Below, in pieces: positions 1-64,000 of a stretch of DNA of 64,000 nucleotides (its first letter is position 1; each line of letters opens with the position of its first letter). The notes under the pieces are model-generated. The model made no database searches. It was not told the DNA's origin and was given only the letters and a program-made list of their open reading frames with translations. The position numbers and the translations under genes were made by a program. Source of the stretch: Ascaphus truei (Eukaryota; Chordata; Amphibia; Anura; Ascaphidae); the NCBI GenBank assembly GCA_036426205.1, contig CM071570.1, forward strand, positions 74,679,763-74,743,762, in the 5' to 3' direction.

Positions 1-1740
1 GGCACAGATATTGTTCACTAAAATGCTGCCTTTATGTTAGAGCAGCAGTTCTCAGAAAGGACGTTCGTTGTTTTAGTCTATGTGTCTGGAGCAATTTCCA
101 AATGTCAACTTTAGTCATCTAAGACTATTTTTCCAGTGACAATGTTGTGTCCTTAGCAATTGTAGGCTGACATGTCTCTTACTATACAGATTAGATGAAT
201 CCTTTTAATCCCACATTCGTTTTAGTGCTTGTTAACCTACATATTTGGTACTATGTAGGTACTGTATTTTGTTTTTGTGACACATTTATTGTATCTTTTT
301 AGGTGCCGGATGGCCCACAGTACCAGAGCGCCACGGAAATTCCAGCATAACAATCATTTCATTCCATTGTGAATGATTCCATTTCATTCTTGTTCACAGC
401 TTCCTCAGAGTACCATCTCCCCTAGTTTTGAGTAAAAAAGGGATGATGGCCACTGGACATCATAAAGGTCTCCAATTTATCAACCGGTGTGATGACTAAA
501 TTATGTCAAGAGGGCACATTCATGACTAGTGTCCAGTGGCTGGCGTCTCCGGGGGGCCCGGCCGAATAATGCTGGCAGTTCGGCCTGCATCGGCTCCTCT
601 GTGTGCCATGGTGCCCCAGCTCTCAGCTGTGGAGCCCTCACTAGGGAACCTGACCCTCCTCCCCCCCAAGTGCACCCCCGGCCGAACAACACCGTTTGGT
701 CCGCCCGGAATTCGGGTCAACTTCCCTGCTCCACTCCGCAGCTCTGTCCTTCCTGACAAGAGGCCCTTTAAGAAACTAATAAGGGGAGAAATACAGAAGG
801 GCAAGAGAGGGGAGTGAGAAACAGCGGGTCAGAGAGAGAGGGGAGTGAGAAATACAGAGGGGCGAGAGAGAGAAGGGAGTGAGAAATGCAGAGGGGCGAG
901 AGAGAGAAGGGAGTGAGAAATACAGAGGGGTGAGAGAGAGGGGGGAGTGAGAAATGCAGAGGGGCGAGAGAGAGGGGGGAGTGAGAAATGCAGAGGGGCG
1001 AGAGAGAGGGGGGGTGAGAAATACAGAGGGGCGAGAGAGAGGGGGGAGTGAGAAATACAGAGGGGCAAGAGAGCGGGAGTGAGAAATACAGAGGGGTGAA
1101 AGAGAGAGGGGAGTGAGAAATACAGAGGGGTGAGAGAGAGGGGTGTGAGAAATACAGAGGGGTGAGAGAGAGAGGGGGGGTGAGAAATACAGAGGGCGAG
1201 AGAGAGAAGGGAGTGTGAGAAATGCAGAGGGGCGAGAGAGAGGGAGGAAAGGAGAAAAGAGGGCGAGGAGATGAGAGAAGGGAGTGAGAAATGAAGAGGG
1301 GCGAGAGAGAGGGGAGAGAGGAGGGGGTGAGAAATGCAGAGGGGCGAGAGAGAGGGAGGAGTGAGAAATACAGAGGGGCGAGAGAGAGAGGGGAGTGAGA
1401 AATATAGAGGGGCGAGAGAGAGGGAGGAGTGAGAAATACAGAGGGGAGAGAGAGGGGCGAGAGAGAGGGTGAGAGAGACATCAAGGAGTGGGAGCGAGAG
1501 GAGCGGGGGCTGTCGAAATACAGAGGGGTGGAAGAAGAAGAGGGGAGTGAGAAATACAGAGGGGTGAGAGAGAGGGGTGTGAGAAATACAGAGGGGTGAG
1601 AGAGAGAAGGGAGTGAGAAATACAGAGGGGAGAGAGAGAGGGGGGGAGTGAGAAATACCGAGGGGTGGAAGAGAGAGGGGAGTGAGAAATACAGAGGGGT
1701 GAGAGAGAGGGGTGTGAGAAATACAGAGGGGTGAAGGGAC
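1..1740. repeat. Copy A of a duplicated ~2-kb block
   Basis: The sequence from position 1 matches the sequence from 2171 in the same order: a unique-looking 5' part, a GC-rich stretch (about 500-780), then a GA-rich minisatellite. The match is interrupted by many 1-3 base gaps, often in homopolymers. Copy A starts at the window edge, so its left limit is unknown. No coding potential was recognised; the long open frames here are low-complexity translations of the minisatellite. Confidence 0.85.
790..1735. repeat. GA-rich minisatellite, ~31-33 bp unit (copy A)
   Basis: About 30 tandem units read roughly gagagagaggggagtgaga followed by aatacagaggggc. Units vary by small gaps and by c/t at the end (ggggcgag or ggggtgag). 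The reverse strand gives long open frames rich in Ser, Leu, Pro and His (SLSPLCISH-type repeats), as expected from a unit length that is often a multiple of three; these are not genes. Confidence 0.95.
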
Positions 1741-2170
1741 CTCTCTAAAATCCCTTATAACTTTGGAATTGATGTTGCATTTTTCCCCCATTTTAATACA
1801 GAGTCTCTGTGTTTTCTTTTACTTTGCTCTGATTAAGCACATTGTTCGATACAGCAACACTTGTAATTTCTCTCTCTCAGCGCATGTAATTATTTTAACA
1901 AGATAATTAATACTAGGAGGTCAGTATTGTTAAAGAGGTTGTCTATCTTTCTTCTTGTTTTTTTTTTTTGTATTGTACGTCTGTAGTAGTAGCGCTTTAA
2001 GAAAAGTAGGTCGCTTCCAGCCTGCCATTTAGGTCTGGCTAGGGAGGAAAGGAGAGCTTTCGGGACTGCCGCATAATCATTTCTAGGATAAAACTCAACA
2101 GATGGGACATTGAAAAAATAAAAAAAAAATAAATATAGGATAATCCTGCCAGTTTCCATGGCAAAACCTT
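1741..2170. other. Spacer between the duplicated blocks; nothing recognised
   Basis: An AT-rich stretch with short poly-T and poly-A runs. I see no gene, terminal repeat or RNA motif. If the duplication is a true tandem repeat, this segment should also lie left of position 1. Confidence 0.5.
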
Positions 2171-2949
2171 GGCACAGATAGTTGTCACTAAAATGTGCCT
2201 TTAGGTTAGGAGCAGCAGCAGTTCTCAGAAAGGACGTTCGTTGTTTAGTCATGTGTCTGGAGCAATTTCAAATGTCAAATTTAGTCATCTAAGACTATTT
2301 TCCATGACAATGTTGTGGTCCTAGCAATTGTAGGCGACACTGTCTCTTACTATACAGATTAATGAGATCCTTTAATCCCACAGTTCGTTATTGCTTGTTA
2401 ACCTACATATTGGTACTAGTAGGTACTGTATTTTGTTTTGTGACACATTATTGTATCTTTTAGAGGTCCGCCGGATGGCCCACAGTACCAGAGCGCCACG
2501 GAAATTCCAGCATAACAATCATTTCATTCCATTGTGAATGATTCCAGTTCATTCTTGTTCACAGCTCCTCAGAGTACCATCTCCCCTAGTTTTGAGTAAA
2601 AAGGGATGGGCCCAAGTGGACATCATAAAGGTCTCCAATTTATCAACCGGTGTGTGATGACTAAATATATGTCAGAGGGCACATTCATGACTAGTGTCCA
2701 GTGGCTGGCGTCTCCGGGGGGCCCGGCCGAATAAGTGGCAGTTCGGCCTGATCGCTCTCTGTGTGCCATGGTGCCCCAGCTTCAGCTGTGGAGCCCTCAC
2801 TAGGGAAACTGACCTCCTTCCCCCCAAGTGCACCCCGGCCGCCAAGAACACCGTTTGGTCCGCCCGGAATTGGGTCAACCTTCCGCTTGCTCCACTCCGC
2901 AGCTCTGTCCTTCTGAGCAAGAGGCCCTTTAAGAAACTAATAAGGGAGA

Positions 2950-4078
2950 AAATACAGAGGGCAAGAGAGGGGAGTGGAGAAACAGCGGGTCAGAGAGAGA
3001 GGGGAAGGGAGGAAATACAGAGGGGGGAGAGAGAGAAGGGATGGGGAGAAATGAAGGGGGAGAGAGAGAAGGGCGATGGGGGTAGTTAAATAAATAAGTA
3101 GTGAGAAATACAGAGGAGGGGTGAGAGGAGAGGGGGGAGGTGGAGTGAGAAAGGCGAGAGGGGCGGAGAGAGAGGGGGGTGGAGAAATGCAGAGGGGCGA
3201 GAGAACAGAGAGGGGGGAGAATAACGAGGGGCGAGAGTAGAGGTGGGGAGTGAGAAGAAATACAGAGGGGCAAGAGAGGGAGTGAGAAATACAGAGGGGT
3301 GAAGAGAGAGGAGTGAGAAATACAGAGGTGGTGATGAGAGAGGGGGAGAAATAAAGAGGGGGAATGAGAGAGGGGTGAGAGAATACAGAGGACGAGAGAG
3401 AGAAGGGAGGTGAGAAATGCAGAGGGGCGAGAGAGAGGGAGGAAGGAGAATACAGAGGGCGAGGAGAGAGAGAAGGGAGTGAGAAAGCAACAGGGGTCGA
3501 AAGAGGGGAGAGAGGGGGGGTGAGAAATGCAGAGGGGCGAGAGAGAGGAGGAGTGAAGAAATACAGAGGGGCGAGAGAGGAGAGAGGGGAGTGAGAAATA
3601 TAGAGGGGCTGAGAGAAGAGGTGAGGAGTGAGAAATACAGAGGGGAGGAGAGAGGGCGAGAGAAGGGCAGAGGGGGCGAGAGAGCGGGACTTCGAAATAC
3701 AGAGGGTGGAAGAAGAAGAGGGAGTGCGAAAATACAGAGGGGTGAGAGAGAGGGGTGTGAGAAATAACAGAGGGGTTGAGAGAGAGAAGGGAGTGAGAAT
3801 AAAAGAGGGAGGTAAGCGAGGGAGAGGGGGGGGAGTGAGAAATAACGAGGGGTGGAAGAGGAGGGGAGTGAGGAAATACAGAGGGGTGAGAGAGAGGGGT
3901 GTGAGAAAATACAGAGGGGTGAGAGAGAGGGGTTGTTGGTGTGAGAAATAAAGAGGGGTTGGAGGAGAGGTGTTTTGTGAAAATANNNNNNNNNNNNNNN
4001 NNNNNNNNNNNNNNNNNNNNNNNNNNNNNNNCAGAGGGGTGAGAGAGAGGGGTGTGAGAAATACAGAGGGGTGAGAGA
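2950..4078. repeat. GA-rich minisatellite (copy B)
   Basis: The same ~32-bp unit as in copy A, with many irregular units. It is interrupted by the N run and stops abruptly at about 4078, where unique sequence begins. Confidence 0.9.
3986..4031. other. Assembly gap (46 N)
   Basis: Forty-six consecutive N lie inside the copy B minisatellite. The true length of the array is therefore unknown. Confidence 0.99.
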
Positions 4079-4257
4079 ATAATTATCACTGAGCCACTGA
4101 TTGACCACCTGTGCTGAAGCAGGGTTATCCTGGGAGTTGGCCACCCATAGTCTATATGCACTGCTGAACCCTCATTTTGAGGGGACAAGCATAAGAGAAT
4201 TGCTTTGTCTTAAACGTGAACTTCTATTTTAACGCCTTCATGGTGCTAAGGTATGTA

Positions 4258-4450
4258 TGTACGTCTTTATTTATATAGCGCCATTAATGTACATAGCGCT
4301 TCACAGTAGTAATACACGTGACAATCATATAAATAACAAATAATACAAATAACAGATCGTGGGAATAAGTTCTTCAGACATAAAAGTAACATTTAGGAAG
4401 AGGAGTCCCTGCTCCGAAGAGCTTACAAGAACTTACAATCTAAGGTTACC
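4258..4450 (-). mobile_element. L2-type LINE 3' tail (antisense)
   Basis: Read on the minus strand it has the tail shared with other copies in this window (36890-37030, 59780-59945): a 'ttgtaagctcttcggagcag' block, a run of conserved sequence, then gcgctatgtacattaatggc and tatataaa. This matches the 3' end style of vertebrate L2-clade LINEs. No open reading frame is kept here, so it is a 5'-truncated fragment. Confidence 0.7.
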
Positions 4451-5176
4451 AATTAGATTGTAAATGTGATGTTTAGCAGGGATAAAAACAGAACAGTTAT
4501 ATTATTCCAATTAATCACGTTAAAGCCAAACAAACGCATGTTATTCCCTCTCCTCTGACACCTTTCACAAGAAAATATCTCATCTGCATGCAAGCAATTC
4601 CAGTGCCACTGCATTTATTAATAAATCTAACTGCAGATTAGCATAATGGCAATACAAATAATGACATTTGCAAGAATGTGCCATCATTTTCATTACACAA
4701 AATAGCAGCAGGGACTTTAAGCTATAAATGCATAAGTAAATACAGTTTGCCTATGGAAATTGCACTGAAGTCTGTCACCATCCTAAGCAAGCTTCGGCAA
4801 TTTGTGACATTAATAGAGACAAACATCATAGGTGACAGAGAGGCCTGTGATGCATTAAAAAGGGCCCATCTAAAGGATGTATAACAATGAAGATGCAAAA
4901 TCAGCATCATGCATGCAAGGAAAGCACGAATTCTTCAGAATATCTATGATCTGCATTTAGTCGCTTTGATTGCGCCCATCCTCTCTGCTACTTCTGCAGC
5001 TAATCCTTGCAAAGTCTGTAAAACTGAGTTTATGGTTCGCACCCTTGCTGTGGTAATGCTAATCTAGTGGTTCTCAACCCCTTCCTCGGTGACCTTCCAC
5101 ACAGGTGAATGCCCCTATAATAATGCACATGAATAGAATGTTAGGCAATTGTACAGACACCTGGTCTGGCTGAATC
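4451..5176. other. No gene recognised; possible hAT end near 5066
   Basis: The short open frames here have no recognisable domains. At about 5066 the string agtggttctcaacccc resembles the terminal inverted repeat of many hAT elements, but no partner end or 8-bp duplication was found. Confidence 0.35.
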
Positions 5177-5262
5177 GTGCATAGCCAGCAACCCACCTCG
5201 CACTGATGAGACCCAAAAGGTCGAAACAGCTGTCACTGTGAGTAGGTTTACTGGTTATGCAC
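5177..5262 (+). ncRNA. Type I hammerhead ribozyme, HHR element copy a
   Basis: The catalytic core is complete: CTGATGA (5203-5209), stem II GACC/GGTC closing a short A-rich loop, GAAA (5223-5226), a tiny stem III, then GTC (5232-5234), the expected cleavage triplet. Stem I is long: the outer arm gtgcatagccag (5177-5188) pairs with ctggttatgcac (5251-5262), and the inner arm ctcgca pairs with tgtgag. The internal loop between the arms fits the loop contacts of natural HHRs. One oddity is two extra bases (ac, 5235-5236) between the cleavage triplet and stem I, absent in the 14.2-kb copy; these may weaken cleavage. A minimal stem III is typical of HHRs in Penelope-like elements and retrozymes. 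Confidence 0.8.
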
Positions 5263-5570
5263 TCATTACACCCAGGCTGTGCTGAAAAGCTGTGTAATGC
5301 AATGCAATGCTTATGCTCATAGGGGTCCCTGTAAAAATGGATGAGAAGTAAAGAGTGACACACTGTGCTCATTCGCATGTCATTACCCAGAATCCCTGGC
5401 TGCAGTGGAAACAGTGTATGCTAAGAGATTATGGGGAAAGACAGGATTGCCGACCTGTCTGAGACATGCAAATGCACCAAAAGTGGTATTTTTATTTACT
5501 GTACTGTACACTGTACGGTTGAGGATTTGGGGTACTTTTCTTACCCACCATAACTTTTTTTTAATGTCTG
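5263..5570 (+). mobile_element. HHR-bearing repeat element, copy a body
   Basis: This continues from the ribozyme and contains the family core at about 5367-5476 (mutated left octamer attcgcat 5371-5378, right octamer atgcaaat 5466-5473), then the downstream block ending cttacccaccataac. It is diverged from the other copies, so probably older. Confidence 0.65.
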
Positions 5571-5751
5571 GTCTCTCTTAGCAAACCCAAAACCCGCACT
5601 CCCCAAACTGCTTGCCTGTATAAGGAAATCTAATGCAGCAGAAAATAAAGAAAAACACGTTAAATGAGGATTGTATTTTAATTCTCAGCTCTCTCAGTAT
5701 AAGTCATGTCTGCTGGTTGGAAGTTTGCAGAACTTGGCAGTCTTTCTTTGT

Positions 5752-6253
5752 ACTGCACGCAGGGCCCGCCTTAGAGCATGGCGAGCACGGCAGGTATCTA
5801 GGGCCCCGCGCCTTCGGGGGCCCTCCCGCTCCCTCCTCCTCTGGGTGCTGGGATCCAAATTCCGCCGGAGAGGGGAGAGCTGGAAGAGAGAGCTGGCGAG
5901 TCCCCAAACCAGCGCACGACCGCACCGCAGCTCACCCCAAGGTAGGGAGGGGGGAGATGTGTGATGGGGGAAAGGGGGCGCTCCACACTTTATGTGGAGC
6001 GGCCTTCTACATCTGTTGTCATGGCGATGCGCGGTGACGCCATGGTGATTCGGCGCGTTGCCATGACAACGCGATGCTGTTATGCCATGGCGATGCGCCG
6101 AAATTGCCATGTGACACCGTGATGTCTTCATGATGCGCCGCTTTGCCATGACAACGCGATGTCGTTCCAACGTGATGTCATTACGCTGCCAGAGGAGGGC
6201 TCCGCTTCCGGCATGCTGCATTGGGCCCCGCCAAAGGTAAGGCCGGCCCTTAG
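5752..6253. repeat. GC-rich dispersed repeat with imperfect inverted ends
   Basis: The left end reads cagggcccgccttagag and the right end, reversed, reads aagggccggccttacc. The interior holds repeats of gccatgg/ccatgacaacgcgatg-like CpG-rich words between about 6010 and 6180. I infer a non-autonomous DNA transposon, but no clean target duplication is visible. The overlapping open frames on both strands are products of the GC-rich composition. Confidence 0.5.
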
Positions 6254-7818
6254 TTTAAATTTTGTATGTTGGAGGTGTCCAAAAATAGTAATACCCATTT
6301 CAAATATAAAATCCCTTTTTAGGCCATTGATATCTACCTTCCATATAATGTTAGATAAAATATAGTGTAAGCCAGTCAGAGCCGGCCCATCCGGCAATGA
6401 ATGGGTTAGACAACCACTGCCAGCTAATTAATTCATCACGCTTTCTCTTCCCGTTAGCCTTACTTGCCAGTGCTTTTATTTATTTGCCTTCTATGAGGAA
6501 CAGTTAATCTCTTCAATGCGCTCACCACTTCAATGACATCCAAATTAATGATGTGCTTGGAAGGGGAATTATGAGAAGACAGAAAAGTAAAGAGAGAGAT
6601 GTGTGAGTATTTGTAACTACGAACAGGGCAATAGTGATGACATCTCTCAGCCAAGGCCTTGTCACTGATTTGGCACATATTGGTGGGGCGAAAAAATTGA
6701 GTGCCCTATGCACGAACAAAAGAAGGTGCTTTTCATAGACAAATACTTGTAATTGTAATTATTATTATGATGATGATGAGGATTATAGACATCCTGCAAT
6801 AATTAGTAACAATAGAAAATGACTACTCTGTTTTGGGACATCTTGCATTGCTTTGGAGTGGGGACCTCAGCGTTTGTTTATGCCTACAGTACAACCACCA
6901 CTGTTCTTTCTCATCCTCATTATAGAGATGCTACAAAGGTAGTAAAACTGCTGTATCATGGTAATACCGTTAACCTTTTCAGTTGTGTTAACGATACAGA
7001 AACCAGGGGGTTAACTGTTAGTTTACAAATACCTGTGTTTCGCTGTGTCCTGTAAGGTCTCACGGGCGTGGTCTGCATTAATAGGCCAATAAAACAAAGG
7101 AAAATAATATGGTTATAATAGTAGTGACTGGTGAAAGTGTACAGATGTACAGTATCAGAGATTTGACATGATCTCTAGGTTAACTGTAAGGGCATTGTGT
7201 ATACTCCGGAGACTAGCCTGGCTAGCAGAAAGAAAGGGCACTCTCTATTTCCTTGCAGATTAAAAACTGTATGATAATTAAAATCTGATGCAATTCACAA
7301 GGATAACAAATATATTAGTGCCGGGGAAATTAGGCGAGTGCAACAATATAAAATATATGACAGGTTGTCTGGGTTGCATGTGTCAGATATTTGTTTCCTC
7401 CTCAAAGACTAACCCGGCATTAAAATCTCAAGGACTGCAACAGTGAGGGTAGCATTATTCTAGGGGTTATACAGTATTTTATACTCTCAGATTCATTTGA
7501 GTTTAAAATCATTCTCTCTCCCTGACATAAATGTCCCAAAAGATTCACGAGTGGGAGATAAGACACACCCACACAAGCTTGGATTGTCCTGGTTACAGGG
7601 GCAAAGTTTTGAGCTTAAAAACAATGGGTATCAAAAATAGAATTCAACATAGAGTGTTATCCAAAACATGCGAGTTCTCATATCTTCAAGGTCAAGACCT
7701 CTTTGACGGGAGCATATACACTGTAGGTTCTCGGTTTATCATTTTATGAAACTGTCTGCCTTTATATATTGTCTATCTTTCTAAACATTCCTTTTATGTA
7801 AACAAGCACTGTATTATT

Positions 7819-7822
<4 letters not shown>
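6254..7822. other. Long stretch without recognised features
   Basis: Ordinary AT-rich DNA with a few short open frames (under 80 codons), none with a recognisable domain or splice context. I see no terminal repeats. Confidence 0.4.

Positions 7823-7870
<48 letters not shown>
7823..7870. repeat. (AT)n microsatellite
   Basis: About 24 uninterrupted AT dinucleotides. Confidence 0.99.
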
Positions 7871-7876
<6 letters not shown>

Positions 7877-8252
7877 AAAATTGAATAAGTAATGTCTTTG
7901 GACTCTAATTGAACATAGCAACTTTTTGAGGAGATTAACTGCATTTTCAGCCACATTTTGCTACATTTTTTTTTGTGTTAATTACATATTTGTTTCCAGT
8001 AAACAGGAGGCCAAGAACTCCTGAAGGCAAGCCCTTAAATTATTCTTGGTGGAGGCATCGTAATTTAGGTGTTTTTGGGGAGTTATTGCTTATTCTTAGG
8101 GTCATATGGGGAGGTAAGTGGGTCAGTTGTATAGCAGGAGATTTTAACCCCTTTCACATACACAAGTCATGTGCAAGTTCATGGCATACTGCATATAATA
8201 TCTTTGGTAAGCTTTGGGGGTCACACACTTAAAGTACATACTCTCCCCTACA

Positions 8253-8328
8253 TGCCCCCCCCTTTCTCATTTCCCCCCCTTCTCTTTCCCCCCCCCCCCC
8301 CTTCCTCTCCCCCCCCCCCCCCCCCCCG
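8253..8328. repeat. Poly-C / CT-rich tract
   Basis: Runs of 8 to 17 C separated by short ctt/tct words. Long C runs like this are prone to length errors. Confidence 0.95.
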
Positions 8329-8359
8329 TCCTAACTGGGGTGCGGGTCGCAGGGGCGAC

Positions 8360-8543
8360 GGAGGGAGCCCAATTTCCAGTGACCTAACTTCTGTGTTAGA
8401 ACATGGGTGTGCTCCCTCCACTGCGGCTGCCAACGCTTAATGGCCCGCACCCGGTAAGGGCCCGAGGATGGGGTGTGGAGAGAGGGGCGCACTGCCTGTG
8501 GCGGGCCAGATGTGGCGCACGGGACATATTTTGCCAACGCCTG
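8360..8543 (-). mobile_element. hAT-like (Charlie-type) element end
   Basis: On the minus strand the element begins caggcgttggcaaaatatg, followed by gcgccacatctggcccgcc. This is close to the terminal sequence of many hAT-Charlie elements (cagnggtnggcaaa ... ggccc). The other end and the 8-bp duplication are not visible, possibly lost in the poly-C tract to the left. Confidence 0.6.
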
Positions 8544-8844
8544 ATCTAACATGTGAGCTTCAAGTGTCCATTTTGTTCCGCATTTGAAGACTTTGCTGCC
8601 AATTGTAAATGCCCAAAGGTCAACCCTGTCAGCTAGTGTAACTCCTGACATTCAGGGCTGTTTGCTCCTGGTTTTCAACTCCTACCTACAGATATAAGCA
8701 TTTTAGGATTTATAGCCCAGCTTTTCTAAACAAAAACAAGACAACAAATGTCTTAATGTTAAGGGATGCCAGTTTAGAAACCAACGTCTTCTGAAATTGG
8801 TACAGTACACATTTTTAGGATATTAGTATTCCTTAATGCTTAGT

Positions 8845-8895
8845 GTTGGGTCTGAGGAAGGGACGCATTAGTCCTGAAACGTTACCTTTATTTGC
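8845..8895 (+). ncRNA. Degenerate hammerhead-like hairpin
   Basis: CTGAGGA (8852-8858) fits the CUGANGA core. It is followed by stem II GGAC/GTCC around gcatta, then GAAAC (8876-8880). Stem I pairing is weak and no clear cleavage triplet follows, so this is probably a decayed ribozyme from a PLE end. The downstream sequence is T-rich and unclassified. Confidence 0.45.
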
Positions 8896-9500
8896 TCTGA
8901 TGCTGTGAATACTTTATTGAAGTTTTTTCAAACTCAAAACAAGTCTCCTGTGTGCTCCTTCTTTTCCCCTATTCTGTGCCTATTATCAGGTCCAGCTTTG
9001 AGACGCCGGGACCATTGGAAGGTAAGCACCAGAAGCAAAATAATATTTATATACTTTTTACAAACCGTGGTGTGCCATTTATACTTACTATTGCTCCAGT
9101 ATTCCTTCACACATCAGAGGTTATCACATAAATTCTTCCAGTTGCAAAACTGGCAAAATAATAGCACCAGATTTATAGAAGGAAAAACCCCAATTGCTTT
9201 CTATGTGATTCCTTTCCTTGGACAAGCATGCTGTTTTTTGCACTGGTTTTGCTCCAGTTGTACAGCCAGGTACGTACGTTGGTAAATAGAGCCAATCATT
9301 TCAAAGCAACGAGTTCCTAGACCCTCTGGTCGATTTCAAGAGTACCCCTATCCCTGCTGCAGGTGTCTCTAATGAGCCCCACCACATATCCCAGTGGGGA
9401 AAGTATATTGGAGAAGCAACAAAGTCACATCTCAGCTTTTTTATTATACATTCTTATTCAACATTCAAATCAATTTGATAACTTAACCCTGATCACTGTA
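8896..9500. other. Unclassified, possibly the rest of a PLE-type end
   Basis: T-rich sequence follows the hammerhead-like motif at 8.85 kb. The short open frame at 8905-9285 has no recognisable domain. Confidence 0.3.
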
Positions 9501-9507
9501 ACGTTCT

Positions 9508-9640
9508 GATTTAGACTAGGCTTATAGTGCCTAAACTTCAGGCTACAGTCGCTGGAAAAATCAAATTGAGATGACTCCCTGCGATCGCGACCGAGCAGTC
9601 GCGTCATGCTTACTATAAGCGCACGCGACAGCGGCAATTA
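9508..9640. mobile_element. Fragment of a CpG-rich Harbinger-like MITE
   Basis: It shares aggcttatagtgcc and the block ataagcgcacgcgac with the better preserved element at 17547-17813. The ends are not intact here. Confidence 0.5.
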
Positions 9641-9924
9641 GTCTTCCCTCTGTAAGGAATAAGCTACTAACAAAAGCAGAAAATCATTTAAATTATGTGA
9701 TATTTATCGCTGCTTTTCTGTATGTAAGATCTATAGATCCTAATATTGCAACGCGCATAAGCATATCTCAAATTATCAAAAACAACTCTTAAAATGGTAC
9801 AGAAGATGATGTGATGTATAGCTCAGTGCTTTCACTTTATTGCAATTCTTAGTGGAATTGCACTGTATGGAGCATATTTTTTTGTATGTCTTCATTTCCA
9901 TTACTACAACACATTCTCTACAAG

Positions 9925-10083
9925 GGATGTAGGAGTGCCTCAGTGAGTAAAGGCAATCACTGACTCTAATAACAATGACACTGACTTTGAAGCAGGCGTG
10001 GTTCAAATCTCAGTGTCTGTGCCTTGTGACATTGGGCAAGTCTCTTTATATCCCTGTGCCTCAGGCACCAAACATATTTTTTT
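9925..10083 (+). mobile_element. CORE-SINE (MIR-like)
   Basis: A tRNA-related head (tgcctcagtgagtaaagg, B-box ggttcaaatctc) is followed by the conserved CORE-type segment ttgtgacattgggcaagtc and ccctgtgcctcaggc. This order is diagnostic of the MIR/CORE-SINE group of vertebrates. The tail is T/A-rich. Confidence 0.7.
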
Positions 10084-10089
10084 TATTAT

Positions 10090-11230
10090 GATTTATTAAA
10101 GGTCAATACTGCTGCGTTACAAAATATTGGGATTGCGGCAATAGGTTTGGGGGAGAATTCCGACATGTTTATTTAAAATGATGGGTTGCTACGGTATATT
10201 TAATCCCATTTGCATACACCAACTCGGCATTAAATCAGCGTTAACTCACAGGCATCTCTATTAATAAGTGCTAGCGATACGTCGGTGTACAGTATGCTCA
10301 TTTGTGATACTTTAGGTAAATGTAGTGCTCTTACATGTATAATTAGGTGATGCATGCTAACCAGTGATCCTGGTGTTAAATTTAGCCCACACTTATCACT
10401 GAGATAAATTTAGTCATCTCTGTGTTATTTAAGCATTAAAGTCTTTGTGAATACGGCAGTGAAAATAATTCATTTTGTGGACCATTACCGCACAGCAATA
10501 TCAATATCAATATCAAAGCTCAGTAAATCTAGGCAATAGATTATAAAGAGCCTGTAAAATTCTATGTACCGTTCTGCGTACCCCGCACAACATTTTAGTT
10601 GTGAGGTGCTTTGAGTTCGATTGGGAGAAAAGCACTACATTAAATAATGGTATTATTATAATAAGTATATGGTTATAAACCAGTTGAAACCATCCAAACA
10701 AAACATTAAAGATGAAAATATGACTTGTATGTACTTTGCAGGATACTAGATTTGAAAAGAAGTCATTTGCCCTTCAAAACACCACAATGGATTCACGTGT
10801 TACAAACTGTTATTATCCTATCTCAAATAAAAATTTAAAAAAAACAAGACCGATGACGTTCCAAACATTTTAAATAAGCATTACGGTGTTGATTTAAGTA
10901 AGATGGGCAGAAATTGAATAACATATAAAACAGTATGACAAATCATAAGGGTTCATTAATGTTTTACATACTGAAGAACAAATAATCTGACGTGCACGTT
11001 CTGCTATCCTTGGAGAAGAAGATAGTCAGAATGACTGCGGCAGAATGTCAGAACCTTTAACAGCTGATGGAATGTGGTGGCTCGTGTCAAAATGCAATTA
11101 TGGACAATACAAACCACTCCTTTCATAAGAAAATAGTAATGTAACAGGTTGTTCCCACTTTAATGAAAATGTTACTAGTGCCATTTCTACCGTTTATTAA
11201 AACTGAAGCTTTTTCCCAGACAAGATTTTA
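10090..11230. other. No recognised feature
   Basis: AT-rich DNA with no terminal repeats, RNA motif or credible coding frame. Confidence 0.4.
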
Positions 11231-11379
11231 GTTTAATTCATTTAAATGGAGCTAAACCTTTCTCCATAATGGGAAAGCAGCAGACTGAAGATGCCTTAGT
11301 GATATGATATAAAATAACTATTTCAGAAAAAGTTGTCCAAATCCTAGCTACCTGTATATCTTTTGTTATTAGTGGGTAG

Positions 11380-11416
11380 GAGGGGAGAAAGTTTGCGCAC
11401 CCCTGATCTAAAGCAT
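11380..11416 (-). mobile_element. hAT-like terminal sequence
   Basis: The string gtttgcgcacccctg (reverse: caggggtgcgcaaac) matches the termini of the intact hAT MITE at 24436-24796. The left boundary of this copy was not found. Confidence 0.4.
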
Positions 11417-11610
11417 GGCCCTCTCCTCCTTTCTCATTCCTACCATACTTTTTCAGGCTACAATTAGAGTTGGCCAATCTGCTAATATGATGGTAATGTA
11501 AAAAAGAAAATTATTAGCACAATATTACTGTGACGGTAGGGGTAAATATGACTGTTTTTAATAAAGGTCAAGCCCGCCATTACCCCTACCTGTCAATAAT
11601 ATATTTGTAT

Positions 11611-11619
11611 ATGTGTGTG

Positions 11620-11651
<32 letters not shown>

Positions 11652-11665
11652 TGTATGTATGTATG

Positions 11666-11705
<40 letters not shown>
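11611..11705. repeat. (GTAT)n(AT)n compound microsatellite
   Basis: A GT/GTAT block grades into about 16 AT units. It directly abuts the tail of HHR element copy b. Confidence 0.97.
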
Positions 11706-11706
<1 letters not shown>

Positions 11707-12083
11707 CAACTGTAAATATTACAGGATATTCATTTGCATGTCTTAGACAGGTCTGCAACCCTGTCTTTCACCATTATCGCCCAGCACACAGCACTTCCAC
11801 TGCAGCAAGGGATTCTGGGAAATGACATGCAAATGAGCACACAGTGCCACCTTTTGTCTCAAGCTCATATTACATGAACAACCCTTAACCAATGCATGCT
11901 GCTTTAGACACAGCTTTTAAGCAAGGGCTTGGGAGATGCAAAGCCAGTAAACCCACTCACAGACATGTTTCAACCTTGATGGGTATCATCAGTGTGGCTA
12001 ACCTTAATAAGTGTGGTGAATACCTACTCTTAATCTCAAACCAGCAAATGCCAGCAACCAACCTCACACTGATGATACCCGCC
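11706..12083 (-). mobile_element. HHR-bearing repeat element, copy b, with flipped segment
   Basis: On the minus strand this is the family body: gaaac...gtc...tgtgag (from about 11990 down), then the 108-bp core bounded by octamers at 11732-11739 and 11827-11834, then acagttgctatat. The segment between gggtatcatcagtgtg (about 11980-11996) and cacactgatgatacc (about 12064-12079) is inverted relative to copy c. The 5' arm of the ribozyme, including CTGATGA, therefore now lies on the plus strand at about 12050-12078. The ribozyme is broken as a result. Confidence 0.75.
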
Positions 12084-12179
12084 TCCAGACCCTGCAGTCC
12101 AAATCTCACTTGAAGCTGCTGGTAGATGTTCTCTGGCGCATGAGTAGAAAGGCTCCTTAAAATCAATGATGCAGTCTTT

Positions 12180-13880
12180 GAGTTTTAGGAAAATCTCCAA
12201 TCTCTGCTGGCCGCAATGTGTATCAGCGCTCGATACGGCCCGTCATGCGCTTGCGTGATGACGCAGTTCCGTTCCCTAACGCGTTTCGTCACGTGCTGTT
12301 ACTTTCTGAAAGGGTTGCTGGTGAATCCTGTCCTCACTAAGGATTTATAGCAGCCGGTTGCTAGGTAACTAGATTGTGTCCCTCAATAGGTTCAGAGTTC
12401 AAATGGATAAGCCTATCATAGCAGGCTATTGTCTTAGATGAACGAGCATGCTGTCACAAAGTGAAGGCATAATATAAACAGAAACTATATTGGGTTAGAA
12501 TATATAGAGGGAGGAGAATAGGAATAACCAAGGGACAAACATTCCTAAAGTCAAATAATTCATCACATGATAGTAAATCAAAACACAAAAAATTAATGAA
12601 GCTACAAAAATAGATGAAATTAAATAAATAATAAATTAATTATTGTTAATAAAATACATATGTATTGAGATGTTATCTACCTAATAAGGGGGACATTTAA
12701 ATAGGCAATAACCCATATATATTACATCCCATAGGGAAAGATAATATAGAATTGGACATATTAATATAGAAAAGACCAAAAAGTGGAAAAAATAATTATA
12801 AATGTAAACGTCCTAATAGCAAAAAATGCTGAAACCAATAAATAAAATAAACAAAATAAAATGTAATGTGACTCAGTCACTATAGATTGACATACATAAT
12901 AATAACAAGATTCAGATTATAATCATAAATACAACAAAGGAATATATAATGTGAATAAAAAATATATAAATCTAAATAAAAAACTAAAATGATTATGAAT
13001 TTTGTCAGACACCAAATGGTTGTTTAGTATTCCTGAGGTCATACCTCATATATATATAGATGGATAGTAATAATATAGGATATAGGTGATATAGATGGTA
13101 TAACCTTACACGGAAATGGGAGTAAGCGACCTTATGTTTATAAACATTTTGTCCTGATGCATATAAACATTTTGTCCTGAGAGAACATAAAGATATAAAG
13201 ACATACATTGTATTATATCTATTTAAAGAGAGGAGCAGAGGAATACAGAGTATAACAATATAACCAAGATCTTAAATGGTGGGAGCAGAGGAGGATCAGA
13301 GCTACACCTAATGTACTTGCATCTTGACATTCATTTAATCCACCAGGGGCAAGAGTGCCCGACTGGTGGATCCAGAACGTTTCCTGGCGGCACAACATTT
13401 TAAAACGATCACCCCCCAGAGCACAAGGAGAAATGGACTCTAGACCCATAATTGTCATGGATCCAGGATCTTGATTATGTGCTGTTTTAAAGTGACGGGG
13501 AACACTATGTGTGTTAGTCCCCTTTATCACATTTCTCCTGTGTTCTAGGAAGCGAACGTGCAATGGACGTGTAGTGCGGCCAACATATTGTTGGCCACAG
13601 CCGCATTGGATCAAGTAAATGACAAAGGAACTAAGGCAACTGATATGTGTGTTGATATAATAGACCCTGTCCTTGTTATGGGAATTGAATTGCGTTTAAA
13701 GTAACAGATGTTTGCAAGTGATGCAACGGCTGCGTCCACATCTGTGGTTACCCTTAGGACCCACATCTATGGACGAAGCAGCTGGATAAATGGATTTTAA
13801 TTTGGAAGGAGCCAAAATGATTTTAATGTTTCTAGCTTTTCTATATACAATGGATGCTCTCTCCGGCAAAATATAGAATA
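12180..13880 (-). mobile_element. Penelope-like element A, 5'-truncated
   Basis: The coding remnant (next entry) is followed on the minus strand by a ~900-bp AT-rich 3' part and then a CpG-rich end with acgaaacgcgttaggg at about 12270-12290, a motif common to PLE ends in frogs. The left side of the coding part stops at a (GAATATA)n array beside HHR element copy c. I infer that it may belong with those HHR repeats as their autonomous relative, but the shared ends needed to prove this are not visible. Confidence 0.7.
13219..13880 (-). pseudogene. PLE polyprotein C-terminus with GIY-YIG endonuclease domain
   Basis: The minus-strand reading gives a basic linker (IVYRKARNIKIILAPSKLK), a cysteine cluster (HRCGRSRCITCKH), then VIYLIQCGCGQQYVGRTTR, the signature of the PLE-type GIY-YIG nuclease, and further conserved HSVPRHF, GGDRF and TFWIHQSGTLAPGGLNE. 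In intact PLEs this domain nicks target DNA for reverse transcription and follows the reverse transcriptase. Here the reverse transcriptase is missing and at least one stop (after KHLLL) interrupts the frame, so the copy is dead. Only the segment from about 13614 to 13219 is an uninterrupted frame. It ends in non-conserved sequence. Confidence 0.85.
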
Positions 13881-13917
13881 TAGAATATAGAATATAGAAT
13901 ATAGAATATAGAATATA
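13868..13917. repeat. (AGAATAT)n short tandem array
   Basis: About seven copies of a 7-bp unit lie between PLE A and the tail of HHR element copy c. Confidence 0.95.
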
Positions 13918-14275
13918 GCAACTGTAAATATTACTGTATATTCATTTGCATGTCTTAGACAGGTCTGCAACCCTATCTTTCACCATTATCGCCCAGCACA
14001 CAGCACTTCCACTGCAGCAAGGAATTCTGGGAAATGACATGCAAATGAGCACACAGTGCCACCTTTTATCTCAAGCTCACATTACATGAACCACCCTTAG
14101 CCAATGCATGCTGCTTTAGACACAGCTTTTAAGCATGGGCTTGGGAGATGCAAAGCCAGTAAACCCACTCACAGACATGTTTCAACCTTGATGGGTATCA
14201 TCAGTGTGAGGTTGGTTGCTGGCATTTGCTGGTTTGAGATTAAGAGTAGGTAATCACCACACTTATTAAGCTTAA
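13918..14275 (-). mobile_element. HHR-bearing repeat element, copy c
   Basis: The full order on the minus strand is the hammerhead ribozyme (14229-14150), then cccttagccaatgcatgctg in antisense sense-order, then ggtggcactgtgtgctc, the octamer-bounded core (octamers at 14039-14046 and 13944-13951), then tatttacagttgc. It matches copy b closely except for the orientation of the segment upstream of the ribozyme. It follows directly on copy d in the same orientation. Confidence 0.75.
14150..14229 (-). ncRNA. Type I hammerhead ribozyme, HHR element copy c
   Basis: Minus-strand reading: inner stem I arm cctcaca, CTGATGA (14204-14198), stem II ACC/GGT around a short loop, GAAAC (14183-14179), two-base loop, GTC (14176-14174), then tgtgag pairing back to ctcaca with no inserted bases. 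The outer stem I gcaaatgccag pairs with ctggctttgc with one bulge. The first pair of stem II (positions 10.1-11.1 in ribozyme numbering) is T/T rather than G/C, which may reduce activity. The design with a two-pair stem III matches HHRs described in Penelope-like elements. Confidence 0.8.
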
Positions 14276-14430
14276 AAAGTGACAAATCCCTCCACAGTAA
14301 AGCATATAGTAACTGTAAATATTACAGTATATTCATTTGCATGTCTTAGACAGGTCTGCAACCCTGTCTTTCACCATTATCGCCCAGCACACAGCACTTC
14401 CACTGCAGCAAGGGATTCTGGGAATGGAAG
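14276..14430 (-). mobile_element. HHR element copy d, partial, in tandem with copy c
   Basis: The core (left octamer 14335-14342) and its downstream block ctatatgctttactgtggag (minus strand) run straight into the upstream arm of copy c, giving a head-to-tail junction. The other end of the core is cut at about 14423, where unrelated sequence begins. Confidence 0.7.
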
Positions 14431-14935
14431 TTGCGCCTCAGATAGAGATAGAGATAGAGGCGCCTGTTGCAAACTTCCATTCGGCGCCACAGCGAGGTCT
14501 GACAAACAGGAAGTGTTTGCCTCTATACGAGGTTCTGGCATGCAGTTCATCTCTGTTTGCCACAGGAGGGAGTTGGTATTATCATCATCTGGAAACGTTA
14601 TTGCCCCATTTGGAACCAGACCGCCAGGTCTGAGAAGAGTACACCGGATTTTCATTGAGAAGGAACATTCTCCTACTGGTGACTATTTCTATCCATTAAG
14701 CTGTCAGCAACTACATTTACTGCTATTATCCATCACCAGCACCATTGTTCATTTTTCTCCATACCATTTCTTGGTCACCTCGCTGCATTACATCCTCTGC
14801 ATGTCACTTACACATTGCTGCACACTGTTAATACTTGTTTTTTAATCACACCAATTTCACATTGGTCTATTTGACTGCTCTGGTTATTTAATAAATTCCT
14901 ACCATTATATATCATCATACGGAATTGGCGCTTCT
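14431..14935. other. Unclassified repeat-like sequence, possible PLE terminal region
   Basis: It begins with a short inverted repeat (ggaagttgcgcctc / gaggcgcctgttgcaaactt) around gatagagatagagata. It ends with tatatcatcatacggaattg and a T-rich tail that resembles PLE ends. The longest frame (14279-14845, plus) has no recognisable domain. Confidence 0.35.
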
Positions 14936-16790
14936 TTTTGTTTTGTTTATTTTAATTTCACTGTGGTCAGGCTTGACCACTTAGAAGCTTGCCTCTTCCG
15001 TATAGACTGTTCCTATGCTGTTACTTATTCATCAACCACACAACTGTCACTGATTATATAAATCACAAATATAGTATTTATCACTCACATTAGTACATTA
15101 TTATTTTATATAAAATAATATATTCAGTTTATTCACAATATTTTGCACATCTAACTTTATCACTTACTAGCGCTACTATCTGTTTCTGTGTATATATATA
15201 TATAATATTGCACCTTAATCAATGACACACTATGATGCCAGAGCTGGCTGTGTGATGGCATGACAGTGAAGAAAAGTGGATTTGCAAACTAACTGCTGTG
15301 TATTTCTACATTTTCAGCAAGTACAGTACATGCACCAAAGAAGGGTTAAAATAATGACCATTCAGCCATGCCTATAATCTATTTGACATAAAGCTGCGAG
15401 TACTTTTATTTGTGGTATTCTAATATGACCTTTTCATTTTCAAGCAATATCAATTAATATATATATGTGTGTTTTATAATATTTAGAAGGTTAAACAAGA
15501 TCATACGAAATACAAGTAACATTTCGACGTGCCACTTTTGCATACAAAGAGAATAACTACAGATTCAACAGTATTGCTCTCCTAAGTTGTATTAGATAGT
15601 AGAAACAAACATGATTCCACTGGCCGTAACTCTCCTGTCCTTCATTTCTTAGACGTTTGCAAATACATGTTGCTTAACAATGAGTGTTTTTGCCAAAATG
15701 TTACCAATTTTTTTATTTTTTTTTGGCAATAAATGACAGTACACAAAGGGCCAGTGCACATACATAGCACATTTTAATGATTGGAAATTTTGGCCAAACA
15801 TGCCAATTTAAGTGACATTTTTCTCAGTAAAAATTGGCACATTTTGCATGGTACAGGAATTTTAGCAAAACCTTTTCACGTCTCTTTTTCCTGCATATCA
15901 TGTAAACGATGGCAGTATTAAATTATAGAGCCCAAGAAGTTGTACTTTAAATGTCTGTAGCCTTTTTTTGATATTGAGGTTGAATGGTTAGCACTGCATT
16001 ATTAGGGGTAGTTGGTAATCGTGGAACAGCTCAAATATACCAATTTTTAGATAATTATTCACTGATTAACTGTTTGCATAGTCTTTCAATATATGTGCCT
16101 GCACCTAAGAGCAGCTGTCAAATATATGCTGTGTATGTAATAACACATGCTAGGATAATTATGGGGACCTACTCTGCAACTTGGCTAATGCACATGAATG
16201 TGCCTTTATATACATAAGCACCTAGGGCACTGATTACACATCCCTACCGTAATGTACTTAGAATATATTGAAAAAAGTGGAATCTTTTGGGAATGAAAGG
16301 CAACTGGCAATGCTGAAATAATGATACATTTACTTAATGGAATAAAACACTTCATAAGATGGATCTCAATAATAGTTCTCATTGGTTTGGTACCATTCCC
16401 TTTTTTTATGAATCACGGTCACACAATGACACACTTTTTCTTGTGTCTTGGCAAATTTGAAGGATCACTGTTTTGTCATCATATTACTTTGGGAAGACAA
16501 TCATATCTTTATACTATTAAAGTAAGTAGTACACAAACACGTCAATTGACTACAATATTGTAAAAAGTACAATATATCTGGTCATATTCAAATGTGAAAT
16601 GACAGATATTTTCCTAAACTGACCTTCAAGAGATTAGTAATACAAGTGCAAATGTTTGCTGATTGAAAACAGTCTACCCCAAAAACATTTTAAAGAATGG
16701 CAGTTTATTTCTAGAGATGGGTGTGTTTTTTTTGCGGATTTTAATCTGCATGCTCCTTTGGTCCACAGCTTTTAAATTGTATGTGTAGCT
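14936..16790. other. No recognised feature
   Basis: AT-rich DNA. Short AT microsatellites occur at about 15190 and 15460. No coding, RNA or terminal-repeat signal was found. Confidence 0.4.
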
Positions 16791-16816
16791 GTGTGTGTGT
16801 GTGTGTGTGTGTATAC

Positions 16817-17135
16817 ACAGTGCCACCTTTTATGTCAAGCTCACATTACATGAGAGCCCTTGCTTAAAAGCTGTGTCTAAAGCAGCATGCATTGGCTAAG
16901 GGTTGTTCATGTAATGTGAGCTTGAGATAAAAGGTGGCACTGTTGTGTGCTCATTTGCATGTCATTTCCCAGAATCCATTGCTGCAGTGGAAGTACTGTG
17001 TGCTGGGCGATAATGGTGGAAGACAGGGTTGCAGACCTGTCTAAGACATGCAAATTAATATACAGTATTATTTACAGTTGCTATATGCTTTACTGTGGAG
17101 GGTTTTTGTCACTTTTTTTACCCACCATAACATAT
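16817..17135 (+). mobile_element. HHR element copy e with fold-back head
   Basis: The core is complete (octamers 16953-16960 and 17048-17055) and is followed by gttgctatatgctttactgt and ttacccaccataac. The ribozyme is absent. In its place 16817-16853 is an inverted copy of 16907-16943 with one mismatch, giving a 37-bp hairpin. An upstream (GT)n run and a downstream (AT)n run flank it. Confidence 0.75.
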
Positions 17136-17146
17136 ATATATATATT

Positions 17147-17960
17147 ATGTAGCCTGGTTCCAGCACTTCAGGGACCAGGGGTTAATGTTGTGTTCAGCTG
17201 TGAATGTTGTGTCTTTTCCATGTAACTATTGTTATGTAACCAAAGTTATGTTGCATTTCTACCCACCAATTAGGGTCTGGGTCATATTGGAAGCACCTGC
17301 TGTTTCTCCCTAAATGTAGCCATGCTGTGCCATGGGATATAAGAGGTGGGGTGAGAAGCCCCTGTTTTAGACAGTCTCAGGATAAGTGCTGTTCTATGTC
17401 AGTGACAATTCCAGTGCTGATGCCAAGCCTGGAGTCCTGTTCCAGAGGACACTGCATGCAAGAAGAGGGGAAATCTCTTTAGGGAGGTCCCTGCGCTTAC
17501 TCTTGTAGGGTTACCCCAGTTGGGAGTGTGTATTGTATGTTAGTAAGGCCGCGCGTATAGTGCCTGAGATAGGCGACGTGACCGAACGCGTGACGTCACC
17601 TGTAGCGAAAGTTGTATTTCGCTTCGCGGTGGTGGTGAGGGCGACCAGGCCATTGATTGGTTCAGGGGCTGTCACGTGACGCGACAGCCCCTGAAAAATC
17701 AAATAGTCCCGGCTGCAGAAAATCGCGTCGCCATGTCGCACGTACTGTAAGCGCACGCGACGGCACCAATGCGTTTGTTTTTGGGTGACGTCGCCGTCAC
17801 CATAAGCGCGGCCTAACAGTTGTGGATACCTTTTTCCAATAAATTCAATTTGATCAACTCTGTTGTTCTGTCTGCCGAATTGATCCCTGGTGTGATAGTA
17901 ATTGTCATGGGAGACTATCAGTAATATGAGTCATTGACGTTTTAAAGCGGTAATCCCCAC
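17147..17960 (+). mobile_element. LTR-like unit containing a nested MITE
   Basis: It starts tgtagcctggttccagcac and contains a TATA-like box (gatataagag, 17336-17345) and, after the nested MITE, a polyadenylation signal (AATAAA, 17838-17843). No internal retroelement genes are present, so it would be a solo LTR. I could not fix its right edge or a target duplication. Confidence 0.45.
17547..17813. mobile_element. Harbinger-like MITE, TAA target duplication
   Basis: The ends are ggccgcgcgtatagtg and, reversed, ggccgcgcttatggtg. TAA flanks both sides (17544-17546 and 17814-17816), as expected for PIF/Harbinger insertion. The interior is CpG-rich and has no transposase. Confidence 0.75.
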
Positions 17961-18510
17961 AAAAATTATTTATTTATTTGTTATGCATACCTGAGCCGGG
18001 AGGTACAACAGAGTTCATCCGCGGTAACCCGACCCCATGGGTCCTGAAATATTTTTCGTTTTTTGGGTTGTTATTTTAAACAAAATTAAACTACAAATAA
18101 GGCAGTGAGATCATAAATATATATAGTCGCAATATCATCTAGAATACAGTAGCTTTGCAACACTCTATTGGCTGTTGGGGCAAGCCCGGACCATGCGACA
18201 TTGTGTGTCCACTGAGCAAAACAGATTGTGGCTCAGGAACCAGAGGGTCCCCAAGCATCAGCTCTGGAGGTCTACCCTCCCAGTTTAGGTAAACTAAAAA
18301 ACAAACAAAAACTTAAAAACAACGCACAGCATGAACTGCTGCTTGAGGGGTACTTTTGAAGTTGCCAATTATATATCTAGCCTCCCTATATTTCCATCCT
18401 TCATGACAAAAATGCCATCTGGATAGATTAGGGAGGAGTACTGTATTGTGTTCTGTTGTTCAGTGACATGCAGTTTAAAATGCGCCTAATTCACAGAGGG
18501 AAGAGGATGC
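17961..18510. other. No recognised feature
   Basis: Unremarkable AT-rich sequence. Confidence 0.4.
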
Positions 18511-18654
18511 CTATTTAAAATTGACAGCAGCCTCCTCCTTTCCCACCCTGATGATAGCGGTATCCTTGCCTCCATGGAGGATCGCTTTGCTGTGTGTTTT
18601 CCACTTTCCTATTAAAGGAGGCAATCAAATCAAAGGTGGCAGATATTTTTGCAA

Positions 18655-18685
<31 letters not shown>
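18655..18685. repeat. (AT)n microsatellite, SINE tail
   Basis: An AT run with one break lies at the 3' side of the minus-strand SINE. Confidence 0.9.
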
Positions 18686-18687
<2 letters not shown>

Positions 18688-18800
18688 GCATGGGTACCCG
18701 GAGTTGAACCAAGTTAATGTCAGATTCGGGTCCTCCTGCTTCGGGAGATACTTACGTGCGAATCAGGTGTCCAGTAGCCGCTCCACTCAGCTACCAGAGT
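18686..18800 (-). mobile_element. tRNA-derived SINE
   Basis: On the minus strand there is an A-box-like ggtagctgagtggagcggc and, about 75 bases on, a B-box-like ggttcaactccgggtaccc, followed by an (AT)n tail. The spacing is too long for a plain tRNA and the 3' acceptor arm does not pair well, so I read it as a SINE head rather than a working tRNA gene. Confidence 0.5.
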
Positions 18801-20095
18801 TCAAAATATGTCCACTCTTCAGGGTTTGTTTTCTAGTGTCGATCAGACTAACTGCTCCTCTATCTGGGGACCAGTCGCGTCACGGGATTGCTCCGGGAGC
18901 TTTGATGCAGACGTTCCAGGGAACACCGGACCATCGGTGGCACAGAAAAGGTTAAAGATGTCTTCTACAGTTTTTATTGTGTATTTTAAAGCCTTTTTGT
19001 TTGTGTTTCCAGTTGAATAAATATTTATGAAGATTAATATCCTTATGATAAATGTCCTCATATCGCTGTAATGGGATTTTATTTTTTGCATTGCCTAAAC
19101 CTAGCTAAATGATAAAGAAAAGACAGTTGCCACGGTATGATAAGATTACTGTATAACCTACTGCTGGATTTCTAAGTCCCTTTTCTGTCCTCACTGTCCT
19201 ATATTTCAAATGACAAACGAAGACTCTAAGAGAGCAATAACTGGGACAAAATATCTAGTGACAATGAAATCTGCTTGATACATAGAGATCATAAAGGCCA
19301 TGCAGCATGACGGGTACAAATCTAGTCTGGCCTTTAGTACCGGCATCAAATACTTGCTTTCATGCCTGACATATTTGGCACAGGTTTCATAAAAACATTA
19401 CAATGAAATTAACCTGCTGTCCGAGTAAAGAAAAATGACAGTGAGGCACACAGATATTGGTACAATCCATTAGCTCAGTCCTCCCTCTATTGCTCCACTT
19501 TACAAAGCTACTGTACTTAACAAGTGCTCATACAAGCAGACAAAATGCAACACAATGGGTTATATCAGACAATTTTAAAGTTTTTTTTGTTTATTTTGAC
19601 GGAACATACCATTTTCTTCATGTGAAAATGCGTCTGCTTCAAATTGCTACTGAAGTCTTAGATTTGTTGCTAACCATGGAGGTTTACACCAGCTCAGAGT
19701 TGGAAGAGTTTAATTATGCTAGTAAATTGGGGAAGGGGAAGGAGAGACTCAAAGGCCCTTATTCTCCAAGACAGTTGATTCGGTGGTATCGCACGGAAAG
19801 CCCCATGTCAATAGAGCTTTCCATGCAATACTGCCGGATTAGATGTAGTGAATCTTACATAATAAAGGTCAAAATGTAAAGACACACATTTAGATACATC
19901 TCATTATAACACGTGCATTGTGCAAGCCCTCCCTAATCCCTAATAACATTCTTAAAACCTTCTCTATTCATAACACAAAATTGAAACACTGACACCAAAA
20001 GAGACCAGGATCAAAATTCTTGTGAATTGTCAAATTTGTGCTCAAATTGCCTTGACACATCTCCTTAAAAGAACCTTCATAAATTTATGCATACT
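18801..20095. other. No recognised gene
   Basis: The plus-strand open frame at 19457-19879 (140 codons) has no recognisable domain, and its codon use looks random. No repeats were identified. Confidence 0.35.
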
Positions 20096-20109
20096 TTGGG
20101 GGACAAAAT

Positions 20110-20355
20110 GTCACGCATGCGCAGCTGGTGCTCGCTGACTGCGTATGCACAAACGGCAAGCGCCGACTGCGCATGCGTGATCGCCACTTGCTTTCTGCTT
20201 GTACACATGCATGATCGTCACACGCTGACTGCTTGTACACATGCATAATCGGCACTTGCTGACTGTGCATGCGTTATCGGCGTTTGCCGGTTGCTCATGC
20301 GCGACCAGAGCTTGCCAGACGCGCATGCGCACGAGCAGCCAGATCGGCGCTCGCC
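20110..20355. repeat. CpG-rich minisatellite with NRF1-like palindromes
   Basis: About eight irregular units of 28-36 bp each contain a gcatgcgc/catgcatg-type word (for example gcgcatgcgcac, ctgcgcatgcgtg) followed by a gcttgcc/cacttgc-like block. The GCGCATGCGC palindrome is the NRF1 consensus. The array lies inside a repeat ending at 20455. Confidence 0.7.
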
Positions 20356-20455
20356 AGCGGAATAGAAACCCAGGACAGCACCCCAAAAAGTTGAGACAGC
20401 GGCCTAAAAACCGGGAATATCCTGGCTAAACCGGGACATCTGGTCACCCTACACA
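20356..20455 (-). mobile_element. Terminal part of a DNA-transposon-like repeat
   Basis: On the minus strand it begins tagggtgaccagatgtcccg, a repeat terminus widespread in vertebrates, followed by a second block cccggtttttaggccgctg. The minisatellite at 20110-20355 appears to be its interior. Confidence 0.5.
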
Positions 20456-21836
20456 TCCTGTAAATGACTGCTTTAGCACGTAGCGTCAATAAAATGAAGT
20501 TGACTATACCTATAATGGACTCATACAGCCTCAGTAAAGACAACATATTACAGGGGTGGTGAAGGAATGGTATGATAGCTACTGCAAGAGACTGTTCATT
20601 TGAACACTTCTTTGAAGCTTGCATCAGAAGGTCCTTCAGCACTCCTAGTACTTGGAACTGAAAAATAGAAATACTTTATTCTAATCCTTAGAGCAACACA
20701 TCAATGTTTATTTCTCAAATTGAAATAATCATAAACGGACAATCTTCAGCACACAGGCAACCTTTGCAATCCAATGCTGCATATATTAAAACCAAAAATA
20801 TATATTTTTTTTTTAAAGTGTCACAAGGAATGCTGCTTTTTAAATAGAGGATTAATGAGGTAATTCATTCAAGTGGACTAGTGTCGATCGGGGGAACGAT
20901 TACATGGAACCTGTCATGCACTATAATGGCAGTGTGCGTGCGATAATGCACCGGTCAATTCGATCACAGTTTAAAGAATAACCCCCTAAAACAGGTGAAA
21001 CTTTTCCATATTGTATGGTTATTATGTTATCCAGAAATACTTAAGTCATATAATTTTATTTATTTAGCTAGACAATAAATAAATAACTTCTACCAAAACA
21101 TTTATTGCTTGTATTTACATGGAGCTCAGTCATATAGAAGAAAACATTTCAACGTTTAAAATGACGGCACTACGTTTTACGGCTTGGTTTGATCATTCCA
21201 AGACTTGTTTTGTTTCCCTGTAGGCATACGGGATGGGTTCTTATAATAAATATGTGACGTGTTTTAGATTATTAATCACAGAAACTAATGACATTCAAAT
21301 TATGATTAAAGCACAGGTCTTTCTTAAACCGACTGATAAACCTCAAAATGGGTTATACTGCTGGTTTAAGGGAGGATTGAAATGAGAGGGAGGATGACAT
21401 TTTTGCATCATGGGAAATTGATTCCCCACACTAAAGTAATACAAACCATGATGCAAGGCTTGAAAAGTGAAATATACATGGATGCAATAATATATTCATA
21501 ACGGGAGGAAAATGGTATTTATTTATTTTTGCATATCAATCCCCATCCTACACAAAGAATGACCTTTCAGAAAGCCTAGAAGAGTCACTGTTGAATACAT
21601 TTTAACAATGCAATTGGATTATTGCCTGTGGTAACCATAAAAAAAAGGAAATAAATAGATGATGATGGAATAAAAATATAAACAAATGTATTTAAAAGAT
21701 AACCATTGATCATTTTTTAAATAAATGAAATACACACAGCAGTTAAAATGCCGCTAGGGAGTACAAGTAGCATGCCTGACTTCAATCATTTCTAAATGTT
21801 CTGCAAAATACTGTAGGTAAAATTGTTTGCACCTCG
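20456..21836. other. No recognised feature
   Basis: AT-rich DNA with only short open frames. Nothing supports a gene or repeat boundary. Confidence 0.4.
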
Positions 21837-22481
21837 TGTTACAAAGTTGTTGTAAGGAAGTCCAGGGGTTAAACTCCCTTTTTGAAAGCATCAGGAGACT
21901 GCACTGGTGTCAGGTTTCATGCACGGGGTGTTTGAAAGTCTTGTTTGAACCCATAAAAAGCAGGAAGTAGCTGCTGTCAGTGTCCCTGTTTGGAGTCTGT
22001 GAGGAGGATCACAGACAAAGCTGCCGCCCGCAGGGATCCAGACTGGGTTGACCAAAAGATTTTGCCTGGCAACCGTGAGGAAGCCACAGCCTCACCCAGC
22101 AGAAGCCTGCACAAAAAAGGGCAAAAAGACTTCCTGGGAGCAGCAGGACCTCAAAGCCTGTGCTGGACAAATCCGAGATGCCGAACCAGCAACAATGTCA
22201 GATAAGACTTTCACTATTGTTCCCTGTCTTTCTAAATACTGTTTCATATGTTTTGGGCTTGGAACCAGGTTAGTTGGCCAGCGCCGTTAGAAAGGGCCAC
22301 AACAAAGTGTAGTTAGTCTCCTGAAAGGAGTAGGTGTTTATTTTATTATTTTGTGTTTTGCCTTAAAGGGGCAGTAGCCCTATTGTTTGGTTGCTGTTTT
22401 GTGGTTAATAAACCAATCCAGTTAAGCGGAACCCTCTGTCTATGCGTCTAACTGCCCTCGCCTACAAGCCGCTCCGTCACA
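21837..22481 (+). mobile_element. Solo LTR of a Gypsy-like retrotransposon (probable)
   Basis: The unit starts tgttacaaagttg and ends cgctccgtcaca (TG...CA). It has a TATA-like cataaaaag (21952-21960) and an AATAAA signal (22407-22412) at LTR-like spacing. No internal genes or primer binding site follow, which suggests a solo LTR. A target duplication is not evident, so the edges may be off by a few bases or decayed. Confidence 0.6.
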
Positions 22482-23031
22482 GGTGTATACAATAAGTTCT
22501 CTAAATTAGGGGACATTTTATAACACAATCACTTTATTTGCAGGTTTCTAAATAGAAAGAAAGTAGTGGTAGTCTTGGTTCCTAGATAAAAGTGGTACAT
22601 GTGACACCCTACTACCACAGCAATGTCATATGGCCCTCCCACTCCAGAGCATAGAAAAAGTTCTCACAAATGCATGAGATCTGAGTGAGATGCTTCATCA
22701 CCTCGGCGTCGGTGGCAGGAGCCAGCGATGTTCATTGCAGTGGGGTTATGACATCCGGGGGGCAGGGCTAGGACTTTGCTGCAGGTTCTCCTGGCAGAGA
22801 GAGCCCCAATATATAGTACTTGACAGGGCTGCAACGATTACACTTTGACAAATAAATACATTAACAAATAAATGCATGTGTGGGTCTCTCCAACGGTAAA
22901 GAAGTCACTTAGATTAGTGTTGGGTCTCTCTTTTTGAGATGAAAGGCCACAAGTTTATGTAATACAATTTTAGATACATTTAAACACTTACAAAAACTAT
23001 ATTTAAAAACTTTGCAAGCATTTATAACATA
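22482..23031. other. No recognised feature
   Basis: Mixed sequence; no supported gene or repeat. Confidence 0.4.
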
Positions 23032-23394
23032 CAGATGCAGTGGCCGTTATTCGAACATTTCACGCATTGTATACCTCGGAATACCCATGTCATGGCGCGT
23101 TATTTCTCCCAACCTTACCGCATTAAAATGCGAGTGCAGAAAATTGCATTTTAGTGTTCTGGTTTTTAAACACCAGAAATTGACACAGTAGCACAGTACT
23201 GTACTGTACACATTACAATTCATTCATTTCTGCCACGGATACGTGAAGAATTGCACCCAAAGAAACAGAATCCATGAAATTCAAACAAAGCAACTGCGAT
23301 AAAAACGTGCGCCTGGTGTGATTGGCCGCGTGGAATACAGCAGAGTACACGAAAACGGCGCCGTGAAATGTTCGAATAACGGCCGCTGCATCTG
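23032..23394. mobile_element. MITE with ~33-bp terminal inverted repeats, TA target
   Basis: The left end cagatgcagtggccgttatt continues tcgaacatttcacg. The right end reversed is identical apart from one base (cagcgg for cagtgg). TA lies on each side (23030-23031 and 23395-23396), as in Tc1/mariner-type insertion. The interior has no transposase. Confidence 0.75.
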
Positions 23395-23396
23395 TA

Positions 23397-24356
23397 TGTG
23401 CCATATATATTGACATTAGCTTCATTTACAGCACAAGTGAGTTTCAATGTGAAAAATTACACTTGGCTAAAGGCCTTTCGTGGGCCGCCATTTGAAGACT
23501 CCTGTGTTAGAGTTTTTTATTGAAAGTATAGTAAGCCAATCACCACTTCGTAACTCCTACTCCAGTTTTTCAGTATTAACTATAGCAACAATTCACCTGA
23601 AAAATTAAATTCCTATTCTAATATTTTTGCTCCCTTGATCTCAAACGTATTAGACCTGTTGCTAGATCATGGAATAAATCTTTTCATGCGACTACAAAAT
23701 AATTTGATTCAGAGGTGAAAACAACAGCAAGGGTGAATTTTACTGACTTCAAATAGCAAAAAGTATATTTGTCAGGGTCTCCTAACCATCCAACTCCCAG
23801 CCACAGTTCCTTTCTCTGTCCACCGAGTATGCTGCCCATGACCCCAACAATCCTTGCCTCCCCTGCTGGTCTGGCCACCGGGGTCCTACCCGCTCACGGA
23901 GGCACCCTCGTGACAATATTTAAATCTTCCCTCTGCTTAAAGCTGCAGTTCAATCAATATCCTGCATGTGTGTTTTTTTTAACAAATCAGTTCTGTAGTA
24001 AGAAAAAATACTTTTAGCATTTTCTGTTTTTAAAAAAACAACTTTGAAAGACCAATTTTCTTGTATTCTATTTTAACAGCCATTTGCTAAGGCACTGCCC
24101 CTTCATGTCCTGTCACAAGCCCTGGCACACCCCTTGTCAGCCCTGCCCTCCCTCTAGCACATGTCAATGCAGGAGTGCTCATGAATATTCATGAGCTTCC
24201 ACTGAGAGATTGAAGCAGAAGAAAAACAGATCCCTTCACTAATTATGTCACCAAATTTCGCCTATCAATACATGGAGAACGAATTGACCGGCAGCTATAC
24301 AGTTCTTTAGGTAATTAGAGATTGCACACATGAAACTATTGAAGTAAAAAAATAAT
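23397..24356. other. No recognised feature
   Basis: Mixed DNA. A CT-rich, gene-like block at 23780-23920 (plus) has an 82-codon frame but no recognisable domain. Confidence 0.35.
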
Positions 24357-24435
24357 TAAAAAAAAAAAAAAAAGACTGAACTGCAGCTTTAACCAATGCA
24401 AATTATAGACTATGGTAACATAGTATATGGTACAG

Positions 24436-24796
24436 CAGGGGTTTGCAAACTTTTCTTGCTGTGGCCTCCCTGCCTGCTCTCCTCCGTTGTCACGCTTCCC
24501 CCCCTTACCTCGTGTGGCATCAAATAACTCTGCGGGGTCGTGTGACATCACGACCCGCAGTATCATTTGACGTCACATTACTATGACAACCATGATGTCA
24601 TATGACCCCGCGGCGTCATTTGACGCCACGTTGCCATGGTCAAGTGTCCTGACGCCGGCTGCATCTCGGTAAGTAGAAGTTGCAGAGGACTCATGCGGTT
24701 CCCTGGCATTTAAATGCCTCGGGAAAGAGCGTGGGACCTCTGCAACCGCCCACGCCCCCCTCAAAAAACAAATCGTCTCCAGTTTGTGCACCCCTG
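24436..24796. mobile_element. Non-autonomous hAT element with 8-bp target duplication
   Basis: The ends are caggggtttgcaaac and, reversed, caggggtgcacaaactg. The 8 bases tggtacag flank it exactly (24428-24435 and 24797-24804), the hallmark of hAT insertion. The 361-bp interior is rich in tgacgtca-like words and has no transposase. The perfect duplication suggests a fairly recent insertion. Confidence 0.9.
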
Positions 24797-24819
24797 TGGT
24801 ACAGCACCCAAACTGACAT

Positions 24820-25345
24820 TCGCAAATGAGACACCCTCTACAACTCAATGTGCTACTTTTGTCCTCCAATGTAACTTCAACACACATCCCAGCATTTTTC
24901 CAGCTGGCCTTCAAATAGTTGCTGGGCAAGCTACCTGACATCTGAACAAGCTAATCACCCCTACCATACGCAGCACTTACCACCTAAGATCTGACTCCAA
25001 AAGACTGTTCACAGTTCAACAAAGCATCCGGCCGTTCCTCCTTCTCTTACCGTGCACCTCATAACTGGAACAATCTACCTGAGACTCTCAAAGCCGCCAC
25101 CAGTCTAAGTTCTTTCGAAACTAAAGCGGTCTCACATGTTAATCTTGTCTATAACTGTTACAAACACCTAGAACATATATTATCTCTAACTGTTCATGCA
25201 ATGTCTTTAAATATAGTGTATAACCCTGTTCATTTAATGTAACCATGTATTGTTATCATAACTCTGTGCCCAGGACATACTTGAAAACGAGAGGTAACGC
25301 TCAATGCATTACTTCCTGGTAAAACATTTTATAAATAAATAAATG
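24820..25345 (+). mobile_element. L2/CR1-type LINE 3' end
   Basis: The coding remnant reads HNWNNLPETLKAATSLSSF, matching the 'LWNxLPxxLKxxxSLxxFK' end of L2-clade reverse transcriptase proteins. The 3' tail ggtaacgctcaatgcattac is followed by ataaataaataaa. The 5' part is missing and the frame is broken. Confidence 0.8.
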
Positions 25346-26755
25346 TTCAAGCAAGGCATACAGTAGGCAATATGGAGTCTATGAATGTGATGTAAATGCA
25401 ATCAGTGATATTCCATTTAAAACGGAAACCATCATCAGATATTGAGAGAAGCTGGAACCAGGCCATGGAAATCGGAGATGTTTCAACTTATTGTTTTTCT
25501 TCAATAAAATTCAGGTTTGTTTTTTTTTTAATTCTGAACTTTATTGGACACAATGGAAAAAATAGTCACTTTAATAGACAAAGTAACCCCCTGGGCAATA
25601 TAATTCCTGTTGGTAACATGTACTGTAGGATCTCACAAATGTTACAGTTTACTTCAAACTTTGAACCGTACTGCTTGCATACATACATACATACATACAT
25701 ACATATTTATTTATGTTAAAAAAAACATTTGTACAAACACAAATACAGTTTTGCCTTTGATGTGTAATTAAAAAAAATGATAATCTTTCTAGCATATCCT
25801 TTTGAAGCATACCCTTTTCAAAGTTTATATTTGCAACAACAACAAAAAAATAACGATAACATTTTAAAATGTGTAACCGACGCTGGAGGCTGTTTCTGCT
25901 AGTAAAGTTTTATGCAAATAGAAAATAAATACAAGTCGGAATCTCAAATCTTAGGATACAAATAGTAATCCTTGAGGGGAAATATAAAAGTTATTGGCGA
26001 TCATAAATAACACATTTACGTAATAGGAGTGGAAGGGGCGCCATTTCCGTTAGCATCACTGGGGGTCTCGGGACAACCACATGATCCTGTACCCCAAGGG
26101 TAAAAAGGGGCGCTGCACCCTGATAAGGTATATTTATACACACGTAGTAAACGACTGAAGCTGCCCTCCTGATCTGGAGTGGGTATCCAAACACCAATAC
26201 TGCCAAGCGTTCAGAAAAAGAGCACTAGATATACACGGTTCAGCGCCGGAGACCCCCTGCTTCCGTCCTATCAAGAAAAAAAAAGCATAGCCGCACGGAC
26301 TGCTCCTTTAGTAACTCCATTACAAAAGGCTCATTACCACAAAATTGGGGTAAAACAGAGGTGGCACAATTATTTGAAAATGGTGGAGATGCCATTTGTA
26401 AATGTATTAACCCTTTTAGTGCCGGAGGACCGCGGGCCAGAGTGCCACAACCCCTCCTATCACGTTGACCGCTGTGAGAATCGGTCATGTGACCTCTTCC
26501 GTCACGGATGATGGAACAGGAGGAGTCATCCCCCTCCTGCGCTCCAGATACGATCGGCTCCAGCAAAAAACTAGCAGAATTTTTGGGCATAGCTACTACA
26601 GAATGTCATTGGGCACCCAGGGTGCCACACCCCATGACATAGTATCAACATCTTGTGGCACCCAAAGGGCTAAGGCGTAATATACACAAACACATTTTGG
26701 ATAGCAAAGTTATAGAATAGAGTTATGAAGGATAGGTAATGCCAAACTTAGCTTC
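25346..26755. other. No recognised gene
   Basis: Contains a (CATA)n run at 25677-25705. Overlapping frames at 26179-26680 lie in a moderately GC-rich stretch without recognisable domains. Confidence 0.4.
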
Positions 26756-26759
26756 ACCG

Positions 26760-26937
26760 TTTCTTTGGGGAAGTAGGACTTTAGACCAGTTGATGTGGTT
26801 TACGTAGATTTTGCAAAGACTTGAAACGGTGCCACAAAAGTGGTTACTGTAGAAAATAAAGGAAAATTGCCAGGTTGAAAATATTTGCACCTGGGTTGAA
26901 AACAGGCTAAAAGATAAATAACAGAGGGGCCTTTGCA
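26760..26937 (+). pseudogene. CR1 LINE reverse transcriptase fragment, left part
   Basis: The plus strand gives DVVYVDFAKT, VPQKWLL and ENICTWVENRLKDK-like pieces with stops, matching the CR1 reverse transcriptase segment around the 'DFxKAFDxV' motif. The fragment stops at 26937, where the fold-back insertion starts. The CR1 reading resumes at about 29585. Confidence 0.75.
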
Positions 26938-29580
26938 CTAAGCTCAGATAAGCCACTTTATCGCCAAAAAAGCCTACTGCTATTCAGTTAGCCCCAATAA
27001 GTCGGTGATAAAAAAGCTTTTCGACATTTTTTTTTGGCGAGGGAAAAAAAAACGCCAAACGAGCAGCGATAAGCCACTTATCACCACTTATCGCCAGCTT
27101 GTCAAACTCGTGCTATTCTAGTAGCCCGTATTAGCTTATCAAGACTAATCCCCGCTCTAGAATTGAGATTTCCTCTCTAAATAGTCTCGCCAGGAAAAGT
27201 TGGCAAGGAGTTGAGAAGCTGCCGATAAGCAGCGAGACGGTACTTATAAAAAAAAATTGCATTTTTCCTGCATCGGATTGATGCCGGTAGACGCCAGCGC
27301 TGATATCCATTAATATCAGCACCAGAGACCCCCGGCATCAATCCGATACAATAACAATGCATTTACAGGCAACTTCATTACTTTAGCGGGTAACTGCTAA
27401 GGCAATGAAGGGGTTAAGGAACAGCAGCTTTATTGGGGGATGGGGGGTGAGTGAAGGGGGTACTTGGCCTTTCACTCACCCCCTCTGTCCCAAACAAACA
27501 TTACAATATGCAATAAGCACCAATACATAACCCACCCCCTGAACCCCCACATAAATATATTTTTATTTATTTTAACACAGAATTGATAACATAGGCCGGT
27601 GGGTGTCCCTGGGTGGTCCTCGTGGGGTTCCTCGGGTGGTCCCGCTGGCCTGCGGTACCAATCCTGTTAAAAAAAAAAAAAAAAAAGGAGGTGGGCACAT
27701 GATACAGCATCCAATCAGATTGGAGCTGTACCATCTGACCCAAAAAATTGGCGTCAAAGGCCATATTTAAGGCCTTGACGCCTCATTTGAGCTCAAGAAA
27801 ACGATGAGACAACATTGTGTTGAGGATTTACCATTGGGTTTTTTGGATTAACAGATGAAGAAAGAAGATGAAGTAAATAATTACAGATTAAGAAAGAAGA
27901 AGCTGTTAGAAGATCAAAGAAAGAAGAATTTGGTTACCTGGTCCGGATCTTCATGGTGGGTGGCATTGGATTGAGTTTGATGACGTTGCGGTACGAGAGC
28001 TTCCTAATACCCCAGGATTTGGAGGGCCAACGCTTCTAAAGTTAAGTTACATATTGAATGTATGTCAATGTATTTTTTTTGCATGTTTTTGGATTAGATC
28101 TTGTTTAATTTATGTTTTTCATTGTCAATTGACTGATAATGTATTAATCAGGGCACAGATAAATACAGTATTAGCTGATGGTTTTTTTTAGCAAATGCTT
28201 GTTTTATATTGCTTTTTTTTTTTCTATTTGAGTTTATGTTTTGACTTTAATTGTTTGACATTTTGCTGGCTTGTTTATATGTTTGGATCAGATTGATTAC
28301 CGGTTTTAATTAATTATTTCTTGTGTTGGCTCCTGCTTTTAATTGGTGTTTTGGCCAGTTGTTTTATAGATTAATTGACTTGTTGGTTACTACTTTAAAT
28401 TCTTTAATTGTTTTGTTGGTTAGTGATTTTATAAATAGAATTTGTTGGCTAGTGTTTTTATGTATTGAATTGTGTTGTTTAGGTGCATGTGTATTTTTTA
28501 TTATTGTGTATTTTGGGCCTTAATGTCTTTTTATCAGGGTGACCATTCAGTTGTATAGTGGCTTATCATGCCCATATTATATGGGTATGATGTACCACTC
28601 TGCCAATCAATGGGTACAGGGTGGGTATAGTGGGTCCGGGGTAGGTGGTTAGACCTCCCGGGTGGCAAGCGGGGGACGGGGGTTAACCCCTTATTACTAT
28701 AGCGGTTATTAACCGCTAAGGTGATTGAGGGGTTAGGGGCCATTAGATTGTTTTATTTCATGTATTATTTCTGGCAACGTAGGACATGGGCCTGCAGTAT
28801 GCTGAAGAGGATGCCCTTCATAATGGCAGGGGTAAGTGGAAATGTTATTTACATTATTATTGCTGACTGGCTAATGTTTGTTTTAATAATGGGCAAATGA
28901 ACTAGTATCCATATCTGGATAATAGTTATTTTGCCCATTACTGTACTGTATGTGTTTGGTGGGGGGGAGGTGTATTGAATGAATTGTATGCCACATTTAT
29001 TTTTTTTACAACAGGATTGGTACCGCAGGCCAGGGGGGACCCACGGGGACCACCGAGGACCCCCGGACCCACACAGGGTCCACCCGGGGAACCCCGCAGG
29101 CCTCTGATATGAATCCTGTTTTTAAAAAAAATAAATTATGGTTTCATGTGGGGGCAAAGGGGGTGGGTTGTGTATTGGTGATTCTATCATATTGTAATGT
29201 TTACTGGTGGCAGAGGGGGTGAATGAAGGGCCAAGTACCCGCTTCACTTATCCCCACTGCCCTCAATAAAGCAGATATTGTGCCTTACCCCCTTCATTGC
29301 CTTAGCGGTTATCCGCTAAGGTAATGAAGCTGCTTTAATGTAATTTGTATTAATACTGTGCGGGAGCAGGGGGTCTCCTGAGCCGAACCACATTTATTTC
29401 AGCCTCAGGGACCCCCTGCTTCCCGAATTACAGGCCCAGCTATGGATGCTGGTATCTCATTCATGATTTAAATCCCTCCGGTCATGTGACGCGGACGATT
29501 TAAAAATGGCGCTGAGACTGGCACCCGATGCCCCATACCAGGGCCTGTATCTCGGGAAGTAGGGGCTCACTGAAGCTGAA
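26938..29580. mobile_element. Fold-back composite element inside CR1
   Basis: It lies between two parts of one CR1 copy. About 340-bp inverted arms (27330-27668 and 29012-29370) share blocks such as caggattggtaccgcaggcc and the gaatgaagg/ccttcactc segment. The spacer holds no open frame with a domain. It includes aaccccttattactatagcg, also seen in the repeat near 41.05 kb, so both belong to one family. The outermost ends are not clear inverted repeats, so the class is unknown. Confidence 0.6.
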
Positions 29581-29584
29581 ATTT

Positions 29585-29705
29585 AAAAAAAGCAGAGCGA
29601 GAAAAGTATCTACAGAATGACGTTGACAAACTGGAAACCTGGGCAGATAAATAACAGATAAGCTTGAATACATGTCATGCATTTGGGAAGAAAGGATAAG
29701 CATGC
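29585..29705 (+). pseudogene. CR1 LINE reverse transcriptase fragment, right part
   Basis: The reading AERES-TE-DVDKLETWADK, followed by a VMHLGKKDKHA-like stretch, matches the CR1 region downstream of the catalytic FADD box ('DLDKLxxWAxKWQM...VMHLG'). The intervening ~250 bp of the element, including the FADD box, is missing or lost at the insertion. Confidence 0.75.
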
Positions 29706-30010
29706 TCCCTATAAAATAAATGGGACCAAATGAGGGAATTTCCCCTGCACTTGGCTGCGATCACGGACGTTCTTGGGCCACGATCCACCCACTCCAGTGA
29801 TGCGCAGGATGTAAGTGAATCGTGGCACATCTGTAAGAGAGATGGGAGTCTACAAAGAGGAACAGACACCGTAAATCAGGGAGTGAAAAGAGGAGCAGGG
29901 CATGATGGAGGAGAGAGTATGGTGGGGAAGAGAGGACGCGAGGCAGCAAGGCATTACAGGGAGGGGTGAAAACAAAAAGTAATGTTTAATAACCTTTCAG
30001 ATCTCCTAGA
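29706..30010. other. Unclassified between CR1 and L2
   Basis: Purine-rich at its right end; the overlapping short frames have no domain. Confidence 0.35.
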
Positions 30011-30219
30011 TCGGTGTATGTTTTACGCCGGCTATGGAATGAACGCCAATTGTTCTCCACCCTAAATAATCTACTACAAACTTCCCCATCTCTCTTGCCT
30101 AAGCGCCACTGGGTCCCTCTCAGCCACGGACCTTTCCTCCTACTTCTCACAAAATCCGTGCTTACTCCCCCCCTCCACTACCACTCTTACCTTCCTCTCC
30201 TTTTGCCCAACCTCTGCGA

Positions 30220-31015
30220 TTGACCTCCTCTCAATCAAATGCTTCAATGCCACCACATCCCCTTCTGAGCCCATTCCACACTCCCTCCTCTCCTCCTTCC
30301 CTATATCCCCTCCGTCAACCTTTCCCTATCCAGCAGACAATACTAGACGCCTTAAAAACTGCTGAAGTCATCCCCATTCTCAAAAAAATATCGAACCTAC
30401 CCTCCAACTTTCGCCCTATCTCACTCCTCCCAAACTTTTCCAAAATCATTGCGCGCATCATTCACAACCAACTCTCCACTTTAATCTACACCCATTCCCT
30501 CCTTCCCATTGTCCAGTCTAGATTTCGTCCCTCACACACTACTGAAACTGTCCTCCTCACCATCCACAACTTTCTCTCTCAATCTTGCCACTCCAAACTC
30601 ACCTCCATCCTCATCGATCGCTCTATAGCCTTTGACACCATCGATCACCTCACTCTCCTCTCCACCCTCACCAACCTTGGCATCACTGACACAGCTCTCT
30701 CATGGCTCTCATCCCAACTCTCCCACCGCTCCTACTTCAGCACCTTCAACAATTCATCCTTTCCACACACCAGCCTCCAAATGGGCGTACCCCAAGGCTC
30801 CATCCTTGGTTCTCTCTTCTTTTCCCTCTACACTGCCCCCCTCTTTGACCTCATCTCCTAATATGGATTCCACGTCCATTTTTTCACAGACAACATCTAA
30901 ATCTTTTTCTCTTTCCCACTATATTCACTCAAACTTACCACCCATATCTCTGCCTGCCTTCCTGCAATTTCCACCTTTATTGAAGCTCTCACTTCCTAGA
31001 AATCAACCCAGCTAA
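30220..31015 (+). pseudogene. L2 LINE reverse transcriptase remnant
   Basis: The plus-strand frame gives AEVIPILKKI, NFRPISLLPNFSKIIARII, SRFRPSHTTETVLL, then a degenerate IDRSIAFDTIDH (the 'DLSAAFDTVDH' box) and MGVPQGSILG. These are reverse transcriptase blocks in the right order. The YADD-type catalytic box is disrupted: the frame stops near LFDLIS and resumes in another frame as FTDNI. Downstream of the MITE the reading continues TEVLCFS and VTSITSTYHYTLYNI. The copy is not functional. Confidence 0.85.
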
Positions 31016-31329
31016 GGCCTCGGCCAAGCTTCTTGCTGGCGTGTGGAGGCGCCCTGAGGCTCAGGGAAAGTGGGTGCTTTCCCTGGCCTTAGGTAAATGC
31101 GCCGTCCGGGGGTGTGTCGGGGGCGGGCCAGTGACGTCACGGAGCTGGTTCGCCCTCATTGGCAAGCGGAAAATTTTACATTTTCCTAAGACCTACGCTT
31201 CCGCACGCTTGCGGAAGCGTAGGCGAGCCCCTACTAAAGCCGCTCTAATTGCGGCTGTAGGGGCTCAGTGCCGAGCGGAAGTGCGCCTCAACGCGCCTCC
31301 GCCAGCAAGCAGTAACCCTGGACGAGACC
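31016..31329. mobile_element. Harbinger-like MITE inserted in the L2 LINE
   Basis: The ends are ggcctcggccaagcttcttg and, reversed, ggtctcgtccagggttactg, both running into cttgctggcg. TAA flanks both sides (31013-31015 and 31330-31332). The interior is CpG-rich with an inner hairpin cttccgcacgcttgcggaag. The L2 reading frame continues across the site if the insert and one TAA are ignored. Confidence 0.85.
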
Positions 31330-32237
31330 TAAGACTGAAGTCCTCTGCTTTTCTCCTCCCACCCATCCTCAAATCCCCTTCTGCTCTCAACCTTCAAGTC
31401 ATCTTTGACTCTTCCGTCCTCCTCGCCCAATATGTCACCTCCATCACATCCACCTATCACTATACTCTATACAACATAAAAAAATGTGCCCACTAATTTC
31501 CCAATCTTAACCCGTCTCCACTACTGTAACTCCCATCTCCTCGGTCTACCCCTCTACTACACCCCCAATCTCTCCAGCTCTGCAAACCCCTCTCCCAACT
31601 CCACTGGCTACCCATCCAACGTTTTCTTCAAATTCCTCACCATGGTCTTCAAATATCAATGGTCATGTTTCCCCCCCCCCCCTTACCGTGCAGCATTCAT
31701 CTGTTGCTACAGCCCTTCCCATCCTCTTTGCTCCCTGCCTGCTACAACTCCCACCCTCCAAACCCCCGTGCCTCTTCTAAATTCTGATAATTTGCCTTAC
31801 TTGCCCCCTTCCTCTGGAACAAGGTCCCACATCCCATCCAATCTGCCTTCTATCACATCCCCTCTATCCGCAACACCAATGATCTTCCCTACCCTTACCA
31901 CTGCCTAAACATTCTTAAAGTCCCTTCAAAACTCTCTAAAGTCACCCACCTTACCGAAGAAATTACATCCACTGTCCGATCTAGCACCATGCCACCAACA
32001 AGACTAATTCCAGAGACCTGACCCCAATCCTTGCCCACCAACTAAGCAAGCTCTCAATGCATCTAATCCATAACTGGACCATTATGTTCCCACCCTTGTC
32101 CACCACTTAGACATATTAACAATTACTCCATGCCCATCATATGAAATGTTCCATCTATCAAACATAAACTGATGGCAGAATACGTGGTGACGGCGGATGA
32201 CGATGGTTGGAAACATGATGTGGTGGGCTGATATCGA

Positions 32238-32365
32238 GTACAAAAAAGAAGAAGCAGGCACAAGGTCTTACTCTAAAGGAGGTTTAATATGCCATAAAGT
32301 CCAACGTTTCGGCAGTCTAATACTGCCTTTCTCAAGGTGAAGTGCCTGCTTCTTCTTTTTTGTAC
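32238..32365 (-). ncRNA. Hammerhead-like hairpin with 24-bp perfect arms
   Basis: Arms 32238-32261 and 32342-32365 are perfect inverted copies. Inside, on the minus strand, CTTGAGAA is followed by a GGCAG/CTGCC stem and GAAACGTTGG, so the order matches an HHR core (CUGANGA, stem II, GAAA) with substitutions at invariant positions. It is best read as a decayed PLE-type ribozyme. Confidence 0.5.
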
Positions 32366-32574
32366 TGGAACATTTGGGACTACAGGAGCTCCCCAGGACC
32401 AGCGCACCGGCAGCTAAGTACCCCACCTCTATTACCCTTGATATTGAGTGCGTGTCTCATCCTCTGTCTATGTGGGCTGATATCCACACATATGAACTCT
32501 ATAAAGGATGAATAACAGAGGGCATTATGGGAAGGTGGGGGTTATATAATGGACTGCACAAGACTTTGTCATTA

Positions 32575-32635
32575 TGCCACTAGATTTCACTTGATAAAGA
32601 CCCACGGGTCGAAACGTCGTGTATGGCTAAATAAA
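32575..32635 (+). ncRNA. Degenerate hammerhead ribozyme
   Basis: CAC + TTGATAA (32591-32597), stem II GACCC/GGGTC, GAAAC, GTC (32616-32618), then GTG. Stem I pairs CAC/GTG and, beyond a loop, GCCA/TGGC. Two core bases differ from CUGANGA (C3 to T, G8 to A), so cleavage is unlikely, but the fold is otherwise the minimal PLE form. Confidence 0.6.
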
Positions 32636-32649
32636 TTAGTATAGTACTA

Positions 32650-34285
32650 AAATCCATATGTGCCTTGTGTTCCTTCAGTTACTATATCTATTGGGTTTGA
32701 TACAGGCTATCATTCAAGCCCAGAAGCACCGGTAATTGTATCGCTGGTTATTTTTTTTATTTTGGTGTGCAGCATTTGCCTCTATTCATATTGACATGGT
32801 ATCCAGATATTACAGTATATTATATGTTCTATGGAATAGCTTATGCTTATTTGTTTTTTCTTGTCCTCATCCTAATTAAATAGGAGTTGAAAAAATACCA
32901 CCTTGGCAGAGAGGTTTAGGGCATTAAGGGCAGATTCATGGAGCTACGATGCCGGCTCTCGCACCCCAAACCAGGTTAACTGAATGCAAATTAGCGCTGG
33001 GTCGGGTGTAATACCCACATTGGAGATTCATGAATTACCGTCGCAAACAAAATGCATGAGAATTACACTTTTTGAACAGTGCAGAGTAAATGAGTACTTC
33101 AGTGTTAGGCAATACCTTTTTTATTTGGACAAACAATTGATATTATAAGACACGGATTCGAGAGTTCTCCTCTCTCTTTCTCGGGTCAGCGATACTGATT
33201 TACAGAGATTACATGAGTTTAACACAGAAAAAAGATAGCCATCTAAGGCAGATGATGTAGAGAAGGAATAAACAGACAGGGCAGTAAAAGGATGAAAGGG
33301 AAAGTGAGACACGGGGGAGGGAGGGAGGGAGGGAGGGAGGGAGAGGGGGTTGATTGTAAAATTAATAGAGAGGCAGGGAGAAATGTTGCATAAAATTATG
33401 GTAGTGGGTTAAAAACCCCATATCAGCATTAAGTCCTCTTGTTTTAGTGTCAATCTTTTTGAAAATACATTTAAACCAGTTTTGCAGCCAAGAGAGTTTG
33501 ATAATTAGCTTCACAGTTTATGACTGCCTGATAAGTATTTTAATAAAAGGAAATTAATTCTATTTCCGATCTTCCTATTTCTGACAGATACCATACTGTG
33601 CAAGGTTTTCATAACATATACACACGGTCTATCTACAAATTACGTGACTCACCTGAATTTCAAACGCGCGCATTAGGTTTGCTTGAAAGACAAAGACAAC
33701 ATTCATAGTTGAAGCAACAAAAAAAAAAAATGTATGCTCTCAAACACCCTGCAAGCCCATCATCGGTAAACACAGCATTAAGTAAACAAATAAACAAGCC
33801 TCTGATCTTCCCCTAACCTTCCATGATTCATCACTCAATACAGAGCATGTTCTCTTGCTGATCGTGAAATTGCCCAGACCTAATCCGAAGATTAAAAATC
33901 CCTTTGACGGGACAAGCAAGCCAAGAAAAGGGAATGTGGCCGCCAATAACGGAGAGCGAAGAAACCAGCTAGCACGGTTTTCAGTGGATGCTAATTTAAC
34001 TCTTTTTCTGCTGGAGAGAAGACGTTTTCATGGGTACGTGTCATTGTAGGTAAAATCACAGCACTTATTGTAATATCATGAACCGCAAATACAAATACAC
34101 CACCACCTTCTGATCCGATCCTAGTGCTGCAATACAATGACCTGGTAGGTAATATTTGGGGAAACTAGTTAATCTCTCTGTACGAAATGCATAGAAGGGA
34201 TTGGGCAAGATGGGAAAAGGATGTCCGCATCAGCCTTTGAGATAGAAAAAGGATAGGGTGCACTAAGGTGCAATGTAGGGCCAAG
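32650..34285. other. No recognised gene
   Basis: Includes a (GGGA)n run at 33313-33346. The 64-codon frame at 33855-34049 has no recognisable domain. Confidence 0.4.
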
Positions 34286-35590
34286 AGCAAACACGAATAA
34301 TATACATAGAAAGGTGCCCTACCAAATGCACTTGTGGTGCGAGAATGTGAAATGGGTATAGTGCAAGTAAAACCCTTTTATTATTAATTAAAAATATTTA
34401 TATAACGGATCAGGTGTACAGGTCCATGACCTGTCCCAAAGAAATAAACCACCCCCTGTTAAAGCAGCAGATGTATAAGTATAGACCACGGCTACAGTTA
34501 CTGTAGCTTGAAAGACATGTATAATGATGTCCTCATATATAAGAGGACTATGGAGGGACGGTGTGTTTCTAATTTTGAAGATATATATAGACCAATTATA
34601 GAGTTGTAAAATCAGAATAAACTGGTGAAATGATGATACCTAATAGGGAATTAGATAAACGGGGAGAACGTGAACCCCTCGTTGATACCCTGTGGGTTAA
34701 GTGTTCCCAGATCGAAAATCCACCTTGATTCTCGTTTAAGTACCTCTGTGTCCCAGTCTTCGCCTCTGATGCTTTTGGGGATAGATTCCACCCCCAAAAA
34801 ACTCAGGACTGTGGCATCCCCTTGATGCATATGGTGTGCATGGTTCGCCAGTGGGGTATACCGTTTATTCCTTCTGTCACCCAGATGTTCAGGTATGCGG
34901 TGTCGGAATTGGCGGATGGTTTTACCCACATATTTCTTATTGCAGATACATTTTGATATATTTATCTCCACGGATTTGTGTTGTGCATATATGTTGTATG
35001 CCAAATGTTCATACAGATGGGTAGCACACTTCACGATATCCTAATGATTATGAACTAATGCCCGTGATGTTCGTCTCTACTGATTGCATAGGCGGATTAA
35101 TAGGTCAGTAGATTACCATTGACTTGTACACAATGAGGTATGGCTGTTTCTATACAGCCTCCCCAATACAGTTGTAGAATTTTGGTGCATCTAGTGCATC
35201 AGACTGTTCATTATTATATATGAACAGGTTCTGATTTTTTAGTTAAAATCATTTGGATTATTATACCGTTACACCAACTCAACTGTGGGTAAATAATTAT
35301 GCTATGAGTAGGTTCTAGAGGGGAGCTACCCCCATAATACTACATGGGATACTTGAATAGACTCAGGAGCCATATTCTCCGCTAATGCATATTTAAATCA
35401 GAAGCTTTAACAGGGGGGGGGTTTATTTCTTTGGGACAGGTCATGGACCTGTACACCTGATCCCTTATATAAATATATTTAATTAATAATAAAAGGGTTT
35501 TACTTGCACTATACCCATTTCACATTCTCGCACCACAAGTGCATTCGGTAGGACACCTTTCTATGTATATTATTCGTGTAATCTCTCTGT
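34286..35590 (-). mobile_element. Penelope-like element B between inverted repeats
   Basis: About 180 bp at 34286-34470 recur inverted at 35402-35585 (for example ggtcatggacctgtacacc and ataataaaagggttttactt). Between them lies a GIY-YIG coding remnant. On the minus strand the 34.3-kb copy is the normal 3' end, so the 35.5-kb copy is an inverted duplicate at the 5' side, a layout known for PLEs. Confidence 0.7.
34651..35034 (-). pseudogene. PLE GIY-YIG endonuclease domain remnant
   Basis: The minus-strand frame contains CICNKKYVGKTIRQFRHRI, then TPLANHAHHMH, FLGVESIPKSIRGEDW and LKRESRWIFDLGTLNPQGIN, the conserved blocks of a PLE-type GIY-YIG nuclease and its C-terminus. The GIY-YIG core here is KYVGKT. 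The reverse transcriptase is missing upstream. The sequence differs enough from the 13.2-kb domain to represent another PLE lineage. Confidence 0.85.
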
Positions 35591-36540
35591 ACCTCAGATA
35601 TGAACATGAGGCTGTAAAAGCTGTCAATTCCTGCACAAAACTAAACATATTTTGTTATACATTCAAATATACATTTAATTGTAAATTACATCAATATATT
35701 AACATGAAGTAATAACGAAAGTAATGTTTAGATTGCTTATAGGAGGTTGCTACGAGGATAGAAATTAACCTCTTAAACCAGATCACCCAAGACAATACCG
35801 GGACACACTATTTAGTCAAAAGATCCCCAAATTTGATGTGATTTCCTCCTGTTTCCCACAAATGCCAAGAGCACAAATCTTGTTTGGATCATGAATTACA
35901 TTTGATAAAATACATGAAATGGAAGTTTAAAAAATGAAAAAAAAACACACAAAAAAAAAACACAATTGTATGCCCACATCTTGGGATGAAACCCTGCTCA
36001 AGAAGAATGACAGGATTGCAGCAGTAACAGAATAAACCCTCCTGTGGAATAGGTCAGGAAGCACATTTTCTGCTGCACTGCACTCCGGCTGATCAATTGT
36101 TGCTGATATTTGATCGAGGTATTTTAAAAGAAACAGATGGGCCACATTCCAAAGCCCATTAATAGGGGGATTATGCAAAGCTGAACTGGCTCACTGAGCA
36201 ACAAAACCATGTTGATGACCTGGAAGATTTAATTCCTCTTACAGCCATGATACACCGGCCTATCCAATGCTAGATCACTTACTGATAGGGTAAGCTCACG
36301 TTTAAGTCACCAGGAGACAACCTGGAAGTGTTAGGGGAGTATCTCATCATGGTCAATGCATTTGCATGTTGTTCCTAAAACAGCACAAAGTCCTATCTTT
36401 TACTATGCTGAGCAGCACTAGTAATACAGTCATGCAGTACTGAAAATAAAGAAAAGTTTTTCATTTTTTAGATATTATATAGGCCTACAGTATGTAGTAA
36501 GATAAATTAAGGCCAAAGAGAGGCCGCAATGCAGTCATGT
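35591..36540. other. No recognised feature
   Basis: AT-rich; includes A-rich runs near 35935-35965. Confidence 0.4.
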
Positions 36541-36545
36541 ATGTA

Positions 36546-36877
36546 CAGGCATACCCCGGTTTAAGGACACTCACTTTAAGTTCACTCGCGAGTAAGGACA
36601 TATCACCCAATAGGCAAATGTCAGCTCACGCATGCGCCTGTCAGCACGTCCTGAACAGCATTACCGGCTCCCTATCTGTACCGAAGCTGTGCGCAAGCGG
36701 GGAGACTATAGAGCCTGTTACACATGCGTTATTTACATCAGCTATGCACGTATATGACGATTGCAGTACAGTACATGCATTGATAAGTGGGGAAAAGGTA
36801 GTGCTTCACTTTAAGTACATTTTCACTTTACTTACATGCTCTGGACCCATTTCGTATGTTAATGCGGGGTATGCCTG
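36546..36877. mobile_element. Tigger/pogo-like MITE
   Basis: The ends are caggcataccccggttta and, reversed, caggcataccccgcatta, flanked by TA (36544-36545 and 36878-36879). The terminus caggcatacc is typical of pogo/Tigger-like elements. There is no transposase inside. Confidence 0.75.
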
Positions 36878-37035
36878 TATATCTTTTGTTATATAGCACC
36901 ATCCATGTACTGTACATAGCGCTACACAGCAGTAATACACGTGACATAATAATATAACACATAATGGGAATAGGCGCTCGAGACATAAAAGTAACATTAG
37001 TCCCTGCCCCGAAGAGCTTACAATCTATGTGGTAA

Positions 37036-37465
37036 TGGTGCAGGAAGGTAATGGCAGTGCACTACTGAAGAAAAATGATGGGCTGGAGAGCAAAAATTGC
37101 TAATAAAAACTTTTAATCAACACAGACAAAAACGGAGGACTTCGGGGGATCACTCTGTGTTGATTAAAAGTTTGTATTAGCACTTCAGCCGTGCACCGCC
37201 ATTAGCTTCCTGCTCCATCGCGGTTACACATGGCAGGGAGCACGCCGCTACAACCTCCAACGGGCAAAGTCCTCGTGAGGATTGTCTTCAGTCAATGTAA
37301 AAGAGACACTGTATAAATGGCTACGTACGACAGTGAGTGTGTACGGACACTACTGAGAGGCGAGAGACAGGATACTGCTGAGCCCGGTGATCTCTGTATT
37401 TATCTGTATGATAACAGTACTGTAGATTTTGAGTGCACTGATTTTAGACCTGTTCCACTTTTGTC
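37036..37465. mobile_element. 430-bp insertion with 16-bp target duplication and hairpin
   Basis: acaatctatgtggtaa occurs on both sides (37020-37035 and 37466-37481). A long duplication of this type suggests insertion by target-primed reverse transcription. Inside, tgctaataaaaacttttaat (from about 37098) is inverted at about 37152-37181, forming a hairpin around ggaggacttcgggggatcac. The class is unknown; a PLE- or HHR-type element is possible. Confidence 0.65.
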
Positions 37466-37569
37466 ACAATCTATGTGGTAAGTAGGAAGAACGTACAGAG
37501 ACAGTAGGAAGGTGTTCTGGTAAGTGCATCTGCAAGGGCTCACGGTCGATGTATGAGATGTGTAGTATC

Positions 37570-38525
37570 AGCCACGGAGCTACTCATATGCTTCGTTAAA
37601 GAGGTGTGTTTTAACATGGGTCTTAAAAGGTGGGGAGAGAGGGTGTACGTCGGATATTGAGGGGAAGTGCATTCCATAGGTGTGGGGCAGTTAGCTAGAA
37701 AGGTTTTAGGGGGGAGAGGGCTTTAGCTGCAAAAAGGGTAGAGAGAAGACATCCTTGAGCAGAACACAAGTCGGGACGGTGTATAGCGAGAAAATAGGAC
37801 AGATGTAAGGAGGGCCAGAAGAGTGTATAGTCTAAAAATTGAGAATTTTGTGAGTAATACAGGATTTAAAAGGAAGCCGGGAGAGGGATTTCAGCATGAG
37901 AGATGCTGAGACAAATTTATGAAAGAGTAAAGTGATTCTGGCAGCAGCATTTAGGATAGATTGTAGGGGAGAGAGTTGAGAGGCATGAAGGCTGGATAGT
38001 AAAAGTTAACAATAGTCGAGACGGGAGAGAATGAGGGCCTGTGTTCGAGTTTTAGCATTAGAACGACAGAGAAAAGGGTGTGTTTTTGCAATGTTACTGA
38101 GGGGAAATGACAGGTTTTAGCTACATTGTGAATGGAGAGGAGAATGTGAGGGAGGAGTCAAATGTGATACCTAGGCAGTGTGCTTGTGATACTGGGTGTA
38201 TGATAGTGCTGCCAACAGTACTGTAGAAGGGGGTAGTAGGGCCAGGCTTGGGAAGAAGTACTGTATGAGGAGCTATGTCCTTGACATGTTAAGTAAGAGT
38301 CAGTGGAGGGCCACCCAGAATGATATAACAGAGAGACTTTCAGAGACTTTAGTCTGTACAGCGGGTGTAAGGTCAGGGGTGAAAGGTAAATGTCTGTTAT
38401 CAGCATAGAGGTGATATTTGAACCCAAGAGATGTGAGGTCACCTAGAGAGAGTGTGTGAAAAAAAGAAGAGGTTCCAGGACAGACCCCTAGGGTACCCCC
38501 ACAGGGAGATCAACAGATCTCTACA
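37570..38525 (-). pseudogene. L2 LINE reverse transcriptase C-terminal half
   Basis: Minus-strand pieces in order: a G-PQGSVLGPLLF-like block, YADN at the catalytic YADD position, ALILSRLDYC, LQSILNAAARITLLFHK, SLMLKSLSRLPF and LWNALPLNIRRTPSLPTF. These are the later blocks of an L2 reverse transcriptase. Several stops and frame changes are present. Confidence 0.85.
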
Positions 38526-38534
38526 TGTAAAGCA

Positions 38535-40005
38535 TGTGACAATGTATAATTCTACATTCTTATCTAAGCTGGCAATTGTTTGGTGCTCCTGTTATACATT
38601 TGTAAAATCCTGATTGTGTGCCTAACATAATGGCCGCATTTCAGTTCCAATCAATCCATCAGTCAGGGTAACTCAGCAGCTACAATGTATCCTTCTATCA
38701 CTGAAGTAACATTATCTATTGTTACAGTTTGCCGCTCAAACTGCTGGGAACATTGGCAACAATTTATCACAAACAGGAAAGTGTTGCAAATATCTTGCAC
38801 TGCTTGGGAGGTGGGCTAAAACCTGCTATAGGATGCTTTAAACCCCATTAAAAATGGCATTAAGAGTTGAATAATAAAAAATAAAAAAAATAGTCACTAA
38901 TGTCTATTACTACAAAACCGATTAAAAAAAAAAAAATAATAAGATTTCACGTTTTACTGCTTTAAGTCTGCTATTCACGAATAAGGTCCTTAAATGACTT
39001 TCATGGGACATCACAATGGCCAGCACGCAGGTGGCCCTTGTGACATTGACTTGACATCCCTTTTTTTTTGTTGCTAATTTTAGGGGAAATCGCATTCACA
39101 GCCTCTTTTGATCCTTTTTTAAGTGGCAGGTCCCAACCATGTACATGTGAGATCACATGATTGCTGTGCCTGAAGATGTAACAGAGCTTCTAGCATCCTA
39201 AAAGGATCAATTTATATCCCATGTACAAAGTGTCAATTTCATTTTAATGTTTTCTGATGGTATTCAGGAGGAGGACTAGTCTCATAGCAATAACCATCAT
39301 TTAAGTGGAAACCCCCTGTTTGTGACCCAGTGTTAAGTGACTTGAGACTTTGATCTGGTCACTTCATCCCTGCCCTTCAGAAACATTAGTTAAGTCTGTA
39401 AGCTCTTTGGAGCAGGGATTCACTGCACAAGTCATTTCTAGGTTCACAGCTGAACACAAGGTAAGAAAAGTAGCAATATAAGAATAGAATGCAAAAATAA
39501 ACTACATGACATGCTCTACTTTACTGCCCTCTGGTGGAAGTCTATACTATTACACTATAGCAAAATACAAATTCTGTAAATGTACACTAAAAGAACATTA
39601 ATACCCTAACTTTATGAACAGAAATAAAATGTGCAGAGTATCTCTCACTGCACTATGCAAACATAGAAAAACTAATTTGACCATACCGATGCAACAGTAA
39701 AGTGTCCAGTGTCTGGAACACCATCAAAAAGCAAAGGTCTTTGTCCTATTAAAAAAAAATAAAAAATAAAAACTGGTAAAAATGTACTATAGCAAATTTT
39801 AGAATGTACCATAAAGCATAAATGTTCCAAAACATATATGTATCTAAAACAGAACGGAAAGAGTATTTTTAAAATAAATCCATCCAATCATTTTGATGTA
39901 AAAGGAAGTGGTGTTGTAGGTACAGATGAAGCACAATGTATGCTCTCCGTGACTGCTATTTGGAGCGGCTAATGCAGCTGGCAATCAACGGACAACATAT
40001 AATAA
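38535..40005. other. Mostly unrecognised; L2-tail fragment near 39398
   Basis: tctgtaagctctttggagca at 39394-39413 resembles the L2 tail. A poly-A/T run at 38925-38940 is simple sequence. Nothing else is supported. Confidence 0.4.
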
Positions 40006-40008
40006 ACA

Positions 40009-40743
40009 AGTTACTTAACCTTGCCAGGATGAAGGCTCATCCTCCTCATCCTCCTTTGTGGCACCAATCCCCTGAACTTGACCCGAAGCAATGCATCCTG
40101 AACCTGACCCGAAGCAATGCATCTTCTGATCTTTTAGCAGGTGTTGACGCGTCGTCTCCTTCCTGTCAAATGAGATGTGACAGGCCTTATATAAGGCCTT
40201 TGACATCACATTTGACAGACATATGCTTCATCCCCCAATTCGATTGGTGCATGTACCATGTGAATAGCCATAAAGTTTGGCTGAGAATAACCTCTTAACC
40301 AAACTTGATGGAAACACATGATATATCCTCCAATCCTATTGATGGATGTACCATGTGATGCCTTCCCTTTTTTAGGTGCTTCCCCCCCTTTAAAGTGACG
40401 TCACACCCAAAAAAAGGAAGGCATCACATGGTACATCCACCAATCGGATTGGTGGATGTACCATGTGTCTCTCAAATGATGTCACAGGCCTTATATAAGG
40501 CTTGTCACATCTCATTTGACAGGAAGGAGACGACACCTCAACACCTACTAGAAGACCAGAAGAGAAGAAGACATCTTTAGAGAAACAAAAAGAGACTTCC
40601 CAGAAACTGGTCTTCAAGCAATGGAGAGTGCATTGTTCCAGGTCAATGTGAGTATGCATTGCTTCAGGTCAAGTTGATGTGATTGGTGCCACAGAGGAGG
40701 ATGAGGAGGATGAGCCCTCATCCCGGCAAAGGTAAGTAAAACA
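40009..40743. repeat. 735-bp near-perfect palindrome
   Basis: The left arm from ttacttaaccttgccaggat is matched inverted by the right end atcccggcaaaggtaagtaa. Matching continues inward through cctcatcctcctcatcctcc, ctccttcctgtcaaatgag and ccttatataagg to the centre near 40385. The left arm has a 29-bp internal duplication (gacccgaagcaatgcat). There is no coding content. It is likely a fold-back transposon family. Confidence 0.8.
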
Positions 40744-41400
40744 TTTATAGGGTGTCCATTAATTGCCAATATGGGTATCTATGCCCCCCGTTGAGGGCTC
40801 AGGCAACCACGGTAACAATCAATCGATTAAATGGCTAGTGTTTGTCTATTTTATTGTAATGTAATGTGTACTTTATCGTAATTTGTCTTTTATTGTAATT
40901 TGTATTGGTTATGCTTTGGAATGGGCAAAAGCACTATTAGTTAGATATGGCTAGTGCCCATTATTGTCTATGCTGGTGTGGGGTGTTTTGTTGGGGGTAG
41001 AGGGGCTGGTTGAAGAGGGTAGTTGCCCCAGGGTGGGTGGTTAGGCCTCCGGGGAGAGGGGGATTGTGGCAACAGGTGTTAACCCCTTAATTACCCTAGC
41101 AATTACTACCCACTAAGGTAATTAACGGGTTACTTTACAGTATATGCTATTTCAATGGTAGGGCATCAGCCCTTTATTGGATGTTGTTGCTGCTGAGGAC
41201 GAGTAGGAGGGTGGCCTTCATCATGGCAGGAGTAAGTACTACTTTTATTTACTATAGGATGTCCATTAATAGCCTATCTGGCTATCTATGCACCCGTTGA
41301 GGGCATAGGTAGGCCACAGTGACAATCAAAGGATTAAATGGCTAGTATTTGTGTTCTTATTTTATTGTGATATAATGTGTATTTTATGGTAATGTATTTT
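40740..41400. repeat. Direct repeats, ~525-bp spacing
   Basis: The ~130 bp at 40747-40870 (tccattaattgcc ... gttgagggc ... gattaaatggctagt) recur at 41268-41400. The segment between them (ttaaccccttaattacccta, ccttcatcatggcaggagta) is related to 28640-28830, so this is part of the same family as the fold-back element in the CR1. Confidence 0.7.
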
Positions 41401-41429
41401 TATGCATCCCCTACGGGAGGTCAGAATCT

Positions 41430-41500
41430 TGGGAAGCAGGGGGTCCCCAAAGCTGAAATTAATGGGGTTCAGCTTCGGAGACTCCCTGCTTCAAAGATAA
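41430..41500. repeat. Short palindromic repeat, 'gaagcagggggtcc' family
   Basis: gggaagcagggggtcccc ... gctgaaatt is followed by its inverted form ggttcagcttcggagact and ccctgcttc. Related copies lie at 29340-29570 and inside the 61.1-61.7 kb duplication. Confidence 0.6.
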
Positions 41501-44240
41501 GACAAAGGTAGTCAGTAATACACCTATGGTGTCAAAGTAGTCAATGGGGCTAAATAAGAGGGAGCTGTGCGTGGCCACTGAGTTAACCGGAGTAGGGGGA
41601 ATAAATGTAATGGGCGTGGATTACTGTATGGTTTAGTGTACGCGATTACACCCTAGCAGATAGAGCTATAGTTTTTACTTTGGAGGACTACCGGCCCCGG
41701 CATCAGTGGCATCACACGTGGAGGTGCGGTGCTTACGCAAGACAGAGTGACGTCATCACGTCCTGTGGAGACACCGGAAGAGTCTGAAGGAACCCAGAGG
41801 GTGGAAAGAAGCCGATGCTGGAGAGCTGTTATATCTACACAGACAGCGACGGATAACAACGGGGCATAGTGCCAGGACATTGAGGTCCCATAAGTACCGT
41901 GAGTAAGGGGAGCACTGTAAGTGCGGTGAGAGACCATAGGAGGACTCACCAAAAGGGAATTACATCAAGTCCCATGAGTACTGTGAGTACTTTGAGCAGT
42001 ACAAGGGCTGTGAGAGACATTATTAGAGCTCACGGCAAGTGAACTGTGTCACTATATAATACCTTACACCAGGACACCAACAGAGGTGTATAGGTATACA
42101 AAAACGTGAACAGAGACTGCTAGAAGCCCAGCTGGAAACCGGTAGCCCCTATGAGTGTGAGATACTCTGAAATTCTCAATTGTTTTTAAAGAGCTCACAG
42201 AGTGTGAGTTTTTTACTTATCGTGATTCATTTAGTTTTTTTAATAATAAAACTGTGTTACACTATCCTGTGTGTTCTTTACCTCTCCCTATACATGTATC
42301 ACAACTCATGAGGTGGATACTTGGCCGTGAAGAATCGCTGCAGGATCCGAAGATACCGACCCAGGGACGTTCCCAGAACAATTACAGAGTTCCAAATCCC
42401 AGGGTGGATAAAACGCCTGATTAACTGATAACACTACAAGTGCATATCTTACCATTTATGGGTTAAATTTCTAAGACATACTACCCTATGTTTTGTCTCT
42501 TACCTTTTATTAGGATTTGTGTTATTTGGTTTTTCCATTTACTTTTTGAGTCCCTATGTTCTCCATGATCGGCCGATCGTCATTACATTTCTAGGGGAAT
42601 ATCTTTCCCCTGGTTCTGTTTTGTTCTATTGGGACTCTTATTATATGGTTTTTCCTTTTTGTTTGGGGTTGTTTAGTTTATTTTATTTTTTATTCTTTTC
42701 AACAGCAGTCATTTATATGTGGTATGTGGTCTGGTATGTTTTAGTTGTTTTATTTATGTGTTACTAAGAAAATCCATTTTTCTACTCTCACTTTATATTT
42801 TTTAAGTGCTTCCTTTTGATCCTTCTTTTTTTCTTTTTTGTGTTCTCATTGCCTTTGGGTCGGCAGCACCGCCAGAGGGTATTATTCACCCTGACTTTTA
42901 GAAGTAGGATATTTGCTATGCCGGAGGTATACTGCGATATCAGTTACTACTATACACGGCAAAAAGAAAACGAGATAATCAAGTGAAAAGAAATGTACTG
43001 ACCATAAATGTAAGTCAGGGACCCACGATGGTGCTTTTAAAACCACTTATCCTTTGACTGTCTCATAATGCAAAAAAAAATGGAACTTAAGTTATTGGTA
43101 TTCTTAGTCACAGTAACTCCTAATCTATTTCTATCATTCCATTTGTCCGTCACACTTTTGCCTAGAACCTTTTGGCTGCCCGGTCATACTATGCATCGAC
43201 AGAGCCTTTTGGGAAATCTTTCCAGGCCAAGTGTTGGCTATTTGAATTTCCCAAAAGTTTTAATCTCAAAATGTTGCCAAAAATGTTTTAAAGTCTCCAA
43301 CTCTCTCATCACAAGGCTGTATTTATTCCATTATCCCCGTTGAAAGTCTTCCAAATTACTTCAAGCCTTGTAGTTTAAACCAGTACTTAATCATTCAATA
43401 CTACAAACTACAGGCCTTTCGTTCAAAATGTGTATCACTTGTATAACATCACGCACATGTAGGCAGGGCTGCAGGCACTGCTAGTTTACTAATAATTCCC
43501 AGAAATATACAAAGGCGTTTAACTCAGTGAGGACCATTTTCATTTATTTGTGCTTTAGCAAAAGCTCTCCAGTTTCTACTTCTTTTATACGTCACATAAA
43601 ACTAATTCCTTACTTCCCAACACCTTCTTTGGACCTTTTGTTATTTCTGTATTAAACAATACCATAAGAAAGTCTCCTCGGTTTCATCCAATGTAGATAT
43701 TTAGTCTCCTGCAGGTATTTGTAAAATAAGGTCTCGCCTGAGATACCAGATATCAACCCAAAAACTGGATGAAAAGGTTATATATTGGTATAAAGGGCAC
43801 TGCATGTACACTTCGTAGGAAACGGAGGACACCACCAGTTAAACTCAAGTTTAATATTATTTAACCAGACCAAAACCACTATTGTGATCAAATATATGCC
43901 ATGTATAATGGGACATATAAACAGTCGTTTGTGGTCTGAAGTTGCTCCTGTATTTCATACTTCACTACTGGTTTTCCAATGTGTATTGTAATGTGTTCAA
44001 ATTCCTTAATGTTGAAATTGCAGCTATTTTTTACCTTCATCACCATTTATTCATAACACACCAACATATTCTACAGAACAGTACAGGCAGGTCAAGAGAC
44101 GATAAACATAAAAGATCAACATTAACACACACTGGTACAGAGTATCGAATGCACTAACAGGCGATATAGATATTGCAGTCTATACTAAAATGATTAGGAA
44201 TGGTCAGCATTGTTTAATAATGGTAGGACATACCAAATTA
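41501..44240. other. Unclassified; possible PLE or LTR remnants
   Basis: 41660-42300 is GC-richer and ends with an AATAAA-containing stretch (42244-42250). It could be the 5' region of a PLE or an LTR, but I found no pairing end. 42470-44240 is AT-rich without recognised features. Confidence 0.3.
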
Positions 44241-44329
44241 TTCTTATTAGTTTCTTTGAAGAAATAGCTAGTAACATAGAGCAAGGCAATCTGGTGCTCT
44301 ACAAACGCTATTGACGATATTATTATGAT

Positions 44330-45480
44330 TTTGTGTGGAGATCACAACACCTTGGACACTTTTTTGGCACAACTTAATTGTAATCCTTATCATTTAAAAT
44401 TCACTTTTAAACACAGCACCTTTGAACTTGAGTTTTTGGATTTACTTATTTACATAAAAGAGGGAGCATATGTACCAAGTCGTACCATAAACCTGTGAGT
44501 TGTCTAAACTATATTTAGGCCGAGAGCAATAATTACAATAAATGGCTAGAGAGCATACCATTTGGGGAACGAAGACAGGTAAAGCGGAACTGTTCAGAGC
44601 CCATGGTTTTTGAGGAACAAGCTGTTGCTATTCTAGACAAGTTTAGGTCCAAATCATATGGACTTAACATTCTAGAAGAAGCATATTCTAAAACCACTAA
44701 ACTTAAATCTTATTGATTATTAAAAAGGAAAACTGAAAAACAATCTAACCACAATGAAAATACCAAAATTATTGTGGATGTTCCATTTATCACACAGTTC
44801 AACCCGCTCTCAGCCAAAATTAAACGTGTCCTCAACAAACATTGGCACTTAGTATTGCAAGATCCAATTTTTAATTCATATATTCCACCGATTCCAAGAG
44901 TAATCTGTACCAAAGCCAATTATCTAAAAAAAAAACTATTGTTCCCAGTTGTTTGAAATCAAGTAAAGACAGAACTTGTAAATTCCTTTTTAATATAAAA
45001 AAGGCTTTTTCAAGTGTCTTAAGTGCAAAATGTGCAAATTAAACCCAATAGGTTAAACAGGTTAGAGGTTTTTCTTTGACTCACACTAAGATTTTATCAT
45101 TAACCGTTTCATCAACTGTGACACAATCAATGCAGTTTATTTGATTCAGTGTCCATGTGACAAACAGTACTGTATATAGGTAGAACCACTCGCAAACTCA
45201 AACTCCAATTTGCAGAACACATTACCTATATTCAGAAAGGGTTTACACAACATAGTCTTTTCAGACACTTGAAAGAATTTCACAATCAGAATCCAGCAGG
45301 AATTAAATGTATGAGTATTGACATATTGGAACCCAATTGGAGAGGGGGTGATTTGGTTAATCAGATCTCTAAATTAGAAACCAAATGGATACACAGTTAA
45401 AACATTAGTACCCTTTGGACATAATGTTGATATTGATCTGGGAGCTTTTCTCCAAGATTAAACCTACCTCCTTATTCATT
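44330..45480 (+). pseudogene. PLE reverse transcriptase C-terminus and GIY-YIG remnant
   Basis: The plus strand gives LNCNPYHLKFTFKHSTFELE and FLDLLIYIKEG (post-catalytic PLE reverse transcriptase), then RRQVKRNCSEPMVFEEQA, INPLSAKIKRVLNKHW-type linker text, VYLIQCPCDKQY with an IGRTTRKL block (GIY-YIG domain), SLFRHLKEFHNQNPAG and GGDLVNQISKLETKWIH. Multiple stops and frameshifts exist. The YVDD catalytic box was not located and probably lies in the truncated part. Confidence 0.8.
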
Positions 45481-46094
45481 TAGAATATGGTGCAATATAA
45501 CCTTCAGTATTTTTTCTGTATTGTGTATAGATATAAAGCTATATAAGAATCTGGATCTCTGTTAGATAAGATGCGTATTATTAGTTTGTCATATTGATCT
45601 CTCCTAGTCAATCACCAAAATGTATTATGTCATTATACAATATATCTGGTAATCTGCTTAGTTAGATCTCTATGTGTCTCCACATGCCACATTGATTCCC
45701 CTTAGCCAACAATTATGATGCATTACTATATATGTATACTATATATGTATAAAAGATATTTGATTCTCTGTATAGTTAGATGTTTCTATGTTATAATGAT
45801 CTACATATGAAGTTATTGTTCTCTATATATTTATATAGAATACAGAATGTTTTAAAATGTGTTTATCATATTTTCTTAATTTTAGGTTTGAATTTATTAA
45901 AATATCCTAGAATTTGTATTGCTTAATACACTCTATTACTGTATACAAACAGATATTTCTTCCTGTGTAGTATATACTCAACATTGTCTCGATTGGTTGC
46001 AACATAGATTAATGATTGGTCTAACAATCTTCCTATCAACCAATTAAAATATGGACACCGGTATAAATATATGGTATCTTCACTACCTCATTAT

Positions 46095-46130
46095 ACCTGT
46101 GATGAAGTCTGATAAAGATGAAACGTGTAG
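46095..46130 (+). ncRNA. Degenerate hammerhead-like motif at the end of PLE C
   Basis: GTGATGA (46099-46105) is followed by AAG, a TCT/AGA stem and T, then GAAAC (46120-46124) and GTGT. The first core C is replaced and stem I is weak, so it is probably inactive. Confidence 0.45.
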
Positions 46131-46239
46131 GGTGCTTTGAGTATACCCTTTTGTACATTTTTATGTTCTGCTGTATGTTCAAACTTTACAATACAAGTTT
46201 GATGGAATCCGAAGTGTCTGGAGTTATTTTCTGCCCATT

Positions 46240-47065
46240 TCCTATTACAAACTACCTGCCTTCAGAAACAGAGGCCCCTCCCTAGTGTTGAGAGGTGATT
46301 TCTAGCAGGGAGGAGATACCAAGAGATTGGTTGGCGGAAAACTGGAGCTGAGCCAGTTCACCTGCCACCTGATGCACAGGTGGTGTACCGACGTGAACGA
46401 ACGGTGGGAGGTCTTTGCTGCAGTGGAGATTGGCTCTTGGCGAAGGATTGGAGTTGTGGCTGTCGCCTGGCTTGGAGGTGATATGCCGACGTGGACGAGC
46501 AGTGGTCGCTGCTGGGGCTGAGATCGGTACTCGGCAGAGCATCGGAGCTAAGCCAGTGCACCCGTCGCCTGATGTACGGGAGAGACGCCTGATCTAAAAG
46601 ACGCCAGTAAGAGAGGGGACGACTTGGCGACAGAACTGAGGTGCTGAAACGTCAAAATGTATTGGCAAATTGGACAAGTCACACAGTCCTATAAGCGTGA
46701 AGGTCCCTATACTACCGGAAGTCAGGAGTAGTCCATGATAGAGGTGGCGGCTTTTCTCTCTCCAATTGAAAGCTACAGATATCTGCTTTATTCTCCAATT
46801 TTGGGATATTAAGCAAAAAGGTATTTGACTGTTGGACTTTTCCACAGAGACACTTAGAAGACTCAAGATATTTTTCTGTACAACTCGGCACCACTTAACT
46901 GTTTGCCACATTTAATGTTTTATTTAACAATCTATATTTGACATTGTTTCAAGTTTCAGCAATATTGAGACTTTCTAGTGCATATTCTATTTGTTCAAGT
47001 ACTATTTGATCTACTATCAACATTTACTGTCAGTCCTTAGTCCATAAGGTTCCTTACTATTTTTG
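46240..47065. other. Unclassified, GC-rich then AT-rich
   Basis: 46280-46620 yields overlapping frames on both strands (for example 46282-46542 minus) without domains, as expected from composition. It may be the 5' region of a further PLE. Confidence 0.3.
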
Positions 47066-47070
47066 GACCC

Positions 47071-47706
47071 TGTAGACGGACGTTCACAGAGGTACACAAT
47101 TGGAGACTTTATAAGGTGAAATTATAATAGGCTTTATTGTGCCTTTTCCTTTTCATCAGGAAATCATCCAAACACAGGGGGGGGAACAAAGCTTCTATTC
47201 ACTTGGGAGTATCTCTAGTGAAAATACCATGCAATTAAATCACAACTCCATAAGTCAAGCATGTCTCGCAGCCCCAAAACATATAGCATGAAATAAGCAG
47301 ATATAAGCAGTCTCTTAATTATGAAAGTCTTATCTGTTTCTTGCTGTAGAGTAAGCTTCTCTGCTCTCCTGGAACCGCACCCGTGCGTGCACAGAAAATA
47401 TCAGCATCCAGGTTTAGAAGTCTTATTTGGTGTCTTGCAATCAGCTATGCTGGGCAGAGCTCAAGACCGGTCAGCTCCAGAGATGTGTGTTCTCTTGGTC
47501 AGTCTCTCCTGGGAGACTCAAGAACACTCCTTTGTCTCTCCAAAGGTCAGCTCTCAGTCAGAGCCAAGGAGTCCCTTCCTGTCTCAACTGACAGGCTTTT
47601 GTAAGCAATCAGGCAGGTGGTGTTTATTAATTGACTACCAGCAGTTAACCCCCACACTGCCAGATTAAAGGCACATTACTTGAACAGGGATTACTCCCCT
47701 GTTACA
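47071..47706 (-). mobile_element. Solo LTR, minus strand, 5-bp target duplication
   Basis: On the minus strand it starts tgtaacaggggagtaatccc and ends gaacgtccgtctaca (TG...CA). gaccc flanks both sides (47066-47070 and 47707-47711). It has an aataaag signal (minus, about 47145). Its 3' third matches 62306-62526, the LTR of the element at the right end of the window. There are no internal genes, so it formed by LTR-LTR recombination. Confidence 0.85.
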
Positions 47707-47829
47707 GACCCTGTCATGTTTCTGCGCCAAATGCTATACTCTACATAGGTACCTAGGTTTGTGTGCTAAAATCAGCATTCAGGCAGCATTTACTAGACAT
47801 TTTTGGCCACACTGTTTCAGTGCACCTGA

Positions 47830-48335
47830 TATTTTTTACACATATACATATATTTCCTTTCTAAAAATATTTCAACCTTTTTTTCCCCGAAGATATCTAT
47901 CGTATCTGCCATCACAGTCTCCATGGGTAATGAATTCAATGTTAACAGCCCTTACTGTAAAGAGCATTTTCCTTTGTGGCTGGTGAAATATCCTTTCCTC
48001 AAACCTTAAGGGATGACCCTGTGTCGTTTGTACTGCCCTTGGGATGAATAGTTCTTTTGAAAGCTTGTATTATCGCTGAATATATTTGTATATAGTTATT
48101 ATATCCCCTCTTAGAGACATTTTGTAAACAAATGTAATTTAGCTAGCCTCTTCTCATACGTCAGTTTTTCCATCCCCTTTATTAAGTTGGTGAATTCTCT
48201 GCACTCTCTCTAGTTCCATAATGTCTTTTTTACGGAGTGCTGCCCAAAACTGTACTCCATATTCAAGGTGTGCTTTATACAGTGCTAATGCTTTATACAG
48301 TGGCATAATTATGCTTTCTTCGCTTCCATCCTATG
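47830..48335 (-). mobile_element. CR1 LINE 3' coding region, inverted part
   Basis: On the minus strand it reads [20 protein letters not shown], then PQGQYKRHRVIP-like and MPMETVMADTIDIF-like pieces, matching the end of CR1 ORF2 ('LEYGVQVW... LERVQ ... W..LP...V'). Stops and frameshifts are present. It is joined tail-first to the sense part that follows. Confidence 0.75.
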
Positions 48336-48339
48336 AAGA

Positions 48340-48605
48340 ATAATTTAAAACATAGGAAGAGCTTTGACCCAGGGAGAAATCCCAATGCCAATCCTGGAGT
48401 CAGGAAGGGATTTGCTTCCACTTATGGAACCTAATTGGCAAATGTGTCACTAGGTTCTTTTTTTTCTTTGCCTTCCTCTGGATCAATAGAACTGTAAATA
48501 TAATATGGATGACTATTTCATGAGAATCAAATTCAACAAAAAAGTTCAGCTCAATGAACATACACTGAATGTCTTGTTTTAACTTAACCTACTATATTAC
48601 TATGC
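48340..48605 (+). mobile_element. CR1 LINE 3' UTR and end, sense part
   Basis: It contains ctggagtcaggaagggattt, tttgccttcctctggatcaa and the end ttaacctactatattactat, the typical CR1 3' region. Together with the antisense piece to its left it forms a CR1 copy with an inverted 5' part, as produced by twin priming. Confidence 0.75.
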
Positions 48606-49006
48606 AAGCCTTTATGATGTAATTGGGGATAGCTTTTCTATACTGTATGTGTCATTTCCTATCTTTCAAATGGGATAGATTCACTATATTTTCGTATATT
48701 TCTTTCAATTTACATGCACAGCCTGTTTGTGCTCCCATCTGTCATACAATTAAGGTTCAGCTGGATTAAATCTTCCTTTATGGTTAACAATAGCACCAAC
48801 AGAGACTGGAAATACTGTACAGTAAATGTTAGCCGCTAAGCTGAAACTTCATCAATACAACACATAAGAACTGTTAAAAACAATATTTAGACGAGAAGAC
48901 ACAATCTTACTCTTTTGTACGTTTATATATAAAATATTTGTATATACTTCTTTAAACAGACCCAAAGAATGGGTCTGACTCTCTCTTCTAGCACTGAGTA
49001 ACTTAC

Positions 49007-49104
49007 ATGCTTTGGGTCAGCAGTAGAGGTTGGCATCTCCAGTTCTATTGTTACAGGGCCATCATTCTGTATATGTACCTGCATGTAGGCTCCGAACTTG
49101 CCAT
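49007..49104 (-). CDS. dtd1: dtd1 internal exon (D-aminoacyl-tRNA deacylase 1)
   Basis: The minus strand shows a pyrimidine-rich tract and ttcttcttttcag before position 49104 and gtaagt after 49007, so the 98-bp exon has both consensus splice sites. It reads (D)GKFGAYMQVHIQNDGPVTI, then ELEMPTSTADPKH. The first part matches the conserved C-terminal strand of DTD1 in vertebrates. The exon starts at the second base of the Asp codon and ends on a codon boundary. DTD1 hydrolyses D-amino acids from mischarged tRNA, chiefly D-Tyr-tRNA, in the cytosol; the GPVT segment lies near the substrate pocket and belongs to the family's Gly-Pro motif. The following C-terminal tail exon and the preceding exons were not recognised in this window, which fits a gene with long introns. 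Confidence 0.93.
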
Positions 49105-49940
49105 CTGAAAAGAAGAAATAGCATTTACATTTAGGTGTTCTTAAACGTGAGCATTTGAGACTGCAACAGGGGTCATAATATTACCAAGGAGCATGAAATG
49201 TTAATTTCTTTAATATATCATGGGATTTTCTGTACTTCTTGGGACAATCTGTAGGTCTTGTAATAATAAAAGTGTGTGTTTGTAGTTACTGGAATGTGAT
49301 AAAGTTATGTTTACTCCAGGGAAACTGGTATGTAGACTTTCTGGTGCGTGTAAAAAATAAAAAAAATAATAATAATTGAAAGAAATGTTACTTTCAAATG
49401 GCTATATGAAACGGTATCAGAACTTGGGGGGAAAAAAACTATGCTTTTCTGGGAATAATTTAGATACTTTATCATTAGTTTTTAAACGGACCAATTAGAC
49501 CACCTATTGATTCTAGGATAATTTCTTTCAATAAATTATACACAAAATGGGTGAATTAATGCGACAAATAAACTTGCATATTGTGAACCCTGTTGAGAGC
49601 CTCCTTACATATTTTTTAATATTGTCAATAAGTTATTTTGTTTTCCACCAAAGTTTGTCGTGAGCTGTAGAATGTTGCCACTTTACAAATCCATTAAAGT
49701 AACACAATAAGGGACAAAAACCTACTTTTTCCATATATATATATATATATATAGTCAGATAAGGCAGTTCGCACTCCAATAGGTGCTGGTAAGCCACAGG
49801 TGCACGTCCCATATAGAGAATGTAGTTATACGTTACCGTTCCAAGGATTGGTAAACAAGAGACAGCACTCAATGTTGAAAATCAAAGTGTATTAGTGAAA
49901 GCAAAAATACATCCAGAAACCCAGCTTCCGCGTCCAGGCT
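49105..49940. other. dtd1 intron, no recognised feature
   Basis: AT-rich. A short (AT)n run lies at 49735-49753. From about 49755 to 49920 (gcactccaataggtgctggt ... gtattagtgaaagcaaaaat) the text resembles a PLE-type end, but no core motif is visible. Confidence 0.4.
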
Positions 49941-49952
49941 CGTAAGCTGAAG

Positions 49953-50750
49953 TTGGGAAATCCTGACTACCTGTTGCCGAAACTCCGCTTGGATAACGTT
50001 TACCCTGATCTCTCCAGTCTTGACCATGGCTTGTCCACTGATGTTGCTACCTTCTCCAGTTCCGACCCTGCTACGTACGACTACGAACTGCGCAATCCGG
50101 ATCAGCCTGCGTGGTCTAAGGTCGGTGCTTATACAACCCCACCTCAACCACCCGGTCTGACCCAGGTTTGCGGCGAACACAACCGTGACAGTATGCTTGG
50201 CTCCACAAACTCGGACCGCCCTGTGGTGCGGGTTGGTATGTTTCTCTCTGAACTCCTGTCCCGGTCTGCCGACCAGTCCCAGTTGGAAAACCAGTATCTG
50301 TGCGAAATACTACCTCGGATTGAAGTTCTATATATGTATGAAGGTTTAACCCCTTTGCAAAACAGATGCCGTTATTATCTCATTAGTAAGGCTATTTGCC
50401 TCAAGGACTTAAAACAGTCTCTGGTCGCTTGTGTTCGCTCCCCTGGCTCCTCTTTAACCTGGGATAATGTGAACCCTATGTAACTGGCCGACGCCCAAGA
50501 TGCACTCTATGCCCTGGCCTTATCACTGGACATTCTCATAGTACGAGAGGACCCTCTCTTCATGTTGGCTCGCGCACAAAACACACTTTGTGTACTTTCC
50601 CTGACTTTGGACATTTGCATAAAGGAACAGGACCCTCTCCTCGCCAGCTACGCTGCCGCTTGGCAGTCCCCCTGTGCTGCCAGTCCTGTCGCTAAACCTG
50701 GTGACGTATCTCCCTCTCCAGGAAATGACCAAACTGTCACTGCCCTCTAA
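49953..50750 (+). pseudogene. Uncharacterised ORF 1 of the LTR-type element
   Basis: It reads MGNPDYLLPKLRLDNVYPDL at the start and contains VGMFLSELLSRSADQSQLEN and YEGLTPLQNRCRYYLISKAI. One in-frame stop (50481-50483) separates it from a continuation to 50750 with LADAQDALYALALSLDIL. The middle part is predicted helical and may be a gag-like domain, but I recognise no family. The left end may be truncated. Confidence 0.45.
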
Positions 50751-51932
50751 CGTAGAATCTGCCACGGTCCCTAGCCCTGATTGTTCGCCCGGTTACTCTG
50801 ACCCCAATGATATGTCTACGTTAACCCCTGCCGATCAGCCCAGTGAGGTTCCCCTGGAGTATACGTATATTTCTCTAGCCAACACTAAGGCTCTAGTATC
50901 CAAGAACGAATCCCTTTTTCCCTCTATTTCTAGCTCAGAATCCCTAAATTCTGTACTTGAGCTTAGTCCTGTCTTAACCCCTGCTAGTCAGGCCTATGAG
51001 TTTCCCACTGTAAATCCCTGTATTTCTCAGGTCTGTGTGTCTCTCTCACAGTGTAAGCTCTCTTTACTCTCTCTTTCTAACTCTGAATCTCCCATTCCAG
51101 CCCTTGAGGTTTTTCCTGCTTTAACCCCTGCTAGGCAGTCCTGCGTGCTCTCCCTGTCAGAGAAAGAATCCCTTCTACTTCCACGTTCTAAGCTTGATTT
51201 TCTAAGTTCTGTTCCCAGGGTTTTTCCAGTATTAACCCCTGTGGGGCAGCTCTATGAGTCTCCTCTGGTAAGTCCCTGTTCTTTGCCAGCAAGGTCACGT
51301 CCCTAGCTCCAGTGGAGGAATCCCTTGTGTCCCCAATTACAGAGGAAATACTCTCTATTTTTTATTCTCAGGTACTATCTGCATTAACCCCTGTAAATTC
51401 TTGCTGCCTCCAAGCTAATGCCTCCGTTTTAGCCTCAGAGAATGAGTCCCCAAGTCCGACAGCAGAGGTTGCATTGAATGACTCCCCTAACGTTGCAGAG
51501 TCCTTAGATATTCTTTGCTATAAACCCCCTGCTTCAGCTCAAGTTTCAGCTGCTGTGCCCACTGAAACTTCGGCTAAAGTTCTGTTTCCAGTTAAATGTA
51601 TTCTGGTACCAGGTTTTTCCCTAAGCTTGGTCGCAGAGTTCCCACTTCTGGGTATTTCGCTGAACCAGTCTGTCACCCAGACAACGGTGATCCCTGCTTC
51701 AGCGCATAGTCCCCACCTCGTGGAATCTGCAGTCATTTCTGGTTTCCCAGACACTCCTTACCAAATACCCACTTCAGAGACCAGTACAGTTGTGATTACC
51801 CCCCTTGTACTCTCTGTGTTCTCCTTTTCTCAAAGCTTAGGGTTAAAAGCATACAGTGGTCATTTTGCCCCTCCTGGGGTTCATGTTGTGTTCCCAGGAA
51901 TGTTTGCTGACACTGATTTCACTCAAAAGTGA
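50674..51932 (+). pseudogene. Ser/Pro-rich repeat protein remnant of the LTR-type element
   Basis: Two adjoining frames (50674-51306 and 51312-51932) contain at least four copies of a ~45-55-residue unit marked by [TVA]LTP[AV].Q..E.P, for example TLTPADQPSEVP, VLTPASQAYEFP, ALTPARQS and VLTPVGQLYESP, each followed by a Ser-rich stretch (SLSNSESPI, NESLFPSIS). The function is unknown. Such low-complexity repeats could be a linker or a glycosylated region. Confidence 0.45.
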
Positions 51933-52165
51933 CGCTTTTTCATATGTGCTTGCTAGAAGCCTGTACACAGTCTCCCCTCTCTCTCTAAAATTTGCCTTGT
52001 CCGTCCCGCTACTCTGAGAGGTAAAAACCTTCCTTCAGATTTAGAATCTCTTCCTATAGAGGCCGTTCTTGCTTTTGGTTCCCCTAATTTCTCTGCCCAT
52101 GCAACCCCTCCAGGGATCAGCATACAGTATCTGTTGTTACTCCCTTAGTACAGTCTGAGACCACA

Positions 52166-52642
52166 ATGCCTATATTACTAGTCCTGGTGTTTAAATCTGA
52201 GCTATTTAGTTTTCCTGCCCTTGCTAAACCTCAGTCCCTCAGCACTGCATCAAAATATGCCCAAGCAACCGTTGGGTTACTCGGGGTAAAAATTAAAACT
52301 CCTGTCTTAAAGGGTACTTTCTCACACATGTCCAGCAAACCTAGAACCTCAGTGATTGATTCTAAGTCACTTATCACTGTATCTGATTTTCTCACTAGTC
52401 AAACCCAGACACCCTCACCACTGGCTAGGAGTACGGTTATCAGATTTTTTGCACTAGTAAACACGCCTATTTATGTTTTTGTCATGACAAGTACCCCTGT
52501 TTTTAGGGCCCTTGCAGTTTTGGATAAGACACCTTTTACTTCTAAGGTTTCTGCTATTAAGAGTTTCCATGGTTCCAACTTGCCGCTTGTTTTCTCTTTA
52601 ACTCCCATCATTACTCCCCCATTATCCGTCACTGACTCTTAG
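52166..52642 (+). pseudogene. Third ORF remnant of the LTR-type element
   Basis: A 158-codon Ser/Thr/Pro-rich frame with a similar composition and KTPVLKGTF, ASTPVFRAL-like words, but without the LTP-Q-E-P repeat. Its frame differs from the preceding ones, indicating frameshifts. Confidence 0.4.
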
Positions 52643-53666
52643 GCACCAGCTCTTGACGCTAGTTCTCCTAGCAGTACCCCTGCATTGCTAAATGTTTCTG
52701 TTATGGATTCCGAGCCTCCAGCTCCGTAGTCGATTCCTCTACTTGCTGCTGCTTTTGTAGTCTCTCAGGTCCCTGTCACTGAAGTACAGACTTCAGCTTC
52801 TGATGCTAGCTCCCCTCCCTCCGCTACCCTTGCACTGCCTGGTTCTCAAGTTCCTGATATTAAAGCCCCAAAGCCTATTCCTAATCCCCAGACAATACTA
52901 TCTCCCACAGAGGGTTCAACAGTATTTGGGAGCTCCACTGCTGATTGCTTCTCTGCCTCTGTGAAACCATGGTTTTCTCCCTCGGAACCTTCTGTTGCCC
53001 CTGTTAATTCCTCTGTGTTGGAAATACTCTGTACGTATCCCAAGATTTCGGTCTCTGTGCCTGGTTTACTGCTTGCCTTGTCACCTTCCATACCAATACC
53101 TGGAAATGCTCCCACCCACCCTATACCCTCGCTGACCATTACCTAGGAGACCTCTGGAGGAGAAAACCCTCTCAAATTCCTACATGCAGAGGTCAGCCAA
53201 GACTTTGTCTGTCCCGAAGGTCTCCCTAGTATGTTCGATCAACTATCGATGCCGCTTACCCTGAACTCTGGTCCCATTACTAAAGACTGGGTTCCCAGTG
53301 GGGGTTCTTCTGCCGTTTCTGCTCTGGAAACCCCTGGTTCTTCACAGCCCTGGATTCCCAAGCCATTTCGCGTTGCGAGCCATGTATCAATGTTGTCTCT
53401 ACCACCACTCTCATATCCTAGAACAGTACTCACAAGGAACTGCTCGTTTACGGATCCCCTTTCCACCTAAAAAACTTTAGGAACAACTTAATGTCCCCGA
53501 AACCCATGGATGGCCCTGTTTGGCCACAGTTTTCACTGGGGGGTGGGGGTACGCAAAGGAGTGCTCAGGAGTCTCTGGACCATGACTCTACTCCCAATTC
53601 TAGACAGTTCAGTAACATTTCCAGGTCCCCCAACTCTATGAGTGGTCTTATTCGCCCGGAGGTCTC

Positions 53667-53684
53667 ACGTGAAGGGGGGGGCTA
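53667..53684 (+). promoter_or_regulatory. Polypurine tract before the 3' LTR
   Basis: gtgaagggggggg and gctac precede the LTR start, fitting a plus-strand primer site. Position and composition agree with Gypsy-type elements. Confidence 0.55.
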
Positions 53685-53685
53685 C

Positions 53686-54170
53686 TGTAACGGATCCGCA
53701 CCTTAGTTTACTGTTTGCCTTGCCATACAGACATGTGCAGCCCTGGAACACTGCTGCTGATATTTACTGCAGCTCCACCCTGGGTTCACTCATTAAAGCA
53801 ATGCTGTCACACGCCCCTTCTGCTATTGGTTCATTGACCTTTAAAGACAGCCTTCCCACAATGCTTCCCTGCCGAGCATAATCCTTCGTGGATGTCACAA
53901 GTGTTCTGCCACAAGCCCTAGGCTTGGCTCTGTTGTGTACTAATCTCTCTAGTTCTATTCCCTAGTTCACGCAGAGGTCTGTTCCTGTCTCCTGTGCCCA
54001 AGTGGAGTACTCTCCATGTTGACTTCAGCTCCCTGTTTCCTGAGGCTGTCAAGCAGGAATGTGATTGAAACCAGAAAGACAAACATTCAAAGGAATGGTG
54101 TGGGAGAGATGTGCTGCACTCTAGAGAAGATAAGAAGTTGAAATACCCTGCAGTGCAGTAAATTATCCTG
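53686..54170 (+). mobile_element. 3' LTR (start clear, end uncertain)
   Basis: It begins tgtaacggatccgcacctta directly after the purine tract. tcattaaagcaatgctg and promoter-like words follow. I could not find the CA end or a second LTR copy, so the length is a guess. Confidence 0.5.
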
Positions 54171-55260
54171 TGTGTGCAGGGGCGAGCGAGGGGAGAGCGC
54201 TGTATATGCCGAAATGTGACACTATTACAGTACTGTACACGCCTATGCGTTTAAACAATTTTCAAATGAGACATACAGTACTGCACTGCAAATGCATGTA
54301 TACAGTAAATATGCAAATTTACAATTACTGCGCACGCACATGCAGACTGTGTACTGACGTAGGTTGAACTGCTAAAGTATTAGACTTCCAAGACAACAGC
54401 TCGCGAACGCCCCCCTGAGTTTTTTTATGGTATTGCAGTATTACAGCCTCTATAATAAAATGCTAATATCACGAGCGCTAAAATAACGCAATTCACTCCG
54501 GACCCAAAAAAAAGCGAATCTACACGCGATTATATGAGCGCTGCGGATCCGGCCGCATTAGGATAAAGTCGGCCGCCACTGTAAATTTGTATGTGTAGCG
54601 ACTATAAAAATATTTACTGCTTGTGTTAAAAGATAAAGCCTGCAGTAGGTATTTTAACAACTGTGGCATTATTAATAGTAAACCTGTAAATATAAGAAAA
54701 ATCCTGAAATCCTGAGCAGGAGGTTTCCTTTTAAAATAGACAAATAATTTTGTATAAGACTCCATACTAATTTCTTGTAACTCCTTGCGAAGTGCCGAGC
54801 ACACGACCAGCTTTAACTTTTAAAGACACTGACTTAAAAAAAAATAATAATTTTCAAAGCGCTCTTTTTCTGGGCAAACAGCCAGTTTGTACCAGGCATT
54901 TCGCCAAAAACCTTGAATTACGGATTGAAGATAACGGGATTCGCTGTTTTATACATATTAACTGCTGGATTAATCCCTCGCGCAGGGGATTGGAACATTA
55001 GTTTAATGTTAAATATGAAGCTTTCTACACAGTCCTAAAACTGCATTTTGTATGGCCTTTCAAAAATTAAATAACGGGAATATTTCAAATTACTTATAAA
55101 CACCAAATCTATGCCAACAAGAGCATGCAACATTCTTCCACTCATTCCCCTGAATGCCTTCTGAAAGAAATCTCATATTCCTGCAAACTTCCATCAATAC
55201 AAATTTATGCCGTTTCAACTCTGCCCTCTCTTAAACGAAACAAAATCTCTTCAAACATGC
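54171..55260. other. No recognised feature
   Basis: Mixed sequence with several tacagtactgta-like palindromic words. The 69-94-codon frames have no domains. Confidence 0.35.
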
Positions 55261-55279
55261 AACAGTTATACCAGTTATA

Positions 55280-55500
55280 CCATGACTCAAAAACAGCAAG
55301 CTTGACCCTACCTGTCTTGTATGGCTTCTACACTGCTTATTTAACGGAGACAATTCTCATTAAAATAACTGATGACCTACATGCTGCTAAAGACAGATAT
55401 CATTACACTCTGCTCATATTACTCAACCTCTCTGCAGCATTTGCCACCATGGACACCCTCCTTTGAAGCGCTATGCACATTAATGGCGTTATATACATAT
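55280..55500 (+). pseudogene. L2 LINE fragment: RT motif joined to 3' tail
   Basis: The plus strand reads TETILIKITDDLHAAKDRYH and YTLLILLNLSAAFATMDTLL, the 'LLDLSAAFDTVDH' box of L2 reverse transcriptases. It then jumps to gaagcgctatgcacattaat and ggcgttatata, the L2 tail. The internal part is deleted. Confidence 0.7.
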
Positions 55501-57080
55501 ATAATACAATATATAATTCAAACAGTGTTTGTGAGCTTTTACCAGCATTTTTAAACAAAAACATTCCCAAACATAATTTAATCCTGTAGAAATAAAATTG
55601 AAATGTGTTATCTTACTGGTTACACACAATACAGGACACGCAACACAAAAACGTCTCTCATACACAGTCAGCAACTTCACAGAAATAACAAACAGATGAG
55701 AAAACAGTTCTACATTACCTTGTTCTCATAAATAAACTGCTTAAGCACAGAACTTGTTAATTTTAATGTGAATGCTTCACATTCTTTAAACTGTAAGGGA
55801 GAGGCTGTGCCCCTCCTTTCGTTATGATAGAAATACCGCAAACAAAAAGAATGTGTCCGGTTTAAAAAGTATCCGCCTGGCCAGGACGAATAAACCTTTC
55901 AAACTATAACCAGGGACAGAGCTTAATATATTCGTTCCTTTCCGCTGTGATGTATTTCTATAAATTGGTGTACACCTTTTAAAAACTTTTAAAATTTAGA
56001 TCTCATCATGAGCAACTAATATTCATATTTTTGTTGTAAATATCTGCAAATTCATGGATTGCGACCTATGCACATATGATAATCAGCATGACCCACAGTA
56101 TCTTTCACACAAGAAATCATTGAGGAAAAAATTCATCAGGGTTACAAACAAACTCTTTTACATAAGGTAGCGTGTTTTTTTTTTTTTTTTTTTTTACAGA
56201 GACTTGCACACTGAGCCCCCACGGGCGAAGCAGCAGTTCCTTGCTTCTGACTCTGATAGTGGCACTCTCTCTGCCAATGACTAAAATCACCACAATTAAA
56301 ACAGACACCATTATTCTGAGCTATTCTTCCTGATTAATTTCTGGGACCAGCATAAAATCTCCATCTATCCTGCCTTGTCAAAATACATTGCATTATTCTC
56401 TTGCCGAGAACAACCTGCTGCATAATTTACAAACGGGTCACAATAATAATCACCAGCCATCTGAGCAACAAATTCTTCAGGAGTCTGACTAGGTTTACAC
56501 TTTCATTTAAAAATGTACATTCCTAGGCTTCCTTCCAAAGTCCTTCTTACTCATGTACACCCATAGTTGCGTATAGGAAACAGCTAATTTATGACAAATA
56601 ATTGCAGATAAATAATAATACAATTCTTATACTTTACACAATATACAATGGTCGTTCACCTAGATCAGAGATAACAGTCCAGTCGTGCACAAAATTTACT
56701 GGACTCTAACCAAAAATGTTTTCAAGGGACTCTAACCCAATCCACAGTTACAATTTAGGTACTGAATTCCCAGAGGGGGGGTGAGACAATGTAAAAATCA
56801 CATATACTCACTTGCCGCCTTTGTGAATCCCCACTTCTAGACGCCAAAATTGATGGAAACCTTTTCCTTGCCTAGGCTTCAGAACTGAAAGGAAAATTTC
56901 CTCTGCCAAAAGAGCTGAAGGCCTTGTGACTGGATATACACATCTGCCATGCACCAGACTCCCCCAGGAAGCTTTTCATGCACTGACACTTGTTATCTCC
57001 GATTTTCATGATTTCACGGGCCTGGAAAACGAAGGAAATTAAACGTAACGCAAGCCAGATTTCAAATGGTTTTTGAAGCA
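55501..57080. other. No recognised gene; poly-T run
   Basis: A ~30-base T run lies at 56167-56196. The rest is unclassified AT-rich DNA. Confidence 0.4.
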
Positions 57081-57087
57081 AAAAGTG

Positions 57088-57239
57088 GCACTGTGTGCTC
57101 ATTTGCATGCCATTTCCCAGAATCCCTTGCTGCAGTGGAAGTGCTGTGTGCTGGGTGATAATGGTGAAAGGCGGGGTTGCAGACCTGCCTAAGACAGGCA
57201 AATGAGCATACAGTATATTTAAATTTATTATATATATAT
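57088..57239 (+). mobile_element. HHR element copy f, core and tail only
   Basis: A preceding aagtggcactgtgtgctc is followed by the left octamer atttgcat (57101-57108), the cccagaatcccttgctgcag block, and the right end gacaggcaaatgag (octamer mutated). The tail runs into an AT and GT microsatellite. There is no ribozyme. Confidence 0.75.
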
Positions 57240-57379
<140 letters not shown>

Positions 57380-57908
57380 TATATATAAAAACACAAGTGT
57401 CGCCTGGAGTAAACTTTTCCTCAGACTGCAAATTCAAGCAAACAGTCTCCTGCGTACTTGTGTTTAGCATTTTTCTTATCTGGCGCTATAAGAAGGGTCC
57501 CTTAAGCTCCGGTGGTCTGTACACATGCACTTAATTTGGAAGTGGCTGGGTTCAAAAGTTTACCCTCCCGTTTTCGACCTGCAGGGCTTTAAGAATTGTA
57601 TACATCAATTCATGTCACAATATCAAAGTCCGTGTTAGCCTGGTGAGATGCACACACACACCTACACATGTCTGAGATCTCATTCACTTCAAAAATAAAT
57701 AACGCATACAGTATTGCCAAGATGAAATTATCTAACAACATAATGTTATGGCAAAATTACACATGCACTGCACTCCAGCCACACCAGTAATTTATATCGA
57801 GCGCCAAGCTTACAGAGCAGAACAAAACAATTGGGTTCAATGCATGGAAATTCAGTTTTGGAACCTGTTGATTTCCAAATAAAAATGTTAATTATTGTGG
57901 CCAGTATA

Positions 57909-58115
57909 CAGGGAGTCCTCGCTATCCAACGTTTTACTTTACAACGAATGGCATATCCAACGCTTTACAATGCCTCCCTATGGGCCGTATTTCGATTCCG
58001 GAATGCGTTATCCGACGCTCACCGCCACCGATTAATATGGGACTCACTTAACAACGGTTTCAACTCCAATGCTGCTCCCAGAACGGATTCCGGTGGATAA
58101 CCGAGGACTACCTGT
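57909..58115. mobile_element. Tigger/pogo-like MITE, TA target
   Basis: The ends are cagggagtcctcgctatcc and, reversed, caggtagtcctcggttatcc. TA lies on each side (57907-57908 and 58116-58117). The 207-bp interior has no transposase. Confidence 0.75.
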
Positions 58116-58117
58116 AT

Positions 58118-59180
58118 TTGTGCCTGGACCATCCCTACATCCACCTCTGCATTTCTTGGCTAACTTCATGCCGGCGGTGTGAGACTGGTAGAAATACTGT
58201 CTCTGAGAACCAGAAAGTTGTCAGGTTGGAGTTAGAAGAGTGGATTGAAGAATGATATGGTTTTCTATTTTTCACCGTGGACACCAAGGTTCCAGCCGAC
58301 TTTGAGAATCCAGACAACAGCAAGTTTCAATAGGTCTTCCACTGCTACAAAATTTCTTAGGACATTCATTGCGCTAGCGCCCTTCTGTTTGCCATTAGTC
58401 CATGAAATTAGTGGGACTACCTTTCAAATAAGTGATAATGAGTTCAAAAGAGTGGGTACGGACAGCCCTGTTGTCAAAAATTGGAATGGGAAAGATACAA
58501 ACAAAAAATTATGCCGGACAATAACAGCCAAATCCTGATTTTTCCCCTTGCAAAAGAGCCTATTAAATCTCACACGTTGGGTGGCTGGCAACTGGAGTAC
58601 TCAACACTTGAAGCTAAAAATAAGACAAACCGTAGAGAATGTGTGGACGGAGGCAGACACAATGGCATAAAAACAGGGAAACGTTATTTAACAGACCGCT
58701 CACACATTTGCAGTTGTGAATGTGAACTGAGCTTGCGCCTCAGGGGGGGCTCTCTACAAAGAAAGTATAGAAGCTCAGTTTACGGAGAGTTGGTTAGGCC
58801 AGGATTAAAAAAAAAAAAAAAAAAAAAGACTCTTTGCAAAGATGAAAAGTGAAGTTATTGATCACAAAGAACATATTCTGCACACACTGAGACAAGAAGG
58901 AACCTTGTGGGGGGAAACAAGACAGCTAACAAATTATTGGGATTTTTCCATTTCACCTCTTCTAAACAAAAGGCTTAATATACAAGATCAGCTGTGTCTG
59001 ATAATAACGTCTATAATGTGGCTACTGTACACAGCACTGCAGTTAGGATAATACAGATATAATGAATCCATGAGCCAAGGAACTTCCAGTCCACATCTCC
59101 AGCCCTCAAGGAACAAGGAGTTAAAGGGAAGTGCAGAAGGTTTCATAGAAACTCTGTCACTGAGGTCTCCAAGTGGAAGT
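58118..59180. other. No recognised gene
   Basis: A poly-A run at 58807-58827 follows a 123-codon frame (58481-58852) without domains. The layout (frame, then A-run) might hint at a processed insert, but no source is recognised. Confidence 0.35.
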
Positions 59181-59187
59181 TATAGAG

Positions 59188-59378
59188 TGTGTGTCTGTGT
59201 GTGTCTGTGTGTGTCTGTGTGTGTCTGTGTGTGTCTGTGTGTGTCTGTGTCTGTGTCTGTGTCTGTGTCTGTGACAGTGTCTGTGACAGTGTCTGTGACA
59301 GTGTCTGTGACAGTGTCTGTGACAGTGTCTGTGTGTCTGTGACAGTGTGTGTGTCTGTGACAGTGTGTGTGTCTGTGA

Positions 59379-59442
<64 letters not shown>
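59188..59442. repeat. Compound (GT)n, (TGTGTC)n and (GTGACAGTGTCT)n array
   Basis: Starts with ~8-bp gtgtgtct units, passes to tgtgtc repeats, then to 12-bp ctgtgacagtgt units, and ends as pure GT. The frames here are artefacts. Confidence 0.97.
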
Positions 59443-59444
<2 letters not shown>

Positions 59445-59774
59445 AATAGAAAAAAATAAGGTATATCATTTTCACCTGATTATATAAACAGTGATAGTTT
59501 GCCAACAATCTATTGGTATATGCATCTTATTGGATGGGATTTATATTGCACGGTAATGCACACTTCATTATATATACAGTATATATATACAACCTCACAA
59601 GCACTGAAATTGTGAGTGGACTTAAAGTTTGTTGGCACCAATACAGTCAGCCCTCTATTCCTATATACAACATTTCTCCATAGAACATATATTGTATTTT
59701 TTTTTATCACTCAGCCTTAAATGTAATATTTCCATGGAGGAAATAACGGACAGACATTGTCCTTTGTCCAAAAT

Positions 59775-59945
59775 AATATATATAATTGTAAGCTCTCGTT
59801 GCAGGGATTCCTTTTCCTAAATGTCTCTTATTTCTGAAGCACTTCTTCCCATTATGTGTTATTTTATTATTTGTTATTTATATGAATATGTCACGTGTAT
59901 TACTGCTGTGAAGCGCTATGTACATTAATGGTGCTATATAAAGAT
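59775..59945 (+). mobile_element. L2 LINE 3' tail
   Basis: attgtaagctctcgttgcag is followed, after a spacer, by acgtgtattactgctgtgaa and gcgctatgtacattaatggt, ending tatataaag. It is the same tail as at 4258-4450 (opposite strand). Confidence 0.75.
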
Positions 59946-59969
59946 TAACTATATATATTAAAAAAAACA

Positions 59970-60090
59970 TACATTACCAGAAACTGGCAAAAAGGAGACA
60001 GCAAAGCGGGTAAATTCAGTAAGTGTATTAAAACACAAAGCACAGACGTCCAACGTTTCGATCCCACAGGGGGATCTTCCTCAGGGGGGT
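59970..60090 (-). ncRNA. Hammerhead-like hairpin (PLE-type end)
   Basis: On the minus strand: CTGAGGA (60084-60078), stem II GATCCC/GGGATC perfect, GAAAC (60059-60055), then gttggacg. The CUGANGA and GAAA elements and stem II fit an HHR, but stem I shows only about two pairs and the cleavage triplet is not clear. Confidence 0.5.
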
Positions 60091-60121
60091 ATATATACAC
60101 ACGTGTATATATACACACGTG

Positions 60122-60125
<4 letters not shown>

Positions 60126-60172
<47 letters not shown>
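60126..60172. repeat. (CA)n microsatellite
   Basis: About 23 CA units follow a tandem pair of tatatacacacgtg. Confidence 0.98.
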
Positions 60173-60175
<3 letters not shown>

Positions 60176-60177
<2 letters not shown>

Positions 60178-60444
60178 GGGCTCGACAAATGCGGTTGCCC
60201 GCTGTCGACTGCTTACCTGCGGCGGTGTCCCCTGGTCTTCTCTGTCTTGATCTTTAAAATCAGGTTTTTCTCATGCAGCACAATTTAAAATGGCCGCACA
60301 GCGTCCAATGATGCTGAGAAAAACATGATTTTAAAGGCGACAAGAAAGCAGAAGGCCGAGAGACGCTGTCAGGACCCCGCCGCAGGTAAGTGTCGTGGGG
60401 GGAGCGAGGGGCGAGTGGGTTATTGCCCAGTTTGTCGGGCCCTG
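60176..60444. mobile_element. MITE, TA target, 'cagggctcgacaaa' ends
   Basis: The ends are cagggctcgacaaat and, reversed, cagggcccgacaaact; TA flanks both sides (60174-60175, 60445-60446). The interior has gttgcccgctg/cgggcaa-type words and no transposase. A related end, cagtgttcgacaaatcac, starts at 60476 after an (AT)n run. Confidence 0.65.
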
Positions 60445-60475
<31 letters not shown>

Positions 60476-60478
<3 letters not shown>

Positions 60479-60600
60479 TGTTCGACAAATCACCCAAAAA
60501 TCTACTCGCCCAACTCAAAAATCTACTCGCCACCTAGTCCCGCCCCCAACCCCGCCCCCAACCCCGCCCCTATTCCCGCCCCCAACCCCGCTTTAAAATA
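60476..60600. repeat. Second MITE-type end with 12-bp GC-rich tandem units
   Basis: cagtgttcgacaaatcac is followed by two aaaaatctactcgcc units, then about five copies of cccgcccccaac. It resembles the terminus of the preceding element. The other end is absent. Confidence 0.55.
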
Positions 60601-61087
60601 AAATATATAAATAAAATACATTTAATAAATTCCTAGTCAGAACATTCGTTTTTGACATAAATGTATTTATTGTATTACATTATACTACAATTAGTCCTTG
60701 TTACATGTGTGTGTGTAAATGTCGGATCTAGAAATAAAAGCCAGGTGTGAATGACTAGTTTCCTGAACCCCTTAACCAATGTCTGGATGCCCCCGCTTCA
60801 CAATATCTAAAGCAGCAATCCCACCTGGGATCTTACCTGATCCGCAGTCCCTCAATGTCCAGGTACGCTCATTCCCGCAATGTTATACATTGGGGAGGTG
60901 TTCATTACCTGTCTTCTGGGTTAGGGGGGGGGGTTCCGATGTCTTCCGTGTGAAGCTTGAGCCAGATCTGGAAGAAAGCAGTATAGGGTAGTTAAGATTT
61001 CGGTGTAGTATAGGGCAGTTAAGATATATAGGGTAAATAAGAGATCCAGAGTGTGAGTGACAGAGAGGCCGCTAAGGTAAGGAACGA
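60601..61087. other. No recognised feature
   Basis: Mixed sequence; the 70-codon frame at 60779-60991 has no domain. Confidence 0.35.
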
Positions 61088-61088
61088 G

Positions 61089-61410
61089 TGTTTATTTATA
61101 TATGTGTTTTATTCATACTGTAGATGTGCAGAGGGTCTCCGGAGCAGAACCGCTGTGGTTTTAGGTCCGGGGACCCCCTGCTCCCCGAGATACAGGCCCC
61201 TTTAGGGGGTGCCGGTATCCCTCTGCTTGGTTTACAGGCCGCGGTCACGTGATCGGGACCTTTAAATGCAGAGGGATACCGGCACCTCATAAAGGGGTCT
61301 GTATCTCGAGAAGCAGGGGTCCCCCGACCTGAAACCAACACGGTTCAGCTCCGTAGACCCCCTGCACATGTACACTATGAATAAAAATGTATTTTAAATA
61401 ATTGTTAATG
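61089..61410. repeat. 322-bp tandem unit, copy 1
   Basis: Identical to the next 322 bases as far as I can read. The unit holds a long inverted repeat (about 100-bp arms), with gcagagggtctccggagcag against the reversed right end gcagggggtctacggagctg, belonging to the 'gaagcagggggtcc' repeat family. Confidence 0.9.
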
Positions 61411-61732
61411 TGTTTATTTATATATGTGTTTTATTCATACTGTAGATGTGCAGAGGGTCTCCGGAGCAGAACCGCTGTGGTTTTAGGTCCGGGGACCCCC
61501 TGCTCCCCGAGATACAGGCCCCTTTAGGGGGTGCCGGTATCCCTCTGCTTGGTTTACAGGCCGCGGTCACGTGATCGGGACCTTTAAATGCAGAGGGATA
61601 CCGGCACCTCATAAAGGGGTCTGTATCTCGAGAAGCAGGGGTCCCCCGACCTGAAACCAACACGGTTCAGCTCCGTAGACCCCCTGCACATGTACACTAT
61701 GAATAAAAATGTATTTTAAATAATTGTTAATG
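61411..61732. repeat. 322-bp tandem unit, copy 2
   Basis: A perfect direct copy of 61089-61410, giving two identical 81-codon minus-strand frames that are not genes. Perfect identity implies a very recent duplication or an assembly artefact. Confidence 0.9.
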
Positions 61733-62014
61733 TGCCGATGTTTGCGCAGAGAGAGCAGCGGATCTCTCTCTGCTGCAAACACATCTCGCCCCGCCAGCCC
61801 ATATTATCATTGATGTGCATATACAGTACTGTATGTGTACAGTACTGTATGCTAGGGGTTATAGGGGTTGTTGTTATACAGTATATCAAGATTGTTATAT
61901 GTGTATATATATATTTATATATATATATATATACAGTATATATATACTGCATTACAATTCATGAATTTATGCCATCTTGCAGACACGCTAAGCATTGCAG
62001 CCTTTTAAATCCTG

Positions 62015-62147
62015 TCTCTTAGACGAAACGCGTCAGAGAATTGTCCTGTTTTTTATGGCTATGTTGCCACATTAAAGCTTTTTGCACGCTGCTACTGCCG
62101 CCAGCCTGTTTTTTATTTGCTGTGCTCCAAGCCCCTCTCCCTCCCCT
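62015..62147 (+). mobile_element. 133-bp PLE-like end with 14-bp target duplication
   Basis: ccttttaaatcctg flanks it exactly (62001-62014 and 62148-62161). Inside is gacgaaacgcgtcagag, the PLE-end motif seen at 12.28 kb, then cctgttttttatggc and an attaaagc signal. The long duplication fits target-primed insertion of a severely 5'-truncated element. Confidence 0.65.
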
Positions 62148-62305
62148 CCTTTTAAATCCTGAACCATTATAAATTAACACATCAGCCGCGCATCAGCCGG
62201 GCATGACCCCTGGCTTGGAACGCGGCATGCTCCAGGTGAACAGTGTCGCATTCCAGGAACCAGCCAGGGACAAACCGGTGATTTGTTAGAATAAAGTGTG
62301 TCGCA

Positions 62306-62526
62306 GCAGTATATGTTTTGGGGCTGTGAGACATGCTTGACTTAGGGAGTTGTGAATGAATTGCATGGTATTTTCACTAGAGATACTCCCAAGTGAATAG
62401 AAGCTTTGTCCCCCCCCCTGTGTTTGAATGATTTCCTGATGAAAATGAAAAGACACAATAAAGCCTTATTATAATTTCACCTTATAAAAGTCTCCAATTG
62501 TGTACCACTGTGAACGTCCGTCTACA
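62306..62526 (+). mobile_element. LTR 3' part of a Gypsy/retrovirus-like element
   Basis: It matches the 3' third of the solo LTR at 47071-47706, from tatatgttttggggctg to the end gaacgtccgtctaca. An AATAAA signal lies at 62457-62462. The left part of the LTR (before 62306) does not match the solo LTR, so this LTR is either a different subtype or was rearranged. Confidence 0.75.
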
Positions 62527-62528
62527 TA

Positions 62529-62546
62529 TGGTGTCCGAAGTGGGAC
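62529..62546 (+). promoter_or_regulatory. Primer binding site, tRNA-Leu type
   Basis: tggtgtccgaagtgggac begins two bases after the LTR. It is complementary to the 3' end of vertebrate tRNA-Leu(CAA) (tgtcagaagtggga type) with one mismatch. It marks the minus-strand DNA start of an LTR element. Confidence 0.65.
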
Positions 62547-63513
62547 AAGAGGTGTCTTTGAAGTTAAAAAGGACCGGAGATTTTTATGTGAAATTTTTTT
62601 TTATGCTTTTTGCCTACAAACAGTCTGAGCAACTTAGAAAAAAAAAAAAAAAACCTCATGCAGCAGAGATCAGAGTTAAAGGGATACACACCACTGAAAC
62701 CACACTGCACTGAAACTTACAAAACCACAGGTGGACTCTTTGCCCCAATGCCAAGAGGAGAGAGACTGCTGAATTAGCTAAACCTTATTTTGCCTATCAC
62801 AAAGTGTAATATGGTCATTGAAAATAGGGGTTTTGCCTTCCAGCCATAGTCAGGGTTCAAGAAGTGAGTCAGCCCTTAAAAAGGGATAGGTGTTTGTTGT
62901 TTTCAAAAGTTTCGCTGAAGCAGTGAATACAGATGGTGACTCACGAGTGGTACTGATTTTGCAAATAAAGGTTGCCACACCGCATAGGGCTACCAGCTGT
63001 GAATGGAGTATATGCAGAAAAGTGTGAAAATTGATACAAGACTGTGCTGAAGCAGGGGAATTTTTAGCAAACAAATGCTGAGTGTAAAATTGCCCTATAG
63101 GGGAAAAAGTGATTTCTGAACTGTGTAAAAGGTTTTTCAAAACCAATTGCTGAATGTTGAGTCACCCTGCCGGGAATGAAAGAAATAGTCCACTGCAAAA
63201 AATGTTTTTTTTTCTGCAAGTAAAAAAGTCTGCCTATATATATCTTGGGAGCAAAAACAGACACCCAAAGTGTGAATGCCATAATACCCAAAGATGAGAC
63301 TGAAAATTACTGAACTCAGGCAGAAACCCAAATTCTGTTGCTGAAGCAGAGAAAATTACCTAGCAAGTAAATGGTGTAAAGCAAACAGAAGTTTTTTCCT
63401 AGCAACTACACATTCAGCATACCTAATGAGAGATTTACCTAGCAACTAAATGGTGTAAAGCAAATAGACTTTTTTACCTAGCAACTGCACATCTTGTATA
63501 CCTGATAAGAGAG
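62547..63513 (+). other. Leader region of the LTR element
   Basis: About 970 bp between the primer binding site and the first good start codon, with short frames and stops in all phases. A 79-bp tandem duplication lies at its end. Confidence 0.6.
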
Positions 63514-63516
63514 ATG
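63359..63516. repeat. 79-bp tandem duplication before the ORF
   Basis: 63359-63437 and 63438-63516 share cctagcaa(g/c)taaatggtg and tgtaaagcaaa, each with a second cctagcaactacac/gcac half. They differ at several bases, so the duplication is not recent. The start codon at 63514 lies at the very end of the second unit. Confidence 0.85.
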
Positions 63517-64000
63517 CCTGTGAGAGCTACGACCTCTACAAGCAAAATATGTCCACCTGTAGGACTACCACAATTGGGGGTTCTAGCAAATACAGTGGCA
63601 ACAGCTGCAATAGCGCCTCCTGAGGTCAGGAAGAAAATTACACCTGATAGCCTAGAAATGGAGGACAAGATGCAGCGTTCCTGTAATGAACCGTACCCCA
63701 CGGAAGAGTGGCCCTTCCAGTCCAATAAAGAGGAAGACCTCTCTTACGGGGAGCCCAAACCGAGTCACACCCACAAAACACCCCAAAAATGGTGGGGGTG
63801 CCTGAACTCGGCACGAACAGAAAAGACCACTCCCTTTGATGACGAATATGATCAGCAGGAGACAGAGCGGGAGCAGCAGATCACCCAATATTTCTGTCAG
63901 CTAAAGCAACTGCAAGACAAGCCTGGCGTATATAATGAAGCTGCTAAAGTATCAAATAAAGAAGGAGACCCCTGTATTCCGGATGGGATGGAGTCATCCA
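63514..64000 (+). CDS. Putative gag-like ORF of the LTR element, partial
   Basis: It opens with ATG at 63514 and runs 162 codons without a stop to the window end. The last in-frame stop upstream is at 63448-63450, and no other ATG lies between. The protein begins MPVRATTSTSKICPP and becomes acidic and charged (KEEDLSYGE, DDEYDQQETEREQQI), soluble and without membrane segments. Its position after an LTR, a primer binding site and a leader suggests a gag-like structural protein of a Gypsy or retrovirus-like element. I recognise no named domain. The overlapping minus-strand frames are shadows. Confidence 0.6.
   Translation, partial: MPVRATTSTSKICPPVGLPQLGVLANTVATAAIAPPEVRKKITPDSLEMEDKMQRSCNEPYPTEEWPFQSNKEEDLSYGEPKPSHTHKTPQKWWGCLNSARTEKTTPFDDEYDQQETEREQQITQYFCQLKQLQDKPGVYNEAAKVSNKEGDPCIPDGMESS

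Follow-up and report, generated by a model that had tools for sequence, protein, structure and literature searches.

A probably inactive hammerhead ribozyme in a frog genome and the possible spread of its repeat family by a Penelope-like element

The window analysed here, by which we mean the whole 64-kb stretch of DNA, contains what we read as an old and likely dead copy of a hammerhead ribozyme repeat, whose family would have been cut, circularised and copied by a Penelope-like element (PLE) into (TA)n tracts, starting from fixed internal positions. We assign this reading a probability of roughly 0.6. It draws on features of the DNA itself: the motif, the exchanges of base pairs in its helices, the copy number, the tandem spacing, the ends and flanks seen in the commoner subfamilies, a cleavage junction that is unbroken, the head-to-head pairs and an insertion private to the window copy.

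Results

Structure of the hammerhead

An earlier note on this DNA had described a type I hammerhead in a dispersed frog repeat, and its description holds: the Rfam match and thousands of genomic copies bear it out. CTGATGA, stem II, GAAA, a tiny stem III, GTC and a two-part stem I are all present, in this order, on the + strand. A covariance search with the Rfam type I model (RF00163) gave a significant match at 5197-5242 (+), with 36.9 bits against a gathering threshold of 34 (E = 1.2e-5 for the whole window), and this is the sole Rfam match above gathering within the 64 kb.

The predicted fold contains the 12-pair outer stem I that had been noted, with 5177-5188 pairing with 5251-5262 and one G-U among the 12, as well as the inner stem I; a step of 4 pairs (5190-5193 with 5245-5248) lies between the two. 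According to the Rfam alignment, the inner stem I pairs 5197-5202 with 5237-5242. The core CUGAUGA (C3 to A9) follows at 5203-5209, stem II GACC/GGUC with the loop CAAAA at 5210-5222 (5210-5213 with 5219-5222, also in the predicted fold) and GAA at 5223-5225. C17 is at 5234, which puts the predicted cleavage between 5234 and 5235. Stem III has two pairs (A-U and C-G; 5226-5227 with 5232-5233) and the loop AGCU. The eight bases of this region, ACAGCTGT at 5226-5233, form a perfect palindrome, so that in a dimer they could pair as an 8-pair helix, as against the two-pair stem III within one molecule. Dimers are suggested by analogy: amphibian hammerheads of like arrangement are reported to cut better in this form (PMC7229834, PMC6155905).

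The bases required of a hammerhead core, CUGANGA ... GAA ... A15.1-U16.1 and NUH, are all found in the window copy. C17, which should immediately precede stem I, is separated from it by two extra bases. The minimum-energy fold keeps stems I and II and replaces the open core and stem III by a UGAU/GUCA pairing; the hammerhead arrangement described here is the one given in Rfam's alignment. For 5170-5270, the predicted fold is more stable than those of all 200 shuffles (z = -5.2). The hammerhead at 5177-5262 is more than chance.

The repeat family

The hammerhead belongs to a near-monomer copy, at 5178-5556 (+), of a repeat unit 393-407 nt in length. Its 5' edge is the point where genomic relatives stop aligning, and the alignment with the unit reaches 5556. 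Long matches to it are 84-88% identical within 5178-5480 (best 40 of 5,900 candidates). The window copy is one old copy of an abundant hammerhead repeat of ~400 nt. The exact core pattern of the family occurs 3,387 times in the genome and the backward-pattern control 0 times, and a genome search with RF00163 returned at least 42 places (best 74 of 344,898 candidates), the window's copy not being among the matches listed. At one place on C1, seven hammerheads lie within 3 kb, spaced by 394, 403, 399, 393, 402 and 400 nt.

In metazoan non-LTR retrozymes, units of ~150-450 bp, tandem in places, hold a type I hammerhead; their GC content is below 50% and their circle is stably self-paired. The family has the first of these traits, the window copy itself being a near-monomer. 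As for the others, five natural units folded as circles have a GC content of 0.44-0.45, and all five predicted folds are more stable than expected (z -3.2 to -8.2, 40 shuffles each).

To judge the helices, we aligned the window hammerhead with 73 others, taken from loci L001-L090 minus L005, L042, L046 and L061, with doubles dropped. In this alignment, 90.7% of cells are paired, compared with 24.0-36.5% for slid structures. One pair of the outer stem I is G-C in 36 copies and C-G in 23, and one of the inner stem I is U-A in 37 and C-G in 25; these exchanges follow subfamilies, and few events are thus counted many times. None of 500 shuffles equalled the count of cells in which both partners are changed (62), or the covariation score. 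Two of the five measures were not exceptional: the 8 pairs with changes on both sides were reached by 40 of the 500 shuffles, with 8-13 in slid structures, and the 30 further pair types by 112 of 500. On this evidence, the helix exchanges across the 74 copies support the hammerhead fold.

Positions in the unit are given below on a ruler, one natural unit in which u1 is the first base past the cleavage site. Several more copies are present in the window. One full and one partial copy lie in tandem at 13926-14424 (-), with a variant hammerhead at 14204-14174. The copy at 11677-11996 (-) is 95.3% identical to 14208-13892, carries a variant hammerhead at 11992-11962 and is followed by (TA)n. Head to head with it stands an inverted partial unit at 11999-12080 (+), 97.6% identical to 14193-14274. 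Two 5'-truncated units end before TA tracts, at u298 (16942-17134, +) and at u242 (57064-57220, +). In both variant hammerheads, on the - strand, U faces U at the base of stem II, and stem III is a palindrome without a loop (ACATGT); the pattern of this variant has 2,130 exact occurrences in the genome, and Rfam reported no hammerhead at 14204-14174 or 11992-11962, even at E values up to 10.

Other repeats in the window are a 322-bp unit in two copies with 100% matching at 61088-61734 (Tandem Repeats Finder) and, at 804-1734 and 2942-3974, a pair of related minisatellite arrays rich in GA, each built of units of ~34 nt, the second followed by a run of N at ~4017-4031. A LINE-like reverse transcriptase fragment lies at 30103-30861 (+; RVT_1, E = 3.9e-17).

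How the copies end

The 3' ends of the copies, counted together with the pairing of copies over 84 loci (without L005, L061 and L091, among others), cluster on the ruler. The 3' end falls at u242-244 in 26 alignments from 24 sequences, and in 18 of these 26 the following 60 nt hold a TA run of 10 nt or longer. Nine alignments end at u307-316, with such a run in 7. Ends at u225 belong to an older subfamily that includes the window copy, and this is the point where that subfamily departs from the ruler unit; here a TA run was found in 0 of 20 alignments. The window copy has no (TA)n on either flank. By these counts, the (TA)n flank is a trait of the commoner subfamilies, and the evidence on insertion comes from these rather than from the window's own copy.

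A second sample comprised 26 non-overlapping loci from L031-L060, with L041, L042, L043 and L046 excluded because they overlap others. A TA run no shorter than 10 nt lies within 80 nt upstream in 13, downstream in 15 and on either side in 22 of the 26 loci. By comparison, such a run occurs in 4% of 2,000 random single 80-nt windows, so that ~8% would be expected for either side. The inserts in this sample are short and dispersed, with a median of 364 nt and 25 of 26 at most 700 nt long, and the 5' ends of copies are scattered. The (TA)n beside these 22 loci would mask any target site duplications.

Since loci picked by the core pattern cannot reveal 5' ends at the cleavage site, the junction was tested separately, using the sequence of the commonest subfamily. 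Its u3-u26 is found exactly in 3,053 copies, of which 2,755 retain the five further bases that lead across the cleavage site; in the control, 2,779 of the 3,053 keep five bases on the opposite side. For this one subfamily, 5' ends thus show no pile-up at the cleavage site. Because they do not pile up there, the RNA that was copied was presumably continuous at this point, either as religated circles or as uncut multimers.

The Penelope-like element

A fragment of a GIY-YIG PLE occupies 12081-13870 (-), with an endonuclease ORF at 13695-13219. For this ORF, Pfam, NCBIfam, PDB sequences, AlphaFold and Foldseek gave nothing significant (model pLDDT 42), and a single-sequence search found no GIY-YIG relatives. 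With a profile built from three sequences, 22 relatives were recovered, of which two contain the GIY-YIG domain PF01541; the organisms named among the 22 are Ascaphus truei and Xenopus laevis, in line with an amphibian-like genome. The endonuclease has at least 150 matches in the genome, and the family looks young in places, where it lies inside open frames of up to 939 aa (for example C4:125863776-125864165). Two further GIY-YIG PLE endonuclease fragments lie in the window at 34651-35040 (-) and 44636-45455 (+).

A PLE copy at another locus, L093, has a 3' part 97% identical to the window fragment and continues into its own tail and then a (TA)n tract. A 20-mer of the PLE tail, taken from the flank of L036 and differing by one base in L093, occurs 847 times in forward and 805 times in reverse orientation in the genome. 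TATATATATA stands within 5-35 nt after 315 of the 847 forward tails, the nearest yardstick being the 4% of random 80-nt windows with a TA run. On the reverse strand, the TA count of 1,823 exceeds the 805 tails; tails were counted repeatedly there, so this figure is not used. On the stretch of C1 for which tails were listed, 4 of 11 EN places have a PLE tail within 2.6 kb downstream.

The element and the unit also pair in a similar manner. Among the first 100 of the 1,652 PLE tails, pairs within 5 kb comprise 10 head-to-head, 0 tail-to-tail and 2 same-strand cases, and 16 of 84 unit loci hold head-to-head pairs and 1 of 84 a tail-to-tail pair. Against this stand the exact hammerheads on C1, whose pairs at distances of up to 5 kb are mostly of the same strand (7), with 1 head-to-head and 0 tail-to-tail. 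Of the 99 hammerheads listed, 2 have a PLE tail no more than 500 nt away; random placement gave a mean of 0.06 and at most 2. Head-to-head inverted repeats have been reported as the most frequent form of rotifer Penelope elements (PMC3846280). On the indirect evidence of a (TA)n target and a head-to-head arrangement common to both, the PLE is plausibly the best candidate for the mover of the unit, and PLEs had been proposed as a strong candidate mover of animal retrozymes on other grounds (PMC7229834). From this shared pattern, it is likely that the commoner subfamilies were copied into TA-rich tracts by a Penelope-type element.

Fixed 3' ends with 5' truncation would fit LINE machinery as well, and the window contains LINE reverse transcriptase fragments, as does the neighbourhood of the unit in L091. 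That a LINE rather than a PLE moves the unit, as it would a SINE, is nevertheless rather unlikely: six loci contained 0 tRNA genes and five sequences no good Pol III B box (best 8/11), that is, no tRNA-derived Pol III promoter of a SINE was found in these samples, and head-to-head pairs are a habit of Penelope elements (PMC3846280).

A different question is whether the unit is separate from the PLE at all. The earlier note had brought up both PLEs and retrozymes, and the evidence leans to a retrozyme-like unit apart from the PLE, in that one PLE copy (L093) ends before a unit begins. If the unit were instead the pseudo-LTR (pLTR) of the element, the hammerhead would belong to the PLE and no distinct non-autonomous element would exist. 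Such an arrangement could be read from the window, where the PLE fragment is flanked by two 95% identical units of the same orientation, with the inverted partial unit at the junction. For Penelope pLTRs, a tendency to lie head to head has been reported (PMC3846280), and sequence resembling the PLE tail is present in six other unit loci (L014, L018, L036, L037, L039 and L056). L093, however, runs ~160 nt past the break seen in the window to the tail and (TA)n, and only then comes a unit, in opposite orientation. Units also stand in head-to-tail arrays with nothing in between. In L093, of the two PLE copies compared, units do not bound the RT-EN ORF at both ends; the other copy, L094, departs early from the PLE sequence, so that the absence of a unit from its 1.95 kb is uninformative. 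The hammerheads differ, too, from the minimal pLTR form without a stem III loop, as the window copy has the loop AGCU; the variant at 14204/11992 (-) is loopless. We therefore consider it quite unlikely that the unit is a pLTR. The window's PLE fragment ends ~160 nt before the PLE end of L093, exactly at the start of a unit, and by comparison with this one copy, L093, a unit appears to interrupt it.

Two hammerheads ~3 kb apart on C1 had been considered as a full PLE and turned out to be a tandem duplication beside a LINE: positions 1-1133 and 3086-4215 of L091, ~3.1 kb apart, are 98.5% identical and carry unit and LINE sequence. GAAACGCGTT is present in the PLE 3' region (window 12287 (-); L093 1051 (+)), possibly as the remnant of a minimal PLE hammerhead. 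Minimal PLE-type hammerhead-like motifs, CTGANGA ... GAAACGTT or GAAACGCGTT, were seen at 8852 (+) and 60084 (-) of the window and at 1519 (-) of L092. A loose minimal-hammerhead pattern fits five places in the window, with 0.12 expected, and three of the five are hammerheads of the unit.

Two extra bases at the cleavage site

The two bases after the cleavage site, which had been remarked upon as unusual, are real and private to the window copy. The insertion is AC if placed at 5235-5236 (+) and CA if placed at 5234-5235, both readings describing the same sequence. In exact matches to the 2.82-Gb assembly, GGTCGAAACRGCYGTC is directly followed by TGTGRG 4,338 times (backward control 0). With any two bases in between, the motif occurs six times: five of these have TG, and AC is found in the window alone. 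In the 74-hammerhead alignment, both inserted columns are filled by the window copy only; L068 fills one of them, in a poorly aligned stretch.

Two extra bases next to stem I, there on the C3 side, are also present in a published hammerhead, which shows very little cleavage under standard conditions (PMC3088659). Because the private two-base insertion parts the predicted cleavage base from stem I, the window copy is most likely dead or nearly so. The folding energy gives no sign that the insertion is disruptive: opening the core costs 4.7 kcal/mol, compared with a mean of 4.1 (sd 1.1) in 55 relatives. As this cost is ordinary, the idea that the insertion stabilises the inactive fold with the UGAU/GUCA pairing was dropped.

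We find it very doubtful that the hammerhead at 5177-5262 is still active, with the extra bases tolerated or useful. Every core base is present and the Rfam score is still above gathering, and the published hammerhead with a 2-nt insertion near C3 retains some activity in high salt (PMC3088659), but that activity nearly vanishes under standard conditions and the window's insertion is unique by exact motif. Relatives argue in the same direction, if not uniformly: among 30 copies found by DNA similarity and not by the core, 15 keep every core base and 15 have lost one, yet their core columns are 94% conserved and the other hammerhead columns 91%. The proposal that this repeat produces, or once produced, self-cleaving RNA can thus be kept for the past of the family, which probably made such RNA because thousands of copies retain the core and the helices covary; for the window copy today, the insertion speaks against it.

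Finally, spread of the repeat as satellite DNA by unequal crossing-over, with the hammerhead as a passenger, would suit the place with seven hammerheads in 3 kb but is highly improbable, given that the sampled copies are mainly short dispersed inserts with clustered 3' ends and that the helices swap pairs between subfamilies.

Discussion

Hammerheads in frog repeats and amphibian retrozymes have been published before (PMC3088659, PMC7229834). Closest to the window family are the amphibian non-LTR retrozymes HHR_Amex1 of the axolotl and newt satellite 2, whose units are likewise tandem in places (PMC7229834). They differ in the length of the unit (~330-350 nt, compared with 393-407 nt here), and (TA)n flanks and fixed internal 3' ends, both seen here in the commoner subfamilies, are unmentioned in what PMC7229834 says of them; in relation to both, the window copy alone has a private insertion at the cleavage site. 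The main text of that paper uses microsatellite, target site and AT-rich 0 times each, PMC7761336 uses microsatellite 0 times, and a literature search combining retrozyme and microsatellite returned plant work and a curation guide only, as far as the sources could be judged from the parts seen.

The repeat-associated hammerheads of Xenopus tropicalis also lie in interspersed repeats of a frog (PMC3088659), a likeness that goes by their description. The minimal hammerheads of PLEs (PMC7761336, PMC6155905, PMC11167929) are of type I like the window's, and the moving machinery may be the same; they lie in the pLTR and lack helix III or loop-loop contacts, whereas in the window's hammerhead loop III is present, stem I is extended and contains an internal loop, and the ribozyme sits in its own unit. 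The HHmeta hammerhead from a saltern has two extra bases by stem I as well, but on the C3 side and not after C17 as here (PMC3088659). What is new is the manner in which the commoner subfamilies inserted; within the family, the window copy is an ordinary, decayed one.

We envisage the following course for the working family. The hammerhead would cut multimeric transcripts, likely in dimeric form with pairing through the palindromic stem III, and religation would turn the monomers into circles. The reverse transcriptase and endonuclease of a GIY-YIG Penelope-like element would open a (TA)n tract with a nick and begin to copy the RNA at either of two fixed internal sites. Copying would continue across the cleavage junction and break off at varying points on the 5' side, so that 5'-truncated inserts of one or more units would remain. 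A result from a lizard PLE, whose hammerhead-core mutants inserted in vitro as well as the wild type (PMC11167929), weighs against this reading. The full proposal, a vertebrate retrozyme moved in trans by a GIY-YIG PLE that reverse-transcribes religated circles into TA microsatellites, from fixed internal starts and through the closed junction, is put forward as tentative, and we would give it somewhat less than an even chance.

If it is true, the thousands of such inserts in this genome would be a record of circle copying by a PLE. The inserts, their clustered 3' ends, the (TA)n tracts shared with the PLE and the unbroken junction make the question of which enzyme moves animal retrozymes directly testable.
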